DNA of 64,000 nt from Haloprofundus halobius (GCF_020097835.1 NZ_CP083666.1:1922001-1986000), one strand, 5' to 3'. Positions 1 through 64,000 are shown, counted from the first letter of the stretch. A program made the numbers and translations. Notes: a model not told the origin generated them from the letters alone.

Positions 1-1037
1 TCGAAGCGCTCCACTACGGGAACTTCATGGGCGCGCTCGCGGAACGCCAGGCTCACCAGGGACCGCTCGTCGCCGAGGCTGCCGGCCTCTCCTGTCCGGC
101 GACGCGGTACGAGCAGGCGTGTGCCTCCGCGGGCGTCGCCGCACGGCAGGGCCTCAAGAGCATCCGAAACGGCGAGAACGACGTGGTGCTCGTCGGCGGA
201 ATGGAGCGGATGACGAACCTGGAGACGGCGGGGGTGACGGAGTCGCTCGCCATCGCCGCCGACGAACTGTACGAGGTCCGCGCGGGCATCACCTTCCCCG
301 GCGCGTACGCGCTGATGGCGCAGGCGTACTTCTCGCAGTACGGCGGCAGTCGCGAGGACCTCGCGCACATCGCCGCCAAGAACCACCACAACGCCGTGAA
401 CAACGAGTACGCGCAGTACCAACGCGAGGTAACCGTCGAGGACGCGCTCGACAGTCCGCCGGTCGCCGAACCGCTGCACCTGTTCGACGCCTGTCCCATC
501 ACCGACGGCGCGAGCGCGCTCGTCCTCGTCAGCGAGGAGTACGCCGAGGAACACGACGTCGACGCGCCCGTCGCCATCACCGGCAGCGGACAGGGCGGCG
601 ACAAGATGGCGCTGCAGGACCGCGCGCACCTCGCGCAGACCCCGGCGGCGACGAAGGCCGCCGACGAGGCGTACGCCGACGCGGGCCGTAGCCCCGAGGA
701 TATCGAGGTGGCGGAGGTCCACGACTGCTTCACCATCGCCGAGGTGCTCGCGCTCGAATCCGTCGGCTTCTACGAACCCGGAGCGGCCATCGGCGCTGCC
801 CGTCGCGGCGAGACCACTCGCGACGGCGATCGACCCGTCAACCTCTCGGGTGGATTGAAGGCGAAAGGCCACCCCGTCGGCGCGACGGGCGGCAGCCAAC
901 TCGTCGAGATGACGCGACTGCTCCGCGGCGACCACCCGAACAGCGACGCCGTCGCCGACGCCGAAATCGGCCTGACGCACAACGCGGGCGGAACCGTCGC
1001 CAGCGCCGTCGTCCACGTGCTGGAGGTGGTGAACTGA
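1..1037 (+). CDS. Thiolase family protein (acetyl-CoA C-acyltransferase type), 5' partial
   Basis: The reading frame is open to the left edge (in frame from base 3), so the true start lies outside the window; about 345 residues remain of a family usually near 385. The catalytic cysteine lies in EQACASAG (codon at 120-122), the C-terminal signature GHPVGATGG lies near base 868, and the end NAGGTVASAVVHVLE is typical. These place it in the archaeal SCP-x-like thiolase branch, which condenses or cleaves acyl-CoAs (for example two acetyl-CoA to acetoacetyl-CoA for the mevalonate route). The next gene, a DUF35 protein, overlaps by one base; archaeal thiolases of this branch are known to work with such a partner. 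The substrate is not fixed by sequence. Confidence 0.93.
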   Translation, partial: EALHYGNFMGALAERQAHQGPLVAEAAGLSCPATRYEQACASAGVAARQGLKSIRNGENDVVLVGGMERMTNLETAGVTESLAIAADELYEVRAGITFPGAYALMAQAYFSQYGGSREDLAHIAAKNHHNAVNNEYAQYQREVTVEDALDSPPVAEPLHLFDACPITDGASALVLVSEEYAEEHDVDAPVAITGSGQGGDKMALQDRAHLAQTPAATKAADEAYADAGRSPEDIEVAEVHDCFTIAEVLALESVGFYEPGAAIGAARRGETTRDGDRPVNLSGGLKAKGHPVGATGGSQLVEMTRLLRGDHPNSDAVADAEIGLTHNAGGTVASAVVHVLEVVN

Positions 1038-1411
1038 TGGCGGACTCCGGCTACGACGAGTGGATCGACGCCATCGACGCGGGCGAGGGCACCTACCTCG
1101 AATGCCCGGAGGGTCACGGCTCGTTGCCGCCGCGGCGCACCTGTCCGCACTGCGGCGCACTGGAGTTGACCGAAAAACCGCTGCCCGAGTCAGGGACGAT
1201 AGAAACGTTCAGCGTCGTCCACGTCGCCTCCCCGTCGTTCGCCGACGACACGCCCTACGCGACGGCCGTCGTCGACTTCGGTCCGGTGCGTCTCACCGGC
1301 GTGGTTCGGGGCGTCGAGTTCGACGACCTCGACGTCGGCACGTCAGTCGGTGTCGGTATCGAGGAGAGCGAGACGACCGGCCAACCAGTCGTCGTCTTCC
1401 GGCCGCGGTAG
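1037..1411 (+). CDS. Zn-ribbon OB-fold (DUF35) protein, thiolase partner
   Basis: A 124-residue protein. Its N-terminal half carries a rubredoxin-like zinc ribbon (YLECPEGHGS then CPHCG, about residues 18-38), and its C-terminal half is the beta-rich OB fold typical of DUF35 acyl-CoA-binding proteins. The ATG at 1037 overlaps the thiolase stop (TGATG), indicating translational coupling. In archaea DUF35 proteins bridge thiolase and HMG-CoA synthase so that acetoacetyl-CoA is channelled; by adjacency this one most likely binds the thiolase encoded just upstream. No HMG-CoA synthase gene is visible here, so a fatty-acid or other acyl-CoA role is also possible. Confidence 0.9.
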   Translation: MADSGYDEWIDAIDAGEGTYLECPEGHGSLPPRRTCPHCGALELTEKPLPESGTIETFSVVHVASPSFADDTPYATAVVDFGPVRLTGVVRGVEFDDLDVGTSVGVGIEESETTGQPVVVFRPR

Positions 1412-1475
1412 TCGGCAGCGGTCGACCGTTCGAGAGTTTTCGAGGGCTCGGGTTCGACACACGTGTACTCCGACA

Positions 1476-2606
1476 CTACGACACGGCACCGACCGCAGTC
1501 GTGCGTCGCTCGGCCCGTCGACGCCGATACCCCGAGGTGAGCGCGAGCAGGACTGCGCCGAGGCCGACGAGTCCGACCGCGAGATTCACCACCCAGCCGA
1601 GGAACGGAATCTGCACCGCGAGTGCGACGACGACGACGCCGACGAGGAGCGCCGCCCACTCGCCTTCCCTGTCGGTGTAGGCCAGAAGCACGGCACCGAC
1701 GGCGAATCGGCCGTACACCCCGCCGACCCAGACGAGCAGGCCGAACAGCACCGACCCGACGAGCGCCAGCGGGATGCCGACGAGCGTCAGGACGAGCAAC
1801 AGCAGCGCCAGCGGCACGACGACCAGAGAGAGGACGCCCACACCGGCGGACAGACCGGGGTTCCGCGCGGATTCGAGCACCACGCGCTGGGAGAACGAGG
1901 GGAAGACGAAGAGCAGGACGGCACCCAACAGTAGATTCATGAGCAGGCCGTAGACGACCGAGACCCACCCGGGAACGAGCGGTCCGTCGGTCCCCGCTGG
2001 CGCGGCGGTCGCGAGGTCGTCGTCGCGTTCGACCGTGCCACCGACGACCGCACCGTCGGCTCGGTCGAGCGACCCGTCGTAGGTGAGGTCACCTTCGATG
2101 ACGGCCGTCGAACCGAGAGTGATCTCGTCCGCACCGATTTCGGCGTCGCCCTGTACGGTGCCGTCGACGGTCGCCGTTCGCGCTCCCGCGCTCAGGTCGC
2201 CGCCGACCGTCGCTCCCTCAGCGACGATGAGACTCCCAGTTCCGACAGCGACGTCGCCGCCGACGGTCGACCCCTCGGCGAGCGTGAGACTACCGGCGCC
2301 ACCGGCGACGTCACCGTCGACGACGCCGGCGATTCGGACGCTCCCCGCCGCGCCGGCGACGTCGCCGCCGACGCGACCGGTGTCGGCGACGTACACGTCT
2401 CCGGCGAGTGCGGATACGGTTCCGTTCACCGTCCCGCGCACGACGACCGACCCGCCGAACGCGCTGAGTTCGTCGACTGTCTCGTTCTCGGCGACGACGA
2501 CCGTCTCGCCGGAGCGGGTGACCGCCGTGGCGACACCGGGGACGGCCGCCAGCGCGACAACTGCCACGAGAATGACCGCCACCACCGACCGAGCGTCTCG
2601 TCTCAT
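1476..2606 (-). CDS. Bactofilin-like (polymer-forming) domain protein with C-terminal membrane segments
   Basis: A 376-residue protein with an N-terminal hydrophobic signal/anchor (about residues 8-28). A repetitive beta-helix region follows (about 30-190), built of short turns around recurring VGGDV, VDGDV and VGGTV motifs, as in bactofilin/polymer-forming proteins. The C-terminal half (about 205-360) contains four to five hydrophobic helices, and the basic tail is RRRRAERR. The combination suggests an extracytoplasmic beta-helical ladder tethered to a polytopic membrane part; its role is unknown. Convergent with the thiolase/DUF35 pair. A weak TATA-like stretch lies about 25-30 bp before the ATG. 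Confidence is high that the gene is real and moderate for the fold. Confidence 0.82.
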   Translation of the reverse strand: MRRDARSVVAVILVAVVALAAVPGVATAVTRSGETVVVAENETVDELSAFGGSVVVRGTVNGTVSALAGDVYVADTGRVGGDVAGAAGSVRIAGVVDGDVAGGAGSLTLAEGSTVGGDVAVGTGSLIVAEGATVGGDLSAGARTATVDGTVQGDAEIGADEITLGSTAVIEGDLTYDGSLDRADGAVVGGTVERDDDLATAAPAGTDGPLVPGWVSVVYGLLMNLLLGAVLLFVFPSFSQRVVLESARNPGLSAGVGVLSLVVVPLALLLLVLTLVGIPLALVGSVLFGLLVWVGGVYGRFAVGAVLLAYTDREGEWAALLVGVVVVALAVQIPFLGWVVNLAVGLVGLGAVLLALTSGYRRRRAERRTTAVGAVS

Positions 2607-2813
2607 CGAGGGAGATAATGAACGGTATCCTACAAGTAACTGCGGTCAGTTGCCGCCTATGTGGACAGTAGAGCGTCTGTGAGCGTCACGAGAGGTGTTT
2701 CGAACGTTTCCATCACGTCTCCATCACATCTGCATCGTTCTCGTACCGCTGTCGAACGGAGCAAAACAGCAGGGTGGCCGAACTGACTCGACCGGACGCA
2801 CGTCCGGGGACGG

Positions 2814-3743
2814 TTACGCCGTCTCGGCGAGTTCCTCGCGAACCGTCCGGAGGAACGATTCGGGGTGTTCGACGTGCGGCAACAGCATCGCGTCGTCGAA
2901 GACGACGAGTCGGGCGTCGGCCTCGTCGGCGAGCGTCCGGCCGTCCGAAAGCGGCGTCACGTCGGCCTCGCGGCCCCAGACGAGCGTCACGGGCACGTCG
3001 AGGTCCGCGAGCGTCTCGCCGAGGTCGATATCCGAGTTGAGATAGCCACTAACGAACGAGGCGGGCGCGAAGCGGGCGTTCTTCTGGTGAGTCGTGCGCC
3101 ACTGGTAGTCGACCCACTCGTCGGAGAGGTTCGAGGTGTCGTAGTAGCCGTGGTCGGCGCTGAAGTGGCGCAGCGAGCGACGCGAGGTGATGAGGTTGTA
3201 CGCCGCAGTACCTACGAGCGGCGCGCGGAACAGTTCCCGAAGCGCCTGCTTCGGTTGCGGCCCGGCCTTCGTCGTCGGACAGACGAGAATCAACTGCGAC
3301 ACGTCGGCGTCGCGGACCGCGGCGGCAACGTACGACGCGGTGAGCGACGACGCCAGCACCGCCGGTTCGTCGAACTCGCCGAGGAAGTCGGTGACGAAGT
3401 CCTCGTACAGCGCCGCGGAGTAGCGAAGCGGCGGCCGGTCGGAGCGGCCGAACCCCGGCAGGTCGGGCGCGACGACGTGGTACTCCGAGGCGAGCTCGGT
3501 GAAGATCTCGCGGAACTCGCCGCCGGAGCCGGCGGCGTTGATGCCGTGCAGGAGCACGAGGTCCTGGTCGTCGGGGTCGCCCGCCTCGGTGTAGGCGACG
3601 TTCATCCCGCGCCAGCGGTACGTGCGCTGTTCGCCGATGAGCGCCGGTTCGAGTTCGCCAGCACCCTGCGTGAGCATCCGGTTCGCGGCCGCGACTGCGC
3701 CGATACCGAGCGCGGCACCGCCGATAGCTCGTCGGAGTTTCAT
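2814..3743 (-). CDS. Alpha/beta hydrolase
   Basis: About 309 residues from the ATG at 3743, which begins MKLRRAIGGA; longer frames upstream overlap the neighbouring glycosyltransferase and are rejected. The N-terminus has a hydrophobic segment (about 6-22). The hydrolase core includes the oxyanion region LVLLHGINAAG and the strand VVAPDLPGFGRSDRP. The nucleophile elbow position reads ASSLTASY, a serine but without the canonical GxSxG glycines, an acid appears in VTLVWGREADV, and the catalytic histidine is in LPHVEHPESF. This is the DDE/menaquinone-esterase-like hydrolase family; the substrate is unknown. It follows the glycosyltransferase on the same strand with a 53-bp gap. Confidence 0.87.
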   Translation of the reverse strand: MKLRRAIGGAALGIGAVAAANRMLTQGAGELEPALIGEQRTYRWRGMNVAYTEAGDPDDQDLVLLHGINAAGSGGEFREIFTELASEYHVVAPDLPGFGRSDRPPLRYSAALYEDFVTDFLGEFDEPAVLASSLTASYVAAAVRDADVSQLILVCPTTKAGPQPKQALRELFRAPLVGTAAYNLITSRRSLRHFSADHGYYDTSNLSDEWVDYQWRTTHQKNARFAPASFVSGYLNSDIDLGETLADLDVPVTLVWGREADVTPLSDGRTLADEADARLVVFDDAMLLPHVEHPESFLRTVREELAETA

Positions 3744-3796
3744 ACGAAAGCGACGAGGGCGAGAGACTTGATAGCTACGCCCGTTTCGCGCCGAAC

Positions 3797-4705
3797 TCAG
3801 TCGGTGACGGTCACGTCGAACGTCGAGCGCCACCGGTAGCGGCGGCCGCCCCACCGGAACGTCGGCACGACGAGCGCGTAGCAAAACACCGCCGAAACGA
3901 GCAGCGCCGACGGGTACGCCAACAGCCACGTCGAGCGGTCGACGCCGAAGAACCGGTAGGTGAGGTACGACGCGACGGTCAGCGTCGCGGCGGCGACGAC
4001 GGGCGCGAGGAGGCAGAACAGTCCGACCAGCGAGACGGAGACGAACGCGACGGCTCTTTCCCTCGGATTGGGGACGGTGACGATTTTGACGAAGCGGACC
4101 AGTCGGTCGTGGACCGTCCTCGGATCCCCCTCGACGGGGACGAGCGTCAGTTCCGAACGGAGCGTCGTCACCTCGTCGCCGAGATGCTCCCACAGCAGGC
4201 TGTCGTCGCTGACGGTGCGGCGCAGTTCGGCGACGTACGCGTCGAGGTCCAGTTGGTCGCGCCGGAACGTGACCCCGCCGCCCCACGGCGCGTTCGCCAC
4301 CCACACCGCGAGCGTGACGACGAACAGGAGAAACGGTTCGAACGGTCGCCACCAGCCGTCGCCGACGAACGCCGGGAGCGCCGATACCGCGCCGTGCTCC
4401 TCGCCGAGTGACTTCATCCGCGCTAACCACTCGTCGTCGCGCGGCACGTCGTCGTCAGTCAGGACGATTCGCTCCTGCTCCCGGTCGATGCGTTCGAGCG
4501 CGTACGCCAGCGCGTTGGCCTTCGCCGAACAGCGGACCGGGTCGCCCGCGACGAGGATGCGGACGCCGGACGGCGGGTCGTGGCTCGCTACCGGGTCGGT
4601 CGGCCGGTCGCAGACGACGAGCAGTTCGTCGTCGGAGCCGAGTTGGGCGGCGAGCGACTCGCAGGAGTCGGTCCACGTCGTCGTCGGCAGGATGACACTC
4701 GCCAT
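3797..4705 (-). CDS. Glycosyltransferase family 2 (GT21-like), membrane-anchored
   Basis: About 302 residues from ATG 4705 (MASVILPTTT); an in-frame ATG lies at 4720, but a T-rich TATA-like stretch around 4730-4740 is better spaced for 4705. The GT-A core contains the nucleotide-sugar region, the DDD motif in IVLTDDDVPRDDEW, and a C-terminal acceptor-side segment. Hydrophobic helices lie near residues 140-160 and 220-285. The layout resembles ceramide-glucosyltransferase-like GT2/GT21 enzymes that glycosylate lipid acceptors at the membrane. The acceptor is not predictable. Same strand as the downstream hydrolase. Confidence 0.85.
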   Translation of the reverse strand: MASVILPTTTWTDSCESLAAQLGSDDELLVVCDRPTDPVASHDPPSGVRILVAGDPVRCSAKANALAYALERIDREQERIVLTDDDVPRDDEWLARMKSLGEEHGAVSALPAFVGDGWWRPFEPFLLFVVTLAVWVANAPWGGGVTFRRDQLDLDAYVAELRRTVSDDSLLWEHLGDEVTTLRSELTLVPVEGDPRTVHDRLVRFVKIVTVPNPRERAVAFVSVSLVGLFCLLAPVVAAATLTVASYLTYRFFGVDRSTWLLAYPSALLVSAVFCYALVVPTFRWGGRRYRWRSTFDVTVTD

Positions 4706-4786
4706 CGTCCGAACCTGCATCGAAGAGGAACAAAAAGTCGAGTGTCGCGGGGGGTTCCCGTTCGGTCGAGACGAGGCGGACCGAAC

Positions 4787-5872
4787 TCAGTCGTCGCCGT
4801 CGAGACACTCTCGCAGCGGTTCGACCAACTCGTCGGCGACGGTGTACGGGTCCGTCTTCCGGGCGACGACGGCGTCGACGAACGACTCCATGCCGCCGCG
4901 GCGGTCGATTTCGCTCTCCAGCAGCGAGCCGGTGTCCTCGCGCAGGAGCGTCCGAATCTCCTCGGCGTAGCGCGTCCGGGCCTTCTCGGTGAGACGGCCC
5001 GAGCGTTCGAGGTACTCGCGGTGTTCCGCGAGCGTCTCGATGAGTTCGTCGATGCCGTCACCCGAGGTGGCGACGGTCTCGACGACGTCCGCGGTCCACC
5101 CCTCCTCGCCGTCGCCTCCCTCACCGTTCTTCTCGCTCTCGTCGGGACTGTCGGCGACGTCGGGTTTCTCGAACCCGCCTCCCGCGCCGTGGTGACCCAA
5201 GTCGAGGTTCGCCGTCGGGTCGCCCTGGAGGTGAATCATCTCTTCGAGGTCGGCGACGGTTTTCGACGCGCCGCTCATGTCGGCTTTGTTGACGACGAAC
5301 ACGTCGCCGATCTCTAAAATCCCTGCTTTGAGCATCTGTACGTCGTCGCCGCTGCCCGGTTGGACGAGCACGACGACGGTGTCGGCGGTCCGAACGACGT
5401 CGATTTCGTTCTGGCCCGCGCCGACCGTCTCGACGATGATTTTGTCCTTGCCGAACGCGTCGAGCGCTTTGACGGCGTCGCCGGTGGCCGTCGAGAGGCC
5501 GCCGAGTGTCCCGCGGGCGCTCATCGACCGGAAGAACACGTCCATGTCGCCGACGTTCGAGGCCATGCGGATGCGGTCGCCGAGAACCGAGCCGCCGGTG
5601 TACGGCGAGGAGGGGTCGACGGCGATGATGCCGACGGTTTCGCCTCTGTCGCGGTAAGTCTTCGCCAGTTTGTCGACGAGCGTCGACTTGCCCGCGCCCG
5701 GACTGCCCGTGATGCCGATTACCTCGGCCTCGCCGGTGTGTTCGTGCAGCGCGGAGACCAGTTCGCGATAGCCCGGCGACCGGTTCTCTATCTTCGTGAT
5801 GGTCCGCGCGAGCGCGCGATGGTCGCCGTCGAGGAGGCGGTCGACGAGGTCCGTCTCTTCGGCCCGACTCAT
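4787..5872 (-). CDS. meaB: Methylmalonyl-CoA mutase-associated GTPase MeaB
   Basis: A 361-residue P-loop GTPase of the MeaB/ArgK family that protects and reloads adenosylcobalamin in methylmalonyl-CoA mutase. The Walker A motif is GSPGAGKST (residues 56-64), followed by VDPSSPYTGGSVLGDRIRM and the base-recognition region VNKADMSG. A Gly/Glu-rich insertion (HHGAGGGFEKPD through GEGGDGEEGW) after the NKxD region appears to be a haloarchaeal extension. The ATG at 5872 overlaps the stop of the upstream B12-binding subunit by four bases, so the two genes form an operon. The catalytic mutase subunit is not in the window. Confidence 0.96.
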   Translation of the reverse strand: MSRAEETDLVDRLLDGDHRALARTITKIENRSPGYRELVSALHEHTGEAEVIGITGSPGAGKSTLVDKLAKTYRDRGETVGIIAVDPSSPYTGGSVLGDRIRMASNVGDMDVFFRSMSARGTLGGLSTATGDAVKALDAFGKDKIIVETVGAGQNEIDVVRTADTVVVLVQPGSGDDVQMLKAGILEIGDVFVVNKADMSGASKTVADLEEMIHLQGDPTANLDLGHHGAGGGFEKPDVADSPDESEKNGEGGDGEEGWTADVVETVATSGDGIDELIETLAEHREYLERSGRLTEKARTRYAEEIRTLLREDTGSLLESEIDRRGGMESFVDAVVARKTDPYTVADELVEPLRECLDGDD

Positions 5873-6288
5873 GCGCGGTCGGGAGCGTTGTTCCGGACGA
5901 ACTCGATGGTGTCGGCCATCGGCGTCCCCGGACCGAACACCTCGGCGACGCCCATCTCCTTTAGCTTCTTCTTGTCGTCGTCGGGGACGATGCCGCCGAC
6001 GAGGATGAGCGTGTCCTCGAACGCGCCGTACTCCTTCAGGCCGTCGACGACCTTCGGGACGAGCGTGTTGTGCGCCCCCGAGAGGATGGAGATGCCGAGC
6101 ACGTCGACGTCCTCCTGCACTGCGGCCTGGACGATCTCGTCCGGCGCGCGGTGGAGTCCCGAGTAGATGACCTCGAATCCGGCGTCGCGGAAAGCGCGAG
6201 CGATGACGTGCGCCCCGCGGTCGTGGCCGTCGAGTCCGACCTTGGCCACGAGACACCGAATCGCTCTCTGGTCTGCGTCTGCGCTCAT
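5869..6288 (-). CDS. mcmA2: Methylmalonyl-CoA mutase, B12-binding (C-terminal) subunit
   Basis: A 139-residue cobalamin-binding domain. The base-off DxHxxG motif is DGHDRG (D20, H22, G25), followed by the SGLHRAPDE strand-helix, the SILSGAH segment and the LVGG loop that surrounds the dimethylbenzimidazole tail. The length fits the stand-alone small subunit found in archaea, where the catalytic TIM-barrel subunit is encoded separately. It converts methylmalonyl-CoA to succinyl-CoA together with the large subunit, in propionate or branched-chain degradation. First gene of a two-gene operon with meaB. A TATA-like element (TTAGAGTC on the coding strand) lies roughly 27 bp upstream. Confidence 0.96.
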   Translation of the reverse strand: MSADADQRAIRCLVAKVGLDGHDRGAHVIARAFRDAGFEVIYSGLHRAPDEIVQAAVQEDVDVLGISILSGAHNTLVPKVVDGLKEYGAFEDTLILVGGIVPDDDKKKLKEMGVAEVFGPGTPMADTIEFVRNNAPDRA

Positions 6289-6406
6289 GGGGTCAGATTC
6301 GCTATCCGCCGCTTTGACTCTAACGGATATTCGGGACAGTTCGAGCGGCTGACCCGGCCGTGATCCTGACCGCTGACGCGGGGAGTTCGTTCGACGCTAC
6401 CGCTGC

Positions 6407-8245
6407 TCAGTCCCTCGTCCCGACGTGCTCGTCGAGGAACTCCACGATTGCGGCGTACGCGGTCTTTCGGTTTTCGAGCTTCGAGAAACCGTGACCCTCG
6501 TCCTCGAAGATGAGTTCGCGCACCGGGACGCCCTGTTCGCGTGCCTGCTCGACTATCTGGTGGGCTTCGCCGACGGGGACGCGCGGATCGTTCTCGCCGT
6601 GGAGGACGAACAACGGTGTTTGAATCGCTTCGATCTGGTTGATGGGCGAGATGGATTCGAGGAACTCCCTATCCGTTTCGAGGCTGCCGTACTCGGCCTC
6701 GCGGAGTTCACGTCGCCACTCGCCGGTGTTTTCGAGGAAGGTGACGAAGTTCGCGATGCCGACGATGTCGACGGCGGCGGCCCACAGTTCGGGGTACTCG
6801 GTCACCGACGCGAGCGCCATGAACCCGCCGTAGGAGCCGCCCATGGCGACGATTCGGTCGGGGTCGACCGAGGGGTGGTCGTGGAGCCACTCCACGGCCG
6901 CCTCGATGTCCTTCACCGAGTCCATCCGCTTCTCCACGTCGTCGAGGTGGCCGTACGCCTTCCCATAGCCCGCAGAGCCGCGGACGTTCGGCTCGAAGAC
7001 GGCGTAGCCGTGGTTGAGCAGGAACTGCTTGACGCCGTTGAACGACGGGCGGCGCTGCGACTCGGGGCCGCCGTGGATGTCGACGACGACGGGCGTCTTC
7101 GACTCGTCACCGGCGCGTTCGGGCAGCGAGAAGAACGCCGGAATCTCGCGGCCGTCGAACGTCGGGTAGTGGACGAGTTCGGGTTCGATAAACGTGTCGC
7201 GGGGGATGCCCGCCGTCGCGGCGCGGGTCCACCGCTCGGTCTCGCCCGTCCGGACGTCGACGACGTGGACGTTCGTGTTGTCGGTGCTCCGCGTCGCCGT
7301 GATGGCGAACCGCTCGGCGTCGGGGCCGAAACTCACGCCGCCGGCGACGCCCTTCGGCAGGTCGGGGTCCGGAAGCGGGTCGACGGTGTCGGGACCGTCG
7401 AGGGTGCCGACGGAGAGTTCGGTGTAGCCGTCGACGTTGCGCGAGTAGACGATTCGTCCCGTCTCGTCGTCGATGGCGACACCGTCGATGTTCCACTCCT
7501 CGTCCGCGACGACGACGCTGAACTCCCGGGTTTCGAGGTCCAATCGAGCTAAATCGAGCGTATCGCTGTCGCGGTCGGTGACGAGATAGAGGCTCTCGCC
7601 GTCGGGAGCCCACTCGACGCTCGTATAGCGAACGGTGCCCTCGTGCGGCGTCACGTGCTCCAGTTCGCCGGTTTCGAGGTCCAACACGGAGACGTCCATG
7701 TCGAAGTTCGAGTACGCTTCGTGGACGACGAGTCGACTGTCGTCGGGCGACCAGCCGCCGACGTTGAGCCAGCCGCTGCCCTCGTGGACGAGCGTCGCGT
7801 CGTCGCCGACTTCGTCGCGGCCCTGAACGTAGACGTCGAAGACGGACTCGTCGCGGCGGTTCGACGTAAAGGCGAACCGCTCGCCGTCGTGGCTCCACCC
7901 ACCCCAGCGGTGCTTGGCTTCGGGCATCGCGGTGAGCTCCGTAATCCGACCGTTGGCGACGTTCAGCAGGTAGAGCTGTTGGCGCTCGTTGCCGCCCTCG
8001 TCCATCCCGAAGACGAGTTCGGGACGCTCCGGCGACCACGAGACGAAGGTGACGCGCTCTTCGAAAAAGGTGTGCTGTTCGGGCCACTCGCCGGGTGCGC
8101 CGACGCTCCACACCTGCGAGGTGCCCGTCGTGTCCATCAGGAAGGCGACGCGCTCGCGCCGTCCCTCGAAGGTGTCTCCGGGGCCGAACGACCCGCCACC
8201 GGCGCTCCGGACGTTGAGGTACCGTTCGATGTCGTACGTCTCCAT
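6407..8245 (-). CDS. S9 family (prolyl-oligopeptidase/acylaminoacyl-peptidase) serine peptidase
   Basis: A 612-residue protein from ATG 8245 (METYDIERYL). The N-terminal two thirds form a seven-blade beta-propeller with WSPDD/WAPDGE-type repeats. The C-terminal catalytic domain holds Ser471 in GGSYGG, Asp553 in ENDPRVP and His585 in EGHGF, with the oxyanion stretch VDIHGGPES. The order and spacing match cytoplasmic S9C peptidases that remove acylated residues or cut short peptides. No signal peptide is visible. It stands alone between convergent and divergent neighbours. Length is normal for the family. Confidence 0.95.
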   Translation of the reverse strand: METYDIERYLNVRSAGGGSFGPGDTFEGRRERVAFLMDTTGTSQVWSVGAPGEWPEQHTFFEERVTFVSWSPERPELVFGMDEGGNERQQLYLLNVANGRITELTAMPEAKHRWGGWSHDGERFAFTSNRRDESVFDVYVQGRDEVGDDATLVHEGSGWLNVGGWSPDDSRLVVHEAYSNFDMDVSVLDLETGELEHVTPHEGTVRYTSVEWAPDGESLYLVTDRDSDTLDLARLDLETREFSVVVADEEWNIDGVAIDDETGRIVYSRNVDGYTELSVGTLDGPDTVDPLPDPDLPKGVAGGVSFGPDAERFAITATRSTDNTNVHVVDVRTGETERWTRAATAGIPRDTFIEPELVHYPTFDGREIPAFFSLPERAGDESKTPVVVDIHGGPESQRRPSFNGVKQFLLNHGYAVFEPNVRGSAGYGKAYGHLDDVEKRMDSVKDIEAAVEWLHDHPSVDPDRIVAMGGSYGGFMALASVTEYPELWAAAVDIVGIANFVTFLENTGEWRRELREAEYGSLETDREFLESISPINQIEAIQTPLFVLHGENDPRVPVGEAHQIVEQAREQGVPVRELIFEDEGHGFSKLENRKTAYAAIVEFLDEHVGTRD

Positions 8246-8463
8246 ATCTCGGTGTTTCGGGCTCGTACCAAAACCGTTCGCTTCGCGGAGAGCGGTAACG
8301 CGACGTTTCCGATTCAGTACGTCGACCTGAACGACACTCCGCGAAAAATATAGAGACAATGTAACCGAACGTCTCACAATCCCGGCGTTTCGGACTGACA
8401 CTCAGCTACCGTGTCGGGTGTCGGCCCGGTGTGTTGGACCGCTCACGGCAGCGTTTCCCCTGA

Positions 8464-8482
8464 TTTGTTAACCAATAACAAA
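8464..8482. promoter_or_regulatory. Inverted repeat overlapping the promoter of the FG-GAP gene
   Basis: Perfect 7-bp arms TTTGTTA and TAACAAA are separated by ACCAA. The centre lies about 35 bp before the ATG at 8508, at the position of the BRE/TATA box, so it may be an operator or a symmetric promoter element. The rest of the 8246-8507 gap holds AT-rich patches (AAAAATATAG near 8345) but no gene that I can see. Confidence 0.45.
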
Positions 8483-8507
8483 GCCGTCACGTACCCTCCA
8501 GGGTTCA

Positions 8508-11500
8508 ATGAGCACTACCCGGCAGCGACGAGTGTCGGGGTACGCCGTAGGAGCGGTTGTCCTCGTCCTTCTCGTCGGAGCGATATACTCGGGCGTGGGC
8601 CCGTTCGCCGCACTCGGGACACAGACACCCGAGACGACAGTAACGGGTTCGACGGACGCACCGCAGACGAACGACCCGCTCGGTGGACCCGCCGAGGGCG
8701 AACGGAACCTCTCGACGGCGAACACGACGTTCTTCGGGCAGAACGCCACCGACCGCACAGGCTGGCGCGTCGTCCCCGCCGGCGACGTGAACGGCGACGG
8801 CGAGGGCGACGTGCTCGTCAGCGCGCCGCGCGCCGACCGCGGCAACGCGACGAACGGCACGTCGGACGTCGGCACCGACGCCGGTGCGGTCTACCTCTTC
8901 TACGGACCCGTCGAAACCGACCGTCTGAACGTCTCGGAGGCGAACGCCACCTTCGTCGGCGTCGAAGCCGGCGACCTCGCCGGGTCGAGCGTCGCCGCGG
9001 GCGACGTCGACGGCGACGGGCTAAGCGACGTGCTCGTCGGTGCACCCGGAGCAAACGGGAGTGCAGGGGCGGTCTACCTCCTGTTAGGCTCGGAGAACCG
9101 CTCAGGCGTCGTCTCGCTGGGCGACGCGGACGCCACCGTCGTGGGCGTAGACGCCGGCGACGAGTTCGGTCACTCGTTGGCGGTGCTCGGCAACGGGAGC
9201 GACGAGTACGCGAACGCGACGAACGCGACGTCGGTGCTCGTCGGCGCACCGTACAACGACAGCGTCGGCAACGACTCGGGCGCGGCGTACCTGTTCGACT
9301 CGGCCGCCTTCGGTGCGGGCGCGTTCGAGAACGCGACGACGGCCAACGCCAGCTACGCCGGCGAGGGCGAGAAAGACCGGGCCGGCTGGTCGCTGTCGAC
9401 AGCGGGCGACGTCGACAACGACAGCCGAGTCGACTTCGTCGTCGGCGCGCGCGGCAACAACAGTTCGGCCTCGAACGCGGGTGCGGCGTACGTCGTCACG
9501 GACGCGAACGAGACGGGCGAGCGCTCACTCGCCGACGCGACGCTGAAACTCGCCGGAGTCGGCGCGGACGACAACGCCGGGTTCGCCGTCTCCGACGCGG
9601 GCGACGTGAACGACGACGGATTCGGCGACGTGCTCGTCGGCGCACCCGGCAACGACACGAACGGAACGAACGCGGGTGCGGCGTACGTCGTCTTCGGCGG
9701 CGAGTGGGACGGCACCTCACCGGCGACGCGCTCGCTCGCCGACGCGAACGCGACGCTCTACGGCGTCGGCGACGGTGATCAGGCCGGGTGGGCCGTCTCC
9801 GGCGCGGGTTCCGTCGACGAGAACTGCGACGAGTTCGACGACGTGCTCGTCGGCGCGCCGCGCAACGGGACGAACGGCTCGAACGCGGGCGCGGCGTACC
9901 TCGTCTACGGCGGCGAGGCCCTCTCCGGGCCGCAGAGCCTCGCGGACGCGAACGCGACGTTCCGCGGTGCGGGTCCGAACGACAGGGCGGGCTTCGCCGT
10001 CGCTGGCGCGGGTGACCTCAGCGGCGACGACAGGATAGACCTCCTCGTCGGCGCGCCGTACGCCGACAGCAACGAACCTGGCGCGGGCGCGGCGTACCTC
10101 ATCGAGGGTACCTGCGAGGTCGAACGGCCGCCGAAGCCGTCGGAGTCGCCGACGGAGGAACCGAAGGACACGCCGACCGAGAAGCCGAAGGATACGCCGA
10201 CCGAGAAACCGAAGGACACACCGACCGAGAAGCTGAAGGATACGCCGACCGAGAAACCGGCGGAGAAACCGAAGGACACGCCGACCGAGAAACCGAAGGA
10301 CACGCCGACCGAGAAACCGAAGGATACGCCGACCGAGACGCCCGAACCCGAGGTTCAGTCGATAACCGCCGAAGCCCTGGAGTGCGAGCAGATACGGTTC
10401 GTCAACCCGAACCCGTTCCCGGTGGTTGTCACCTACGACCTCTACCTCGACGACAACTACGGCGTCGAGGAGTTGGAGCCGAAGACCATCACGCTCGGGC
10501 CGAATGAGGAACGAATCGTGACCGACCCGTATATCGGCTACGAACCCGAGAGCGAGCAGTTCATCTCGATAACCGCGGAGCGCGACACCGAGGCGGGCGG
10601 CGCGGTCCCGGTCAACGGCGAGGACCGGTCGGTCATCGTCGGGTTGATCTGCGGCGCGACGATGGAGATCGTCTCCGACGAGTGTGGTCAGTTCACGCTC
10701 ACCAACGAGAACCCGTTCGACGTGCGCGTCACGTACGACATCGAGGTCGACGGCGACAGCGATTCGAGAGTCACGCGGAGCGTGCTGGTCGAGGCGGGAG
10801 AGTCGGTGACGGCCGACGACTCGGAACTCTCCGCAGAGAGCGACGACATACAAGTCTACGCCCGCGGCGAGCGCGTCGACAACGGCGCGTTCATCCTAGT
10901 GCTCGACCCCTCCGGCGAGGAGTTCGTCCAAGTCGAATCGTGCTCACAGGGGACCGAGACGCCGACTGAGACACCCACGGAAACGCCAACGACCGAGACG
11001 CCCACCGAGACGCCCGAACCCGAGGTTCAGTCGATAACCGCGGAGTCGCTCGACTGCGAGCAGATACGGTTCGTCAACCCGAACCCGTTCCCCGTCGTCG
11101 TCACCTACGACCCGTACCCGGGCTACCAGAACCCGGAACTCGAACCGCGAACCATCACGCTCGACCCCGGTGAGGAGCGAGTCGTGACGGACCCGTACAT
11201 CGGTTACGACCCCGAGGTGGAGATATTCATCAACGTCGAAGCCGAGCGCGAGTCCGGTGAGACCGTCCCGATCAACGGAAAGGACGAGGGTGAGACGCTC
11301 GAAGGGACCGCCTGCGCCTTCGGCATGGACGTGACGAACCCCGAGTGCGGCGTGTACGTGCTGACCAACGACAACCCGGTGGACGTGCTCGTCACCTACA
11401 GAGTCGAGTTCGCCAGCACCGACAGACTGCCCGTCGAACGAGAGGTGCTCGTCGAGGCCGGCGACTCCGTGACCGTCGAGGACGACGTCTTCTACGACGA

Positions 11501-11867
11501 CGTCCAGTACGTCGACTTCAGAGGAGAGCGACCGGACAACGGCGCGTTCATCTACGTCTACAGCGAAGAGGGGTATGAGTTCTACGAACTCCAGCCGTGT
11601 CCCGAGGAGGGGACTGAGACGACTACGGAGACGGAAACCGAGACGTCGACCACTACCGAAACGGAGACCGCTACCGAGACGACTACCGAGACGGAATCGC
11701 CGACGGAGACGACCGAAACTACAGAGGCGACGACAGAGACAGAAACTACCGAAACCACTACCGTCGAACTTCTCACGAGCACGGCGGGTGGCTTCGTCGG
11801 TGCGCTGCCGTGGGCGATGTTGATTGCACTCCCACTCTTGGCGTTGCGACGCGACGGCCGACGCTGA
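8508..11867 (+). CDS. Large secreted FG-GAP (integrin-alpha-like) beta-propeller surface protein
   Basis: A 1119-residue protein. It has an N-terminal hydrophobic signal/anchor (about 13-30). Seven or so FG-GAP repeats follow (about 60-535), each with a DVNGDGxxDVLVGAP calcium-binding loop as in integrin alpha chains. Next come a PTEKPKDT repeat region (about 546-613), two approximately 200-residue copies of a cysteine-bearing module beginning EVQSITAE (near 614 and 838), a Thr/Glu-rich stretch (about 1030-1085), and a C-terminal hydrophobic helix ending LLALRRDGRR. Many NxT/NxS sequons occur. This looks like a cell-surface adhesion or scaffold protein anchored by its C-terminus; the function is unknown. 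A Lys-rich repeat is unusual in this acidic proteome. Confidence 0.9.
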   Translation: MSTTRQRRVSGYAVGAVVLVLLVGAIYSGVGPFAALGTQTPETTVTGSTDAPQTNDPLGGPAEGERNLSTANTTFFGQNATDRTGWRVVPAGDVNGDGEGDVLVSAPRADRGNATNGTSDVGTDAGAVYLFYGPVETDRLNVSEANATFVGVEAGDLAGSSVAAGDVDGDGLSDVLVGAPGANGSAGAVYLLLGSENRSGVVSLGDADATVVGVDAGDEFGHSLAVLGNGSDEYANATNATSVLVGAPYNDSVGNDSGAAYLFDSAAFGAGAFENATTANASYAGEGEKDRAGWSLSTAGDVDNDSRVDFVVGARGNNSSASNAGAAYVVTDANETGERSLADATLKLAGVGADDNAGFAVSDAGDVNDDGFGDVLVGAPGNDTNGTNAGAAYVVFGGEWDGTSPATRSLADANATLYGVGDGDQAGWAVSGAGSVDENCDEFDDVLVGAPRNGTNGSNAGAAYLVYGGEALSGPQSLADANATFRGAGPNDRAGFAVAGAGDLSGDDRIDLLVGAPYADSNEPGAGAAYLIEGTCEVERPPKPSESPTEEPKDTPTEKPKDTPTEKPKDTPTEKLKDTPTEKPAEKPKDTPTEKPKDTPTEKPKDTPTETPEPEVQSITAEALECEQIRFVNPNPFPVVVTYDLYLDDNYGVEELEPKTITLGPNEERIVTDPYIGYEPESEQFISITAERDTEAGGAVPVNGEDRSVIVGLICGATMEIVSDECGQFTLTNENPFDVRVTYDIEVDGDSDSRVTRSVLVEAGESVTADDSELSAESDDIQVYARGERVDNGAFILVLDPSGEEFVQVESCSQGTETPTETPTETPTTETPTETPEPEVQSITAESLDCEQIRFVNPNPFPVVVTYDPYPGYQNPELEPRTITLDPGEERVVTDPYIGYDPEVEIFINVEAERESGETVPINGKDEGETLEGTACAFGMDVTNPECGVYVLTNDNPVDVLVTYRVEFASTDRLPVEREVLVEAGDSVTVEDDVFYDDVQYVDFRGERPDNGAFIYVYSEEGYEFYELQPCPEEGTETTTETETETSTTTETETATETTTETESPTETTETTEATTETETTETTTVELLTSTAGGFVGALPWAMLIALPLLALRRDGRR

Positions 11868-11880
11868 GGGTCTCGTTTCG

Positions 11881-11903
11881 TCAGCGCCGGTCGGCGCTGA
11901 TTT
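11881..11903 (+). terminator. Hairpin with short T-run after the FG-GAP gene
   Basis: Perfect 8-bp arms TCAGCGCC and GGCGCTGA with a 4-base loop are followed directly by TTT, 13 bases after the stop codon at 11867. It is consistent with a transcription terminator or an mRNA 3' stabilising hairpin. Archaeal termination mainly needs the T-run, so the hairpin's role is inferred. Confidence 0.5.
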
Positions 11904-11917
11904 CTCGAATCGCATGG

Positions 11918-11925
11918 ATTTTTAT
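11918..11925 (+). promoter_or_regulatory. TATA box of the downstream glycosyltransferase gene
   Basis: ATTTTTAT is centred about 27 bp before the ATG at 11949, the spacing expected for a leaderless haloarchaeal transcript. It separates this gene's transcription from the FG-GAP gene upstream. Confidence 0.6.
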
Positions 11926-11948
11926 CACCCCCCGACATTCCGGTTCGT

Positions 11949-13007
11949 ATGCGTGTCGCGTTCGTCTCGATGCTCACGACGCATCACGAGGAGACGGCGG
12001 TGACTCGACGAACGCGACGAACCGTACGGTATCTGTTGGACCACGGCCACGAGGCCGTTATCCTCTGCGCGCAGTGGTGGGGCGGCGACGTCCCCGAGTT
12101 CGAACACGAAGGAATCAGCTACCGTCGGGTGACGGACGAACCCGCCGCGCGCGGGTTCGCCTCGAAGCTCCCGTTCGCGCTCCGGAAGGTCGGCGCGGAC
12201 GTGATTCACGCGGTGAACAGTCCGCCGAAACACGTCACCGCCTCGAAGACGGCCGGACGACTCCTCCGGACGCCCGTTCTCGTCGACTGGTGGGACGACG
12301 ACCCAGCGAACCCCCGGTCGGGCTACCGCCGCGCTGCCAAACGCGCCGACCTCGTCGTCGCCCCGTCGCAGACGGTGAAGACGCAGGTCAGAGAGTACGG
12401 CGCGTCCGAGGACGACATCGACCTCGTTCCGGAGTGCATCGACACGTCGCTGCTCGCGACGGTGGACGCCGACGAACGCGCGCAGATCGTCTACGCCCGT
12501 CACCTCGACGAGCACGCCAACGTCGAGTCGTTTCTGCTCTCGTTGGCGGAACTGCGCGACAGGGATTGGTCGGCCGCAATCGTCGGTGACGGTCCCGAGC
12601 GCGACCGCGCCGAGCGGACCGCACGCGACCTCCGCATCGACGACCGAGTGACGTTTCTCGGCGCGCTCTCGGACGCCGAACTCGTCTCGGTGCTCAAGGG
12701 CGCGCACGTGTTCGTCCAGACCGCCGAGCGCGAACCGTTCGCGCGAAACCTGCTGTGGGCGCTCGCCTGCGGATGCGTCAGCGTCGTGGAGTACCAGGTC
12801 GGGTCGAGCGCGCACGAACTCGTCGAGGGCCGCGAGCGCGGGTCGCTTGCGACCAGTCCGCAGGAGATAGCCGAGCGCATCGCCGACGCGGGCGCGTTCG
12901 ACCACTGGACGCACGACGAGGCGTTCGACCGATACGACTGTACCGACGTGCTCGACCGCTACGTCGACTGCTACGAGCGGGTCGTCGCGAACTACGGACT
13001 GTTCTGA
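11949..13007 (+). CDS. Glycosyltransferase family 4 (GT-B) protein
   Basis: A 352-residue GT-B glycosyltransferase. The N-terminal Rossmann domain starts MRVAFVSMLTTHHEE and continues to the linker VDWWDDDPANPRSGYRR. The C-terminal donor-binding domain includes AIVGDGPERDRAER, DRVTFLGALSDAE and the EREPFARNLLWALACG segment that corresponds to the family-4 EGxP/EPxG acidic motif region. It probably transfers a nucleotide-activated sugar to a surface glycan or lipid. It follows the surface protein gene, which carries many N-glycosylation sequons, but it has its own promoter, so the functional link is only suggestive. Confidence 0.88.
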   Translation: MRVAFVSMLTTHHEETAVTRRTRRTVRYLLDHGHEAVILCAQWWGGDVPEFEHEGISYRRVTDEPAARGFASKLPFALRKVGADVIHAVNSPPKHVTASKTAGRLLRTPVLVDWWDDDPANPRSGYRRAAKRADLVVAPSQTVKTQVREYGASEDDIDLVPECIDTSLLATVDADERAQIVYARHLDEHANVESFLLSLAELRDRDWSAAIVGDGPERDRAERTARDLRIDDRVTFLGALSDAELVSVLKGAHVFVQTAEREPFARNLLWALACGCVSVVEYQVGSSAHELVEGRERGSLATSPQEIAERIADAGAFDHWTHDEAFDRYDCTDVLDRYVDCYERVVANYGLF

Positions 13008-13058
13008 GTTCGAACGTCGACGGTCGAGAAAAGCGACCGCGGCGAGCCCGACAGTCGT

Positions 13059-13730
13059 CTACGACTCGTAGTCGCCGCCGTACTTGATGAAGAAGTAGCC
13101 GAGACCGAGTGTCGCGATCATCGAGAACGTCGACGCGACGCCGATGGATTTGGCGCTGTTGGGAACCGACGGCACGCTGGAGCCGCCGCCGCCCTCGCCG
13201 CCACCGTCGCTACCGCCGCCCTCGACGACTTCGATAGTGCCGACCATCCCGGCGCTCTCGTGCGGTTCGCAGACGTACTCGTACTCCGCCTCCTCCTCGA
13301 AGGTGTGCTCGTAGGTGTGGCCCTCGTCGTAAATCTCGGTCTCGCCCCAGTCGCCCTCGTTCGGAACGACGTTGTGCCCGTTCGAGGCCCACTCGAAGAC
13401 GACAGTCGTCCCCGGTTCGATGGTGAGCTCTTCGGGGTCGAAGGAGAGCCCGTCGCTTCCGGCACCGACCGTGACGGTCTCGGTGCCGCCACCGCCGCCG
13501 TCGGACCCGCCAGCGGACTCGTTGCCCGACGACTCGTTACCCCCGGATTCGTTGCCGGACGATTCGTTTCCGGCGGACTCGTTACCGGCCGTCTCGTTGC
13601 CCGAGGAGTCGTTTCCGGACGTCCCGTTGCCGTCCTCCTGGGCGGCCGCCGTCGTCGCGCCCACCGCGGTCGCGGTCGCACCGGCCGTCGCCCGGAGGAA
13701 CGTGCGCCGCGAGATAGCGTCCTTGCTCAT
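13059..13730 (-). CDS. Halocyanin-type blue copper protein, Tat-exported, C-terminal membrane anchor
   Basis: A 223-residue protein. The Tat signal has twin arginines in SRRTFLRAT and a cleavage region ending TTAAAQED. A flexible linker follows, made of repeated GNESSGNES-like units rich in Gly, Asn, Ser and Glu (about 35-85). The cupredoxin domain (about 90-180) has copper ligands His in NGHNVVP and Cys, His, Met in CEPHESAGM. A C-terminal hydrophobic helix ends FIKYGGDYES. Halocyanins are small electron carriers on the outer face of the haloarchaeal membrane. A C-terminal anchor rather than an N-terminal lipobox is noteworthy. A TATA-like TATTCA lies about 30 bp upstream. Confidence 0.93.
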   Translation of the reverse strand: MSKDAISRRTFLRATAGATATAVGATTAAAQEDGNGTSGNDSSGNETAGNESAGNESSGNESGGNESSGNESAGGSDGGGGGTETVTVGAGSDGLSFDPEELTIEPGTTVVFEWASNGHNVVPNEGDWGETEIYDEGHTYEHTFEEEAEYEYVCEPHESAGMVGTIEVVEGGGSDGGGEGGGGSSVPSVPNSAKSIGVASTFSMIATLGLGYFFIKYGGDYES

Positions 13731-13958
13731 GGAGTCGAGTTGGAAACGGGCGGTAGTGAATACTTTGGTTCGGACCTGCCCGACGTGCGGAGATTCATAT
13801 ACGGAGACGCGACCATCGCGACCGTGCGCTGAGAACTGCCGCGGTCGAACGAGGCGGGTGTGCGGCCGACCGACCGCGGATACGCGAGTGACACCGTCGC
13901 GGCCGCCTGTTCGCCAACCCGAATGCGAGCCCTCGGACGGACTCGTCGAGCGGTGCGT

Positions 13959-15005
13959 TCAGAGCGTGTAGTCGTGCTCGCCCGTCTCCGTCTCCAGAAA
14001 CGCCGTCAGGAGGTCGATGGTCGCCGACACGTCGTCGGCGTGTGCGCTCTCGGTGACCGTGTGGAGGTAGCGCGTCGGTATCGAGAGCGCGCCGACCGGC
14101 TTCGCGCCGTGAGTGTTCTGGAACCCGGCGGTGTCGGTACCGCCCGCGGGCAGAATCTCCAGTTGGTACGGAATCTCTTCGTCCTCGGCGACCGAGCGGA
14201 GCCGACGGTGCACTTTCGGATTCGTGATGACGCTCGAATCCTTCAACTTAATCGCCGTCCCCTCGCCGAGTTCGGTGACGTGCTCCCCCTCGTCGAACCC
14301 CGGCACGTCGTTGGCGACGGTCACGTCGAGCGCGACGGCCAAATCCGGGTCGACGTCGCCGCCGAGCGCCGTCGCCCCGCGGATACCGACCTCCTCCTGC
14401 ACCGTCGCCGCGAAGTGAATCGTCACGGCGGGGTTCTCGATGCGTCGCGCCGCCTCCAGCATCGCGAACAGGCAGATGCGGTCGTCGAGCGCCTTCCCGG
14501 TCACGTGGTCGCCGAGTTCGACCGTCGTCTGGTCCATCGTCACGAGGTCGCCCCGGGAGACGTGCTCGCGGACGGCGTCGCCGGAGCGACCGAGGTCGAC
14601 GTGGACGTCTTCGACTTTGTCCGTCTTCTCGCGCTGTTCATCCGAGAGCGTGTGCGGCGGTACGGAGCCGATGGCACCCGGCAGGTCACCGGACTCGGTG
14701 TGTACCTTCACGCGCTGTGCGCGGAGAACGCGCGCGTCGAACCCGCCGAGGGGGTCGAGTTGGAGGAAGCCCTCGTCGGTGATGTGTCGGACCATGAAGC
14801 CGATTTCGTCCATGTGAGCCGCGATGGCGACGCTGTAGTCGCTTTCTCCGTCTATCGTGCCGACGACGTTACCCATCGCATCCGACGTGACGCGGTCGGT
14901 GCTCGCTTCGAGTTCGCGGCGGACGACCTCCCGAATTCGGTCCTCGTAGCCGGGCACGCCGCTCGCTTCCGTCAGTTCGCGAAGAAGTTCGAATTCGAAA
15001 TCCAT
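13959..15005 (-). CDS. M42 family metallopeptidase (aminopeptidase/endoglucanase-like)
   Basis: A 348-residue protein from ATG 15005 (MDFEFELLREL). Two-metal ligands are visible in order: His in AAHMDEIGF, Asp in ALDDRICL, the catalytic Glu pair in QEEVGIRGA, Asp in LDVTVAND, and His in RYLHTVTES. The length and motif order match the TET-type aminopeptidases, which assemble into dodecameric cytosolic particles that degrade peptides released by the proteasome. The gene is monocistronic and divergent from the MTH865-like gene. Confidence 0.94.
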   Translation of the reverse strand: MDFEFELLRELTEASGVPGYEDRIREVVRRELEASTDRVTSDAMGNVVGTIDGESDYSVAIAAHMDEIGFMVRHITDEGFLQLDPLGGFDARVLRAQRVKVHTESGDLPGAIGSVPPHTLSDEQREKTDKVEDVHVDLGRSGDAVREHVSRGDLVTMDQTTVELGDHVTGKALDDRICLFAMLEAARRIENPAVTIHFAATVQEEVGIRGATALGGDVDPDLAVALDVTVANDVPGFDEGEHVTELGEGTAIKLKDSSVITNPKVHRRLRSVAEDEEIPYQLEILPAGGTDTAGFQNTHGAKPVGALSIPTRYLHTVTESAHADDVSATIDLLTAFLETETGEHDYTL

Positions 15006-15129
15006 GCGGAGAAGTGACCGACCCGGGGGAAAAGCACACGGATCCCGGCGGTCGGCGCCGGGGAACAACTCACAACGCGTTCATCATGGTTCCGGAACGT
15101 TTTTGCGCCGGATACAACCATGGATAGCC

Positions 15130-15393
15130 ATGGCAGACGAATCCGTCGAAGCGGAACTCCGCGCGCAGCTACAGGAAGCGTTCGAGGGCGCAGACTACCC
15201 CGTCAGTAACCAGATGGACCTCGTACCCGCGCTCCCTAACGGACCGGGCACGCGCTTCGAGGCGGGCGACGTGAGCTTCACCGCGATGGAGATGGCGGCG
15301 AAACTCGGGAGCCACCAGGACTTCCCGTACGACGACGCCGACAGCCTCGTCGACGACGTGATGGACGGCCTGCGCGCCGAAGGGATGCTCTAA
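15130..15393 (+). CDS. MTH865-like family small protein
   Basis: An 87-residue acidic protein starting MADESVEAEL. The central PALPNGPGTRFEAGDVSF and the ending YDDADSLVDDVMDGLRAEGML match the MTH865-like family (an EF-hand-like helical fold known from Methanothermobacter), whose function is unknown. The ATG at 15130 was chosen because a TATA-like CGTTTTTG lies about 30 bp upstream and similarity begins here; the frame is open further upstream but overlaps the divergent gene's promoter. Confidence 0.85.
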   Translation: MADESVEAELRAQLQEAFEGADYPVSNQMDLVPALPNGPGTRFEAGDVSFTAMEMAAKLGSHQDFPYDDADSLVDDVMDGLRAEGML

Positions 15394-15444
15394 GCCCCGG
15401 ATTTCTTCGGATTTTCTCCCCACGAGCAGCGACGCGTGACGCGC

Positions 15445-15693
15445 TCACCCGCCGCGACGTTCCCGGCCGTGTTCCTCACAGAGCACCTCGCCCGCATTGG
15501 AGTCGAGATAGAACGTCTCTCCGGTCTCGATGATACGCCCGCAGACCGCACAGCCGTCGTCGTGTCTGAGGAAGTACTTCCCCTCCGCGCGGCCGGTTTC
15601 CAACCGACCGGCTTCGACCGCAGGACGCGTGAGTCCTTCGCCGATTTGGGTTCGTTCCGGACTGTCCGCGGCCTCGAATCGAACGATTGGCAC
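15445..15693 (-). CDS. Small putative zinc-binding protein (CxxC...C...H)
   Basis: An 82-residue protein from a GTG at 15693 (reads VPIVRFEAAD). The C-terminal half contains CAVCGRIIETGETFYLDSN then LCEEHG, i.e. CxxC plus CxxH, a probable zinc knuckle. The first half has no recognised domain. Frames upstream of the GTG would run into the divergent J-domain gene, so the GTG start is preferred. Function unknown; conserved haloarchaeal small zinc proteins of this style are common. Confidence 0.7.
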   Translation of the reverse strand: MPIVRFEAADSPERTQIGEGLTRPAVEAGRLETGRAEGKYFLRHDDGCAVCGRIIETGETFYLDSNAGEVLCEEHGRERRGG

Positions 15694-15766
15694 AGCGTCA
15701 CTACGACCGTGGTGGAGAAAGCTTCCGGGGCGAGCGATTCTTAATCGCTCGGGTCCAACAGCGACT

Positions 15767-16366
15767 GTGCTTTCGGAGTGGCTCGCTCTGTTTCCCCCGT
15801 GGCTGCTCGTCGGCCTCTTCTTCGGAGCGGTGGCCTCGGTGCTCGCCACCGGCGTGTTCGTCGTCGGCGACCGACTGTTCCCGACGGCCCCCGTCGACGA
15901 GAGTGCAAAGATCGACGGAACCGCTCGCCGACGAACCGAGATTCGCGAGTATCTCGACGCCATCGGTGAACCGTTCGCCGAGGATCATCCCGTCCACGGC
16001 CAGACGGTGGCGTTCTACCTCCCTTCCCGGAACGTCGCCATCACGTTCGACGCACAGGCGTACTTCCGCATCGAACGCGCCGGGACGTACGCCGTCCTCT
16101 GCGAACACGAGATGCCGGGCGCGCAACTCGGTCGACGACTCCCGTTCGAGGTACCGGAATTCGAGCCCGAACTGGTCGACCTCGACAACCCCATCGCCGA
16201 GGCGTTCGAGCGCCTCGGTCTCCCAGCGACAGCCAGCGCTGACGACGTGAAGGCGGCGTACCGCTCGCGGGTGAAACACGCCCATCCCGACCACGGCGGA
16301 AACGAGGCGGAGTTCAAGCGCGTCCGCGAGGCGTACACGACCGCGAGAGACCACGCCGAGGCGTGA
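15767..16366 (+). CDS. Membrane-anchored J-domain (DnaJ-like) protein
   Basis: A 199-residue protein from a GTG at 15767. A single hydrophobic helix (about 8-30, WLLVGLFFGAVASVL) is followed by a beta-rich middle region (about 45-130) and a C-terminal J domain (about 145-199). The J domain has ADDVKAAYRSRVKHAHPDHGG, containing the diagnostic HPD motif in the DnaK-stimulating loop. The topology places the J domain at the cytosolic face, so it would recruit Hsp70 to the membrane; the client is unknown. Divergent from the small zinc protein, with about 70 bp between start codons. Confidence 0.86.
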   Translation: MLSEWLALFPPWLLVGLFFGAVASVLATGVFVVGDRLFPTAPVDESAKIDGTARRRTEIREYLDAIGEPFAEDHPVHGQTVAFYLPSRNVAITFDAQAYFRIERAGTYAVLCEHEMPGAQLGRRLPFEVPEFEPELVDLDNPIAEAFERLGLPATASADDVKAAYRSRVKHAHPDHGGNEAEFKRVREAYTTARDHAEA

Positions 16367-16378
16367 GCGCAGTAACGA

Positions 16379-17167
16379 TTAGCGACCGTCGAGTTCCCGG
16401 ACCTCGTGAGAGATGTCCTCGTCGCGGAGCGCGTCGGTGACGCGGCCGACGGCGTCCATCGTCGCGACGACGAGCACGGACTGGCCGCGGGCCGCCGCCG
16501 CCGCGGCGACGTCACCCGCAGCGACGGTGACCGCGGGGTCGACGCCCGCCGAGCGGAGCGCGACAGTCGCTTCGACGCCCGACGCGACGACGACGTCGGC
16601 GTCGCCGCAGAGGTCCGCGAGCGCGTCGCCATCGACGGCGCGACTGCCGCCGGTCCGAACCGCCGGGACCTGAACCACGGTGACGCGTCCGGTGTCCATC
16701 TCGATGACGCCCTCGAATCCGGTGACGCCCACGTCGGTGCCGGCGTCGGCGTCGGTGGTCGCGACGCCCGTCGCCGGACCCTCGTCGCCGGGCGTGGCGT
16801 GGAGCAGTCCCTCGCGAATCGACAGCGAGACGGCGTCACCCGCCTCGATGTCGTCGGTGGCAACGGCGGCGTCCTCCTGGACGCTCTCCAGTACGTCATC
16901 GGTGACGTGCTCGGCGTAGCGCCGCAGCGACTTCGCCTCGCGGAACAGCCAGTCGACACCCTCCTTCGTGACGCGGTAGCGCGAGCGACCCTCTTTGTCG
17001 ACGAACCCCTCGTCAACGAGGTCGCGGATGTACTCGGAGACGGCCTGGCTCGTGACCCCGACCGCCGAGGCGATCTCGCCCTGGCTCACCGCCGGTTGTC
17101 GGTCCGCGATCTCGACGAGGATGCGAAACCGCGTGGCCGTGCGTTTGTCCTGCAGGGCGTCGCTCAT
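16379..17167 (-). CDS. Winged-helix transcriptional regulator with C-terminal sensing domain
   Basis: 262 residues from ATG 17167 (MSDALQDKRTATRF). The N-terminal winged helix (about 8-75) includes QGEIASAVGVTSQAVSEYIRDLVDEG, a canonical recognition helix, and the wing SRYRVTKEG. A middle helical linker leads to a C-terminal domain (about 130-260) with Rossmann-like strands (VTVVQVPAV, ADVVVASGV, QSVLVVATM) that may bind a small ligand or sense CBS-like cues. The gene is convergent with the J-domain gene and divergent from the phosphoesterase. The regulon is unknown. Confidence 0.82.
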   Translation of the reverse strand: MSDALQDKRTATRFRILVEIADRQPAVSQGEIASAVGVTSQAVSEYIRDLVDEGFVDKEGRSRYRVTKEGVDWLFREAKSLRRYAEHVTDDVLESVQEDAAVATDDIEAGDAVSLSIREGLLHATPGDEGPATGVATTDADAGTDVGVTGFEGVIEMDTGRVTVVQVPAVRTGGSRAVDGDALADLCGDADVVVASGVEATVALRSAGVDPAVTVAAGDVAAAAAARGQSVLVVATMDAVGRVTDALRDEDISHEVRELDGR

Positions 17168-17267
17168 GTCGCGACGGTGGACCGGCGTTGTGAAAAAGTC
17201 ACCGTCGTGGCGGCGTCTCCGAGCGGAGAACAGTACCGATTTGACGGCAGCGGCCCTCTCGTCTCGC

Positions 17268-17981
17268 GTGCCCGAGTTCGTCGTCGGCGACCGCGCCGTC
17301 TTCTTCCCGGCGAGCGAGGCGCTCGTCGTCGCCGACCCCCACGTCGGCCGCGACGAAGCCTCCGAAGTGGCGTTCCCGCTCGGCGAACGTGCGGACCTCC
17401 GCGACCGACTCGTCGCGCTGCTCGACCGGTTCTCGCCTGCCAAAGTCGTCTTCGCGGGCGACGTCCTCCACTCGTTCTCGCGCGCGTCGGCGGCGACGGC
17501 CGAGAGTCTCGGTGACCTCGTCGACGCCTGCCGCGAGCGGGGTGTTCGACCCATTCTCGTCGTCGGAAACCACGACACGATGCTCGCGTCGGTGTGGGAT
17601 GGACCGCTGTACGACGAGTATCGGCTCGGCGGAAGACAGGGTGGGGAGTGCGACGAGACGCTCGTCTGCCACGGCCACGAGGAGCCCGACGGCGACGCCG
17701 ACTGCTACGTCGTCGGCCACGACCATCCGACCATCTCCATCGAGGGCCAGCGCCGACCCTGCTTCCTCTACGGTCCCGGGAGCTACCGCGGCGGCGACGT
17801 GCTGATGCTGCCCGCGTTCAGCCGCCTCGCGCCGGGCGTCGAGATAAACCGGATGCGGACCTCCGACTTCCAGTCGCCGCTCGTCACCGACGCCGACGCG
17901 CTTCGACCGGTCGTCTTCGACGAGTCGAGCGGGGAAACGCTGTGGTTCCCGCCGCTCGGGACGTTCCGGCGATTGCTGTGA
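17268..17981 (+). CDS. Calcineurin-like metallophosphoesterase
   Basis: 237 residues from a GTG at 17268 (reads VPEFVVGDRAVFF). Two-metal motifs are in the right order: ADPHVG (DxH), AGDVLHS (GDxxH), VVGNHD (GNHD), CHGHEEPD and VVGHDHP (GHxH). This archaeal family is typically cytosolic, acting on phosphodiesters or phosphomonoesters; it is often annotated as a DNA-ligase-associated or YfcE-like phosphoesterase. The GTG was chosen because the only upstream in-frame starts overlap the divergent regulator's coding region. Confidence 0.9.
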   Translation: MPEFVVGDRAVFFPASEALVVADPHVGRDEASEVAFPLGERADLRDRLVALLDRFSPAKVVFAGDVLHSFSRASAATAESLGDLVDACRERGVRPILVVGNHDTMLASVWDGPLYDEYRLGGRQGGECDETLVCHGHEEPDGDADCYVVGHDHPTISIEGQRRPCFLYGPGSYRGGDVLMLPAFSRLAPGVEINRMRTSDFQSPLVTDADALRPVVFDESSGETLWFPPLGTFRRLL

Positions 17982-18076
17982 GTCGAACCCTTCCCCGAAG
18001 GAGAACGTCGATCCGAACGGGAACGTCGCTCCGCACAGAGCGAACTTGTTTACGACCTTGCGTTGGGCACTCGCCC

Positions 18077-19135
18077 ATGGCACGAGTGTTCAAATCTCCG
18101 GCCAGCTACGTACAGGGAGCGGGCGTCGCCGAACAGCTCGGCGAGCACACTACGGAGTTCGGCGAGTCGGCGCTGCTGCTCGCCGACGAGATCGTCCTCG
18201 ACATCGTCGAGGAGACGGTCCAGTCGAGCCTCGACGAGGCCGGTGTCGAGCTATCGACCGTCACGTTCGGGGGCGAAGCCTCCGAGACGGAGATAAACCG
18301 CGTCACCGAGGAAGCCGAGGAGCAGGAAGTCGACTTCGTCGTCGGCGCGGGCGGCGGGAAGACGCTCGACACCGCGAAAGCCGTCAAGGAGGAGGCGAAC
18401 GTTCCTGTCGTCTCGATGCCGACCGTCGCGTCGACCGACGCACCGACGAGCAGCCTCTCGGTTATCTACAGCGAACACGGCGAGTTCGAGCGATACCGGT
18501 TCTACTCGTCGCACCCCGAACTCGTGCTCGTGGACACGGAACTCGTCGCGGCGGCCCCGCCGCGCTTTTTCGTCTCCGGCGTGGGCGACGCGCTCGCGAC
18601 GTGGTTCGAGGCCGACGCGACCTCCCGCTCCGCGGGGACGACCATCTTCGGTGAGCGACCGACACGCAGCGGCCACGCCCTCGCGGAACTCTGCTACGAG
18701 ACGCTCCGCGAGCACGCGCTCTCGGCGGTGCAGGCCGTCGAGCGCGACGCAGTCACCGAGAGCGTCGAAGCCGTCACGGAGGCGAACACGCTCCTGAGCG
18801 GGCTGGGGTTCGAGAGCGGCGGCCTCGCGGCGGCACACTCGGTACACAACGGGCTGACGCAGTTAGAGGCGACCCACGACGCGACGAACGGCGAGAAGGT
18901 GAACGTCGGGACGCTGACGCAACTCGTCCTGGAAGGGAAACCGGACGCGTTCGTCCAGGATGTCGTCGAGTTCTCGGCGGCGGTCGGCCTCCCGGTGACG
19001 CTCGCGGACATCGGCCTCGAGGACCCGAGTCGCGACGACCTCGACCGCGTGGCCGAGGCCGCCTGCGTCGAGGACGAGACCATCCACAACGATCCGTTCC
19101 CGGTCGACCCGCGATGGTCCGCGACGCGTTGCTGA
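18077..19135 (+). CDS. gldA: Glycerol dehydrogenase, 3' end shifted out of frame
   Basis: A 352-residue NAD-dependent iron/zinc-type alcohol dehydrogenase. It has the nucleotide motif VGAGGGKTLDTAK, the SMPTVASTDAPTSSLSVIY segment and metal-ligand histidines in HSVHNGLTQLEATHDATNGEK. It oxidises glycerol to dihydroxyacetone. The frame ends abnormally with DPRWSATRC. In the next frame, from base 19114, 19 codons (MVRDALLTADALGEQVREE, stop at 19171-19173) restore the expected GldA ending after ETIHNDPFPV. One missing base near 19110-19113 (CCGCGATG in place of CCGGCGATG) explains this. It could be a real mutation, a recoding site or a sequencing error. A TATA-like GTTTACGA lies about 27 bp before ATG 18077. 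Confidence 0.93.
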   Translation: MARVFKSPASYVQGAGVAEQLGEHTTEFGESALLLADEIVLDIVEETVQSSLDEAGVELSTVTFGGEASETEINRVTEEAEEQEVDFVVGAGGGKTLDTAKAVKEEANVPVVSMPTVASTDAPTSSLSVIYSEHGEFERYRFYSSHPELVLVDTELVAAAPPRFFVSGVGDALATWFEADATSRSAGTTIFGERPTRSGHALAELCYETLREHALSAVQAVERDAVTESVEAVTEANTLLSGLGFESGGLAAAHSVHNGLTQLEATHDATNGEKVNVGTLTQLVLEGKPDAFVQDVVEFSAAVGLPVTLADIGLEDPSRDDLDRVAEAACVEDETIHNDPFPVDPRWSATRC

Positions 19136-19186
19136 CCGCGGACGCGCTGGGTGAACAAGTGAGAGAGGAGTAGAAAATCGAGCGCG

Positions 19187-20029
19187 TCAGTCCGCGCTCT
19201 CCGCCTCGCGCGCACGCTGACGTTGTCGGGACTCGTGCAGTTGCGCGCAGACGCCGCCCTGTCCGCGCATGTTCACCGACGCCAGGCGACCGCGGCGGCG
19301 GACGAGTTCGAACTCGTCGACCGAAATCGGCTCTCCCTCCGGCGTGCGGAACACCGGGCCCGACTCGAAATCAACGCCGACCGACTCGGCCTTCTCGACG
19401 TAGTCGACCAGCGAGTCGCGCGGGATACAGAGCCGTATCGCGCCGTCGGCGACCGAGACGACCGCCCGTTGGCTGCCGGGACCGTCGGGGTCGAACGTCA
19501 CGTCCGCGGTCGAGAGCGTGACGAGCTGCGCCGGCGTCGCACCGGCGTCGAGCAGCGCGTCGAGCGCGCGGTGCTGGCGGACGATTCGCGCCTTCCCGTC
19601 GAGCTCCCGTCTGACCGCGTCGAGGTCACCGTCGGCGTCGTCGAACGCCTCGGCGAAGGGTTGTCCCTCGTTGACGCCCTCGGTGAGTTCGGTCTCGTGG
19701 ACGTGGTCTTCGAGGACGACGCGGGCGCGGGCGACGCCGGGGAGCGACTCGACCGCCGCGCGCGCGTCGACCATCATGAGCCACGCGAACGCGGGCGAGC
19801 ACCACGCCGTCGGCAGCGAGAGGTTGACGGTCACCGATCTCCCGCAGCGGCCACTATCGGCGGCGTCGCTGTCGCCGTCGCCGAGGTCGATTTCGGTGAT
19901 GTAGTCGAGTTCGACGATGGAGCGGTCGAGTTCCGGGTCGGTCACGCCGTCGAGCGCGTTCAGGACCGCGGCGCGGCGCGGCGTGACCGCGCTCGGAGCG
20001 GACTCGCTCGGCAGACGTTCGCCCGACAT
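19187..20029 (-). CDS. MIP18/DUF59-type iron-sulfur (metallocofactor) assembly protein of monooxygenase-accessory type
   Basis: A 280-residue protein from ATG 20029. The N-terminal DUF59 domain (about 18-120) has VTDPELDRSIVELDYI and LPTAWCSPAFAWLMM with the conserved cysteine. The C-terminal half has ATPAQLVTLSTADV and ends near GGVCAQLH. From memory this long form, with WC-P-FA and the terminal C, is the version that accompanies amidohydrolase and alcohol dehydrogenase genes beside bacterial propane/acetone monooxygenases, where it may help assemble the diiron enzyme. The start overlaps the amidohydrolase stop by one base, so they form one operon. Confidence 0.85.
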   Translation of the reverse strand: MSGERLPSESAPSAVTPRRAAVLNALDGVTDPELDRSIVELDYITEIDLGDGDSDAADSGRCGRSVTVNLSLPTAWCSPAFAWLMMVDARAAVESLPGVARARVVLEDHVHETELTEGVNEGQPFAEAFDDADGDLDAVRRELDGKARIVRQHRALDALLDAGATPAQLVTLSTADVTFDPDGPGSQRAVVSVADGAIRLCIPRDSLVDYVEKAESVGVDFESGPVFRTPEGEPISVDEFELVRRRGRLASVNMRGQGGVCAQLHESRQRQRAREAESAD

Positions 20030-21084
20030 CAGTCTGCGGCCGCGTCGGCGGCGTAGTCGTCGCCGAGCCCGAACTGCTCGGAGATGGCGTCCGACTCGAA
20101 CTGTTTCTTCTTCTCCTCGATGTCGATGTCGTAGAGGCGAGCGGCGTTCTCGCCCATCACCTTCTTCAGCACGTCGGTCGTGAGTTCGACGCCGTACTCG
20201 TCGCGCTGCTCGGGCGTGAGTTCGGCCTCCATCACGAGTTCGACGAGCCAGTCGGGGTTCCACAGCGCGTAGTCGCTACCGAACAGCAGTCGGTCCTCGC
20301 CGAGCCAGTACAGCAGTTCGCCCATTATCTCGCCGAACTTTCGGGGTCGGTTCTGCACCATCGGCGCGGCGACGGCGAGACCGCCGTAGACGTTCGGTTC
20401 CTGCGCACCGATCCAGCAGAAGTCGTCGAGACGCGGGAGACCGACGTGCTCGACGACGAAGTTCAGTTCGGGAAAGGAAGTCGCCGCGTCGTCGACGTCG
20501 GCCACGTCAAAGGCGTCGCGGTTCAGCGGCCGAATCGTCGGTCCCTTGTGCGGGTGGACGTTCTCGATTCCGAGTTCGCTGCACTTCTCGAGGAACTCGA
20601 ACGTCTCCTCGTCGTCGAGTCGCCACCCCTTCGAGTCGCCCTTCCACTCCGCGGTGTAGAGCTTCACGCCGTCGACGTCGTACTCCTCCTTCTGGCGCTC
20701 TAACTCCCGCTTGCCCGCCTCGCCGTCGCGCGGGTCAAATCGTCCGTTGACGATGAATCGCTCGGGGTACTGTTCGACGAGTTCGGCGTTGTCGTCGACG
20801 GTGTTGAACCCCTCCTCGTAGAACTCGTGGAGGTGCGTCGGCTGGAAGATGGCCATGTCGACCGCGCCGTTGCCGAACAGGTCCTCGACCATCCGCTCTG
20901 CGCTGTACTTCCGGTACTCGTCGAGCGTCCACTGCCGGTCCTCCGGCGTAAAGCCCGTGTGGTAGTCGTAGAAACAGCGGATGAACTGCTCGCCGCCGTC
21001 GTTCTTGACGTTCTCCTCGCTCGCGTCCCAGTGGTGGACGTGCGCGTCGATGACGAACACGTCCTCACCGCGTTGTCGGTACAT
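20029..21084 (-). CDS. Amidohydrolase family (amidohydrolase 2) metal-dependent hydrolase
   Basis: About 351 residues from ATG 21084; a GTG at 21105 would add seven residues, but a TATA-like ATAATGTA around 21112-21119 fits the ATG. The TIM-barrel features include HxH in DAHVHHWD, the lysine-containing strand VDGVKLYTAEWKG, His in IENVHPHKGPTI, FVVEHVGLPRLDDFCW, and the final Asp in FGSDYALWNPDW. The family resembles the amidohydrolase encoded with soluble diiron monooxygenases of the propane/acetone type, where it is needed for productive expression or turnover. Its substrate is unknown. Co-transcribed with the DUF59 gene and divergent from the alcohol dehydrogenase. Confidence 0.88.
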   Translation of the reverse strand: MYRQRGEDVFVIDAHVHHWDASEENVKNDGGEQFIRCFYDYHTGFTPEDRQWTLDEYRKYSAERMVEDLFGNGAVDMAIFQPTHLHEFYEEGFNTVDDNAELVEQYPERFIVNGRFDPRDGEAGKRELERQKEEYDVDGVKLYTAEWKGDSKGWRLDDEETFEFLEKCSELGIENVHPHKGPTIRPLNRDAFDVADVDDAATSFPELNFVVEHVGLPRLDDFCWIGAQEPNVYGGLAVAAPMVQNRPRKFGEIMGELLYWLGEDRLLFGSDYALWNPDWLVELVMEAELTPEQRDEYGVELTTDVLKKVMGENAARLYDIDIEEKKKQFESDAISEQFGLGDDYAADAAAD

Positions 21085-21224
21085 GACGGACGGCTGTTCG
21101 GACACAAACTACATTATCTTTCGTTATGTTATCGGCGAGGAAAACACTATCGTAGAAGTGAGTTTCGTCCAGTTCTGTAAGTCCGAGAACAGTTTTACTT
21201 CTCCGAGTGACAGTAGTTACCACG
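21085..21224. promoter_or_regulatory. Divergent promoter region between amidohydrolase and alcohol dehydrogenase
   Basis: This AT-rich stretch in a GC-rich genome carries two outward promoters: ATAATGTA (minus strand, around 21112-21119) for the amidohydrolase operon and TTTTACTT (21193-21200) for the dehydrogenase at 21225. Shared control of the three genes is plausible. The core around 21118-21140 (TTATCTTTCGTTATGTTATCG) is rich in TTAT/ATAA and may hold an operator. Confidence 0.5.
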
Positions 21225-22262
21225 ATGCAAGCCGCGAGATTACACGAGTACACCGACGACATGGAGCACGCGCTGTCGATAGACGAAGTGGACCGACCGG
21301 AGCCGGGCCACGGTGAGGTTGTCGTCGAAGTCGAAGGCGCGGGATGGTGTCAGACTGACAATCATATAATCGAAGGAATGTGGACCGACTACGTCGACCA
21401 GGAGCTCCCGATGACGCTCGGCCACGAGAACGCCGGCACCGTCGTCGAAGTCGGCGACGGCGTCGAGACAGTCTCGGAGGGCGAGTCGGTCATCTGCCAC
21501 CCGGTGATGACCTGCGGGGTCTGTCGCGCCTGTCGGATGGGCGAGGACATGTACTGCGAGAACCTCACGTTCCCGGGACTCACGGCCGACGGCGGGTTCG
21601 CCGAGTATCTGCTCACCTCCCAGCGGTCGGTGATTCCGCTCCCCGAGGGGACCGACACCACCGACATCGCTCCGCACGCCGACGCCGGTATCACGGCGTA
21701 CCACGCCGCGAAGAAGGCCGTCCGCGAACTGAACCCCGGCGACCACGCCGTCGTCATCGGCGTCGGCGGCCTCGGCCACATCGGTCTACAGTGTCTGAAC
21801 GCGATGAGCGCCGCGAACATCGTCGCCGTCGACCTGAAGGACGAGGCGTTGGACCTCGCGACTGACCTCGGCGCGCACGAGACGGTGAACCCGACGAACG
21901 TCGACGTCGCCGACGCGATCGACGACATGACCGACGGCGCGGGCGCGCGGCAGGTGCTCGACTTCGTCGGGGCCGACCAGACGACCGGACTCGCGCCGGA
22001 CATCGTCTCAGCGGGCGGCGACCACCACATCATCGGCTACGGCGGCCACATCCACGAACCGTCGCAGGCGTTGGTCAACGGCGAGTTCAGCTTCATCGGC
22101 AACATCGTCGGCAAGTACACCGAACTCCAGGAACTCGTCTCGCTCGTGGACCGCGGCGACGTGGAGCTCCACACGTCCCGTTACGACCTCGACGACGTGA
22201 ACACCGTCGCCGAAAAGCTCGAGCACGGCGAAATCGAAGGTAGAGCCGTCATCACGCCGTAA
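21225..22262 (+). CDS. adh: Zinc-dependent NAD(P)-linked alcohol dehydrogenase (MDR)
   Basis: A 345-residue medium-chain dehydrogenase from ATG 21225 (MQAARLHEYTDD); an in-frame GTG at 21207 is less likely because the TATA box TTTTACTT lies 28 bp before the ATG. Catalytic zinc ligands are in GWCQTDNH and GHENAG. The structural zinc site is CGVCRACRMGEDMYC. The NAD-binding motif is IGVGGLGHIG. The stretch FIGNIVGKYTELQELV and the surrounding pattern resemble the secondary-alcohol dehydrogenase paired with propane/acetone monooxygenases. It faces the amidohydrolase/DUF59 operon across a shared promoter region, supporting a common pathway of alcohol or ketone metabolism. Confidence 0.94.
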   Translation: MQAARLHEYTDDMEHALSIDEVDRPEPGHGEVVVEVEGAGWCQTDNHIIEGMWTDYVDQELPMTLGHENAGTVVEVGDGVETVSEGESVICHPVMTCGVCRACRMGEDMYCENLTFPGLTADGGFAEYLLTSQRSVIPLPEGTDTTDIAPHADAGITAYHAAKKAVRELNPGDHAVVIGVGGLGHIGLQCLNAMSAANIVAVDLKDEALDLATDLGAHETVNPTNVDVADAIDDMTDGAGARQVLDFVGADQTTGLAPDIVSAGGDHHIIGYGGHIHEPSQALVNGEFSFIGNIVGKYTELQELVSLVDRGDVELHTSRYDLDDVNTVAEKLEHGEIEGRAVITP

Positions 22263-22292
22263 GCGCCCGTCGCCACGTTCTACTTCGAGGCG

Positions 22293-23579
22293 CTACTGCA
22301 GGTCCTCGACGACCGCCCGCGCCGCCTTCCGCCCGCTCTCCATCGCGCCCTGAATCGACGACCACTCGGTATACTCGCCCGCGAGGTACACCCATCCCTC
22401 GGGAGCGTCGGCCTCCGGCAACGTCTCGTGAATTCCCGGCGGTTGGACGAACTGCGCGAACGGGACGCGCGTCGTCTTCAGCAGTCGGAGGCCGTCGAAC
22501 GTCCGGTCCGGGTACCACGCGGTCAGTTCCTCGCGCGTCCGCTCGAACAGCGTCTCCTCGTCGGCATTTTGTGCATTTTCCCCGAGGAACGTCGCGTTGA
22601 GGAAGACGGTGTTCTTCGGCGCGTACTCGGGGGCGATCTCCGAGAGCGGGACGACGGTGTTCGGCGTCGCGTCGCCCGCGTTGAGTAGCAGTTTTCTGTC
22701 GGTACCGAGCGACGCGCCGCCGCGAATCGCGTAGTACTGGGTGACGCAGCCGGTTCCCTCCGTGGGTATCGACTCAACGCCGGTGAGCTCTCGCGCCGTC
22801 TTCGGGTCGGTCGCGACGACGACGGCCTCGGAGTCGATTTCCTCGCCGTCGACGGTGAGCGTCGCGCTCTCGTCCTCGTCGGCCCCCTCGACAGCCTCGG
22901 CCCGTTCGCCGAGTCGAATCTCTGCGCCCGCCTCGCGCGCGTTCGCCGCCAACTGCTCTGGGATGGCCTGCATCCCCGCTGCGGGGACGCCGATTTTCCC
23001 CCGCGAGAGCGCCCGGAACGTGTACTCGAAGACGGATTTGGCGGTGCCGAGCGAACGGTCGAGCGTGATACCGCCGTAGAACGGCGCGACGAAGTTCTCG
23101 ACGTAGTCGTCGGAGAACCCCCAGTTTTCGAGGTACGCGCGAATCGACGGTTCCTCACCGGTGAAGAACTCCGACTCGCGCCGACTGGCGACGTGCTGCC
23201 GGAGCGCGAGCGTTCGCGCCTTGTCCCAGAACGTCACCTCGTCGGTGCGCAGCGACTCCGACAGGGAACCGGGGTCCCGAAGCGGGTCCGACAGCACAGA
23301 GCGCTTGCCGGGACGTGCGATGACCGCGCCGGGCGAGAACGGCCGCAGGTTCAACGCGTCGAGGTCGAGTTCACGCTGAACCGCGGGGTAGGCGGTGAAG
23401 AGCACCTGAAACCCGCGGTCGAACGTGTACCCGTCCTCGTGTTCGGTCCGGACGCGGCCGCCGACTTCCTCGCGCTCTTCGTACACCGTGACGTCGAACC
23501 CCGAGTCGGCGAGGTGGCGGGCGGCGACGAGGCCCGCGAGACCCGCGCCGACCACGGAGACGGCTGTATCGTCTGGCAT
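22293..23579 (-). CDS. FAD/NAD(P)-dependent amine-oxidase-like oxidoreductase
   Basis: 428 residues from ATG 23579 (MPDDTAVSVVGAG). The dinucleotide fold starts with GAGLAGLVAARHLADSG, followed by EEREEVGGRVRTEHEDGYTFDRGFQV, the signature of the protoporphyrinogen-oxidase/phytoene-desaturase/amine-oxidase superfamily. The C-terminal FAD-binding strand is GWVYLAGEYTEWSSIQGAMESGRKAA. The flavin acts on an isoprenoid, porphyrin or amine substrate that cannot be assigned here. It is convergent with the alcohol dehydrogenase (30 bp apart) and divergent from the threonine-synthase-like gene. Confidence 0.9.
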   Translation of the reverse strand: MPDDTAVSVVGAGLAGLVAARHLADSGFDVTVYEEREEVGGRVRTEHEDGYTFDRGFQVLFTAYPAVQRELDLDALNLRPFSPGAVIARPGKRSVLSDPLRDPGSLSESLRTDEVTFWDKARTLALRQHVASRRESEFFTGEEPSIRAYLENWGFSDDYVENFVAPFYGGITLDRSLGTAKSVFEYTFRALSRGKIGVPAAGMQAIPEQLAANAREAGAEIRLGERAEAVEGADEDESATLTVDGEEIDSEAVVVATDPKTARELTGVESIPTEGTGCVTQYYAIRGGASLGTDRKLLLNAGDATPNTVVPLSEIAPEYAPKNTVFLNATFLGENAQNADEETLFERTREELTAWYPDRTFDGLRLLKTTRVPFAQFVQPPGIHETLPEADAPEGWVYLAGEYTEWSSIQGAMESGRKAARAVVEDLQ

Positions 23580-23699
23580 ACGTGTTCGTTGGGACGCGCG
23601 ATACAAAGCATCACCTGACACGTGGGTCGGCGGCCGCGGGTTGGTCCCCGGACCTCCGCCAACGGGAAGCGATTAGTCACTTCCCTCGCAACGGCCGGT

Positions 23700-24893
23700 A
23701 TGCAGACCAGCGAGACGTTCTCGGGATTGGCGTGTGTCGACTGTGGGACGGTCTACGACGCGGACCTTCCCGGCCGGTGCCCCGACTGCGGCGGTTCGCT
23801 CGACGCGCAGTACGACTACGACGCCGTTGCCGCCGACTGGGAGCCGTTTGCGGGGGAGGCATCGGGAATGTGGGCGTTCGAGGCACTCCTTCCGTTCGCG
23901 GCGACTGACGCCGTCAGCGCCGCCGAGGGGGAGACGCCGCTCGTCGACGCACCGCGACTCGCCGAGGAACTCGGCGTCGGCCGCGTCGCCGTCAAGGACG
24001 AGGGACGCAACCCGACCGGGACGTTTCTCGACCGGGGGATGAGCCTCGCGCTGACCGCCGCCAGCCAGCACGCCGAGAGCGACGATATCGAGCCGCTGGC
24101 GCTCGCGACGCCGGGCAACGCCGGACAGTCGGCGGCGGCGTACGCCGGACGCGCCGACCTGCGGTCGTACTCGTTCGTCCCCTCGCGGTCGGCGTTCTCG
24201 AACAAGGCGATGATAAACGTCCACGGCGGGGAGATGCGCGTCGTCGGTGGGCGCTACCCGCAAGCCCAAGACGCCGTCGACGACCAACTCGCGACCGACT
24301 ACTACTCGCTGCAGGAGTTCACGACGCCGTACCGCCACGAGGGCGCGAAAACGCTCGCCTTCGAGGTGGTCGCGGACCTCGACGGACGGACTCCGGACGC
24401 CGTGGTCGTCCCGGCGTCGACGGGCGAACTCGTCGTCGGCCTGGAAAAGGGGTTCCGTGAACTGTTCGAGGTCGGACTCGCCGACGACGTCCCGCCGCTG
24501 TACGCCGTCCAACCCGAGAGCTGCGCACCGATAGTCGCCGCCGTCGAACGCGGCGACGACACCATCGAACCGTGGGCGATCCCCGACACCATCGTCGGCG
24601 AACTCGAAGTGCCGGACCCCGAAGGTGGCGAACTCGCACTCGCCGCGCTTCGCAAGAGCGACGGCGACGCGCTCGCCGTCTCCGACGACGACGTTCTCGC
24701 ATCCGCTGTGGCGGCGGCGCAGCACGAGGCGATCGAGGTAGGGGTAGCGGGCGGGGCGGCCCCTGCGGGCGCGTGGAGTCTCGCCGAGGAGGAGCGGTTC
24801 GACGACGATGATACCGTCGTCCTCGTCAACACCGAGTCGGGACTGAAGACGCCCGACGTGCTCCGCAGTCACTTGATGGGGCAGGGAATCTAA
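23700..24893 (+). CDS. Threonine synthase-like PLP-fold protein lacking the PLP lysine
   Basis: A 397-residue protein from ATG 23700. An N-terminal zinc ribbon (C12, C15, C27, C30) precedes a tryptophan-synthase-beta/threonine-synthase fold. The substrate and phosphate loops are recognisable: KDEGRNPTGTF, ATPGNAGQSAAAYAGRA, VPASTGELVVGLEKG. At the position where threonine synthases have NPTGSFKDRG, this protein reads NPTGTFLDRG, so Leu110 replaces the Schiff-base lysine. A conventional beta-replacement reaction is therefore unlikely; a regulatory, binding or altered catalytic role is inferred. A TATA-like GATTAGTC lies about 26 bp upstream. Confidence 0.87.
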   Translation: MQTSETFSGLACVDCGTVYDADLPGRCPDCGGSLDAQYDYDAVAADWEPFAGEASGMWAFEALLPFAATDAVSAAEGETPLVDAPRLAEELGVGRVAVKDEGRNPTGTFLDRGMSLALTAASQHAESDDIEPLALATPGNAGQSAAAYAGRADLRSYSFVPSRSAFSNKAMINVHGGEMRVVGGRYPQAQDAVDDQLATDYYSLQEFTTPYRHEGAKTLAFEVVADLDGRTPDAVVVPASTGELVVGLEKGFRELFEVGLADDVPPLYAVQPESCAPIVAAVERGDDTIEPWAIPDTIVGELEVPDPEGGELALAALRKSDGDALAVSDDDVLASAVAAAQHEAIEVGVAGGAAPAGAWSLAEEERFDDDDTVVLVNTESGLKTPDVLRSHLMGQGI

Positions 24894-25012
24894 GTCGGGC
24901 CACGGTACGACCACCGACCGGAGCACCGACAGCCTCCCACGCGCTTATCCCGCCGACCCTCGTATCTCTCTCCGTCTCAGTCCGTCGAAGTCGACCGCAG
25001 GTGACCGACATC

Positions 25013-26329
25013 ATGACCGCGAACGCAACGAGCGAACGAACGCAGCGACTCACCCCCGAGGTGGTCGTCGTCGGGGCCGGTCCCGCCGGGTGCGTCTTGA
25101 GCTACCTGCTCGCCCGGAGCGGCGTCGACACCCTCCTCTTGGAACGAAACGCGTCGCTCGATCGGGAGTTCCGCGGCTTCGGCTTCCAACCGTACGTCGC
25201 GCGGGCGTTCGACCAACTCGGAATCCTCGACGACGTGCTCGACTTGCCGCACGAGCGAGTACAGCACGCACACGCCTCGGTGTACGGTCGACGCTACGAA
25301 CTGCTCGATTTCACGGACGTCTCGTCACGGACGGAGTGTCTCCTCCTCATGGACCAGCCGCCGCTTCTCGAACTGCTCGTCGAGAAGGCCGGCGAGTTCG
25401 AGACGTTCTCGTTTCGGCCATCGACGGCGGTGACCGACCTCCGAACGTCGGGCGGCCGCGTCGTCGGCGTCGACGCCCGCGACCGGGAGGTCGGCGTCGA
25501 CCTCGAAGTCGAGAGTCGCCTCGTCGTCGGCGCGGACGGCCGCTACTCGACGGTCCGGAAGGCGGCCGGAATCGACGCGGGGCTGTTCGACTCCGAGTTG
25601 GAGATCGTCTGGTTCAAACTCGAAGACGCGAAAATCGACGTGACGACGCAACTGCGTATCGGCGACGCCGGTGTGCTGGTGTACGCGCCGCTCAGCGACT
25701 CTGTCGCGCAGTGCGGGTGGCCGATTCCGAAGGGAAGCTACGGCGACCTCAGGGCGCGGGGCATCGAGGCGTTCCGTCGCGACCTCGTCTCGGTCGACCC
25801 GGACCTCGACGGGACGGTGGAGACGCAGTTGACGGGGTTCGAGGCCTGCTCGCTGCTGCGCGTCGAACCGGGGCTCTGCGACCGCTGGGTCGACGACGGG
25901 CTACTGCTTCTCGGCGACGCCGCGCACGTCGCATCGCCGTTCGGCGGACAGGGAAACAGCCTCGCCGTGCAGGACGCCGTCGTCGCCCACGAAACCGTCG
26001 TCACAGCGCTCTCTGAGGCGACGCGGGACGACGGTCCGCTCACCGTCGAACGACTCCGCCGGTTCGAGGACCGCCGGTACCCGGCGGTCGAACGGATGGT
26101 CCGGCTGCAGCGCCGGACGGAGCGCCTCGTCACGGGGGTGTTACTGTACGGCTCCCGGGTTCCCGAACCGGTCCGGGGTCCGGTACTGCGCATGCTGTTC
26201 GGCGCACTCTCGGTCGTCGGAACGACCCGACTCGGCCGCCGACAACGGCGGTTGCTCGCGTTCGGCCCCGACCCGCCGCGGGTCGACACGACGCTCTTCG
26301 CCTCCGACGAGTCGACGACGCCGGGCTAA
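25013..26329 (+). CDS. FAD-dependent monooxygenase/oxidoreductase (UbiH/PHBH family)
   Basis: 438 residues from ATG 25013; a GTG at 25001 is also in frame. The FAD fold starts VVVGAGPAGCVLSYLLARSG; the middle DG motif is VVGADGRYSTVRKAAG; the ribose-binding motif is LLLGDAAHVASPFGGQGNSLAVQD. This trio defines aromatic-ring hydroxylase-like flavoproteins and related halogenase or geranylgeranyl-reductase folds. The C-terminus carries an amphipathic region (VTGVLLYGSRVPEPVRG) that could touch the membrane. The substrate is unknown. Monocistronic, upstream of the metal regulator. Confidence 0.9.
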   Translation: MTANATSERTQRLTPEVVVVGAGPAGCVLSYLLARSGVDTLLLERNASLDREFRGFGFQPYVARAFDQLGILDDVLDLPHERVQHAHASVYGRRYELLDFTDVSSRTECLLLMDQPPLLELLVEKAGEFETFSFRPSTAVTDLRTSGGRVVGVDARDREVGVDLEVESRLVVGADGRYSTVRKAAGIDAGLFDSELEIVWFKLEDAKIDVTTQLRIGDAGVLVYAPLSDSVAQCGWPIPKGSYGDLRARGIEAFRRDLVSVDPDLDGTVETQLTGFEACSLLRVEPGLCDRWVDDGLLLLGDAAHVASPFGGQGNSLAVQDAVVAHETVVTALSEATRDDGPLTVERLRRFEDRRYPAVERMVRLQRRTERLVTGVLLYGSRVPEPVRGPVLRMLFGALSVVGTTRLGRRQRRLLAFGPDPPRVDTTLFASDESTTPG

Positions 26330-26350
26330 CCAATCGGTTCGCCACGCCAG

Positions 26351-26358
26351 ATATAATA
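26351..26358 (+). promoter_or_regulatory. TATA box of the mntR-like/GDT1 operon
   Basis: ATATAATA is centred about 27 bp before ATG 26382, giving a leaderless two-gene transcript. If the regulator controls its own operon, its operator should overlap this box. Confidence 0.65.
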
Positions 26359-26381
26359 GTTCGCCGCGTCTAATTCTGCGT

Positions 26382-27074
26382 ATGTTGAGCGACGTGATGG
26401 AGGACTACCTGAAGGCCATCTACGCCCTCCAGGCCGAACACGGCCCACCGGTTTCGACCTCCGCCATCGCGGAGTATCTCGACAAGACCGCGCCGACGGT
26501 GACGAGCATGCTCGGCAAACTCGAAGAGCGCGGGCTAGTCGACCGCGAGAAGTACAAGGGCGTCGAGTTGACCGACGAGGGCCAGACGGTGGCGCTGGAG
26601 GTGCTCCGACACCACCGGCTGCTGGAGGCGTATCTGACCGAGCATCTCGACTACTCGTGGAGCGAGGTCCACGACGAGGCCGACGCGCTCGAACACCACA
26701 TCAGCGAGGCGTTCGAGCGACGTGTCGCCGAGGCGCTCGGTAACCCGGAGTTCGACCCCCACGGCGACCCGATTCCGAACGTCGACCTCGACCCAGTCGA
26801 GGACGAGACGACGCGTCTGAGCGAGTACGGCGAGGGTGACCGCGTCGTCGTCGCGCGCGTCTCCGACCGCGACGAGGAGGAACTGGAGTATCTCGCCGAG
26901 GCCGGGCTCACCCCCGGCACCGAGGTCGAAATCGTCGACGTCGCGCCGTTCGGCATGGTGACCGTGCTCGTCGACGACCACGAACAGAGCCTCCCCGAGT
27001 CGGTCGCGCGCTCGATTCGCGTCGAATCGGTCGGTGAGCCGGAATCCGCCCCCGCAGGGGTGGGCGGTGCGTGA
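26382..27074 (+). CDS. DtxR/MntR-family metal-dependent transcriptional regulator
   Basis: A 230-residue protein. The N-terminal winged helix (about 1-65) has VSTSAIAEYLDKTAPTVTSMLGKLEERG. The dimerisation and metal-binding domain (about 66-140) holds LRHHRLLEAYLTEHLDYSWSE and EADALEHHISEAF, whose His/Glu residues are the metal ligands. A C-terminal FeoA/SH3-like domain lies at about 150-210. In haloarchaea these proteins repress iron or manganese transport genes. The 4-bp overlap with the downstream TMEM165/GDT1-type transporter strongly suggests control of manganese or calcium homeostasis. The N-terminal methionine MLSDVMEDYLKAIY starts directly at the family's beginning. Confidence 0.94.
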   Translation: MLSDVMEDYLKAIYALQAEHGPPVSTSAIAEYLDKTAPTVTSMLGKLEERGLVDREKYKGVELTDEGQTVALEVLRHHRLLEAYLTEHLDYSWSEVHDEADALEHHISEAFERRVAEALGNPEFDPHGDPIPNVDLDPVEDETTRLSEYGEGDRVVVARVSDRDEEELEYLAEAGLTPGTEVEIVDVAPFGMVTVLVDDHEQSLPESVARSIRVESVGEPESAPAGVGGA

Positions 27075-27790
27075 ACTGGTCGGAGCTACTCGTCATCGCC
27101 TTCGTCACGCAACTGGCCGTCCTCCCCGGTGAGAAAGCACAGTTCATCATCGCCGGCCTCTCGACGCGCTACCGACCGGCGGTGGTCGTCGGAGCCGCGG
27201 GTGCGGCGTTCGCCGGATGGACGGCGCTGGAGATTCTGTTCGGGAACGCGCTGCAGGTGGTGCTGCCGGGCGTCGCCCTCGACGTGTTCACCGCCGTCAT
27301 GTTTCTCGCCTTCGCCGTTCTATTGTTCCGGTCGGCACCCGAGACAGCGGCGAACGACGCGACGCAGGCAGCGCGCAGCGACGGGGGGACGAACCGCGGC
27401 GTCGGCTCGCTCGCGCCGAACCTCGACACGAAACTGTTCGGCTACGACCTGAGCGGCCGGTTCGGCGGCTTCCTCCCCATCTTCGCGATGATGGTCGCCG
27501 GGGAGTTCGGCGACAAGACCCAACTCGTCACCATCGGCCTCGCCGCCCAGTACGGCGCGAGTAGCGCCATCTGGTTCGGCGAGATGCTCGCAATCGTCCC
27601 CGTCAGCCTCGCGAACGCGTACTTCTTCCACCGGTTCGCACACGCGGTGGACATGCGGAAGGCACACTTCGCCGGGGCGGCGCTGTTCCTCTTGTTCGGC
27701 CTCGACGTCCTCCTCTCGGTCGTCACGGGCTTCTCGGTGTGGGAGACGCTCGTCGCCGCCGTCGCCGACGCGGTGTTGGGGCTCGCGTAA
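27071..27790 (+). CDS. TMEM165/GDT1 (UPF0016) family Mn2+/Ca2+ transporter
   Basis: A 239-residue, six-helix membrane protein starting at a GTG that overlaps the regulator's stop by four bases. The second half carries the canonical ExGDKT motif, EFGDKTQ (about 146-152). The equivalent place in the first half reads LPGEKAQ, which lacks the usual acid and threonine residues. Members export manganese or exchange calcium and protons. Operon position with an MntR-type regulator points to manganese export or tolerance. The degenerate first motif may alter ion stoichiometry. Confidence 0.88.
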   Translation: MNWSELLVIAFVTQLAVLPGEKAQFIIAGLSTRYRPAVVVGAAGAAFAGWTALEILFGNALQVVLPGVALDVFTAVMFLAFAVLLFRSAPETAANDATQAARSDGGTNRGVGSLAPNLDTKLFGYDLSGRFGGFLPIFAMMVAGEFGDKTQLVTIGLAAQYGASSAIWFGEMLAIVPVSLANAYFFHRFAHAVDMRKAHFAGAALFLLFGLDVLLSVVTGFSVWETLVAAVADAVLGLA

Positions 27791-27858
27791 CTGAATTCCG
27801 GGCGAGACGACGAGACAGGACCGCGACGTTTTTCGGGGCCTGTCGCTCAGTTGTCGAC

Positions 27859-28536
27859 GTGTTGGACGCGCTGGCTACCGCGCTCGCGGGCGTCGTCTTC
27901 GGACTGGCGCTGGCCGCACCGCCGGGACCGATGAACGCCGTCATCGCCGAGGAGAGCGTCGTCCACGGCTGGACCTCGGGGTTCCGGGCCGGGCTCGGCG
28001 CGTTCACCGCCGATGCAGTCTTCTTCGTGCTCGCGCTGCTCGGCGTCGTCGGCTTCGTCGAGCGGTTCCCGACGGTCCGGGCGGCGATGGTCGGCGTCGG
28101 CGGTCTCCTCATGCTCTACTTCGCGTACGGCGCAGTTCGCTCGGCTTCAGGGTCGTTCCGCGGTGAAACGGTGGCCGACGACAGCGCGGGCTTCAGCAAG
28201 GCGTTCGTGCTCGCGCTGACGAACCCCTACCAGATACTGTTCTGGCTCACCATCGGCGTCGGCTTGCTCGAAGCCGGCACCGTCGACGTGCTCTCGCAGA
28301 CGCCGTACGTGGGCGGCGAACTCGCCGGGCGACTCGTCGTCGAGACGGGGAGTCCGGCGCTCGTCGCGGGGTTCTTCGGCGGCATCCTGTTGTGGGTGTC
28401 GGGCTTTCCGGCCGCGCTCGTCACCGCCGAGCGCCGCGTCGAGGCGCTCGCACCCGCCGTCGCCGGAGTTAGCGCCGTCGTCCTCGGCGGGTTCGGCGTC
28501 GCGTTTCTGTACGATGCGGCGACGCAGTTGCTGTGA
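27859..28536 (+). CDS. LysE-family amino-acid/metabolite exporter
   Basis: About 225 residues from a GTG at 27859 (a TTG at 27862 is equally possible); starts further left overlap the transporter upstream and give an Arg-rich, non-membrane leader. Six hydrophobic helices are visible. The LysE/RhtB signature GLALAAPPGPMNAVIAEE sits in helix 1, and a second landmark is KAFVLALTNPYQILFW. The substrate is unknown: lysine, homoserine or another small metabolite. Same strand as the mntR-like/GDT1 pair, with a 68-bp gap. Confidence 0.85.
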   Translation: MLDALATALAGVVFGLALAAPPGPMNAVIAEESVVHGWTSGFRAGLGAFTADAVFFVLALLGVVGFVERFPTVRAAMVGVGGLLMLYFAYGAVRSASGSFRGETVADDSAGFSKAFVLALTNPYQILFWLTIGVGLLEAGTVDVLSQTPYVGGELAGRLVVETGSPALVAGFFGGILLWVSGFPAALVTAERRVEALAPAVAGVSAVVLGGFGVAFLYDAATQLL

Positions 28537-28616
28537 GTGGTGGAGACGTGCCCGTTTTGCGGCAAACGTCCGCCGTATGGCACAAACGGTTTCTACGCGG
28601 AGGGTGATTTTCGCGT

Positions 28617-29663
28617 ATGTTCGACAAAACGACGTGGATAAAACTCCCGCGCAACGTCCTCGTCGGCCACGGCGTCGTCGACGAGCTGGCCGACGCGGTG
28701 GCGGAACTGCCGTTCTCGGGCAGTCCGCTCGTCGTCACGAGTCCGACGCCGAAGCGACTCGTCGGCGACCGGGTCTGCGCGCAGTTCGACGACCCGGCGA
28801 CGGTCACCGTCTCGGAGGCGAACTTCGCAGCCGTCGAACGCGTCATCGACGCCGCCCGCGAGACGGAGGCGGGCTTTCTCGTCGGTCTCGGCGGCGGCAA
28901 ACCCGTCGACATCGCCAAGATGGCGAGCGACCACCTGGGGCGAGGGTTCGTTTCGGTGCCGACGGCGGCGAGTCACGACGGCATCGTCTCCGGCCGGGGG
29001 TCGGTCCCCGAGGGCGACACCCGCCACAGCGTCGCCGCGGATCCGCCGCTGGCCGTCGTCGCCGACACCGAGTTACTGGCGGAAGCGCCGTGGGAACTGA
29101 CGACCGCCGGCTGTGCGGACATTATCTCGAACTACACCGCGGTACAGGACTGGCAGCTCGCCAATCGGCTGAAGAACGTCGAGTACTCCGAGTACGCGGG
29201 CGCGCTCTCGCAGATGACCGCCGAGATGCTCGTCGAAAGCGCCGACTCCATCAAACCCGGGCTAGAGGAGTCCTGCTGGATCGTGGTGAAGGCGCTCGTC
29301 TCCTCGGGCGTCGCGATGTCCATCGCCGACTCCTCGCGGCCCGCGTCGGGTGCGGAGCATCTCTTCTCGCACCAACTCGACCGCATCGCGCCCGGAAAGG
29401 CGCTGCACGGCCACCAGGTCGGCGTCGGCTCCATCATGACCGCCTACCTCCACAACGGGCCGAAAGGCGAGTGGCGCGACATCCGCGACGCGCTGGAGCG
29501 CATCGACGCGCCGACGACGGCGGCGGACCTCGGACTCACCGCCGACGAGGTGCTGGAGGCGCTGACGACGGCCCACGAGATTCGCGACCGGTACACGATT
29601 CTCGGCAACGGTGTCGACGAGCGAGCGGCCGAGGAAGTCGCGTCGGTCACCGGCGTCATCTGA
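28617..29663 (+). CDS. egsA: sn-Glycerol-1-phosphate dehydrogenase
   Basis: A 348-residue NAD(P)-dependent enzyme that reduces dihydroxyacetone phosphate to sn-glycerol-1-phosphate, the step that fixes archaeal lipid stereochemistry. The motifs are GLGGGKPVDIAKMAS (nucleotide binding), SVPTAASHDGIVSGRGS, and metal ligands Asp in CADIISN and His in ASGAEHLFSHQLD and LHGHQVGVGS. Length and order are those of canonical archaeal EgsA. It starts at ATG 28617 with its own upstream AT-rich patch. Confidence 0.96.
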   Translation: MFDKTTWIKLPRNVLVGHGVVDELADAVAELPFSGSPLVVTSPTPKRLVGDRVCAQFDDPATVTVSEANFAAVERVIDAARETEAGFLVGLGGGKPVDIAKMASDHLGRGFVSVPTAASHDGIVSGRGSVPEGDTRHSVAADPPLAVVADTELLAEAPWELTTAGCADIISNYTAVQDWQLANRLKNVEYSEYAGALSQMTAEMLVESADSIKPGLEESCWIVVKALVSSGVAMSIADSSRPASGAEHLFSHQLDRIAPGKALHGHQVGVGSIMTAYLHNGPKGEWRDIRDALERIDAPTTAADLGLTADEVLEALTTAHEIRDRYTILGNGVDERAAEEVASVTGVI

Positions 29664-29753
29664 TTCTCGCGGGTTCCCCGGCCGGGCGCTTCGCTGCGAG
29701 GGCTTGACGAGCGAACCCGAACGCAAATAGTCGGGCCGCGCTAACCGTCCGGC

Positions 29754-30371
29754 ATGGCAACAGCCAGCGCCAGCGGGGTCGCAAAGGAACACCCCGCGGC
29801 CATTACTGCGGTTCTCAGCGTCGTCGGCTACGCCGTCGTCATCGGGACGTTTCTCGGCCTCGTCCCGGCGCGGGTGTTCCCGGAACTCACCCTCCAACAG
29901 GTCAACCGCCTCGCCGACGCCATCGCGCTCGTCAACACCGTCAACACGGCCGTCCTCGTCGCCGGGTGGTACTGGATTCGCAACGACGAGGTGAAGAGAC
30001 ACGCGACGGCGATGGTCACCTCCTTCGCGCTCATCCTCCTGTTTCTCGTCCTCTATCTGACGAAAATCGGCGGCGGCGGGACCAAGGAGTTCGTCGGCCC
30101 GGAACTCGTGTACTACGCGTACCTCGCGATGCTGGCGGTTCACATCGTGCTCTCGATCGTCTCCGTGCCGGTCGTGCTATACGCGCTGGTGTTGGGGTTG
30201 ACCCACACCCCGGGCGAACTCCGGACGGAGACGCCGCACAAGCGCATCGGTCGCATCGCCGCGGGGTCGTGGATTCTCTCGCTCTCGCTCGGCGTCGTGA
30301 CGTATCTGCTGTTGAACCACATCTACGACTGGGAGTTCGTCGCCGCCTTCGTCGGCGCTCCGCTGTGGTGA
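29754..30371 (+). CDS. DUF420 family integral membrane protein
   Basis: A 205-residue protein with five predicted hydrophobic helices (about 17-38, 63-82, 85-103, 120-150, 172-192). The family hallmarks are conserved histidine positions in MLAVHIVLS, GLTHTPGELRTE and TPHKRIGRIAAGSWI. DUF420 proteins are often linked to cytochrome oxidase or haem-copper systems, but none is encoded nearby, so the role is inferred only. A TATA-like CAAATAGT lies about 30 bp before ATG 29754. Confidence 0.85.
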   Translation: MATASASGVAKEHPAAITAVLSVVGYAVVIGTFLGLVPARVFPELTLQQVNRLADAIALVNTVNTAVLVAGWYWIRNDEVKRHATAMVTSFALILLFLVLYLTKIGGGGTKEFVGPELVYYAYLAMLAVHIVLSIVSVPVVLYALVLGLTHTPGELRTETPHKRIGRIAAGSWILSLSLGVVTYLLLNHIYDWEFVAAFVGAPLW

Positions 30372-30382
30372 CCAGATAGACG

Positions 30383-30670
30383 ATGCCGGACGACCTCGAC
30401 GGACTGCTCTCGGAGCTGCACGCCGAACTCGAAGCGACGGCCGAACTCCCGATTGCGCCGCGCGCGAACCTGTGGCTGGGCGAGGCGGAAGCCGTCGCCG
30501 CCGACCTCGCTTCGGATGATATCGACGACGACGTAGTCGCTCGACGCGTCGCCCACGTTCGGCGACTGCTCGGGAACGTGGAAGCCACGGAGAACGCCGA
30601 GGCTGACGCGCGCGTGGCCGACGCTCGGAACCTCGTCGAACGCATCGAAAAACGAATCGCCGACTCCTGA
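30383..30670 (+). CDS. Conserved small haloarchaeal protein, unknown function
   Basis: A 95-residue, very acidic, largely helical protein (MPDDLDGLLSELHAELEA...). Heptad-like leucine and alanine spacing suggests a helical bundle. It has no cysteines, membrane segments or known motif. It starts 12 bases after the DUF420 stop and is probably co-transcribed with it. Its codon use matches its neighbours. Confidence 0.75.
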   Translation: MPDDLDGLLSELHAELEATAELPIAPRANLWLGEAEAVAADLASDDIDDDVVARRVAHVRRLLGNVEATENAEADARVADARNLVERIEKRIADS

Positions 30671-30681
30671 ACCGAAACCTG

Positions 30682-30813
30682 TCAGAGTCGCGCGGCGGTG
30701 ACCGAACAGCCGCAGTCGTAACAGGCGTCCGGGAGCCACGGCTTGTTCTCGACGACGCGACACGTCTCGTCGCAGCGAGGGCAGTATGCCGTCTGTTGAT
30801 AATGTGTCGCCAT
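30682..30813 (-). CDS. Small zinc-ribbon protein (43 residues)
   Basis: The protein begins MATHYQQTAYCPRCDETCRV and ends with an ACYDCGCSVTAARL tail. It has CPRC at residues 11-14, C18, and CYDCGC near 34-39, a two-knuckle zinc ribbon. A TATA-like ACTATAGG on the coding strand is centred about 25 bp before the ATG, which supports a real leaderless gene despite its size. Such short zinc proteins are abundant in haloarchaea and are mostly uncharacterised. Convergent with the 95-residue gene. Confidence 0.75.
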   Translation of the reverse strand: MATHYQQTAYCPRCDETCRVVENKPWLPDACYDCGCSVTAARL

Positions 30814-30949
30814 ACCATATGGTCGACGGCCAGCCCTATAGTACCGACTATGTGTGATATATCGTGAAGGATTCGTACGGACGTGGGGCGGACGACCGCC
30901 GTTCCGACACGTTTCGACACGCTCGCCGCCGACGCGTCCAGTTTCGCCC

Positions 30950-31705
30950 TCAGCCGATGTACCGCAGGTCGTCGTCGGTCGGGAGGCTCTGTTGTTGTTG
31001 CATCTCCTGAATCTTGCCGACGACTTCCTCCATCTCCTCGGCGCGCTCTTCGAGCGAGCCGAAGTCGACCTCGAAGTCGAGGACGTGCTGGAGCACCTCG
31101 ATGACCGCGCGTGCGCTCTTGGGGTCGACGAGGTAGCCGCTCGTCTCGCCCATCAGACAGGCGGCGTCGAGGCCGCGGCGCTTTCCGAGGCCCAGGATGA
31201 GCCCCGAGACGCCGACGATACCGCCCGCCGGTTCGTCGGGACGGAACTCGACGCCCGCGTCTTCGAGTGCTTCCTTCCCGTCGGCTTCACCGACCGCGCC
31301 GAGGACGGTGTACTCTTCGACGAGTTCGCCGGTGGGGACGCCGCCGAGCGCGAACGCCCGCGAGACGCCGAACTCCTCGGCGATGTCGAGGAACGCGTCG
31401 GTGAGTCGGTAGTGACCCGCGTTGCTCTGCGCCTGGTGGTCGCCCGTCAGAAGCAGGAGGTCCGTCCCGTCGGCGGAGACAGCGTGCAGTTCCGCGCACG
31501 TCAGGTCGGCGACGCCCTCGTCGTCGACGCTCACCTGCGGCGGGAACTCGGAAGAGTAGACGCGGCGCACCAGTTCGCCGTCGAACTCGTCGCGGAGGTG
31601 TTCGGCGGCGAGTTTTCCGACGTGGCCGACGCCCGGCAACCCTTCGATGAGAACCGGGCCGTCGAGTTCGGGGTCGGCGACCGCCTCGATGTCGATGTCG
31701 TCCAT
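30950..31705 (-). CDS. PAC2-family (proteasome assembly chaperone-like) protein
   Basis: A 251-residue protein with the PAC2/DUF75 fold landmarks LIEGLPGVGHVGKLAAEHL, LLLLTGDHQAQS, FALGGVPTGE, GVSGLILGLGKRRGLDAACLMGETSGYLVDP, and a C-terminal helical tail ending QQQQSLPTDDDLRYIG. Archaeal PAC2 proteins resemble eukaryotic proteasome assembly chaperones. It is the last gene of the conserved cluster L44e-S27e-aIF2-alpha-Nop10-PAC2, five bases after Nop10. Confidence 0.93.
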   Translation of the reverse strand: MDDIDIEAVADPELDGPVLIEGLPGVGHVGKLAAEHLRDEFDGELVRRVYSSEFPPQVSVDDEGVADLTCAELHAVSADGTDLLLLTGDHQAQSNAGHYRLTDAFLDIAEEFGVSRAFALGGVPTGELVEEYTVLGAVGEADGKEALEDAGVEFRPDEPAGGIVGVSGLILGLGKRRGLDAACLMGETSGYLVDPKSARAVIEVLQHVLDFEVDFGSLEERAEEMEEVVGKIQEMQQQQSLPTDDDLRYIG

Positions 31706-31709
31706 GGCC

Positions 31710-31892
31710 TTATTGCCGACTGCGCCGCTTAAGAGCGCGTCGGTACTCGCCGTAGGGGTCCTCGGGGTTGAAGGGAGCAGGGGCGCTGTTCTCGGCTGTG
31801 GCTCCGCACCGGGGACACTCGTCTGAGAGGGTGTACACCGGGCGGGAGTGGCGCTCGCGCCACGCCGAGCAGACCCGGATGTCGGACTTCAT
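31710..31892 (-). CDS. nop10: H/ACA RNA-protein complex component Nop10
   Basis: A 60-residue protein starting [11 protein letters not shown] with [12 protein letters not shown] and the Nop10 signature [17 protein letters not shown]. It is the small zinc-ribbon subunit of H/ACA pseudouridylation particles, binding Cbf5. The usual first CxxC is incomplete: only C8 is present, where most Nop10 proteins have CxxC, so zinc binding may be weakened. The ATG overlaps the aIF2-alpha stop by four bases, supporting co-translation. Confidence 0.95.
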
Positions 31893-32689
31893 TCGGCTTC
31901 TTCGTCGCGTTCGCGGTGGTACACCGCGGTGCCGCCGGCGGCCTCGATGGACTGGCGGGCGCGACCTGCGCTCGCCTCCAACTCGGACTCGGCGGTCTTG
32001 TAGTCGGGCGCGCGCACCTTGATGCGGTACTCGGGCGACCCGACGTAGGAGACCGACAGTTCGATCTCGTCGGAGACGTCCCCGTTCCCTTCAGCAGCAC
32101 GTAGCGCCTCCTTGATATCGTCGACGCCGTCGCCGGTCGGACAGCGAAGGTCGACGTAGCCGGTGACGTTGACGTACGGGACGGAGACGTTCTCGCGCGC
32201 CGTCTCGACGACCGCCGAGATCTCCCCGTCGGAGAGGTCGACGTCGTCGAGCGCCTCCGCGCCGTGGATGGCCGCCTGCTCGAAGCCGTCGTAGAGGCTC
32301 CCGAACTCGCTGTAGAGGACGTTCGCGACGGTCTCGTACTGCTCGTCGTCGACGCCCTCGCCGAAGGCCAACGACATCCACTTGTCGGCCTTCTGCTCGT
32401 TCTTCCACTCCTGTATCTTCTCTTTGCGCTGATGCTCGTTGACGTCCTTCAGCGAGAGGTCGATCTGCTGGGAGGACTGGTTGACGTCGAGGACCTTCGC
32501 GACGACCGTCTGTCCCTCCCGAACGTGGTCGCGGACGTTCTTGATCCACCCGCTGGCGACCTCGCTGATGTGGACGAGACCGCGTCTGTCCTCGTACTCT
32601 TCGAGGTCGACGAACACGCCGAAGTTGGCGATTTCGTCTACCTTTCCGACGACGAGTTCGCCGTTGTCTGGCCAGCCGCGAAATTTCAT
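31889..32689 (-). CDS. eif2a: Translation initiation factor aIF2 subunit alpha
   Basis: A 266-residue protein. The N-terminal S1 domain (about 10-85) begins [17 protein letters not shown] and includes [23 protein letters not shown] helical middle domain (about 90-170) follows, and the C-terminal alpha-beta domain (about 175-260) binds the gamma subunit. It helps deliver initiator tRNA-Met to the small ribosomal subunit. It lies between S27e (15 bases upstream) and Nop10 in the standard archaeal cluster. Confidence 0.97.
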
Positions 32690-32704
32690 AGAGAGGGTGA
32701 GGCG

Positions 32705-32878
32705 TTACCGCGCCTCGACGGTTTCGGTCACTTCGCCTTCGAAGGCCGCTTTCCCACCGGAGGGGTGCGCGAGCGTGCTACCGCAGACGACGCAGTTGAC
32801 GGGCGTCGCCGCGCGGTCGAAGACGACCTGTTCGTTCTCGCAATCGGGGCAGACGACGCGGTAGAAACTTCCGGCCAT
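32705..32878 (-). CDS. rps27e: 30S ribosomal protein S27e
   Basis: A 57-residue zinc-ribbon ribosomal protein: MAGSFYRVVCPDCENEQVVF with C10, C13, C29 and C32 forming the zinc site, followed by the family stretch STLAHPSGGKAAFEG. Length is normal. It starts four bases after the L44e stop, so they are in one transcript. Confidence 0.97.
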   Translation of the reverse strand: MAGSFYRVVCPDCENEQVVFDRAATPVNCVVCGSTLAHPSGGKAAFEGEVTETVEAR

Positions 32879-32882
32879 CGTC

Positions 32883-33167
32883 TTACTCCTGGAACTCCAG
32901 TCGTCCGGCGCGCCAGCCCTCGCGCATGTGCGCTTTCCCGCAGCTCGAACAGCGGTACTTGAGGTTCGTCTTCTTCGTGGGCTTGTCGCCGCCGGGCACC
33001 TTCGAGAACTTCCCGGCGTTCCCGATGTGCGACGTCTGGCGGCGGCGCTGTCGGTGCTGGACCTTCTTCATCCCGGTGCTGCGTCCGCTGCGTACCTTCT
33101 CGACCTCCACTTCGTGGTGGCCGTTGCAGTGCGGACAGTACGTGTTGAAACGGCGTGGCATCTGCAT
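32883..33167 (-). CDS. rpl44e: 50S ribosomal protein L44e
   Basis: A 94-residue protein from ATG 33167 ([14 protein letters not shown]); ATG 33161 is an alternative start two codons in. It has a basic core ([18 protein letters not shown]) and a zinc site from CPHC and CSSC. It is the first gene of the translation cluster. A TTTTAAC box on the coding strand (33207-33213) lies about 43 bp before the start, inside the end of the upstream same-strand gene, so a short leader is likely. Confidence 0.97.
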
Positions 33168-33202
33168 AGCTATCTACCTTGCCGACTCTTTGCCGTCGCC
33201 CG

Positions 33203-33907
33203 TTAAAACGCGTTTGGTTCCGAGTCGCCGAACAGTCGGCGGCGAATCGACCAGCCGACCGCCGTCGCGGCGCGTCGAACGTCCTCGACCGGTCGGTTTC
33301 GACCGACACCGAGATACGCGCCGACCCGCGGAGTCTCCCCCCGTTCCCCAGCGACGGCGGCAGCGGCGACCGCGCGGTGGTTGCCGTCGGCGATAAACGG
33401 TCGGTGCCACGGTCGTCGCCGGACGCAGACGAGATCCGGAAGGCCGTCGAGCGTGCTCTCGGTTCGGGCCGCGGCCGTCCACTCGTCTTCTTCCGTCGCC
33501 TCAACGAGAGTCGCCTCGCCGGTCATCGCCGCCTGGATTCGGACCGCGAGCTCTCGGATTCGGACCGCGTCGACGCCGGTCTCCGCGCGGAGTATCGACG
33601 CCCGCTCGGCGGCGACACGGGCCGCCGCCCCGCCGACGGTGCCGTCGGGCGAGAGCGCGTTCCACAGCGTCTCCTCCGGTCCCTCGATGACGCGGAGGCG
33701 CGGGAGCTGTTCCGGTGAGAGGACGGTGTGGTACCAACGTATCGGCGCGTCCCGCCAGAGGAAGGCGGCTGCGCCGGGGTTCGCTCGGAGCAGACGGTCG
33801 ACCGCGTCCGAGTCGCGCGGTCGACGGGACTCCGCCCGGTCGTCGGGGGCGGCGCCCTCGCAGGCGAGCCAGTGGTCGAGCGCTTCCCGCTGTGAGACCC
33901 GTCGCAC
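33203..33907 (-). CDS. Uncharacterised protein with ParB-like DGNHR motif
   Basis: About 234 residues from a GTG at 33907. I do not recognise a named family. Visible features: an N-terminal helical part (SQREALDHWLACEG), a central GWAYTV-like segment (FLWRDAPIRWYHTVLSPEQLPRLRVI), and near the C-terminus FIADGNHRAVAAAAVAGE, which resembles the DGxHR loop of ParB/sulfiredoxin-fold proteins. The latter act as nucleases, kinases or CTPases, so nucleotide chemistry is conceivable. Same strand as the ribosomal cluster, whose promoter lies at its 3' end. Divergent from the next gene. Confidence 0.72.
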   Translation of the reverse strand: MRRVSQREALDHWLACEGAAPDDRAESRRPRDSDAVDRLLRANPGAAAFLWRDAPIRWYHTVLSPEQLPRLRVIEGPEETLWNALSPDGTVGGAAARVAAERASILRAETGVDAVRIRELAVRIQAAMTGEATLVEATEEDEWTAAARTESTLDGLPDLVCVRRRPWHRPFIADGNHRAVAAAAVAGERGETPRVGAYLGVGRNRPVEDVRRAATAVGWSIRRRLFGDSEPNAF

Positions 33908-34008
33908 AGGTCTCGTACGGGAGCGACGAACTTGGCCTTTCGCCGGGCCGCTCGTCACCTGTCTTGCGTCGCCAGTTCGCTGCCGCGACTGCTCGGCTAC
34001 CGAAGTCG

Positions 34009-34017
34009 TTAAGCCCG
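34009..34017 (+). promoter_or_regulatory. TATA-like box of the 88-residue gene
   Basis: CGTTAAGCC is centred about 26 bp before ATG 34038, giving a leaderless transcript. The 130-bp gap to the divergent DGNHR gene holds no other clear element. Confidence 0.5.
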
Positions 34018-34037
34018 AACCTTCCAAACGCAGGCGT

Positions 34038-34304
34038 ATGCAACAGCTCATCGTCTACGGTGACCCCGGTATCCGCAAGGACGCCGTCATCAACTACGAC
34101 GGGAAGGAGCAGGTCTGTTTCTCCATCCAGCGGCAGGGCGACTGGCACGGCCCCGACGAGGTGCAGCTGTGGTGCACCATCGGCACGAAGGAGGAGCGCG
34201 AAGCGTACGAGAAACGCGAGTACGTCCCCCACTGGCTCGACGTCGACTCCATCGACGCCGAGGCGCTCGACGTCGTGAAGGCGCGCGGCAAACTCTCGGT
34301 CTGA
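34038..34304 (+). CDS. Conserved small haloarchaeal protein (HAH_0734-like)
   Basis: An 88-residue protein: MQQLIVYGDPGIRKDAVI, FSIQRQGDWHGPDEVQLWCTIG, YVPHWLDVDSIDAEALDVVKARG. The pattern matches, from memory, a small family restricted to haloarchaea with no known function. It is beta-rich at the N-terminus and helical at the C-terminus, and has a single cysteine. The ATG was chosen because it follows a TATA-like box by 26 bp and the protein starts with a typical strand. Confidence 0.75.
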   Translation: MQQLIVYGDPGIRKDAVINYDGKEQVCFSIQRQGDWHGPDEVQLWCTIGTKEEREAYEKREYVPHWLDVDSIDAEALDVVKARGKLSV

Positions 34305-34325
34305 GCGCTCCTCGTTTTCGGCCGA

Positions 34326-36764
34326 CTACGACCCGCCGCTTCCGGCCGGCAGTTCGTCGTGGTCGACCTCGTAGATAGTCACCGTCTCGGTCCGGTACGC
34401 CACGGAGACGCCCGACACGTCGCCGACCGAGGTGTCGCCGTACCGGTCGCGTTCGGCCGGACCGACCCAGATGTACTGCACGTCGTGCTCGCGGACCACG
34501 TCGACGAGCGCCGCGTCGTCGGTGAACGCGGCGTCGACCTGTTCGACGCGCTCGATGTAAGTGTCGTAGCCGCGGTAGCCGATTTCGTGACCCCAGCCGG
34601 CGACAGTCGGGATGCCGGTTAGCGTCGACGCGGGATTCGAGTCCCAGCCGTACCGACCCGGCGGGTAGGGGTACTCGCCCTCCTCGGCGTTCGGATAGTA
34701 GTACGTCCCCGGTGCCGACAGCAGCGTCGGCCGGCCCGGCTTCTCGTCGAGCCACGCGATGGCTTTCGCCTCTTCGGGGTGGTCGGTCTCGGCGAACCGC
34801 GTCGCGTCCAGCGTCGGTTCGCCCGCCTCCTCGAAGTGGTTGCCGAGCGCCAGCGGCGCGTAGAAACTCGTCGAGACCACCAGACAGAGCGTGAGGCCGA
34901 GCGCGAGCGTCCGCGCCGTCGCCGCCGCCGAGGCGTCCACGAGCGACGAGCGGTTGGCGTCCGCGTCGGCGCTGCTGTCCGCACCGGGTTCGGTCCGGGT
35001 ACCGCCGTCGGTCGCCGAGGAGCGACGCCGGCGAGCGGACGGAAGCGGCCGCGCGAGCAACAACGTCAGCGACGCGCCGAGCGCGGTCGCCCACAGCACC
35101 CACACCTGCATGTACGTCTTGAACACCGTGTTCATCCGGAGCGGTCCCGCCTGTTCGCTCACGTAGACGAACTCGACGAGCAGCACGAGTCCGGCCCCGG
35201 CGACGACGAGCACCGTCTCGAACCCCACGTCGCGGTCGAACGCGAGCGCGACCCACGCGAAGAGGAGAATCGGTAGTACCACCGCGATGACGGCCATCCC
35301 CTGCCCGAGCGCGACGACGACGGCCACGAGCACCGACGCGCCGAGAAGCCAGGTGTCACCCTCGTTCAGTCGCGAGAGGAGATACGCGGCGAACCCGGCG
35401 ACGAACGCGCCGTGGACCAGAAGTAACGGGCCGAACGTGCTTCGGTTCGCCGGCCCGAGGAACGCGATCTCGCGGCCGGACGCGCCCGCAAGTAGGAACG
35501 GTGCGCCGAGGGCGGCCCCGAGCACGCCGGCGACGGCGACGACGCCGACGGCGACGACGAGACGACCCAGTTGTGCGGATAGCAGCGACGCGTCCTCGTT
35601 CGGTCGCAGACGCGAGGCGAGGCTCTCGGGGAGGAGCGTCACCGGATGTGCGGGCGCGAACACGAGCGCGAGCGCCGCGACGCCGAACAGCGACGGGAAG
35701 CTCCACGTGTCGAGGACGAGTTGGAGGCCGCCGAGCGCCGGGAGCGCGACGAACAGCAGCGTCCGCCGGAGCCGTTTCTCGTCCTGCGGTGTCCGGAAGT
35801 ACGCGAACGCGACCGCCGCGCCGAGCAGCAGAAACGGCATCCCCATCATGTGGCCGTGCAAGTCGCCGTTGAGCCACGAGAAGAAGGGAAACTCGTTTAT
35901 CGTCCCCTCGATGACGCGGCTCGCGGTCCAGTAGCTGAACGAGTCGGTCCCCGCCAGCAGGTCGTCCACCGAGTACTCCGTCGTCGTGGACGCGACCAGT
36001 TCGGCGAGCGGTCGCTGCAGCGATTCGGGGAGCACGGACAGCACGACTCGCGTACCGGTGACGAGGTTGCTGGCGACGCCGACGAAGAAGGCCGCGAGCG
36101 CGCCGGCAGGTCGACGCGCGCCGCCGCGACTCGCCGCGATGGACCCCGCGAGGTCGAACGCGGCCGCGACGAGCATGGCGTAGAACCCCGCCAACGAGAG
36201 GTTGTACGCGAACCGCGCGGGCGTGTCGGTGAGCATCGCGAGCAGCACCGTCATGAGGTGGCCGCCGTAGTAGTACTGGACGGCTTCGCCGGCGAACCAG
36301 AAGTCCTCCGGTGGGAGCGCGTCGGCGCGGAACAGCGCCTTCAGGAGGCCGAAGTCGAGGAACTTTTCGCCGCCGACGGCGTGGACCGCGGGGTCGACGG
36401 CGCGAATCGCTATCAGGAGCGCGAACGCCGCGAGGAAGACGACTGCCGTGTCGGCGACGGCGCGTCCGTCGACGTCGAGGTCCGACGCGAGGACGAAGCG
36501 ACGGTCGCGGAGTGCCCTCCGGTCGAACGCCGAAAGCGCCGACAGCAGCAGCAGGACGGAAACGGCGACGACGAGCGTCGCCGGGCCGAACGAGACCTGC
36601 CCGACCCAATGGGCGACGAGCGTCAGCACGAGAAGCGACAGCGGGAGCGCGAAACCCGGTCCGCGGCCGGGGACGTGTCGGAAGAGGCGCGCTGCCAGCG
36701 GGAGGCCGAGAACTCCGAGTACGGCGTAGAGGACGACCCAGCCGACGACGTACAGATACTCCAT
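34326..36764 (-). CDS. DUF2298 (YYY) giant membrane protein
   Basis: An 812-residue polytopic membrane protein with a dozen or more hydrophobic helices. The family hallmark is the tyrosine run in FAGEAVQYYYGGHLM, preceded by PPEDFWFAGE. A second conserved region is FPFFSWLNGDLHGHMMGMPF. A soluble C-terminal part (about 650-812) follows a variable Ser/Ala/Asp-rich linker with DGGTRTEPGADSS. The topology resembles GT-C glycosyltransferases (dolichol-phosphate-sugar users). The divergent neighbours are a polyprenyl-phosphate-type glycosyltransferase and GtrA, which strengthens a lipid-linked glycosylation role. The real function is unproven. Confidence 0.93.
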   Translation of the reverse strand: MEYLYVVGWVVLYAVLGVLGLPLAARLFRHVPGRGPGFALPLSLLVLTLVAHWVGQVSFGPATLVVAVSVLLLLSALSAFDRRALRDRRFVLASDLDVDGRAVADTAVVFLAAFALLIAIRAVDPAVHAVGGEKFLDFGLLKALFRADALPPEDFWFAGEAVQYYYGGHLMTVLLAMLTDTPARFAYNLSLAGFYAMLVAAAFDLAGSIAASRGGARRPAGALAAFFVGVASNLVTGTRVVLSVLPESLQRPLAELVASTTTEYSVDDLLAGTDSFSYWTASRVIEGTINEFPFFSWLNGDLHGHMMGMPFLLLGAAVAFAYFRTPQDEKRLRRTLLFVALPALGGLQLVLDTWSFPSLFGVAALALVFAPAHPVTLLPESLASRLRPNEDASLLSAQLGRLVVAVGVVAVAGVLGAALGAPFLLAGASGREIAFLGPANRSTFGPLLLVHGAFVAGFAAYLLSRLNEGDTWLLGASVLVAVVVALGQGMAVIAVVLPILLFAWVALAFDRDVGFETVLVVAGAGLVLLVEFVYVSEQAGPLRMNTVFKTYMQVWVLWATALGASLTLLLARPLPSARRRRSSATDGGTRTEPGADSSADADANRSSLVDASAAATARTLALGLTLCLVVSTSFYAPLALGNHFEEAGEPTLDATRFAETDHPEEAKAIAWLDEKPGRPTLLSAPGTYYYPNAEEGEYPYPPGRYGWDSNPASTLTGIPTVAGWGHEIGYRGYDTYIERVEQVDAAFTDDAALVDVVREHDVQYIWVGPAERDRYGDTSVGDVSGVSVAYRTETVTIYEVDHDELPAGSGGS

Positions 36765-36845
36765 CTACCGATGGCACGCGAGCGCGGGGGTAAACCGTTT
36801 CTGGTTGACGCGGCGGACGCTCTCGGTCGAGGAGAGGATCGGTCG

Positions 36846-36863
36846 CGGTCGGTCGACCGACCG
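36846..36863. repeat. 18-bp perfect palindrome in a divergent intergenic region
   Basis: CGGTCGGTCGACCGACCG equals its own reverse complement and is followed by further ACCGACC copies to about 36895. It lies between the DUF2298 gene and the GT2/GtrA pair (gap 36765-36965), so it may bind a dimeric regulator of both. No gene is visible in this 201-bp gap. Confidence 0.6.
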
Positions 36864-36936
36864 ACCAATCGGCAGACATACCGACCAACCGACGGTCGTC
36901 TCGGCGACCCGAAGCGGTCGGTTCCGAGTCAAACAC

Positions 36937-36944
36937 TTTTTATT
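36937..36944 (+). promoter_or_regulatory. TATA box of the GT2/GtrA operon
   Basis: CTTTTTAT (extended TTTTTATT) is centred about 25 bp before ATG 36966, giving a leaderless transcript. Confidence 0.6.
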
Positions 36945-36965
36945 CCTTGAAAGAAATCGCGAGCC

Positions 36966-37751
36966 ATGTCACACTCCGTCGGTGTCGTCGTCCCCGCCTA
37001 CCGGCCGGACGTCGACCGACTCGCGGCGTACGTCGACGCCCTGACGGAGCGACTGGAACCCGAGACCGTCCGCGTCGAACTCGACGCGCCGACGCCCGAA
37101 CTGGTCGAGTCGGTGTCGTCGACCCCGGCGACAGTGAACGTCTCGCCGGTTCGGCGCGGGAAAGGTGCGGCGATAACCGCCGGGTTCGAGGCGCTCTCGA
37201 CGGACGTGTTGGCGTTCGTCGATGCGGACGGCAGCACGCCGGTCGGGTCGCTGGCGGACGTGCTCGCCCCCGTCCTCGCCGACGAGGCGGACCTCGCGGT
37301 CGGGTCGCGTCGGCATCCGGAGGCGACGGTGACCGCCCACCAGACGTTCGCGCGCCGTCGCCTCGGCGACGGCTTCGCCTGGCTGGCCAAGCGACTGCTC
37401 GACACCGAACTGTACGACTACCAGTGCGGTGCGAAGGCGATGACCGCCGAGACGTGGGCCGACGTCCGCGGCCACCTCTACGAACCGGGGTTCGCGTGGG
37501 ACGTCGAACTCGTCGCCGTCGCCGCCGCGTCGAACCACACGCTCGCCGAGGTGCCCGTCGAGTGGGAGGACCGACCGGGGTCGACCGTCTCGCCGGTCCG
37601 CACGAGTTTCGACCTGGCGCGAAGTCTGCTGTCGGCGCGCCACCGCGCGAAACTCATCCGGGAAGACCGCCTCCACGCACTACTCGACGCCCGCCGGCCG
37701 CCGACACCGTCGCTCGTCGAGCGCCTCGCACCGGACCCCGTCGATGAGTGA
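36966..37751 (+). CDS. Glycosyltransferase family 2 (polyprenyl/dolichol-phosphate sugar synthase type)
   Basis: A 261-residue GT-A enzyme: VGVVVPAYRPDVD at the start, RGKGAAITAGFEA, the DxD at VDADGSTPVG, then LYDYQCGAKAMTAETW and WDVELVAVA, as in dolichol-phosphate-mannose/glucose synthases. The C-terminus is soluble, without the membrane helices seen in DPMS fusions. It overlaps the GtrA gene by eight bases; GT2-GtrA pairs form lipid-linked sugars and flip them. The donor sugar is unknown. Confidence 0.93.
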   Translation: MSHSVGVVVPAYRPDVDRLAAYVDALTERLEPETVRVELDAPTPELVESVSSTPATVNVSPVRRGKGAAITAGFEALSTDVLAFVDADGSTPVGSLADVLAPVLADEADLAVGSRRHPEATVTAHQTFARRRLGDGFAWLAKRLLDTELYDYQCGAKAMTAETWADVRGHLYEPGFAWDVELVAVAAASNHTLAEVPVEWEDRPGSTVSPVRTSFDLARSLLSARHRAKLIREDRLHALLDARRPPTPSLVERLAPDPVDE

Positions 37752-38202
37752 CCGGATGGGAAACGCCGCGAGCGAACTCCTCTCGGGCAAGCGATTCGGC
37801 CAGTTCGTCTCCGTCGGCGCGCTCGGTGCCGTCTTCGACCTGACCGTCAGTACGGTGCTCACCGTCTGGTTCGGCGTCCTCGCCGAAGTCGCGAAACTCG
37901 TCGGCGCGGAGGTCGCCATCGTCGTCATGTTTCTGGTCAACGACCGCTGGACGTTCGCCGACGAGGGCGCGTCGGGCGTGCTTCCGGCGGCCCGACGACT
38001 GCTGAAGTCGAATCTCGTCCGAAGCGGCGGACTCGCGCTCCAGTTCGTCATCGTCCGCGTGCTTCGACAGCAGGACGTGACCGTCGTCGTCGCCGGCTTC
38101 GACTTCTGGCAAGTGATTCCGCTGCCGATCGCCATCCTCGCGTCGATGCTCGTCAACTACGTGGCCGAGAGCCTGCTCACGTGGCGCGTGGCGAGTTCGT
38201 GA
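37744..38202 (+). CDS. GtrA-family membrane protein
   Basis: A 152-residue protein with four hydrophobic helices (about 19-38, 45-65, 93-110, 120-145). The family signature is KRFGQFVSVGALGAVFDL, then the FLVNDRWTF segment. GtrA proteins move or present polyprenyl-linked sugars across the membrane. Start ATG 37744 overlaps the upstream GT2 gene. It ends 78 bp before the tRNA. Confidence 0.92.
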   Translation: MSDRMGNAASELLSGKRFGQFVSVGALGAVFDLTVSTVLTVWFGVLAEVAKLVGAEVAIVVMFLVNDRWTFADEGASGVLPAARRLLKSNLVRSGGLALQFVIVRVLRQQDVTVVVAGFDFWQVIPLPIAILASMLVNYVAESLLTWRVASS

Positions 38203-38247
38203 GGTCGGTGGGTGCGACTGAAACTGACATACGGCGTCGGAATCATA

Positions 38248-38256
38248 ACCCTTAAC
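38248..38256 (+). promoter_or_regulatory. TATA-like box of the initiator tRNA gene
   Basis: CCCTTAACC is centred about 29 bp upstream of the tRNA 5' end at 38281. It is the only plausible promoter element in the short gap after GtrA. Confidence 0.45.
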
Positions 38257-38280
38257 CGGGGGCATCCTGTTATCAGGAGT

Positions 38281-38355
38281 AGCGGGATGGGATAGCCAGG
38301 AGATTCCGCCGGGCTCATAACCCGGAGATCGGTAGTTCAAATCTACCTCCCGCTA
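38281..38355 (+). tRNA. Initiator tRNA-Met (anticodon CAT)
   Basis: A 75-nt cloverleaf. The acceptor stem AGCGGGA pairs with TCCCGCT (38348-38354), followed by discriminator A. The anticodon arm is CCGGG-CTCATAA-CCCGG, with three G-C pairs next to the loop, and the T arm is GGTAG-TTCAAAT-CTACC. The A1-U72 acceptor pair and the GGG/CCC pairs are the marks of an initiator rather than an elongator tRNA-Met. There is no intron. CCA is not encoded. Confidence 0.95.
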
Positions 38356-38376
38356 TTCTCCTGACGAATCGAACAC
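38332..38376 (+). repeat. Direct repeat copy A: tRNA-Met 3' end plus flank
   Basis: 45 bp covering the T arm, acceptor 3' strand and 21 bp of downstream sequence of the initiator tRNA. It matches copy B (38476-38520) at 43 of 45 positions. The arrangement resembles paired attachment sites left by an integrated or excised element. Confidence 0.85.
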
Positions 38377-38475
38377 CGAGCGAGGAGGTTTATCTCCGAG
38401 CGGTACTCGATTCGTCGTGAATGGCTCAGTTGTAGTTTGAACGAGAGGACGAGCGAACGCAGTAAGCGAGTCCGC

Positions 38476-38520
38476 GTAGTTCAAATCTACCTCCCGCTAT
38501 TCTCCTATCGAATCGAACAC
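38476..38520 (+). repeat. Direct repeat copy B: partial tRNA-Met 3' end
   Basis: Second copy of the 45-bp segment, 144 bp downstream of copy A. It lacks the 5' half of the tRNA, so it is not a gene. The two mismatches are GA to AT after CTATTCTCCT. The 99 bp between copies carry no open gene that I can recognise. Confidence 0.85.
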
Positions 38521-38543
38521 GTGACGAAAAACAGACGGAGATG

Positions 38544-38699
38544 TCAGTATCGCTCCGGCGGGTCACCGTCGTCCGAGAGGAAGATACTGTCCTGCGTCGG
38601 ATCGAAGTACACTTCCAGCGCACGCAACGTCCCGGCGTACGACGCGGTCATGACGAAGGTGAAACCGATCAGGGCGGGGAGGAGGAGGTCCACTACCAT
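38544..38699 (-). CDS. Small membrane protein (51 residues), unknown
   Basis: Reads MVVDLLLPALIGFTFVMTASYAGTL at the start (one hydrophobic helix, about 4-24) and ends FLSDDGDPPERY, an acidic cytosolic or external tail. A TATA-like GTTTATC lies about 28 bp before the ATG on the coding strand, giving a leaderless message. I do not recognise a family. It is the only gene in the gap between the tRNA region and the Rieske gene. Confidence 0.68.
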   Translation of the reverse strand: MVVDLLLPALIGFTFVMTASYAGTLRALEVYFDPTQDSIFLSDDGDPPERY

Positions 38700-38756
38700 C
38701 GCCCGAACGTCGTTTTCACCCGAGATAAACGGTCCGATTAATACGGCGTCCGGACG

Positions 38757-39176
38757 TTACGTCCCCGTGAAGTCGATTCGACTGCCCGACGAGAGGTCGT
38801 GCTCCCCCGAGGGTCCGAGGTGTTCGAAGTCGAGCGAGTCGTCGGCGAGGTACACCGCGTCGCCGTCGACTTCCACGTCGACCGTGTCGAGCGTCGCGCC
38901 CTCGCAGGGACCGAAGTCGCAGTAGCCGGTCTCCTGACCGAACGTCGCGCCGTGTTTCTGACAGACGATGTCCCCGTTTCGGACGAGCGCGCCCGACCCC
39001 TTGTCGAGGCGGACGTCGGTCCAGTGTTGGCAGTAGTTTCGGAAGGCGACGACGCTGCCGTCGTCGAGTTTCGTCAGAATCGCCTCGCCGAGGTCGAACC
39101 CGTCGCGGAACGTGAACAGCAGCGTGCCGTCCGTCGGTACCTCCGACAGCGCGGCGATTCGCCGATCGTCGTCCAT
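38757..39176 (-). CDS. Rieske [2Fe-2S] domain protein
   Basis: A 139-residue soluble Rieske ferredoxin. Cluster ligands are C49 and H51 in NYCQHW and C72 and H75 in VCQKHGATF. The start MDDDRRIAALSEV has no signal or membrane helix, so it is cytoplasmic. It could serve as the electron donor of an oxygenase or as a nitrite-reductase small-subunit-like ferredoxin. No oxygenase lies next to it. The C-terminal tail ends SGSRIDFTGT. Confidence 0.92.
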   Translation of the reverse strand: MDDDRRIAALSEVPTDGTLLFTFRDGFDLGEAILTKLDDGSVVAFRNYCQHWTDVRLDKGSGALVRNGDIVCQKHGATFGQETGYCDFGPCEGATLDTVDVEVDGDAVYLADDSLDFEHLGPSGEHDLSSGSRIDFTGT

Positions 39177-39238
39177 ACCACATCTCGTCACGCCGCGCTT
39201 GAACCACTTTCCGTCTGGGTGCGACGCATCGCGAACTG

Positions 39239-40162
39239 CTACGCCGACTCGTACAACTTCTCGACCCGCCGCTCGTACAGCCGCGAGAGCAGTTTCGTCA
39301 CCGGTCCCGTCTCTACGTCGATGCCGTCGACGGTACCGACGGGCCGAATCTCGCGCGTCGAACTCGTGACGAACACCTCGTCGGCCTGCCGCACGTCGTC
39401 GGGCGTGAAGGATCCCTCTCGAACCGGAATCCCCTCCGACTCGGCGAGTTCGAGGACGACGTCCCGCGTGACGCCCGCGAGCACCGGACCGTCGAGAGTC
39501 GGCGTGCAGAGGCGCCCGCCGTCGACGAAGAACACGTTGCTCGTCGCGCCCTCGGCGACGTACCCCTCGTCGTCGAGGATGAGCGCCTCGTCCGCGCCCG
39601 TGACGCGAAGTTCGAGGAGCGCCAGAATCCCGTTGAGATAGTTGTGTGTCTTCGCCTTCGACGGGAGCGCCCGGTCCGACGGGCGGCGCGTCTTCACCGT
39701 CTGCAGCGTCGCCGGACCGTTCCACGGTTTGTCGCCGTCGACGCCGCCACGGCCCAGCGGCGAGAGCGTGACGACGACGGTGGGGTCGACGTCGGGCGGC
39801 GGCGTCAGTTTCCCGGGTTGGACCCCCCGAGTTATCGAGAGTTTCACCGAGGCGTCGTCGAGGTCGTTCGCGTCGAGCGTCGCCTCGATGCGCGCCCGGA
39901 GATCCTCGTCGGATCGGCCGTGGTCCAGTCGGAGCACCTCGCAGGTCCCGGCGAGGCGGTCGGCGTGCGCCGCCCACTCGAAGATGCGGCCGCCGTAGAC
40001 GCGGAGCGTCTCGAAGGCGGCGTCGCCGTACATGAACCCCCTGTCGCGGACGTTCACCGTCGCCACCGAGGCGGGGACGAGTTCGCCGTCGACGTGGTAG
40101 ACGAGTTCCTGTCGGGAATCTCCATCACCGTCGGGCGTTTCGCTCGTTTCGTTCTCACTCAT
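39239..40162 (-). CDS. pabC: Aminotransferase class IV (aminodeoxychorismate lyase type)
   Basis: A 307-residue PLP fold-type IV protein: DRGFMYGDAAFETLRVYGGR at the start of the fold, the PLP lysine in SKAKTHNYL, the EGATSNVFF phosphate loop and GPVLAGVTRDVVLELA. The family includes branched-chain aminotransferase and PabC. Here the gene overlaps pabA by eight bases in a pabB-pabA-pabC operon, so 4-amino-4-deoxychorismate to p-aminobenzoate plus pyruvate is the favoured reaction. A D-amino-acid or branched-chain transaminase role cannot be excluded. Confidence 0.9.
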   Translation of the reverse strand: MSENETSETPDGDGDSRQELVYHVDGELVPASVATVNVRDRGFMYGDAAFETLRVYGGRIFEWAAHADRLAGTCEVLRLDHGRSDEDLRARIEATLDANDLDDASVKLSITRGVQPGKLTPPPDVDPTVVVTLSPLGRGGVDGDKPWNGPATLQTVKTRRPSDRALPSKAKTHNYLNGILALLELRVTGADEALILDDEGYVAEGATSNVFFVDGGRLCTPTLDGPVLAGVTRDVVLELAESEGIPVREGSFTPDDVRQADEVFVTSSTREIRPVGTVDGIDVETGPVTKLLSRLYERRVEKLYESA

Positions 40163-40751
40163 CGTCCACGTACTCCCGGAGGAAGTTCGCGACCATCTGT
40201 TTGCCGCTCTCGGTGAGGATGCTCTCGGGGTGGAACTGGACGCCGACGTGCGGGCGCGTCCGGTGGCGGACGGCCATCACGACCCGCCGCTCGTCGTCGG
40301 TCCACGCCGTCTCGACCAGTTCGTCCGGCAGGTCGTCGCGTTCGACCGCCAGCGAGTGGTACCGCCCGACGGAGAGCCGTTCGGGGAGCCCCACGAAGAC
40401 GCCCTCCCCGTCGTGAACGATGGTCGAGGGTTTGCCGTGGACCACGTCCGGCGCGTGACCGACGGGTGCGCCCGCGGCCGCGCAGAGCGCCTGATGGCCG
40501 AGACAGACGCCGAGCGTCGGGTAGTCGAGGTCACGGAACACCGCCGTCGAGACGCCGGCGTCCTCGGGCGTGCCGGGGCCCGGCGAGACGACGATTGCGT
40601 CGGGGTCGAGTTCTCGAATCCCCTCGACGGTGACGGCGTCGTTTCGGCGGACGACGACGTCCGCGAGCTCGCCGACGTACTGGACGAGGTTGTAGACGAA
40701 CGAGTCGTAGTTATCGACGACGAGCACGGTAGGTCGGCTGTCGGCGCTCAC
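40155..40751 (-). CDS. pabA: Aminodeoxychorismate/anthranilate synthase glutaminase subunit
   Basis: A 198-residue class I glutamine amidotransferase starting at a GTG. Landmarks: [26 protein letters not shown], catalytic Cys in GVCLGHQAL, and His-Glu in [10 protein letters not shown]. It supplies ammonia to the chorismate-binding subunit encoded just upstream, with a four-base overlap. Position beside pabB and pabC favours p-aminobenzoate (folate-like cofactor) synthesis over tryptophan synthesis. Confidence 0.93.
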
Positions 40752-42319
40752 TTCTCACCTCTCGGTACGGCGTCTCCGTCCGCGACGCCGAGCGTCGCGT
40801 CGTCGAGCGCCTCGTCCATCGCCTCGACGAGCGCCTGCCCCTTCGCCAGCGTCTCCTCGTACTCGCGTTCGGGGTCAGAGTCGTGGACGATGCCCGCACC
40901 GACCCGGAGGTGGTACTCGTCGCGGTAGCGGACCAGCGTCCGAATGACGATGTTCAGCGTCGCGCGGTCGTCGAAACCGAAGGCGGCGATGCTGCCGGTG
41001 TACGGCCCGCGCCGGGTCGCCTCCACCTCCTCGATGAGTTCCATCGTCCGCGGCTTCGGCGCGCCGGTGATGGTGCCGCCGGGGAACACCGCGGCGACAG
41101 CGTCGGCGAGCGTCGCGTCCTCGCGCATCCGCCCCTCGACGACCGAGACGAGGTGCATCACCGCGGCGTAGCGGTCGACCCGGCGGTACTCGGTCACGTC
41201 GACGCTGCCGTACTCGCACACCTTCCCGAGATCGTTGCGTTCGAGGTCGACCAGCATCGCGTGTTCGGCGCGCTCCTTCTCGTCGCTTCGGAGGTCGGCC
41301 TCCAGCTCGGCGTCCTCTTCGTCGGTTCCCCCGCGTCGCCGGGTTCCCGCGATGGGTTCGGTGACGAGTCGGTCGCCGACGCGGGAGACGAGCAGTTCGG
41401 GACTCGCGCTCACGAGGTCGACGCCGTTCGGTCCGCGCGCGCCGGAGAACTCCAACAACCCGGAGTACGGCGCGGGGTTCACCCGCCGGAGCGCCGCGTA
41501 GGCCGTCACCGGGTGGACCGCGGCGGGGGCGACGAGGCGTTGGGAGACGTTCGCCTGAAACGTGTCGCCGTCGCGGATGTACCGCTTGATGGTCCGTACG
41601 CGCTCGGCGAACGCTTCGCGCGCGCAGTCGCTCTCGAACTCCCCGCGCTCGACGTCGGCGGCGAGCGGTTCGACGCTCGGGTCACCGGTCGTCGCGCGGT
41701 CGGCTAGTGCTGTCGCTCGCTCGATGGCCGCATCGTACTGCGCGTCGGGGTCGGCCCCGGGGTCGATTCGAGGGCACGCCGTGATTCGGAGCGTCGTTTC
41801 CTCGTCCCGGGGTTCGCGCCACGCGGCTACGCGGTCGTAAACCCCGACCTGAAGGTGGGGAAGGTGTCGGTCGTCGACGGCGGAGTCGGGCAGCGTTTCG
41901 AGTTCGCGCGCGAGGTCGTAGGAGAGCCACCCGAACGCGCCGCAGGGGTACGGAGTCTCGCAGTCGCCGCGGACGAGCGTCTCCGAATCGAGCAGCGCCG
42001 AGAGCGCCGACAGCGACGGCGACCCGGCGGCCGGTCCGGCGTCGTCGTTCACCCCTGTGCGTTCGGGGCCGTCGCGGACGACGGCGTCGGCGCTCACCTG
42101 CAACCGTTCGCCGGGTTCGACGCCGAAGTACCCCCACCCCGACTGGCCACCGGTCGTCTCTAGAAAGAAGCCGCCTGGGCCGTCCCGCGCGCGTCGGTAC
42201 GCCTCGAACGGGTCCGGGACCGAGGCTCGAACTTCGACCGGGACGCGAGCGCCCGGCGGCGCGGCCGCCGCCGTCGCTCGGAAGGCGCGTCGAGACGTCG
42301 TCACAACGGGTTCGGTCAT
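40748..42319 (-). CDS. pabB: Aminodeoxychorismate synthase component I
   Basis: A 523-residue chorismate-binding enzyme from ATG 42319. The N-terminal region is the anthranilate-synthase-I-like domain. The C-terminal catalytic domain (about 245-510) contains [56 protein letters not shown] and [16 protein letters not shown]. It converts chorismate and ammonia to 4-amino-4-deoxychorismate. First gene of the pabBAC operon. TrpE is the alternative, but the class IV lyase nearby argues for PabB. Confidence 0.93.
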
Positions 42320-42380
42320 CGGTGTCGAGGCTGTGTCGGAGCGACTCGGGGGCCGCCTGCGTTCTCGGCGGGTGTCGGCG

Positions 42381-43259
42381 TTACTGCTCCCGAGCGCGCG
42401 CAATCCACGTGTCGACGCGCTTCTCGGAGACGTCTATCTGTTCGCCGAGTTCGGCGGCGTCGGCGTCGGCGAGGTCGGCGACTGTCTCGACGCCGGCGTC
42501 GGCGAGGCGTTGCGCGTAGGCGGGACCGATTCCCTTGATGGTGTCGACGGAGACGGTCGATTCGGCCGATTCGGCGCCGAGTTCGTCTTCGCCGTCGACG
42601 ACCCTCTCGTCGTCGTGGTCCACGTCGAAGTCTTCCTCGTCGTCGGGGCCGACGTCCTCCACGTCGGTGTCCAGTTCGTCGCTCTCGGGGCCTGCGGCCT
42701 CCGCCGGTTCCGCTCCCTCGGCACCGTCGGCGTGCTCGTCGACCATCGACTCCGTCGACGCCGTCGCGTCGGTGTCCTCGGCGAGCGGTTCGTCCTCGGC
42801 CTCGCCCTCCGCCTCCGCGACGGGTTCCTCCTCGGCGAGCGGTTCCGCCTCCTCGACGACCGGTTCGTCGTCGACGGTCTCGCCGGACTCGTCGGAGTCG
42901 TCCGACTCGTCGAGTTCCGTTTCGAGGTCGGTGTCCAGTTCGTCGCTCTCGGGGCCTGCGGCCTCCGCCGGTTCCGCCGCGGCCTCGTCCTCGGCATCTT
43001 CGTCGACCAACGACTCCGTCGACGCCGCGGCGGCACTATCGGCGGCGGGTTCGGCGGATTCGGTGTCTCCGGTAGAGTCGTCGGGGTCGGTGCCTGCGGT
43101 GGGTTCGGCTGCTTCGTCGGTTCCTTTGACGGCGGCTTCCGTCTCCGTACTCGCCTGCGTTCGCGTGTCGCGTTCGACCGTCACGGACGGGTCGCGCTCG
43201 CGCTCGTCGGTCGACCCGTTGAGGCCGAGCAACGACTTGAGCTTGTCCAAGAGTGCCAT
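42381..43259 (-). CDS. Acidic repeat protein with C-terminal helix-hairpin-helix domain
   Basis: 292 residues from ATG 43259 ([16 protein letters not shown]), a short amphipathic N-terminal helix. Residues about 20-225 are an extremely acidic, Ala/Glu/Asp/Ser-rich linker containing two copies of [16 protein letters not shown]. The C-terminal domain (about 232-292) has [36 protein letters not shown], a helix-hairpin-helix like those of DNA-binding and ribosomal proteins. This suggests a DNA- or RNA-associated scaffold. A TATA box (TTTAAATA, 43283-43290) lies 27 bp upstream. Confidence 0.86.
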
Positions 43260-43282
43260 TGGCCGGTAGTATGATGCCTCCG

Positions 43283-43290
43283 TATTTAAA
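43283..43290 (-). promoter_or_regulatory. TATA box of the acidic helix-hairpin-helix gene
   Basis: TTTAAATA on the coding strand lies 27 bp before the ATG at 43259, in the 44-bp gap after aroE. It is the cleanest leaderless promoter in this region. Confidence 0.7.
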
Positions 43291-43303
43291 AGCCCCCGAC
43301 AAG

Positions 43304-44131
43304 TTACAGCCGCGACCGGAGAGCGGCGTCCATCTCGTCGACGGGCGCCTCTCGGCCGGTCCACCGCTCGAAGGCGACGACGCCCTGATACAGCAGCATC
43401 CACGCGCCGTCGATGGTCGTCGCACCCGCCTCGCGGGCCTCACGGAGGAGTCGGGTGTCGGGCGGCGCGTACACCGCGTCGAGCACCGCTAGATTCTCGT
43501 GGAGCAGCGGCGCCGGAACCGGCGTCTCGTCGGACTCCATCCCGACGCTCGTCGCGTTGACGAGCACGTCGGCGTCCGGGACGCTCGTGGCGAGCGAGTC
43601 GAGGTCGCCCGCGGTGGCGGTGTGCTCGCTCTCTCCGTCGTCGTTCAGTTCGGCGGCGAGTTCCGCCGCGCGCGAGGCGGTTCGGTTGGCCACGTGGACC
43701 GCCGCGCCCTCGTCGGCGAGCGCGAACGCCGCCGCGCGACCCGCCCCACCCGCGCCGACGACGACGGCGTCCGCACCGTCCGGCGAGACATCGTGGCGGG
43801 CGAACGACCGACTGACGCCGGCGGCGTCGGTGTTGTACCCGCGCGGTGTGTCGCTGTCGCCGGTGAAGTCGATCGTGTTGACCGCGCCGATTCGCTCGGC
43901 GAAGGGGTCGGCATCGACGAGTTCGAGCGCGTCCTGTTTGAACGGAATCGTGACGTTCAGGCCGGTGATACCCAGCGCGTCCGCCCCGTCGAGGGCGGCC
44001 GCGAACCGTTCGGGGGACGGTTCATAGGTGACGTACCGGGCGTCCATGCCGAGCGAGTCGTACGCCGCCTCGTGCATCGGCGGCGAGAGCGAGTGACCGA
44101 CGGGGTTGCCGACGAGTCCGAACACCTGCAT
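43304..44131 (-). CDS. aroE: Shikimate dehydrogenase
   Basis: A 275-residue enzyme from ATG 44131 ([14 protein letters not shown]). Motifs: [11 protein letters not shown] for shikimate binding, [10 protein letters not shown] with the catalytic lysine, NADPH loop [18 protein letters not shown], and VNATSVGM. It reduces 3-dehydroshikimate to shikimate. Upstream of the helix-hairpin-helix gene and close to pabBAC, all using chorismate-pathway intermediates, though it has no shared operon with them. Confidence 0.95.
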
Positions 44132-44302
44132 GCCTCCCGGTGGCGGCGGAACGGACATAAACGCCGCGACGGCGGCGAATCGGGCCGGACGGGCCGGACG
44201 GGTCGGGGAAAACCGGGCCGTGCGGGTCCGGTGGAACCCGGACCGGGCGCGTTGAGGAGACGAGAGCCTTATTCCGCGCGAGCGCCTCGAAGCAGAAGAA
44301 AT

Positions 44303-44322
44303 AGGTCCCTCACTCGGGACCT
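44303..44322 (+). promoter_or_regulatory. Hairpin immediately upstream of the CaCA antiporter gene
   Basis: Perfect 7-bp arms AGGTCCC and GGGACCT flank TCACTC and end eight bases before the ATG at 44331. It may be a repressor site or a leader hairpin that limits translation initiation. The remaining gap (44132-44302) has CGGGCCGGA tandem repeats and no gene. Confidence 0.45.
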
Positions 44323-44330
44323 TACCGACG

Positions 44331-45674
44331 ATGAGTTCAGTTCTTCGACACCCGCTCGCGGCCGTCGCGGCCACGACAGGGCTCACCCTCCCCTGGATCT
44401 ACCTCTGGGCGACCGGGTCGGCCGAGTCGCTGCCGACGCTCTGGGTCGTCGCGATCAGCGGTATCGCCGTCCTCGGGGCGTCGTTCCTCCTCGCGTGGGG
44501 CGCCGAGACGGCCGAGAAAGACGTGCCGCGGGCGTTCGCCATCGCGGTGCTGGCAGTACTGGCCGTGGCCCCCGAGTACGCCGTCGACGCGCTGTACGCG
44601 TGGACCGCCGGCGCGAACGTCGGCACGCCTCGCGGCGCGGAGGCCGCGAACCTCGCCGTCGCCAACATGACCGGTGCGAACCGCATCCTCATCGGACTCG
44701 GGTGGTCCGGCATCGCGCTGTTCACCATCTACCGCGCACAGAGCGCGTCGGACCCGGCCGTGGAGTCGCGGTCGGGCCTGCTCGCGAACGTGGTCCACCT
44801 CGACCGCGACATCTCGACGGAGATCACGTTTCTGCTCGCGGCGACGGCGTACGCCTTCCTCGTGCCGCTCCGCGACGGCATCGGTATCCTCGACACGGTC
44901 GTGCTCGTCGGTATCTACCTCCTCTACATCGCGGTCATCGTCCGTGGCGACGTCGAGGAACACGAACAGCAGGTCGGCGTCCCGGCGTACTTCCACCGAT
45001 ACCCGAGGGGCGGGCGCGTCGCCGTCGTTCTCACGCTGTTCGTGTACTCCGGTGCGATGATCTACACCGCCGTTCACCCGTTCGCCCACGGTCTCGAACT
45101 GCTCGGCACGGAGTTGGGAATCCCAGCGTTCTTCATGATTCAGTGGATCGCACCGCTGGCCAGCGAGAGCCCCGAACTCATCGTCGTCGCCTACCTCGTC
45201 AACAAGGCGCGGTCGACCGCCGGGTTCAACGCGCTCATCTCCTCGAAGCTCAACCAGTGGACGCTGCTCATCGGGACGCTCGCGGTCGTCTACAGCATCG
45301 CGGCGGGAGAGGTCGGCCACCTCCCGTTCGACTTCAAGCAGTCGGCCGAAATCTGGATCACGGCCGCCCAGAGCTTCTTCGCGCTCGCGGTGCTCGTGAA
45401 CTTCACCATCAGCGCCCGCGAGGCCGTCGCCTTGCTCGTGCTGTTCGTCTCGCAGGTCGCAATCGAGTTCCTCCTCATCCGAGACCTCGTCTCGCTCCCG
45501 TTCGGCATTGGCACTATCGAGGTACTCCTCGGATACACCGTCGTCTACCTCGTGCTCGGGACGGTGTTGTTCGTCGCACGCCGCGACGGGCTTCGAGAAC
45601 TGCTCGACCGGACCGCACACACCGCCCAGGACGCGTTCGGAAGCGGCCAGACGCAGGCCGAACGCGCCGACTGA
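44331..45674 (+). CDS. CaCA-superfamily sodium/calcium antiporter
   Basis: A 447-residue protein with about ten hydrophobic helices arranged as two inverted repeats. The alpha repeats are recognisable: [15 protein letters not shown] followed by [14 protein letters not shown], and [32 protein letters not shown]. The charged residues are the ion-binding acids. It would extrude Ca2+ or another cation using Na+ or H+ gradients in the high-salt cytoplasm. Divergent from aroE. Confidence 0.93.
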
Positions 45675-45754
45675 ACACCCCTCGATTCGACGACTCGCCC
45701 GACCGCGAACCGATTTCCGACTCGTTTTACCGCCGCCGCGCCTACGACCGTTCA

Positions 45755-47131
45755 GTGATTGCCATCGTCGTCAGTCGCGCCGACTACACATCGGAACACA
45801 TCGGCGAGCACCTGCTCGAACTCGCCGACTGGGAGGGGTACGAAGACGACAGCCGTTCGGACGCCGACGGCGGCGGCACCGTCTACCGAACCGACGGCTT
45901 CGAGCTCCGGACGTTCGAGGACCTCCACATCTACCTCGACGACCCCGCGGCGGCGTTCGTCGACTCCGGTGCCGACGCCGAATTCCTCGTGTTCGCCTCC
46001 CGGCACTCCGGCGACACCGGGGCGCTTCTCACTGCGCACTTCACCGGGAACTTCGGCCCCGAGAAGTACGGCGGCAACGACCGAGAACTCGCCCGTGCCT
46101 GTCCGGGTGCACAGAAAACGGTCGTGAACGCGCTCGCCGAACACGCGCCGGACGGGTACGAGGTCGGCATCGAGGCGACCCACCACGGGCCCACGGATCT
46201 CTCGCTGCCCTCGATGTTCGTCGAACTCGGCAGCGACGACACTCAGTGGGAAGACACGCCGGCGGCCCGCGCCGTCGCCGCGGCGATTCTCGACCTTCGC
46301 GGCACGTCGGTGAATCTCGACGGAAACGGCGACGACGAACCCAACCGACACGTCGTCGGCTTCGGTGGCGGCCACTACGCGCCGCGGTTCGGCCGCATCG
46401 TCCGCGAGACCGAGTGGGCCGTCGGCCACGTCGGCGCGGACTGGCAACTCGACGCGATGGGCGCGCCCGAGGCGAATCGGGACGTGCTCGAACGAGCGTT
46501 CGAGCGAAGCGCGGCCGACTACGCGCTCGTCGATGGCGAGAACCCCGACCTCGAATCCACCGTCGAGGACGTAGGGTACGAGGTGGTGAGCGAGACGTGG
46601 CTCCGGGAGGTCGGCGACCGACCGCTCTCTGTCGTCTCGGCGCTCGAAGACGAGCTGTCGACCGTCGACGACGGCCTCCGATTCGGCAGTCGACGCGTCG
46701 ACGACCCCGACGGGTTCTCGGTCGTCGAGTTCCCCGCCGAACTGCTGGCGGAGGCGCAGGGCATCGATGCCGACGCGGTGCGTGAGGCGGTACTCGACCA
46801 CAGCGTCGCCTTCGAGACGCGGGAGAGCGGGACGCGGTCGGTTGGCCGAGCGGCGGTCGCGGACGGAGACGACGGAAGCGACTACGACGCGCTCGTCGAC
46901 GCGCTCGTCGACGTTCTCGAAGCGAAGTACGGCGAGGTCGAACGCGACGAGGGCGCGAAAATCGTCCGCGCACATGAGCGCGCGTTCGACCCCGAGCGCG
47001 CGAAGACGCTCGGCATCTCGGAGGGACCGGCGTTCGGCAGACTCGCAGCGGGGCAGGCCGTCGAACACGAGGGCGAGCGAATCGACCCCGACGTGGTACA
47101 CGTCGACCGAACGGTCACGTTCTCGTACTAA
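45755..47131 (+). CDS. dtdA: D-aminoacyl-tRNA deacylase (archaeal DtdA)
   Basis: 458 residues from a GTG at 45755; a TTTTACC box lies about 28 bp upstream. The DtdA domain (about 1-265) shows VVSRADYTSEHIGEHL, FLVFASRHSGDTGALLTAHFTGNFGPEKYGG, EATHHGPTDLSLPSMFVELGS and GFGGGHYAPRF. A C-terminal extension (about 270-458), rich in acidic and helical segments, is typical of haloarchaeal members. It hydrolyses D-amino acids mis-attached to tRNA, a proofreading step. Monocistronic upstream of ftsZ1. Confidence 0.95.
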   Translation: MIAIVVSRADYTSEHIGEHLLELADWEGYEDDSRSDADGGGTVYRTDGFELRTFEDLHIYLDDPAAAFVDSGADAEFLVFASRHSGDTGALLTAHFTGNFGPEKYGGNDRELARACPGAQKTVVNALAEHAPDGYEVGIEATHHGPTDLSLPSMFVELGSDDTQWEDTPAARAVAAAILDLRGTSVNLDGNGDDEPNRHVVGFGGGHYAPRFGRIVRETEWAVGHVGADWQLDAMGAPEANRDVLERAFERSAADYALVDGENPDLESTVEDVGYEVVSETWLREVGDRPLSVVSALEDELSTVDDGLRFGSRRVDDPDGFSVVEFPAELLAEAQGIDADAVREAVLDHSVAFETRESGTRSVGRAAVADGDDGSDYDALVDALVDVLEAKYGEVERDEGAKIVRAHERAFDPERAKTLGISEGPAFGRLAAGQAVEHEGERIDPDVVHVDRTVTFSY

Positions 47132-47242
47132 ACCGCCAGACGGGTTTCCGGCGGGCTAACTGGTCGGCTATCTGTACGGATAAATCGCCGGTTACCCGGT
47201 TGGAAAAATTGTCAGACGACCGTCCGACGCGAGGGGGAAAAG

Positions 47243-47250
47243 ATAATTAA
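47243..47250 (+). promoter_or_regulatory. TATA-like box of ftsZ1
   Basis: ATAATTAA is centred about 32 bp before ATG 47279, suggesting a very short leader. No other element is visible in the 147-bp gap. Confidence 0.5.
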
Positions 47251-47278
47251 GGCCGCTCAGTAAGCTTTGCGCATAAAT

Positions 47279-48424
47279 ATGGACTCGATCGTCGACGAAG
47301 CAATAGACGAGGCCGAACAGTCGGGTGGGGCCGGCGGCGAGGAATTCGACGCCGGCGCGGACGCGCCGCGCTCGGGGACGATGACGGACGACGAATTGCA
47401 GGACATCCTCAAAGACCTCCAGACGAACATCACCGTCGTGGGCTGTGGCGGAGCCGGTGGGAACACGGTCAACCGCATGGCCGAAGAGGGGATTCACGGC
47501 GCGAGTCTCGTCGCCGCCAACACAGACGTTCAACATCTCGTCGACACCTCCGCGGACACGAAGATTCTGATGGGCCAGGAGAAGACCCAGGGCCGCGGGG
47601 CGGGGTCGCTCCCCCAGGTCGGCGAAGAGGCCGCCATCGAGAGCCAACAGGAGATTCACGACGCCATCGACGGTTCCGACATGGTGTTTGTCACCGCCGG
47701 TCTCGGCGGCGGCACCGGTACCGGTTCGGCGCCCGTCGTCGCGAAGGCGGCCCGCGAGTCGGGTGCGCTCACCATCGCCATCGTGACGACGCCGTTCACC
47801 GCGGAGGGCGAGGTCCGACGGACGAACGCCGAAGCGGGTCTCGAACGGCTCCGCGACGTCGCCGACACGGTCATCGTCGTCCCGAACGACCGCCTGCTCG
47901 ACGCCGTCGGCAAACTGCCGGTTCGACAGGCGTTCAAAGTGAGCGACGAGGTCCTGATGCGCTCGGTCAAGGGCATCACGGAACTCATCACGAAGCCCGG
48001 CCTCGTCAATCTCGACTTCGCCGACGTTCGCACCGTCATGGAGAAAGGCGGCGTCGCGATGATCGGTCTCGGCGAGTCCGACTCCGAGCAGAAGGCGCAG
48101 GACTCCGTGAAGTCGGCGCTGCGCTCGCCGCTTCTCGACGTCGACATCTCCGGCGCGAACTCGGCGCTCGTCAACGTCACCGGTGGCTCCGACATGAGCA
48201 TCGAGGAGGCCGAGGGCGTCGTCGAGGAGATCTACGACCGCATCGACCCCGACGCGCGCATCATCTGGGGTACCTCCATCGACGAGGAACTCGAAGGCCA
48301 GATGCGGACGATGATCGTCGTTACGGGCGTCGACTCGCCGCAGATCTACGGCCGCTCGGACGAACCCGGCGCACAACAGAGCCAGCAACCGCAGCAGACC
48401 GAGGATATCGACTTCGTCGAGTAG
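47279..48424 (+). CDS. ftsZ1: Cell-division GTPase FtsZ1
   Basis: A 381-residue tubulin-family protein from ATG 47279 ([12 protein letters not shown]). Nucleotide site: [15 protein letters not shown] and the tubulin signature [17 protein letters not shown] (about 141-158). T7 loop region: [21 protein letters not shown]. An acidic C-terminal tail ends [10 protein letters not shown]. Haloarchaea have FtsZ1 and FtsZ2; the neighbours secE and spt5 identify this as FtsZ1, the paralogue that stabilises the division ring and affects shape. Length is normal. Confidence 0.97.
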
Positions 48425-48517
48425 TCGGCGGACGGAACCGGCGGCTGGTCTCTCGAACCGACTCGACCGCCGTGTATTCAATAGATAGAAAAGGCATCAC
48501 GCTCTATCGGTGACAAC

Positions 48518-48691
48518 ATGGACGTAAAATACGACCTCACGAGTTACGTACGGGTGCTGAAGATGGCGAGTACCCCCGAGTGGGAGGAGTTCAGCCAGAT
48601 CGCCAAGATCGCCGGCATCGGCATCTTCCTCGTCGGCTTCCTCGGTTTCGTCATCTTCGCGGTGATGAGTTTCCTCCCCGGAGGCATGTGA
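48518..48691 (+). CDS. secE: Protein translocase subunit SecE/Sec61-gamma
   Basis: A 57-residue protein: [28 protein letters not shown] then a single transmembrane helix [21 protein letters not shown] ending PGGM. It matches the archaeal Sec61-gamma length and amphipathic-helix plus membrane-helix layout. It clamps the SecY channel. The stop overlaps the region two bases before spt5, so both are co-transcribed. Confidence 0.95.
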
Positions 48692-48692
48692 G

Positions 48693-49130
48693 ATGGGTAT
48701 CTTCGCCGTGAAGACGACGGCGAGACAGGAGCGCACCGTCGCCGACATGCTCGCCACGAAGGAAGAACCCGAGATACACGCCGTCATCGCGCCGGACTCG
48801 CTGACGAGTTACGTGATGGTCGAAGCCGACAACACCGCGGTGCTCGAACGCCTCATGGACGAGATTCCGCACGCTCGGAGCATCGTCCCCGGCAACTCCA
48901 GCCTCGCGGAGGTCGAGCACTTCCTCTCGCCGACGCCCGACGTCGAGGGTATCGCCGAGAGCGACATCGTCGAACTCATCGCCGGCCCGTTCAAGGGCGA
49001 GAAAGCGCGCGTCCAGCGCATCGACGAGGCCAAAGACCAGGTGACTGTCGAACTGTACGAGGCGACGGTCCCGATTCCGGTGACGGTCCGCGGCGACCAG
49101 ATTCGCGTGCTCGATTCAGAGGAGCGGTAG
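48693..49130 (+). CDS. spt5: Transcription elongation factor Spt5
   Basis: A 145-residue protein. The NGN domain (about 1-85) has [20 protein letters not shown] and [19 protein letters not shown]. The KOW domain (about 90-145) has [29 protein letters not shown]. It binds the RNA-polymerase clamp to promote processivity. The gene order ftsZ1-secE-spt5 is conserved in haloarchaea. Confidence 0.97.
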
Positions 49131-49290
49131 CTCCTCGAACGATGCTCGCGGCTACGCCGCGAAGAGGCAACGAAGAGTGCTGAGACGGGCGGCGGTTCGT
49201 TTACCTCTCTGCTACTCCCGACACACTACGATAGCGGCCGCTCGATGCGTATACGCGACGTAGACGCAGCACCGCCGACCGAGAGCCGAG

Positions 49291-49614
49291 TTACTCGGGC
49301 TCCGTGCGGTCGCTCGCGTCGACTTGTTCGACGATGCGCTGGAGGTCTGCCTCCTCCTCGATGGCCGATTGGATACCCTCGCGCATGCGGACCGCCGCGG
49401 AGTCGGCGTTGTACGCGCGGATGTATTCGGCGCGGGAGTGTTCGTCGAACGCGTGGCGAATCGCGAAGTAGCCTTCCGGGACGATGGCGCCGCAGACTTT
49501 GCACTCGGTGCGTTCGTGTTCGTTGGTCTGGTGGACGACGGCGGCTTCGGCGTCTTCGAACCGTGCGTCACAGCCTGCGACACCACACGTCCAGAGCGAC
49601 ATATCCGCCGACAT
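49291..49614 (-). CDS. C2H2-type zinc-finger protein
   Basis: A 107-residue protein from ATG 49614 (MSADMSLWTCGVAGC). The first finger is CGVAGCDARFEDAEAAVVHQTNEH, with spacing like a C2H2 finger. A second knuckle is CKVCGAIVPEGYFAIRHAFDEH. The C-terminal 40 residues are an acidic helix. Haloarchaeal proteins of this type have no established role; nucleic-acid binding is inferred. The 160-bp gap upstream to spt5 holds no gene. Confidence 0.78.
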   Translation of the reverse strand: MSADMSLWTCGVAGCDARFEDAEAAVVHQTNEHERTECKVCGAIVPEGYFAIRHAFDEHSRAEYIRAYNADSAAVRMREGIQSAIEEEADLQRIVEQVDASDRTEPE

Positions 49615-49696
49615 GTAGGGAACTGATAAAACCGTTTTCCCTCGGGCGGCGACGCAGAATAGCAACCCCTAATTGAGTACTCTCACGACGGAGACT

Positions 49697-50461
49697 GTGA
49701 GTGGAAGCGAACGGACGCGAATCGACATGCACATCAAGTGCTTGGACGAGCGTGTCGTCGCCCGAGCGAAGCGCCGCGGCGTCGACGTGCTCGTCTACGC
49801 GCCGCACTTCACGCGCCTGCCGACGATTCGCGCCCGCGCCGACCGGTTCTCCGACGACGAGTTGCTCGTCGTCCCCGCGCGCGAACTGTTCACCGGCCCG
49901 TGGAACGACCGCAACCACCTCCTCGCCATCGGCCTCTCGGAACCGGTCCCCGACTTCATCACCATCGAGGGTGCGCTCGCCGAGTGCCGACGACAGGAGG
50001 CGGCCGTGCTCGTCCCGCACCCCTCGTTTCTGAACGTGAGTCTCGGCCGCGCGGAGGTAGCGACGTTCCGCGACGAACTGCACGCCGTCGAGACGTACAA
50101 CGGGAAGTGTTTCCCGCACCAGAACCGCCGATCGTCGCGCATCGCCGCCGAGTTCGACAAACCGGGGTTCGGGTCGTCGTACGCCCACCTCCGCGGCAAC
50201 GTCGGCGAGGCATGGACCGAGTTCGACCGGCGTATCGACACCGAGGCGGCCCTCGCGACGGCGCTTCGCGAGGACGTCCCGCGCCGTATCGACCACCGGC
50301 CGGGACTCGGCCACCGAGTCAGAAACCTCGCCGAGTTCGCCCATCTCGGCTACGAGAACACGTGGGGGAAGATAGACCGCCTGCTGCTGTCGGGTACCGA
50401 ACCGACTCACCCGCGACAACTCGTCTACGAGGGTCGATTCGACGACGTGACGGTGTACTGA
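49697..50461 (+). CDS. PHP-like hydrolase with altered metal site
   Basis: About 254 residues from a GTG at 49697 (VSGSERTRIDMHIKC). PHP landmarks: IDMHIKCLDERVV, GVDVLVYAPHFTRLP, LVVPARELFT, VLVPHPSFLN and a final His/Asn region. Normal PHP enzymes begin DxHxH; here the second histidine is lysine (DMHIK), so the trinuclear metal site is incomplete. The family is PHP-associated in haloarchaea with no proven substrate; phosphoesterase or nuclease activity is possible. Divergent from the zinc-finger gene. Confidence 0.82.
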   Translation: MSGSERTRIDMHIKCLDERVVARAKRRGVDVLVYAPHFTRLPTIRARADRFSDDELLVVPARELFTGPWNDRNHLLAIGLSEPVPDFITIEGALAECRRQEAAVLVPHPSFLNVSLGRAEVATFRDELHAVETYNGKCFPHQNRRSSRIAAEFDKPGFGSSYAHLRGNVGEAWTEFDRRIDTEAALATALREDVPRRIDHRPGLGHRVRNLAEFAHLGYENTWGKIDRLLLSGTEPTHPRQLVYEGRFDDVTVY

Positions 50462-50510
50462 ACGTCGACCGCCGTGTTCGGCCGTGTGCGAACTACGCCG
50501 AGTGGGACGC

Positions 50511-51011
50511 TCAGAGCCCGAGCAGCGTCGTGACCGCGTCGAGTCCGCCGTCGAGTCCACCGTCGAGCGGCACCACATAGTAGTGGACCGCCGCGAACAG
50601 CGCGACCTCCGCGAGCGTGATGAGCACCGTCACGAGGTCGGCCCACTTACTCGACGTGGTGACGCCGATGGGGAGGCTGTACTCCTTCTCGTACGGGTAG
50701 AAGAACGCCAACCCCCGTCTGCTGCCGAACAGGTCCAAGATGTAGTGTGTGAGTACACCGATCCAAACGAAGTGGAGGTTGTCGAACAGAATCGGGAACG
50801 CGACGAAGATGCCGAGGACCAGGAAGTTGTGCAGCGTCTTTCGGTGCTTGCCGAACGCCGTGTCGACGTCCGGAAACAGCGCGCCGAGGACGAGCGGGAC
50901 GGTCATCTCGGCGATGGCGACGAACGTCGGCACGTCGCCCGACGGTTCGAGCACGTACCCGAGACCGATGCTGAGGAGGGCGGCGTTCAACACGTGACCT
51001 TTCTTGTTCAT
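50511..51011 (-). CDS. Membrane-bound metal-dependent hydrolase (YdjM/DUF457 family)
   Basis: 166 residues from ATG 51011 (MNKKGHVLNAALLSIGLGYV). Hydrophobic helices lie near 10-30, 35-50, 63-95 and 125-150. The metal-binding histidines and aspartates sit in KKGHVLN, LFPDVDTAFGKHRKTLHN and THYILDLFGSRRG, as in YdjM/DUF457 proteins. The substrate is unknown. Same strand as the CinA-like gene upstream. Confidence 0.88.
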   Translation of the reverse strand: MNKKGHVLNAALLSIGLGYVLEPSGDVPTFVAIAEMTVPLVLGALFPDVDTAFGKHRKTLHNFLVLGIFVAFPILFDNLHFVWIGVLTHYILDLFGSRRGLAFFYPYEKEYSLPIGVTTSSKWADLVTVLITLAEVALFAAVHYYVVPLDGGLDGGLDAVTTLLGL

Positions 51012-51077
51012 CCGACGACGGTCCGTCGAACCGGACGGATACAAACGTTTCCACCTGTCGCCGCGAGCGCCCCGTCT

Positions 51078-51599
51078 TCACCCGCTTCGCTCGACCAACG
51101 CATCTTCCAGCGTCTCCATCGCCGCTCGCGCGAACTGCTCTTTCACGTCGAGTCGCGACCCGTCGAACTCGTGACGCGTCGCGGTCGCGTACGACTCGCC
51201 GGTCCCCCACTCGGCGGCGTACGCGAGGCCGACGTAGACGGTGCCGACCGGTTTCTCGTCGCTGCCGCCGTCCGGACCGGCGATACCCGTCGTCGCGACG
51301 CCCCACGTCGTGTCCGCGGTGTCTCTGACGCCCTGGGCCATCTCGCGGGCGACGGCGTCGCTGACGGCACCGTGTTCGTCGAGCGACTCGCGGGAGACGG
51401 CGAGCAGGTCGCGCTTGGCGTCGTAGGAGTAGGTGACGACCGAGCGGTCGAAGTAGTCGCTCGACCCCGGTACGTCGGTCAGGAGCGACCCGACGAGGCC
51501 ACCCGTGCAGGACTCGGCGACGGCGACGGTGTCGCCGCGTTCTCGGAGTGCGTCGCCGAGGCGTTCTTCGACCGGCGGGTCGTCCGCGTGATCTCGCAT
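51078..51599 (-). CDS. pncC: CinA C-terminal domain protein (nicotinamide-nucleotide amidase type)
   Basis: 173 residues from ATG 51599 (MRDHADDPPVEERL). Signatures AESCTGGLVGSLLTDVPGSSDYF and GVATTGIAGPDGGSDEKPVGTVYVGL are diagnostic. It deamidates nicotinamide mononucleotide to recycle NAD. The molybdopterin-like N-terminal CinA domain is absent, so this is the stand-alone amidase. Divergent from the aminotransferase. Confidence 0.92.
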   Translation of the reverse strand: MRDHADDPPVEERLGDALRERGDTVAVAESCTGGLVGSLLTDVPGSSDYFDRSVVTYSYDAKRDLLAVSRESLDEHGAVSDAVAREMAQGVRDTADTTWGVATTGIAGPDGGSDEKPVGTVYVGLAYAAEWGTGESYATATRHEFDGSRLDVKEQFARAAMETLEDALVERSG

Positions 51600-51694
51600 G
51601 AGCGGTGGTACGGCCCCGGTCCGCAAAAGTCTCTACCGAGTTCCTCGTCTACCGCGGACGAAAGAGGCAACTACCCGCCGTCCGACGCCGTACC

Positions 51695-52792
51695 ATGGAG
51701 TACGAGGAACCGCTGTTCTTCCGGGTGATGCGCTACGCCGAGGCCGCCGACCGCGACGTCGTCGACATGGTGAGCGGCAACCCCGACTGGGACGCCCCCA
51801 CGGCGTTGCGAGACGGGCTCAGGGAGTTCGCCGACGCGGACGCCGACGCGTTCCAGTATGGCCCCAGCGCCGGACTCACGGAGCTCCGCGAGGAGATCGC
51901 CGAGCGCCGCAACGTCGACGCCTCGCAGGTCGTCGTCACCAACGGCGCGGGCGAAGCGAACTACCTGGCGATGGCACGGGCGCTGGAGCGCGATACGGGC
52001 GACGGGGTGTTGCTCACCGACCCGGTGTACCCGTACTACCCCGGCAAGGCGGGGATGCTCGGCGGCGACGTGACGCTCGTCCCCGTCGCCGAGGGCGGCG
52101 AGATAGACGTAGATGCGATGCGCGAGGCGGCCACGGAGGAGACGGCGCTCATCGTCGCCAACACGCCGAACAACCCGACGGGCGTCGTCTACGACCGCGA
52201 GACGATGGAAGAACTCGTCGCGCTCGCCGAGGAGGTCGACGCGCTCCTCGTCGCCGACGAGGTGTACGACCACTTCGATTACACGGGCGAGTTCGAGAGC
52301 GCGCTCACCATCGACTCCGAGCACCGCATCGTCACCAGCGCGTTCTCGAAGTCGATGGCCATCACCGGCTTTCGCGTCGGCTACGCGATCTTCCCCGAGG
52401 CGCTCGTCGACGCCGCGAAGACCCGGCACATGCTCGTCAACGTCGCTGGGAGCAACCCCGCGCAGTACGCCGTGTTGCGGGCGCTGCGCGAGACCGACCC
52501 GACCTACTACGAGGAGACGCGCGCGATGCTCCGCGACCGTATCGCCGCGTTCACCGACGCGCTCGACGCCGCCGGAGCCGACTACACCCGACCGGAGGGC
52601 GCGTTCTACGTGCTCGCGCGGTTCGACGGCTTCCCGGGAACGATGGAGAACGTCGAGCGCCTCATCGACGAGGCGGGCGTCGCCGGGATGCCCGGCGAGG
52701 CGTTCGGCCCCGCCCGCGACGAGTGGGTTCGGTTCGCGCTCGTCACGCCGCGCGCGCAGGAGGCGGCGAAGCGGTTGGCGGACTACTTCTGA
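51695..52792 (+). CDS. Class I/II PLP-dependent aminotransferase
   Basis: 365 residues from ATG 51695 (MEYEEPLFFRVMRY). Fold-type I landmarks: FQYGPSAGLTELREEIAERR, VTNGAGEANYLAMARAL, NTPNNPTGVVYDRETM, ADEVYDHFDY, PLP lysine K219 in SAFSKSMAITGFRVGY, and the terminal Arg region WVRFALVTP. The amino-acid substrate (aspartate, alanine or aromatic) cannot be resolved. Starts 95 bases from the divergent pncC gene. Confidence 0.92.
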   Translation: MEYEEPLFFRVMRYAEAADRDVVDMVSGNPDWDAPTALRDGLREFADADADAFQYGPSAGLTELREEIAERRNVDASQVVVTNGAGEANYLAMARALERDTGDGVLLTDPVYPYYPGKAGMLGGDVTLVPVAEGGEIDVDAMREAATEETALIVANTPNNPTGVVYDRETMEELVALAEEVDALLVADEVYDHFDYTGEFESALTIDSEHRIVTSAFSKSMAITGFRVGYAIFPEALVDAAKTRHMLVNVAGSNPAQYAVLRALRETDPTYYEETRAMLRDRIAAFTDALDAAGADYTRPEGAFYVLARFDGFPGTMENVERLIDEAGVAGMPGEAFGPARDEWVRFALVTPRAQEAAKRLADYF

Positions 52793-52883
52793 GTCTTCGC
52801 TCCGCGCCGAACACCTCCGTATTCTGACGCCCGCACGACGACTGAACCGACGGGTACACAAGCGCTCGGACGCGAGGGGGCGT

Positions 52884-54122
52884 ATGGCAAATCTCGACGT
52901 GGAACCCGTCGACGTCGTCGGTGACTCCGGCGACTCCGACGAGGGCGACGAGCGCGACGCTCCCGGCGGCGACGACGACTCGGCTGCGTCGATAGACGTG
53001 GAAGTCGAGGCGGCCGCCGACCTCTCAGAGCTCCCGGGCGACGTCGACGCCGCGGAGTTCGTCCTCTACGGCGGGAAGGGAGGCGTCGGCAAGACGACGA
53101 TGGCGGCGGCGACGGCGCTGCGCAGCGCCGCCGAGGGCGCGACGACGCTCGTGGTCTCGACCGATCCCGCCCACTCGCTGTCGGACACGCTCGGCGGCGA
53201 GATTCCCGCGGAACCGACGCGCATCCGCGAGGAGATCCCCCTGTTTGCTGCCGAAATCGACCCCGAAGCAGCGATGGACGAGGGGCTGTTCGGCGAGGGC
53301 GGCGACGCACTCGGCGGGATGGGGGGCATGGGTGACATGTTCGGTGGAATGGGTGGGATGGGCGGTGCGGGCGGCGCGGGCGGCGCTGGAGACGGTGGAA
53401 ACCCCTTCGGCGGCGACGAGAACCCCTTCGCCGCCGACGACAACGGCGAGGGCGGCCACCCGCTGCTCGACGGGACGATGCCCGGAGCGGACGAGATGGC
53501 GGCGATGCGGCAACTGCTCGAACACATGGACGATCCGCGATTCGACCGCGTCGTCGTCGACACCGCGCCGACGGGCCACACGCTCCGCCTGCTGCAACTG
53601 CCGGAGATGCTCGACTCGATGGTCGGCCGTCTCGTCACGTTCCGCGAGCGGATGCGCGGGATGGTGGATAATCTGAAGGGGATGTTCGGCGGCGCGGACC
53701 CCGGCCCGAGCGGGATGGAGCAACTGGAGGAGGCCAAGGAGCGAATCAAACGGCTCCGCGCGGTGCTTCGTGACCCCGAGCGGACGGACTTCCGGGTGGT
53801 GATGATTCCCGAGGAGATGAGCGTCGTTGAGTCCGAGCGCCTCGTCGCGCGCCTCGACGAGTTCGGGATTCCGGTGCGGACGCTCGTCGTCAACCGGGTG
53901 ATGGAGGACCCCAGCGACGTCGCGGGTATCGACCCCGAGTGGACGGTCGCGCCCGACCCCGAACACTGCGAGTTCTGCCAGCGGCGCTGGCAGGTCCAGC
54001 AGCGCTCGCTCCGCCGGGCGACGGAGCTGTTCCGCGGCCGCGACGTGAAGCGCGTCCCGCTTCTCGCCGACGAGGTTCGCGGAGAAGAGGCCTTGCGGGT
54101 CGTCGCGGCGTGTCTGGCGTAG
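52884..54122 (+). CDS. ArsA/Get3-family anion-transporting ATPase with Gly/Met-rich insert
   Basis: A 412-residue soluble ATPase. It has an acidic N-terminal extension (1-50), the deviant Walker A KGGVGKTT (65-72), the switch I region STDPAHSLSDTL and the switch II VVVDTAPTGHTLRLL (224-238). A paired-cysteine site CEFC (C362, C365) is as in Get3 zinc-bridged dimers. Between switch I and switch II lies a flexible insert (about 143-190) of repeated GGMGGMG/GGAGG units. Get3 homologues target tail-anchored membrane proteins; the insert sits where Get3 binds client helices. ArsA-type anion pumping is less likely, as no ArsB is nearby. Confidence 0.9.
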   Translation: MANLDVEPVDVVGDSGDSDEGDERDAPGGDDDSAASIDVEVEAAADLSELPGDVDAAEFVLYGGKGGVGKTTMAAATALRSAAEGATTLVVSTDPAHSLSDTLGGEIPAEPTRIREEIPLFAAEIDPEAAMDEGLFGEGGDALGGMGGMGDMFGGMGGMGGAGGAGGAGDGGNPFGGDENPFAADDNGEGGHPLLDGTMPGADEMAAMRQLLEHMDDPRFDRVVVDTAPTGHTLRLLQLPEMLDSMVGRLVTFRERMRGMVDNLKGMFGGADPGPSGMEQLEEAKERIKRLRAVLRDPERTDFRVVMIPEEMSVVESERLVARLDEFGIPVRTLVVNRVMEDPSDVAGIDPEWTVAPDPEHCEFCQRRWQVQQRSLRRATELFRGRDVKRVPLLADEVRGEEALRVVAACLA

Positions 54123-54142
54123 AGACGTCCGCCGGAACCCGC

Positions 54143-54973
54143 CTACGACCCGAGCTTCCGCGCGAGCCCGTAGAGGCTGTCCCGGATACCGTCGGGGAGG
54201 AAGCGAGCGAACGACCCGACATCGGCGACGATGCCGACCGGGTAGCGCGCGGCGGGTTTCGTCGCGCTGGCGGCGTTGACGATGTCCTCGGCGACGCGCC
54301 GCGGCGGCACCGCGCCGGGTCCGCCGCCGCCGAGCGCCTGCGTGTCCTCGAACAGTTTGTAGAACGACTCGTACGCGCCCGAGCGCTCCATCCCGTCGTC
54401 GACCTCCTCCTCGGCGCGGTCGGTGAACTGCGTCTCGACCGGCCCGGGTTCGACGAGGACGGCGTCGATGCCGTACTCCTCGACTTCGGCGCGCAGCGCG
54501 TCGGTCATCGCTTCGAGCGCGAACTTCGACCCCGAGTAGACGCCGCTACCGGGGAACGAGACGCGGCCGGCGACGCTGGAGACGTTGACGATGGTGCCGT
54601 CGCCCTCCGCCCGCATGTGCGGGAGTACGGCGCGCATGAGCCGGTGGGGGCCGAAAACGTTGACGGCGAACTGCTTTTCGACCGCCTCAGTAGGCACGTC
54701 TTCGATGGGGCCGAACTGCCCGTAGCCCGCGTTGTTGACGAGGCAATGAATCGCGCCCTGCTCGTCGACGATACGGTCGACCACCCGGTCGACGTCGCCC
54801 TGGTCGGTCACGTCGAGCGTCGCGAGTTCGCACCCCTCTTCGCCGAGTTGTTGGATGTCGGCGGGGTTGCGCGCCGTCGCGTACACCACCCAGTCCTCCG
54901 CGAGGAAGGCCCGGGCGGTGGCGCGACCGATACCGGACGAACAGCCAGTGATGAGGACAGTCTCTGGTTTCAC
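54143..54973 (-). CDS. Short-chain dehydrogenase/reductase
   Basis: A 276-residue SDR: cofactor motif TGCSSGIGRATARAF, NNAGYGQFG, catalytic Ser in VNVSSVAG, YSGSKFALEAM with Tyr and Lys, and VEPGPVETQF. It has a C-terminal extension with GARKLGS and helices common to lipid/steroid SDRs. Oxidoreductase of unknown alcohol or ketone substrate. Convergent with the Get3-like gene and upstream of endonuclease V on the minus strand. Confidence 0.92.
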   Translation of the reverse strand: MKPETVLITGCSSGIGRATARAFLAEDWVVYATARNPADIQQLGEEGCELATLDVTDQGDVDRVVDRIVDEQGAIHCLVNNAGYGQFGPIEDVPTEAVEKQFAVNVFGPHRLMRAVLPHMRAEGDGTIVNVSSVAGRVSFPGSGVYSGSKFALEAMTDALRAEVEEYGIDAVLVEPGPVETQFTDRAEEEVDDGMERSGAYESFYKLFEDTQALGGGGPGAVPPRRVAEDIVNAASATKPAARYPVGIVADVGSFARFLPDGIRDSLYGLARKLGS

Positions 54974-55042
54974 ACCGAAACGTCGTCGCCGGGATAGTTA
55001 ACTGTACGGCGTTCGCGGGTCAGCGAACGCGGACTCGGTGGC

Positions 55043-55813
55043 TCACTCGCGGTACTCCCGTTTCACCTCGTCGGCGTAGGCGTCGGCCAGCCGCGTCGGC
55101 TCCGGGAGTTTGTAGCCGCCGCAGAGCCGTTCGACGAGGTCGACGGTCGTCTCCGCGGAGACGCGGTGGCCGGGGCTGACGTACAGCGGGTTTATCTTCC
55201 GACTCGACGCGTACTGCCGCGACTGGAAGGCGTAGCCGATAACCGTCCCGTCCAGCGCGTCGACGCGGCCGTTCGCCTCAACGGGCGTGCGCCAGCCTTC
55301 GGGTCGCCCCTCGACCGACTCACGCGGCGTGCCGCAGAGCAGTCCTTTGGCGACGCCGACGCTCGGCACGTCGAGGACGACGCCCATGTGCGTCGCCAAC
55401 CCCGCTTGCCGGAAGTGGATGCGACCGCTGCCGTCGAAGACGACGAAGTCGGGTTCCGTCTCCAGGCTCTCGAACGCGTCGAGAATCGGACCGCCCTCGC
55501 GGAAGGAGAGCAAGCCCGGAATGTACGGGATCGAGAGGTCGGAGACCGAGAAGGCGCGTTCGACGACCTCGGTGCCGCGGGCGACGACGACGGCGCTGAC
55601 GGCCTTCTCGTCCAGAAACGCCTGGTCGACGCCCGCGACGAGCGGTCGGTCTTCCCGTGGGACGAGCGTCGATTCGGCTGTCGAGACGGCCGCGGGGTCG
55701 AAGTCGAACTCGTCCTCGAAGCGGGCCGCGTCGGCGATGTCGCGCTGGAGCTGTTCCATCTCCTCGCGCGAGAGCGTCGGGTCGGGGGCGAACTCGGGAC
55801 GGGCGGGCCGCAT
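55043..55813 (-). CDS. nfi: Endonuclease V
   Basis: A 256-residue protein. Catalytic acids are D63 in VAGVDQAF, E106 in PYIPGLLSFREGGP and D127 in VVFDGSGRIHFRQAGLATHMG. It nicks DNA next to deaminated adenine (hypoxanthine). The HPRR part of the usual motif reads HFRQ, a small deviation. The three-base gap to the AN1-rhomboid gene suggests one transcript. Confidence 0.94.
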   Translation of the reverse strand: MRPARPEFAPDPTLSREEMEQLQRDIADAARFEDEFDFDPAAVSTAESTLVPREDRPLVAGVDQAFLDEKAVSAVVVARGTEVVERAFSVSDLSIPYIPGLLSFREGGPILDAFESLETEPDFVVFDGSGRIHFRQAGLATHMGVVLDVPSVGVAKGLLCGTPRESVEGRPEGWRTPVEANGRVDALDGTVIGYAFQSRQYASSRKINPLYVSPGHRVSAETTVDLVERLCGGYKLPEPTRLADAYADEVKREYRE

Positions 55814-55816
55814 TGG

Positions 55817-56737
55817 TCAGTAGCGTCGGCGGCCGCCGCCCCTTCCGCCTCCGCCGCCGAAGTTGAGGCGGTTGGGGACGTTGCGCTGACCTTTGACGTA
55901 CTGGCCGACGAGCAGGCCGACGAGCAGACCGGTCAGGTGGGCGTAGTGGGCGATACCGCCGCCGAGAATCGGCGTGATGGCTCCCGTCAGGTCGAAGACG
56001 ACGTAGAACGCCGTCAGCGCCCAGATGGGGAGCGGAATCGGCGGGATGAGCAGCATCACGCGCAGGTCCGGGTTGACGACGGTCAGCAGGCCGAGAATCG
56101 CCATCACGGCACCGCTCGCGCCGAGAACGGCCGACGACTCGCCGGTGGCGAGGGCGGTACCGACCTGCGCGAGTCCGGCGACGGCACCGCTGACGAGAAA
56201 CAGCGCGGTGAAGCGCTTCGCACCGAGATAGCGCTCGACCAGCGGGCCGAAGAAGTACAGCGCGATGCTGTTGGCGGCGATGTGGAAGAAGCTGCCGTGC
56301 GAGAAGATGGCGGTCACCCACGTCCAGACGTACTCGGGGTTCTCCGAGGTGAGAAGGAAGATGCTCCGCCACGCCGGGACGTTTCCGTACGCGGTGACCT
56401 GCGGGACGAGAGTGCCGGTGAGGAGGTAGCCGACGATGTACTCGGAGATGAACGTGAGCCACATCAGACCGAGGAAGATGTACGTCAGGTTCCCGCGGAA
56501 GTAACCCAGCGGACCGCCGGTGCCGGTCACGCGGTCGAGAAGGCCCTCCGAACTGCCGCCGGTCCGGACGCTGTCGTCGAAGTTGCTCTCGAAGACGCCG
56601 CTCGGGTCGTCCCACGAGTCCAACCCCGGACAGTTGTGGTTCTCTGGGAGGCGATGTTCGGCGCAGAAGGCGTTGCCACAGCGCCGACACTGGTACGGCA
56701 AGCTTTCGTACTCGCCGCACTCGTGACATTCTGCCAT
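55817..56737 (-). CDS. Rhomboid protease with N-terminal AN1-type zinc finger
   Basis: 306 residues from ATG 56737. The AN1 finger (about 4-36) has CHECG, CRRCGNAFCAEHRLPENHNC. Six membrane helices follow (about 84-285). Rhomboid catalytic residues: S209 in GASGA and H267 in HYAHLTG, plus the H152/N156 pair in FHIAANSIAL. The Gly/Arg-rich C-terminus (GGGGGRGGGRRRY) is cytosolic or positively charged. It cuts within membrane helices; the zinc finger may bind ubiquitin-like SAMPs or nucleic acid (inference). Confidence 0.93.
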   Translation of the reverse strand: MAECHECGEYESLPYQCRRCGNAFCAEHRLPENHNCPGLDSWDDPSGVFESNFDDSVRTGGSSEGLLDRVTGTGGPLGYFRGNLTYIFLGLMWLTFISEYIVGYLLTGTLVPQVTAYGNVPAWRSIFLLTSENPEYVWTWVTAIFSHGSFFHIAANSIALYFFGPLVERYLGAKRFTALFLVSGAVAGLAQVGTALATGESSAVLGASGAVMAILGLLTVVNPDLRVMLLIPPIPLPIWALTAFYVVFDLTGAITPILGGGIAHYAHLTGLLVGLLVGQYVKGQRNVPNRLNFGGGGGRGGGRRRY

Positions 56738-56974
56738 TGTGACTCCGTAGTCGTGGGGTCGTAAAAGGGGTTTGCCTCTCGGGCGATTCGGGATGCGAAG
56801 GCTCCTGCCCCGCGAACTCGCACGTCCGCCGGTGAACGACGCCGACACCCGGAGTCACGAACGCCGGTGACTCGCGGACGCCCGTGCGCGGACATCCCAC
56901 TCCGTCTCGCCGCGGGAGATGCGGACCAGTCGGTGTTGCCGCCTCGGACGTGGTGCTCTCGTCGAACGCAGTAG

Positions 56975-57097
56975 TTACTCCGTCGTCTCTTCGTCTCCGT
57001 CCTCGGCGGCCGCGGCGGCGAACTCCTCTGGGGGCTCGAAGTTCGTCGGAACGACGGTTACGTGGTCGACGCCGAGTCGCGGCTGTTTCGCTGCCAT
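56975..57097 (-). CDS. Small acidic protein (40 residues), unknown
   Basis: Reads MAAKQPRLGVDHVTVVPTN, then a proline turn, then an Ala/Glu/Asp tail ending EDGDEETTE. No domain is recognised. TAATTTTTAG on the coding strand lies about 30 bp upstream of the ATG at 57097, a good leaderless promoter, which is the main reason to believe it. It sits alone in the gap between the rhomboid and pyrophosphatase genes. Confidence 0.55.
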   Translation of the reverse strand: MAAKQPRLGVDHVTVVPTNFEPPEEFAAAAAEDGDEETTE

Positions 57098-57194
57098 CTC
57101 GACCGTAGGTAGCCCACGCGACCACTAAAAATTACCCATGCGCATAATTCATCGGTGGGCGGGCGCGAGATGCGCCCGACGAATACTCGTCGAC

Positions 57195-57728
57195 TCAGCC
57201 GAAGTGCTCGTTGTAGAGGTCCTGGGCGTGCTCGATGGCGTCCATCGCGGCCTGCTTGTCCTCCCAACCCTGCGTTTCGACTTCCTTGCCCTTCTCGAGG
57301 TTCTTGTACGTCTTGAAGAACTCGTCAATCTCGTCGAGTTTCTGCTGTGGGATGTCTTCGAGGTCCTCGATGTGCTGGAAGCGTGGGTCCTCCGTCGGAA
57401 CGGCGATGACCTTGTCGTCCTGTTCGCCGTCGTCGTCCATCTTCATCAGGGCGACGGGGCGCGCCTCGATGATGCAACCGGGGAACGTCGCGTCCTCGAC
57501 GAGCACGAGCACGTCGAAGGGGTCCTCGTCGTCGTAGTACGACTGCGGGATGAAGCCGTAGTCGCTCGGGTAGTGAACGTTCGAGTGCAGTACCCGGTCG
57601 AGGACGACGCCGGGGATGTCCTTGTCGTACTCGTACTTGTTGCGCTCGCCTTTCAGACACTCGACGACGGCGTAGATGGTTTCCGGTGCGTCGGGACCTG
57701 TCTCGAGGTCCTCCCAGAGATTCGTCAT
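57195..57728 (-). CDS. ppa: Inorganic pyrophosphatase
   Basis: A 177-residue family I pyrophosphatase: ETIYAVVECLKGERNKYEYDK, NVHYPSDYGFIPQSYYDDEDPFDVLVLVE and the metal-ligand region IPQQKLDEIDEFF. The signature DEDPFDVLV carries the catalytic aspartates. It removes pyrophosphate from biosynthetic reactions. Family length and hexamer-type loops are normal. Divergent from the PadR gene. Confidence 0.96.
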   Translation of the reverse strand: MTNLWEDLETGPDAPETIYAVVECLKGERNKYEYDKDIPGVVLDRVLHSNVHYPSDYGFIPQSYYDDEDPFDVLVLVEDATFPGCIIEARPVALMKMDDDGEQDDKVIAVPTEDPRFQHIEDLEDIPQQKLDEIDEFFKTYKNLEKGKEVETQGWEDKQAAMDAIEHAQDLYNEHFG

Positions 57729-58049
57729 GCGTCCGTAGTTCCGTCAACCGAGGGAAATGGTTTTCGGGACGGCTGTGAGGCGTGTGTACACCCCGCTCAC
57801 GTTCGACGGATTGGCCACAAACTTCTTTCGTCTGTACCGAATTAATCATCGTGGGAAGGATACGACAGTTCGAGACCGAGCACTCGACGAGACACGTCGG
57901 GAAACGTACGCTTGTCGGAAACAACAAACAATTTCCGACAGGTGTAAGCGAAATCCAACAGATCCCGTAGCGTGCGTGTTCGGTTGCCAATAACAGAAAC
58001 AAATGTTGAGTTGAGAAGCGTTAAATAGTAAGATGACATTTTAATACGT
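57729..58049. promoter_or_regulatory. 321-bp AT-rich intergenic region with inverted repeat 57913-57940
   Basis: The gap between ppa and the PadR gene is AT-rich compared with the genome and holds no gene that I can support. It contains a perfect 9-bp inverted repeat TGTCGGAAA / TTTCCGACA separated by 10 bases (57913-57940) and TTAAATAG (58021-58028), the PadR TATA box 26 bp before its ATG. The repeat is a likely operator, possibly for the PadR protein itself. Confidence 0.55.
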
Positions 58050-58406
58050 ATGTCAGAGGCACAAACAATCAACGACTCCGGCAGCGCACGGGACCTAACT
58101 GCGTTCCAACAGAACATCCTCGTCATTCTCGCCGAGGAACCCATGTACGGCCTCGCCATCAAACGCGAGCTCGAGTCGTACTACGGCACCGAGGTCAACC
58201 ACGGGAGGCTCTACCCCAACCTCGACGACCTCGTCGAGATGGGGCTCGTCGAGAAGAGCGAACTCGACAAGCGGACGAACCAGTACGAACTGACCGAAAC
58301 CGGGCACTCGGCAGTACTGGACCGTCTCGACTGGGTACTCTCGAAGTTCGTCACTGACGAAAGCCGGGCAGACGAAGTTCGCGACGTTATCGCGTCGTAC
58401 GAGTAA
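58050..58406 (+). CDS. PadR-family winged-helix transcriptional regulator
   Basis: A 118-residue regulator: LTAFQQNILVILAEEPMYGLAIKRELESYYGTEVNHGRLYPNLDDLVEMGLVEKSELDKRTNQYELTETG is the PadR winged helix; a short dimer helix ends VRDVIASYE. PadR proteins bind phenolic or hydrophobic ligands. It is transcribed away from ppa; the TATA box TTAAATAG and the upstream inverted repeat could serve autoregulation. Its 3' end overlaps the rnhA-operon gene (opposite strand) by 20 bases. Confidence 0.93.
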   Translation: MSEAQTINDSGSARDLTAFQQNILVILAEEPMYGLAIKRELESYYGTEVNHGRLYPNLDDLVEMGLVEKSELDKRTNQYELTETGHSAVLDRLDWVLSKFVTDESRADEVRDVIASYE

Positions 58407-58953
58407 CGTCGGGGAGTTCCTCCCCGGCCTGTTCGAACAATCGTTCGAGCGACTCACGAACCGCCGTTTTTTGCGCCTCAGTCGGCCAGGAGTTGCGCGG
58501 ATAGTACTCCGTGAGAAACTCCCGTATCTCCGGTACACCCGCCGTCTCGACCCGCCGCACGTAATGGTTGCTCATGAAGTCGGCGAACGCACGGGCGTTG
58601 GCGGCGTGGTCGGAACCTGACGACGATTCGACAGCAGCAACCAAACTGGCGTTGTGTTTTTCTACGGCCTCCCACTCGTCCTCCTTGCCGGTCCCCGAGA
58701 GCGACCGCTCCACCGCCCGGTCCGTGTCGTCGATTCGATCGAGGGCGACTGTACCGTCGTCGTCGATCCACTCCGCCGGGTAGAGGACGAGCGTGTCGTC
58801 GGCTTCGCGGTAGCGGGCAGTGTAGCCGTGGTCGGCAAGTGACGCGTCGCGTCGCTCTCGGTACGCCTCGGCCTCGTTCGGGTCGACCGCGTCGCGCGCG
58901 AGTCGAGTCAGTCGCTCTGCGGTCGTCTGGACATCTTCGGGGAGTTCAGCCAT
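58387..58953 (-). CDS. RnhA-operon protein, unknown function
   Basis: A 188-residue acidic, mostly helical protein (MAELPEDVQTTAERLTRLARD). It contains the segment HGYTARYREADDTLVLYPAEWID and the C-terminal block YYPRNSWPTEAQKTAVRESLERLF. It overlaps the RNase HI gene by eight bases and is the conserved downstream partner known as the rnhA operon protein in haloarchaea. No catalytic motif is visible. A role in nucleic-acid metabolism is inferred from context. Confidence 0.82.
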   Translation of the reverse strand: MAELPEDVQTTAERLTRLARDAVDPNEAEAYRERRDASLADHGYTARYREADDTLVLYPAEWIDDDGTVALDRIDDTDRAVERSLSGTGKEDEWEAVEKHNASLVAAVESSSGSDHAANARAFADFMSNHYVRRVETAGVPEIREFLTEYYPRNSWPTEAQKTAVRESLERLFEQAGEELPDVTRTTR

Positions 58954-59539
58954 CGTCGAGCGCCTCGTTCGCCAGGTTGTCGGCGCGTTCGTTTATCTCC
59001 CGCGGGACGTGTTCGAGGGTCCACCGGTCGAACTCCGTCAACAGTTCGTTCGCCTTCACCCGTCGTTCGCGCAGTCCGGGGTCGTTCGTCTTCCACTCAC
59101 CGCGGACTTGCTTGACGACGAGCTGTGAGTCGCCGCGTACGTCGGCTTCGCTGAGACCGTAGTCGAGAGCCGCTTCCAGCGCCCTGACGAGCGCATCGTA
59201 CTCCGCACGATTGTTCGTCGTCTCGCCGATTCGCTCGGAGCCTTCGGCGACGATGCCGTCGCTCGTGACGATGGCCCATCCGATAGCCGCCGGTCCGGGA
59301 TTGCCGCGGCTCGCACCGTCGAAGTAGACGTGGCCGCGGCCGCCCCCCTCCTGCAGCAGTAGCGCGAGGTCGGACGGACTCGCTCCCTGAACGACGATCT
59401 TCGAATCGTACGCGACGGCGACGGCGTCTCCGCGGCTCGCACGCCACCGCTCGTGGTCGGTATTTCCCGGAGAGACGTCGACGCCGGCGGCCTCCAGTCG
59501 TTCTCGGGCCACGTCGGCGTCGCACTCGATAGTCGGCAT
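58946..59539 (-). CDS. rnhA: Ribonuclease HI with N-terminal extension
   Basis: 197 residues from ATG 59539. The RNase H domain (about 70-197) has DGASRGNPGPAAIGW (D74), NNRAEYDALVRALE (E113), RGDSQLVVKQV (D137) and ERADNLANEAL (D187), the full acidic tetrad. The first 70 residues hold GDAVAVAYDSKIVVQGASPSDLALLLQ, which resembles the substrate-recognition domain at the start of RNase HIII. It degrades RNA in RNA/DNA hybrids. In operon with the gene downstream. Confidence 0.94.
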   Translation of the reverse strand: MPTIECDADVARERLEAAGVDVSPGNTDHERWRASRGDAVAVAYDSKIVVQGASPSDLALLLQEGGGRGHVYFDGASRGNPGPAAIGWAIVTSDGIVAEGSERIGETTNNRAEYDALVRALEAALDYGLSEADVRGDSQLVVKQVRGEWKTNDPGLRERRVKANELLTEFDRWTLEHVPREINERADNLANEALDDG

Positions 59540-59716
59540 CGACGGAGATGCGGGCGCTCGACTGAAAGGCGGTTCGTCTTTCGTCGCCGGCGTCATCGTC
59601 ATCGCCGTCACCCCTGTCGTCGGCCACTCGTCACCGCCGCCATCTTCGCCGCGCATGCCAGTCCTCTCCGCCGACCCAGATTTTAACAACCTCCAGCGTA
59701 CTATTACATAAACACG

Positions 59717-60688
59717 ATGGCAGGACCCACTCGTGAGCGGCGGCGCGAGCGGCGACGAGGACGAGGCGAGCAGTCGGCCGAAGAGACGGCCGACGCCGAC
59801 GAACTCGACGACATCGACCCCGATGACCTGGTGCGGACCGCAGACGGTGAACTCATCCACGAGGAGACGGGACTGGTCGTCGAAGAGCAGAACATCGACC
59901 GAGGGCCGGAGTGGCGGGCGTTCAACCACTCCGAGCGCCAGTCGAAGTCGCGCGTCGGTGCACCCATCACCGAGACGATGCACGACAAGGGGTTGACGAC
60001 GACGATCGACTGGAAGGACAAGGACGCCTACGGCCGCTCGCTCTCCTCTGAAAAACGCAGCCAGATGCACCGCCTGCGCAAATGGCAGGAGCGTATCCGA
60101 ACCAAGGACGCCGGCGAGCGTAACCTCCAGTTCGCGCTCTCGGAAATCGACCGCATGTCGTCGGCACTCGGCGTTCCTCGCTCCGTTCGTGAGGTCGCGT
60201 CGGTCATCTATCGCCGCGCGCTGAAAGAGGACCTCATCCGCGGGCGCTCCATCGAGGGCGTGTCGACGAGTGCGCTGTACGCCGCCTGCCGACAGGAGGG
60301 AATCCCGCGCAGCCTCGAAGAGGTGTCGGAGGTATCGCGCGTCGAGCGAAAGGAGATCGGTCGGACGTACCGCTACGTCTCCCAGGAACTCGGGCTCGAA
60401 CTCGAACCGGTCGACCCGAAGCAGTACGTTCCGCGCTTCGCCTCGGCGCTGGACCTCTCCGAGGAAGTGCAGGGGAAGGCCAACGAGATAATCGACGAGA
60501 CGGCCGAGCAGGGATTGCTCTCGGGGAAATCACCGACTGGCTACGCCGCAGCGGCTATCTACGCAGCGTCGCTGCTCTGTAACGAGAAGAAGACCCAGCG
60601 CGAAGTCGCCGACGTCGCGCAGGTGACCGAGGTCACCATTCGCAATCGCTACCAAGAGCAGATCGAGGCGATGGGGATTCCGAGCTAA
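59717..60688 (+). CDS. tfb: Transcription initiation factor TFB (TFIIB) without zinc-ribbon cysteines
   Basis: A 323-residue TFIIB. The B-reader/linker [21 protein letters not shown] and both cyclin repeats (about 125-220 and 225-315) are intact: [73 protein letters not shown]. The N-terminal zinc ribbon (about 35-60), normally CxxC...CxxC, reads [22 protein letters not shown] with no cysteine. It may recruit RNA polymerase differently from canonical TFB. Haloarchaea carry many TFBs with different promoter sets. Start [10 protein letters not shown], basic. Confidence 0.95.
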
Positions 60689-60901
60689 GGTTTAGATACG
60701 AAGTCGGGACCACCCAACCGTGTGTTCTGATACCTGACCGACGACCGACCGCGGGTGTGCGATTCGCCGGTCGTCGAAGTGGCGCTGCTGATGACATGTT
60801 CGCCCTCACGTCACCGGAAATTCGACCGAATCGCCTGCTCGCAAGTCGCCGCCGTGACGACATGCCGAAGCTTCTTACCCGCTGCGCGGCTAGCTCAGCC
60901 G

Positions 60902-62200
60902 ATGCGGCTCGACGACTACATCGAGTTCGAGGCGAACGAACGCGCCGAAAGACGGCGCTTGGCGATGGAGAAGTCCTACGCCATCGTCGACCACCTCGAA
61001 TCCTTCCAACACCGGTTCGACGAGCGAGTGCAGGACGACTCGCTGTTCGGGAGCGTCTCCCCGTCTATCTTCGTCGGCCGCGCGAACTACCCGAACGTCT
61101 CGACGGGTATCCTCTCGCCGGTCGGCTTCGAAGACGACGCCGCGACGTTCGAGACCAGCGGCGCGTGGTACGACGAGGGCATCGGCATCGAGGACGTGTT
61201 CCAGCGCCGGACGAGCCTGCTCAACTCGACTCAATCCGCCGGGGTGAGAGTGGGCGCGGAGGCGAACGTCCACGACGTGTGGGACGGCTTCCTCGGCGTC
61301 CAGCGCGAAGTCGCCATCGCCGACCGACCGGTGTCGGTCGAGATCGGTCTCGACGGTCGCCCGGATCTCGACTTCGACGTGGGTCGAACCGACGTGGCGA
61401 CGCCGACGGGACCGCGCGCCCGGGCACAGTCGGCCGACCTCGCGGAGAATCCGCACGTCCCGCGACCCGTGAAGAAGACGCTCGAAGACGACGACTGGCA
61501 GGCGCAGGGTGCGATGACGTACCTCTACCGCCGCGGCCTCGACGTGTACGACATCAACACGGTGCTCTCGGCGGGCGCACTCGGCGAGTCCGCGAGCCGC
61601 CGGCTCGTCCCGACGCGGTGGTCCATCACCGCCGTCGACGACACCGTGAGCCAGTACCTCCGCGGAACGATTCGGGACGTGCCGAGTGTCGACACCGTGC
61701 AGGTGTGGCGCAACGAGTACCTCGGCAACGCGTTCTGGGTCATCCTCGCGCCCGGCCAGTGGGAGTACGAACTCGTCGAGATGAAGGCTCCGGGGAGCAT
61801 CTGGAATCCCGACCCCGAGTCGGGGACGTGGCTGTCGAGCGACCGCGAAGGGTTCGAGGGCCGAACGGGGTACGTCGACGAGACGGCGGGCGCGTACTAC
61901 GCCGCCCGACTCGGCGTGCTCGAACAGCTCTCGGATATCGGCCGACAGGCGAAAGTGCTCGTCCTCCGGCACGTCTCCGACGAGTACTGGGGACCGGTCG
62001 GTGTCTGGCAGGTCCGCGAGTCGGTCCGCCACGCGTTCGAGGGCGAACACGGCGAGAGCGAGACGTTCGCCGACGCGGTTCGTGAGGTGGCGAATGTACT
62101 CCCGGTGTCGATGGCGGACCTCCGACGGAAGTCGGCGATGGTCGCCGGGTTGCAGACGAATCTCGCCGACTTCGGCGTCGGGAGTCCGGGCGACGAGTAG
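60902..62200 (+). CDS. nreA: DNA-repair protein NreA
   Basis: 432 residues from ATG 60902 (MRLDDYIEFEANERAER). Family landmarks: SPSIFVGRANYPNVSTGILSPVG, FQRRTSLLNSTQS, VKKTLEDDDWQAQGAMTYLYRRGLDVYDINTVLSAGALGESASRRLVPTRWSITAVDD, QVWRNEYLGNAFWVILAPG. The C-terminal QTNLADFG is a probable PCNA-binding (PIP) box. NreA-family proteins interact with PCNA and repair DNA cross-links. A TTCTTACC box lies about 27 bp upstream; the 213-bp gap before it holds no gene. Confidence 0.94.
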   Translation: MRLDDYIEFEANERAERRRLAMEKSYAIVDHLESFQHRFDERVQDDSLFGSVSPSIFVGRANYPNVSTGILSPVGFEDDAATFETSGAWYDEGIGIEDVFQRRTSLLNSTQSAGVRVGAEANVHDVWDGFLGVQREVAIADRPVSVEIGLDGRPDLDFDVGRTDVATPTGPRARAQSADLAENPHVPRPVKKTLEDDDWQAQGAMTYLYRRGLDVYDINTVLSAGALGESASRRLVPTRWSITAVDDTVSQYLRGTIRDVPSVDTVQVWRNEYLGNAFWVILAPGQWEYELVEMKAPGSIWNPDPESGTWLSSDREGFEGRTGYVDETAGAYYAARLGVLEQLSDIGRQAKVLVLRHVSDEYWGPVGVWQVRESVRHAFEGEHGESETFADAVREVANVLPVSMADLRRKSAMVAGLQTNLADFGVGSPGDE

Positions 62201-62247
62201 CTACTTGTAATTCGACTTAGTAGTTGTGGACTATACTCCCGTTACAG

Positions 62248-62415
62248 ATGGTTCCCGGAGGTCCGGAACTGCTGATTCTCGCGTTTCTCGGCGTGTTCTA
62301 CCTCCTGATGGCGCTCGTCCCGATCATCGCGCTGTACTTGCTGTACAAAATCCGCAAAGACACCGCGTCGATGGCTGACTCGTTGGAGCGAATCGCCACC
62401 GGCAATCGACCGTAG
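62248..62415 (+). CDS. Small membrane protein (55 residues)
   Basis: Starts MVPGGPELLILAFLGVFYLL, one or two hydrophobic helices (about 6-38), and ends YKIRKDTASMADSLERIATGNRP. The ATG at 62248 follows nreA by 47 bases. Typical of the haloarchaeal short membrane-preprotein-associated family, no known function. The gene overlaps nothing, and the DUF302 gene is three bases away on the other strand. Confidence 0.72.
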   Translation: MVPGGPELLILAFLGVFYLLMALVPIIALYLLYKIRKDTASMADSLERIATGNRP

Positions 62416-62418
62416 CGA

Positions 62419-62868
62419 CTACGCCGTATCGAGGTTCGCGTACGCCTCGTCGACCAACTGACCTGTTTCGGCGACGATGTCGGCCATCTCCTCGTCGTCG
62501 GGGGCGATACCCGTGAGACGAGCGATGCGCATGATACTCACGTGGTACACCGTCTGTACGCCGGGTTCCTCCTCCCAGACGACGACGTTGCAGGGGAACA
62601 GCGCGCCCATCTCGTTGTCGGAGGCGTCGAGCACTCTGTCGGCGATAGCCGGGTTGCACGCGCCGAGCACGTAGTACGGGTCGCGGTCGGCGTCGACCTT
62701 CTCGTTGAGTAGTTCCGAGGGTGAGAACTCCGCCGGGATACCGAATCCGGCGTCGAGAAACGTCTCACGGACGTGTTCGACGGCGTCCTCGTGGTCCATC
62801 TGGAGCGTCGCGCGCTTCTCGCCGATGTCGCCGGCGTCGAGCGCCGACGGGTCGATTGGCAGAGCCAT
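62419..62868 (-). CDS. DUF302 domain protein
   Basis: A 149-residue soluble protein. The DUF302 core (about 15-125) contains YYVLGACNPAIADRVLDASDNEMGALFPCNVVVWEE with Cys71 and Cys93, and a YHVSIMRIARL strand. DUF302 proteins form antiparallel sheets and often bind hydrophobic ligands or metals; functions are largely unproven. Monocistronic. Confidence 0.88.
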   Translation of the reverse strand: MALPIDPSALDAGDIGEKRATLQMDHEDAVEHVRETFLDAGFGIPAEFSPSELLNEKVDADRDPYYVLGACNPAIADRVLDASDNEMGALFPCNVVVWEEEPGVQTVYHVSIMRIARLTGIAPDDEEMADIVAETGQLVDEAYANLDTA

Positions 62869-62913
62869 GTCTCACGGTCGGGGCGTCGGCGCAAAAAACG
62901 GGGCGGTCGTCGC

Positions 62914-63201
62914 TCAGTTCGAAGTTTCGACCGGGCCGTCGCCGACGACAGCGTGAATCTCGCGGACGAACGTCTGCCGCGTGTCGAAGTACGTCTCGTC
63001 GACGCGGTCCAGTACGTCCGAGAGCGTCTGCGGGCCGTCCGGCGTCCGAACGACTGCGTCGCCCTCCTTCCGTCGGATGCTACTCGCCTGCTGCGGCCAG
63101 GTCAGTCGCGACGCGACCCGTGCAAGCGGCGTGCCGTCGACCGGTTCACCGTCGCCGAGTTCGACGACTGGACCCTCGTCTTCCGCATCGTCGTCAGCCA
63201 T
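62914..63201 (-). CDS. DUF5789-like small haloarchaeal protein
   Basis: A 95-residue acidic protein: GDGEPVDGTPLARVASRLTWPQQASSIRRKEGD, then VRTPDGPQTLSDVLDRVDETYFDTRQTFVREIHAVVGDGPVE. The pattern resembles the DUF5789 family confined to haloarchaea, of unknown role. Its 3' end lies 45 bases from DUF302. A CATTAATC box is present upstream on the minus strand near 63223. Confidence 0.75.
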   Translation of the reverse strand: MADDDAEDEGPVVELGDGEPVDGTPLARVASRLTWPQQASSIRRKEGDAVVRTPDGPQTLSDVLDRVDETYFDTRQTFVREIHAVVGDGPVETSN

Positions 63202-63439
63202 ACCCGGCGGTTTGCCACCGCCGACATTAATCTCTTCGACCCGTCTCCGCGGCGGCGGTGTCGGCGACGTTGGTGGTAGCGGAGGCGACCAATCCAGAGC
63301 ACGGAATCGACCGGAGGAGTGAACGATCGTCGCAGACGGCTGGTTTCGGTCGCCTCGCTCGGCGTTCGGAGGGATTAGCGCCCCACGTCCGACGCACGTC
63401 TGACGTATCGTTTTGTGGGGGGGTTACGTAGCCGCGGCC

Positions 63440-64000
63440 ATGACGAGTCTCTCGGAGGCGTACAGGGCGGGAACGAGACACGCGAGTCACCGTCGGTTGT
63501 ACGCCGGTATCGGGTTGTTTCTCACCGGTGCACTACTCGTCGTCCTCGGTATCCTCGCCTCGACGACGAACTTCTTCGTCGGACCCGAGGCGCCGCTGTG
63601 GCAGGCGCGAGAGCTCGGGATAACGCTCGGCGGACTGGGCGTTCCGGCGGTGTTTCTCGGCATCTTCGCCGTCCTCCCCGCCGGCCGGCAAACTCGTTTC
63701 GCCGCCGTCGTCGGCGCGCTCGTCACCCTCGCGGGTGTCGCGCTGTTCTGGGAGGCATACCCCTGTCAGTGGTCCGGCGCGACCTGCGGCGGCGAACGGA
63801 TGGACCTCACGCTGCCGACGGTCGGACTGTACTTCCTCGGTAGCGTCACCACCTTCTGGTGTCTGTTCGCGGGCGTCGCGAACTTCAAGACGCGAAACGA
63901 CCCCGGCGGGACGGTCCGCATGGAGATCACGCGACAGGGTGAGACGAGAATCGTGGAGGTCGAACGCTCGGCCGTGCAGGGACTCGGCGGCGTCGGACTG
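63440..64000 (+). CDS. Membrane protein resembling the N-terminus of cell-division protein CdpA, 3' partial
   Basis: 187 residues are visible before the edge. Start MTSLSEAYRAGTRHAS, then four hydrophobic helices (about 20-42, 60-80, 85-110, 135-155), and a soluble part beginning KTRNDPGGTVRMEIT. From memory, haloarchaeal CdpA, a membrane division protein that interacts with FtsZ, has this N-terminal four-helix layout and the FKTRNDPGGTV junction. The C-terminal FtsZ-binding tail would lie outside the window, so the assignment is tentative. Confidence 0.6.
   Translation, partial: MTSLSEAYRAGTRHASHRRLYAGIGLFLTGALLVVLGILASTTNFFVGPEAPLWQARELGITLGGLGVPAVFLGIFAVLPAGRQTRFAAVVGALVTLAGVALFWEAYPCQWSGATCGGERMDLTLPTVGLYFLGSVTTFWCLFAGVANFKTRNDPGGTVRMEITRQGETRIVEVERSAVQGLGGVGL

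Follow-up and report, generated by a model that had tools for sequence, protein, structure and literature searches.

What do the accessory genes of a monooxygenase do where there is no monooxygenase? The window, a 64,000-nucleotide stretch of Haloprofundus halobius DNA (NZ_CP083666.1:1922001-1986000), holds adjacent genes for a DUF59 protein, an amidohydrolase (AMI) and a zinc alcohol dehydrogenase (ADH), which a sequence-only reading had likened to the accessory genes of bacterial propane/acetone soluble diiron monooxygenase (SDIMO) clusters. They could have been borrowed for secondary-alcohol or ketone metabolism, or they could assemble a diiron enzyme encoded elsewhere. All three genes are intact at 19187-22262.

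19187..20029, minus strand: DUF59/MIP18-like protein, 280 aa; Pfam PF01883 FeS_assembly_P 4.5e-11
20029..21084, minus strand: AMI, Amidohydro_2 (ACMSD-like) metallo-enzyme, 351 aa; PF04909 4.4e-47
21085..21224, no strand: AMI/ADH divergent intergenic region, 140 bp; presumed site of both promoters
21225..22262, plus strand: ADH, zinc alcohol dehydrogenase of the Aeropyrum-ADH (1h2b) subfamily, 345 aa; PF08240/PF00107 (ADH_N 1.5e-27, ADH_zinc_N 1.5e-21)

On the minus strand AMI comes first and DUF59 follows, with ADH divergent on the plus strand. Gene starts were refined by comparison with homologues: AMI starts at ATG 21084 (M8 of the long ORF, nearly invariant among homologues), DUF59 at ATG 20029, which shares 1 base with the AMI stop (TGATG), and ADH at ATG 21225. 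When words were counted in the 140-bp region for an operator shared by AMI and ADH, mainly coding-edge words and no clear palindrome were obtained. Incidentally, two glycerol-1-phosphate-dehydrogenase-like genes (Fe-ADH family) lie about 10 kb apart at 17990-19135 (+) and 28617-29663 (+), the latter with about 27% local identity to an orthologue of the former.

Relation to propane/acetone monooxygenase clusters

AMI is 48-58% identical to homologues from SDIMO clusters and stand-alone bacterial loci, and about 34% or less to other amidohydrolases. DUF59 is 25-37% identical to its bacterial counterparts. The motifs quoted in the sequence-only reading, HKGPT..PL..DAFDV.D.D of AMI and WCSP.FA.LM of DUF59 with its invariant C77, are kept in bacterial cluster proteins, and this sharing is far above chance. 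By identity, alignment and tree, AMI and DUF59 belong to subfamilies specific to SDIMO clusters. The best non-haloarchaeal AMI matches on plasmids lie mostly in operons with four monooxygenase genes, DUF59, GroEL and ADH. Across the bacterial and archaeal genomes scanned, SDIMO genes stand near AMI-DUF59 in 54 of the 80 best loci; of the 26 without an SDIMO neighbor, two (L108 and L123) come from short pieces of contig that break off inside apparent SDIMO operons. The same genes are listed for BCP1, RHA1 and Mycobacterium clusters (PMC4428276; PMC9213486). Identities, gene neighborhoods and published clusters thus bear out the proposed link of the trio to SDIMO-cluster accessory genes, most clearly for AMI and DUF59.

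As in the prm/mim clusters of Rhodococcus BCP1/RHA1, Mycobacterium and alphaproteobacteria, AMI and DUF59 are adjacent in the same order (PMC4428276), and the zinc ADH is of the same broad subfamily. Unlike those clusters, the locus has no monooxygenase, reductase, coupling protein, GroEL or sigma-54 regulator, its ADH is divergent, and the genome has no SDIMO. That monooxygenase subunits and GroEL are missing nearby was noticed earlier and holds over the whole 64 kb, where tblastn finds no homologue of an SDIMO subunit, reductase, MmoB or GroEL. The accessory genes themselves are known from published cluster maps; what is new is their SDIMO-free setting. On the function of the SDIMO-cluster amidohydrolase and DUF59 protein, the open papers searched give only gene maps and one proteome, and no measured activity was found there for any member of either family.

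The closest solved structures to ADH are the Aeropyrum pernix ADH (1h2b, 6e-99) and then Rhodococcus ruber ADH-A (3.2e-64), which belong with it to one group of medium-chain zinc ADHs. Its identity is 47-48% to two bacterial module ADHs, against no more than 34% in long matches with paralogues of its own genome. In a quick tree that gave long-branch warnings, haloarchaeal ADHs form their own clade, separate from A. pernix ADH and ADH-A, and A. pernix ADH falls on the bacterial side, which leaves a joint transfer of ADH and the pair unsupported.

Distribution of the pair, its partner and diiron oxygenases

The rest of the genome had been named as the place to look for SDIMO subunits. PF02332 (diiron hydroxylase subunits) has no match there and is positive in three control records; PF02406 (coupling protein MmoB/DmpM) has no match either, with its controls equally without one. 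Among 194 haloarchaeal genomes, an AMI orthologue (69% identity or more) occurs in 54 and an SDIMO in 2, and the overlap is 0. Nor is AMI associated with PaaA/PaaC, another multicomponent diiron oxygenase (34/54 versus 77/140, p = 0.34). The comparison, which among ferritin-like families covered PF02332 proteins and PaaA/PaaC, rejected both as diiron partners encoded elsewhere. When 24 bacterial genomes having AMI without an SDIMO neighbor were inspected, 15 had no SDIMO anywhere, although several are MAGs and possibly incomplete, and 9 had one elsewhere. With no SDIMO in the genome, no overlap among haloarchaea, no PaaA/PaaC association and many bacteria carrying the module without any SDIMO, the suggested role of the trio in assembling a distant diiron enzyme is left without support.

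DUF59 directly follows AMI in 43 of 43 haloarchaeal loci. ADH lies divergently upstream in 38 of them, downstream in 2, and is absent from the region in 3 (G116, G178 and G014), whose genomes have it elsewhere. An ADH orthologue is present in 98 of the 194 genomes, including 53 of the 54 with AMI, and 45 haloarchaea have ADH without AMI. AMI is thus nested in ADH (p 5e-19, by a statistic that ignores shared ancestry). The trio alone is conserved across families, with no glyoxalase or other pathway-defining neighbor conserved across haloarchaeal loci. The trio as originally described therefore survives as a conserved haloarchaeal neighborhood but not as a single unit: AMI-DUF59 is the unit, and ADH is an independent, more widespread partner. 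Because kinship and synteny were both found, the contrary possibility of three unrelated families with no conserved neighborhood in haloarchaea can be set aside.

In a genome of the same genus (G022), ADH and the flanks are kept in the same order, from the glycerol-1-phosphate-dehydrogenase-like gene through ADH, amine oxidase and threonine synthase, with about 225 bp where AMI-DUF59 would stand. Since the divergent layout is common to several families, loss is more likely than gain. In the AMI tree, a long-stemmed branch with full support separates the haloarchaeal sequences from the rest, which would fit a single early haloarchaeal acquisition, as the presumed direction, followed by losses. 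A lone E1-alpha-like gene (2-oxoacid dehydrogenase type, by eye) lies beside ADH in 12 haloarchaeal loci; it follows ADH even without AMI (L200, L201, L204) and was rejected as a pathway partner, being background synteny of one family.

Stand-alone AMI copies are found also in Chloroflexota, Bacillota, Poribacteria and alphaproteobacteria. Loci of Thermomicrobium, Thermoflexus, Thermogemmatispora, Chloroflexus, Acidiphilium and Bacillaceae resemble the present one in having AMI-DUF59(-ADH) with no SDIMO nearby. Acidiphilium has even the same divergent ADH / AMI-DUF59 layout, but its genomes contain SDIMO elsewhere. Unlike the locus here, stand-alone bacterial loci adjoin an IclR or sigma-54 regulator, CO dehydrogenase and transporters. 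The two genes are inherited together, the stop codon of AMI overlapping the start codon of DUF59, and the pair is found both in bacterial SDIMO clusters and, in many phyla, in settings without any SDIMO. From the non-overlap of AMI and SDIMO, the stand-alone bacterial copies, G022 and the nesting in ADH, the pair is a portable two-gene unit that serves no SDIMO here. Because the host and its relatives lack the monooxygenase, the three genes most likely make up a free-standing small alcohol/ketone pathway.

Predicted features of AMI and DUF59

With residues numbered from GTG 21105 of the long ORF and conservation taken over 62 sequences, the predicted metal ligands of AMI are H22 (62/62), H24 (61/62), H186, H220 and D278, in the pattern HxH...H...H...D, and all are kept in 61 of 62 sequences. 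The AF model of AMI (pLDDT 91.3; plasmid-collection sequences were left out of the structure-model input rows) matches 3irs (Z 25.5), LigW2 (21.9) and 2,6-dihydroxybenzoate decarboxylase (21.1). In TIM-barrel and metal-ligand pattern AMI is like the Amidohydro_2/ACMSD-like decarboxylases (LigW2, 2,6- and 2,3-dihydroxybenzoate decarboxylases, ACMSD, 3irs), with mostly 14-20% identity in structural alignments; among solved ACMSD-like structures only 3irs is reached by profile (E 1e-4). We infer the kind of reaction from this ACMSD/resorcylate-decarboxylase fold. In AMI of Peribacillus (L034) and Jeotgalibacillus (L170), which adjoins DJ-1/PfpI, the second His of HxH is replaced by Ala, possibly changing the metal site.

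DUF59 has an N-terminal FeS_assembly_P domain (residues 15-145) and a C-terminal domain (residues 147-255) resembling half of a tyrosine-recombinase core. In its AF model (pLDDT 91.8), the N-domain matches CIAO2B (Z 11.4), and the C-domain (19187-19630, minus strand) is similar to the first half of the catalytic domain in tyrosine recombinases (Cre Z 9.9, XerA 8.5, XerD 8.1). When the C-domain was compared with integrases of the same genome by hhalign, the expected segments did align, but only weakly (probability 3%, E 0.013); PF00589 gives hits to 2 of 62 family members, the better at E 0.09. The position of the recombinase catalytic Arg holds T/S/D, so that the C-domain would be inactive as a recombinase. 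C77, K146 and C261 are invariant and H109 is kept in 61/62, a pattern consistent with a predicted metal or cluster site; D31-P32-E33 (DPE motif) is conserved with C77. The N-terminal domain and its Cys are like those of MIP18/CIAO2B/SufT, but DUF59 goes on with a further C-terminal domain, about 130 residues long, in which a second Cys is invariant. The fold and these residues suggest that DUF59 may be an Fe-S/metal maturation partner.

Proposed pathway and rival explanations

Bacterial neighbors give hints on the substrate. AMI-DUF59 adjoins DJ-1/PfpI and GlcD/GlcF in Jeotgalibacillus, PfpI in Peribacillus, gloA and D-2-hydroxyacid dehydrogenase in Rhizobium N324, and gloA and aldehyde:ferredoxin oxidoreductase in one alphaproteobacterium, and the SDIMO/AMI/DUF59 cluster of Ponticoccus adjoins a VOC protein and a GMC oxidoreductase. 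In Methylacidiphilum IT6, acetone is routed through acetol and methylglyoxal to lactate by GMC oxidoreductase (acetol to methylglyoxal), glyoxalase I and Fe-S/FAD lactate dehydrogenase (PMC8630023). The glyoxalase-type and alpha-hydroxyacid-oxidizing neighbors, like VOC and GMC in Ponticoccus, are enzyme types of this route. Glyoxalases, GMC oxidoreductase and GlcD/GlcF would point to small hydroxyketone/2-oxoaldehyde catabolism, glyoxalase-type neighbors being found in a minority of bacterial loci, partly from related genomes. On the other hand, the paper on acetone use by IT6 is silent about any amidohydrolase (PMC8630023), so the pair may be dispensable for that route. In the actinobacterial A. 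chiangmaiensis DSM 45062, acetone and 2-HIBA both induce the Mim cluster, and in cells grown on 2-HIBA AMI accounts for about 3% of the proteome and Adh1 for about 6% (PMC7176365). These are enzyme-like amounts, although the chaperonin MimG is also at about 4% (PMC7176365), which makes high abundance compatible with an assembly role too.

The AMI model and ligands, the neighbors, the IT6 route and the DSM 45062 abundance favor a catabolic role on small hydroxyketones/2-oxoaldehydes. With moderate confidence, we take the locus to be a self-contained module that breaks down small secondary alcohols, hydroxyketones or 2-oxoaldehydes, and not a monooxygenase assembly line; the substrates would be of acetol/methylglyoxal/1,2-propanediol type. 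Borrowing for secondary-alcohol or ketone metabolism, one of the courses envisaged at the outset, is the best reading. ADH would use NAD(P) to oxidize a secondary alcohol or a hydroxyketone, and the metal-dependent AMI would act as a lyase, hydrolase or (de)carboxylase on the ADH product or a related small carbonyl compound, with DUF59 as its dedicated metal/Fe-S maturation or stability partner through C77, C261 and H109. In bacteria, AMI-DUF59 may have been plugged in downstream of the acetone/propane monooxygenase, and we propose that the pair stands in those clusters because it handles products of that enzyme. More tentatively, AMI-DUF59 could be an unrecognized two-gene enzyme system, a metallo-amidohydrolase and a MIP18-like maturation partner with an inactive recombinase-like domain, for a missing acetone/acetol or related C3 step, recruited into propane/acetone monooxygenase operons and acting alone in haloarchaea.

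Three other explanations were weighed. The pair could work in an unrelated pathway such as amino-acid or aromatic breakdown, with its link to alcohol incidental. The AMI fold is indeed common to aromatic-acid decarboxylases, and one Bacillaceae locus sits amid apparent peptide transporters, an amidase and peptidases. In Thermoflexus (L098, 8249-16822), DUF59-AMI-ADH continue into genes for aerobic CO dehydrogenase, whose coxL scores over the cut-off, XdhC and a MobA-like protein; this CO dehydrogenase neighborhood and the MetE-like neighbor in Poribacteria are each confined to a single lineage. An ADH of one subfamily is nevertheless adjacent in most haloarchaeal, Chloroflexota, Acidiphilium and SDIMO loci, and we regard an unrelated pathway as unlikely.

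AMI and DUF59 could instead be maturation factors, for metal insertion or Fe-S delivery, of an oxygenase or other metalloenzyme encoded elsewhere. Their place beside SDIMO genes in most of the best loci, in company with a GroEL annotated as maturing MimAC (PMC7176365), the CIAO2B-like Fe-S assembly domain of DUF59 and the SDIMO elsewhere in 9 of the 24 stand-alone bacterial genomes all speak for this. The genome here and all 54 AMI-positive haloarchaea nevertheless lack SDIMO, as do 15 of those 24; PaaA/PaaC is unassociated, and the two SDIMO-positive haloarchaea lack AMI and have an alpha subunit about 25% identical to the Prm type. A maturation role of this kind is thus quite improbable. Equally hard to credit is that AMI-DUF59 supports ADH itself as a housekeeping aid, by cofactor repair/recycling or removal of toxic carbonyls, and not as a pathway step. 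It would account for the nesting (53/54) and the divergent adjacency (38/43), but 45 haloarchaea keep ADH without AMI, and no homologous ADH adjoins the pair in Peribacillus, in Jeotgalibacillus, in Rhizobium N324 or at several loci of alphaproteobacteria.

The SDIMO-free genomes, above all the haloarchaea and the same-genus pair differing exactly by AMI-DUF59, separate the role of the pair from oxygenase assembly and make it testable; the interest of the finding lies in this isolation of AMI-DUF59 from the oxygenase. As a caution, AMI/DUF59 accessory genes are unsafe as markers of gaseous-alkane oxidation.

Two further observations were made among the haloarchaea. The SDIMO-positive genomes G064 (L207) and G095 (L208), both without AMI, each have a pair of PF02332 subunits, of which the larger shares only about 25% identity with Prm alpha, and haloarchaeal SDIMO may be worth a separate look. 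ADH orthologues with in-frame stop codons, probably pseudogenes, are found at L205 (G064:C1:1678666-1679715) and at places in G177, G155 and G165, so ADH may be decaying in some haloarchaea.
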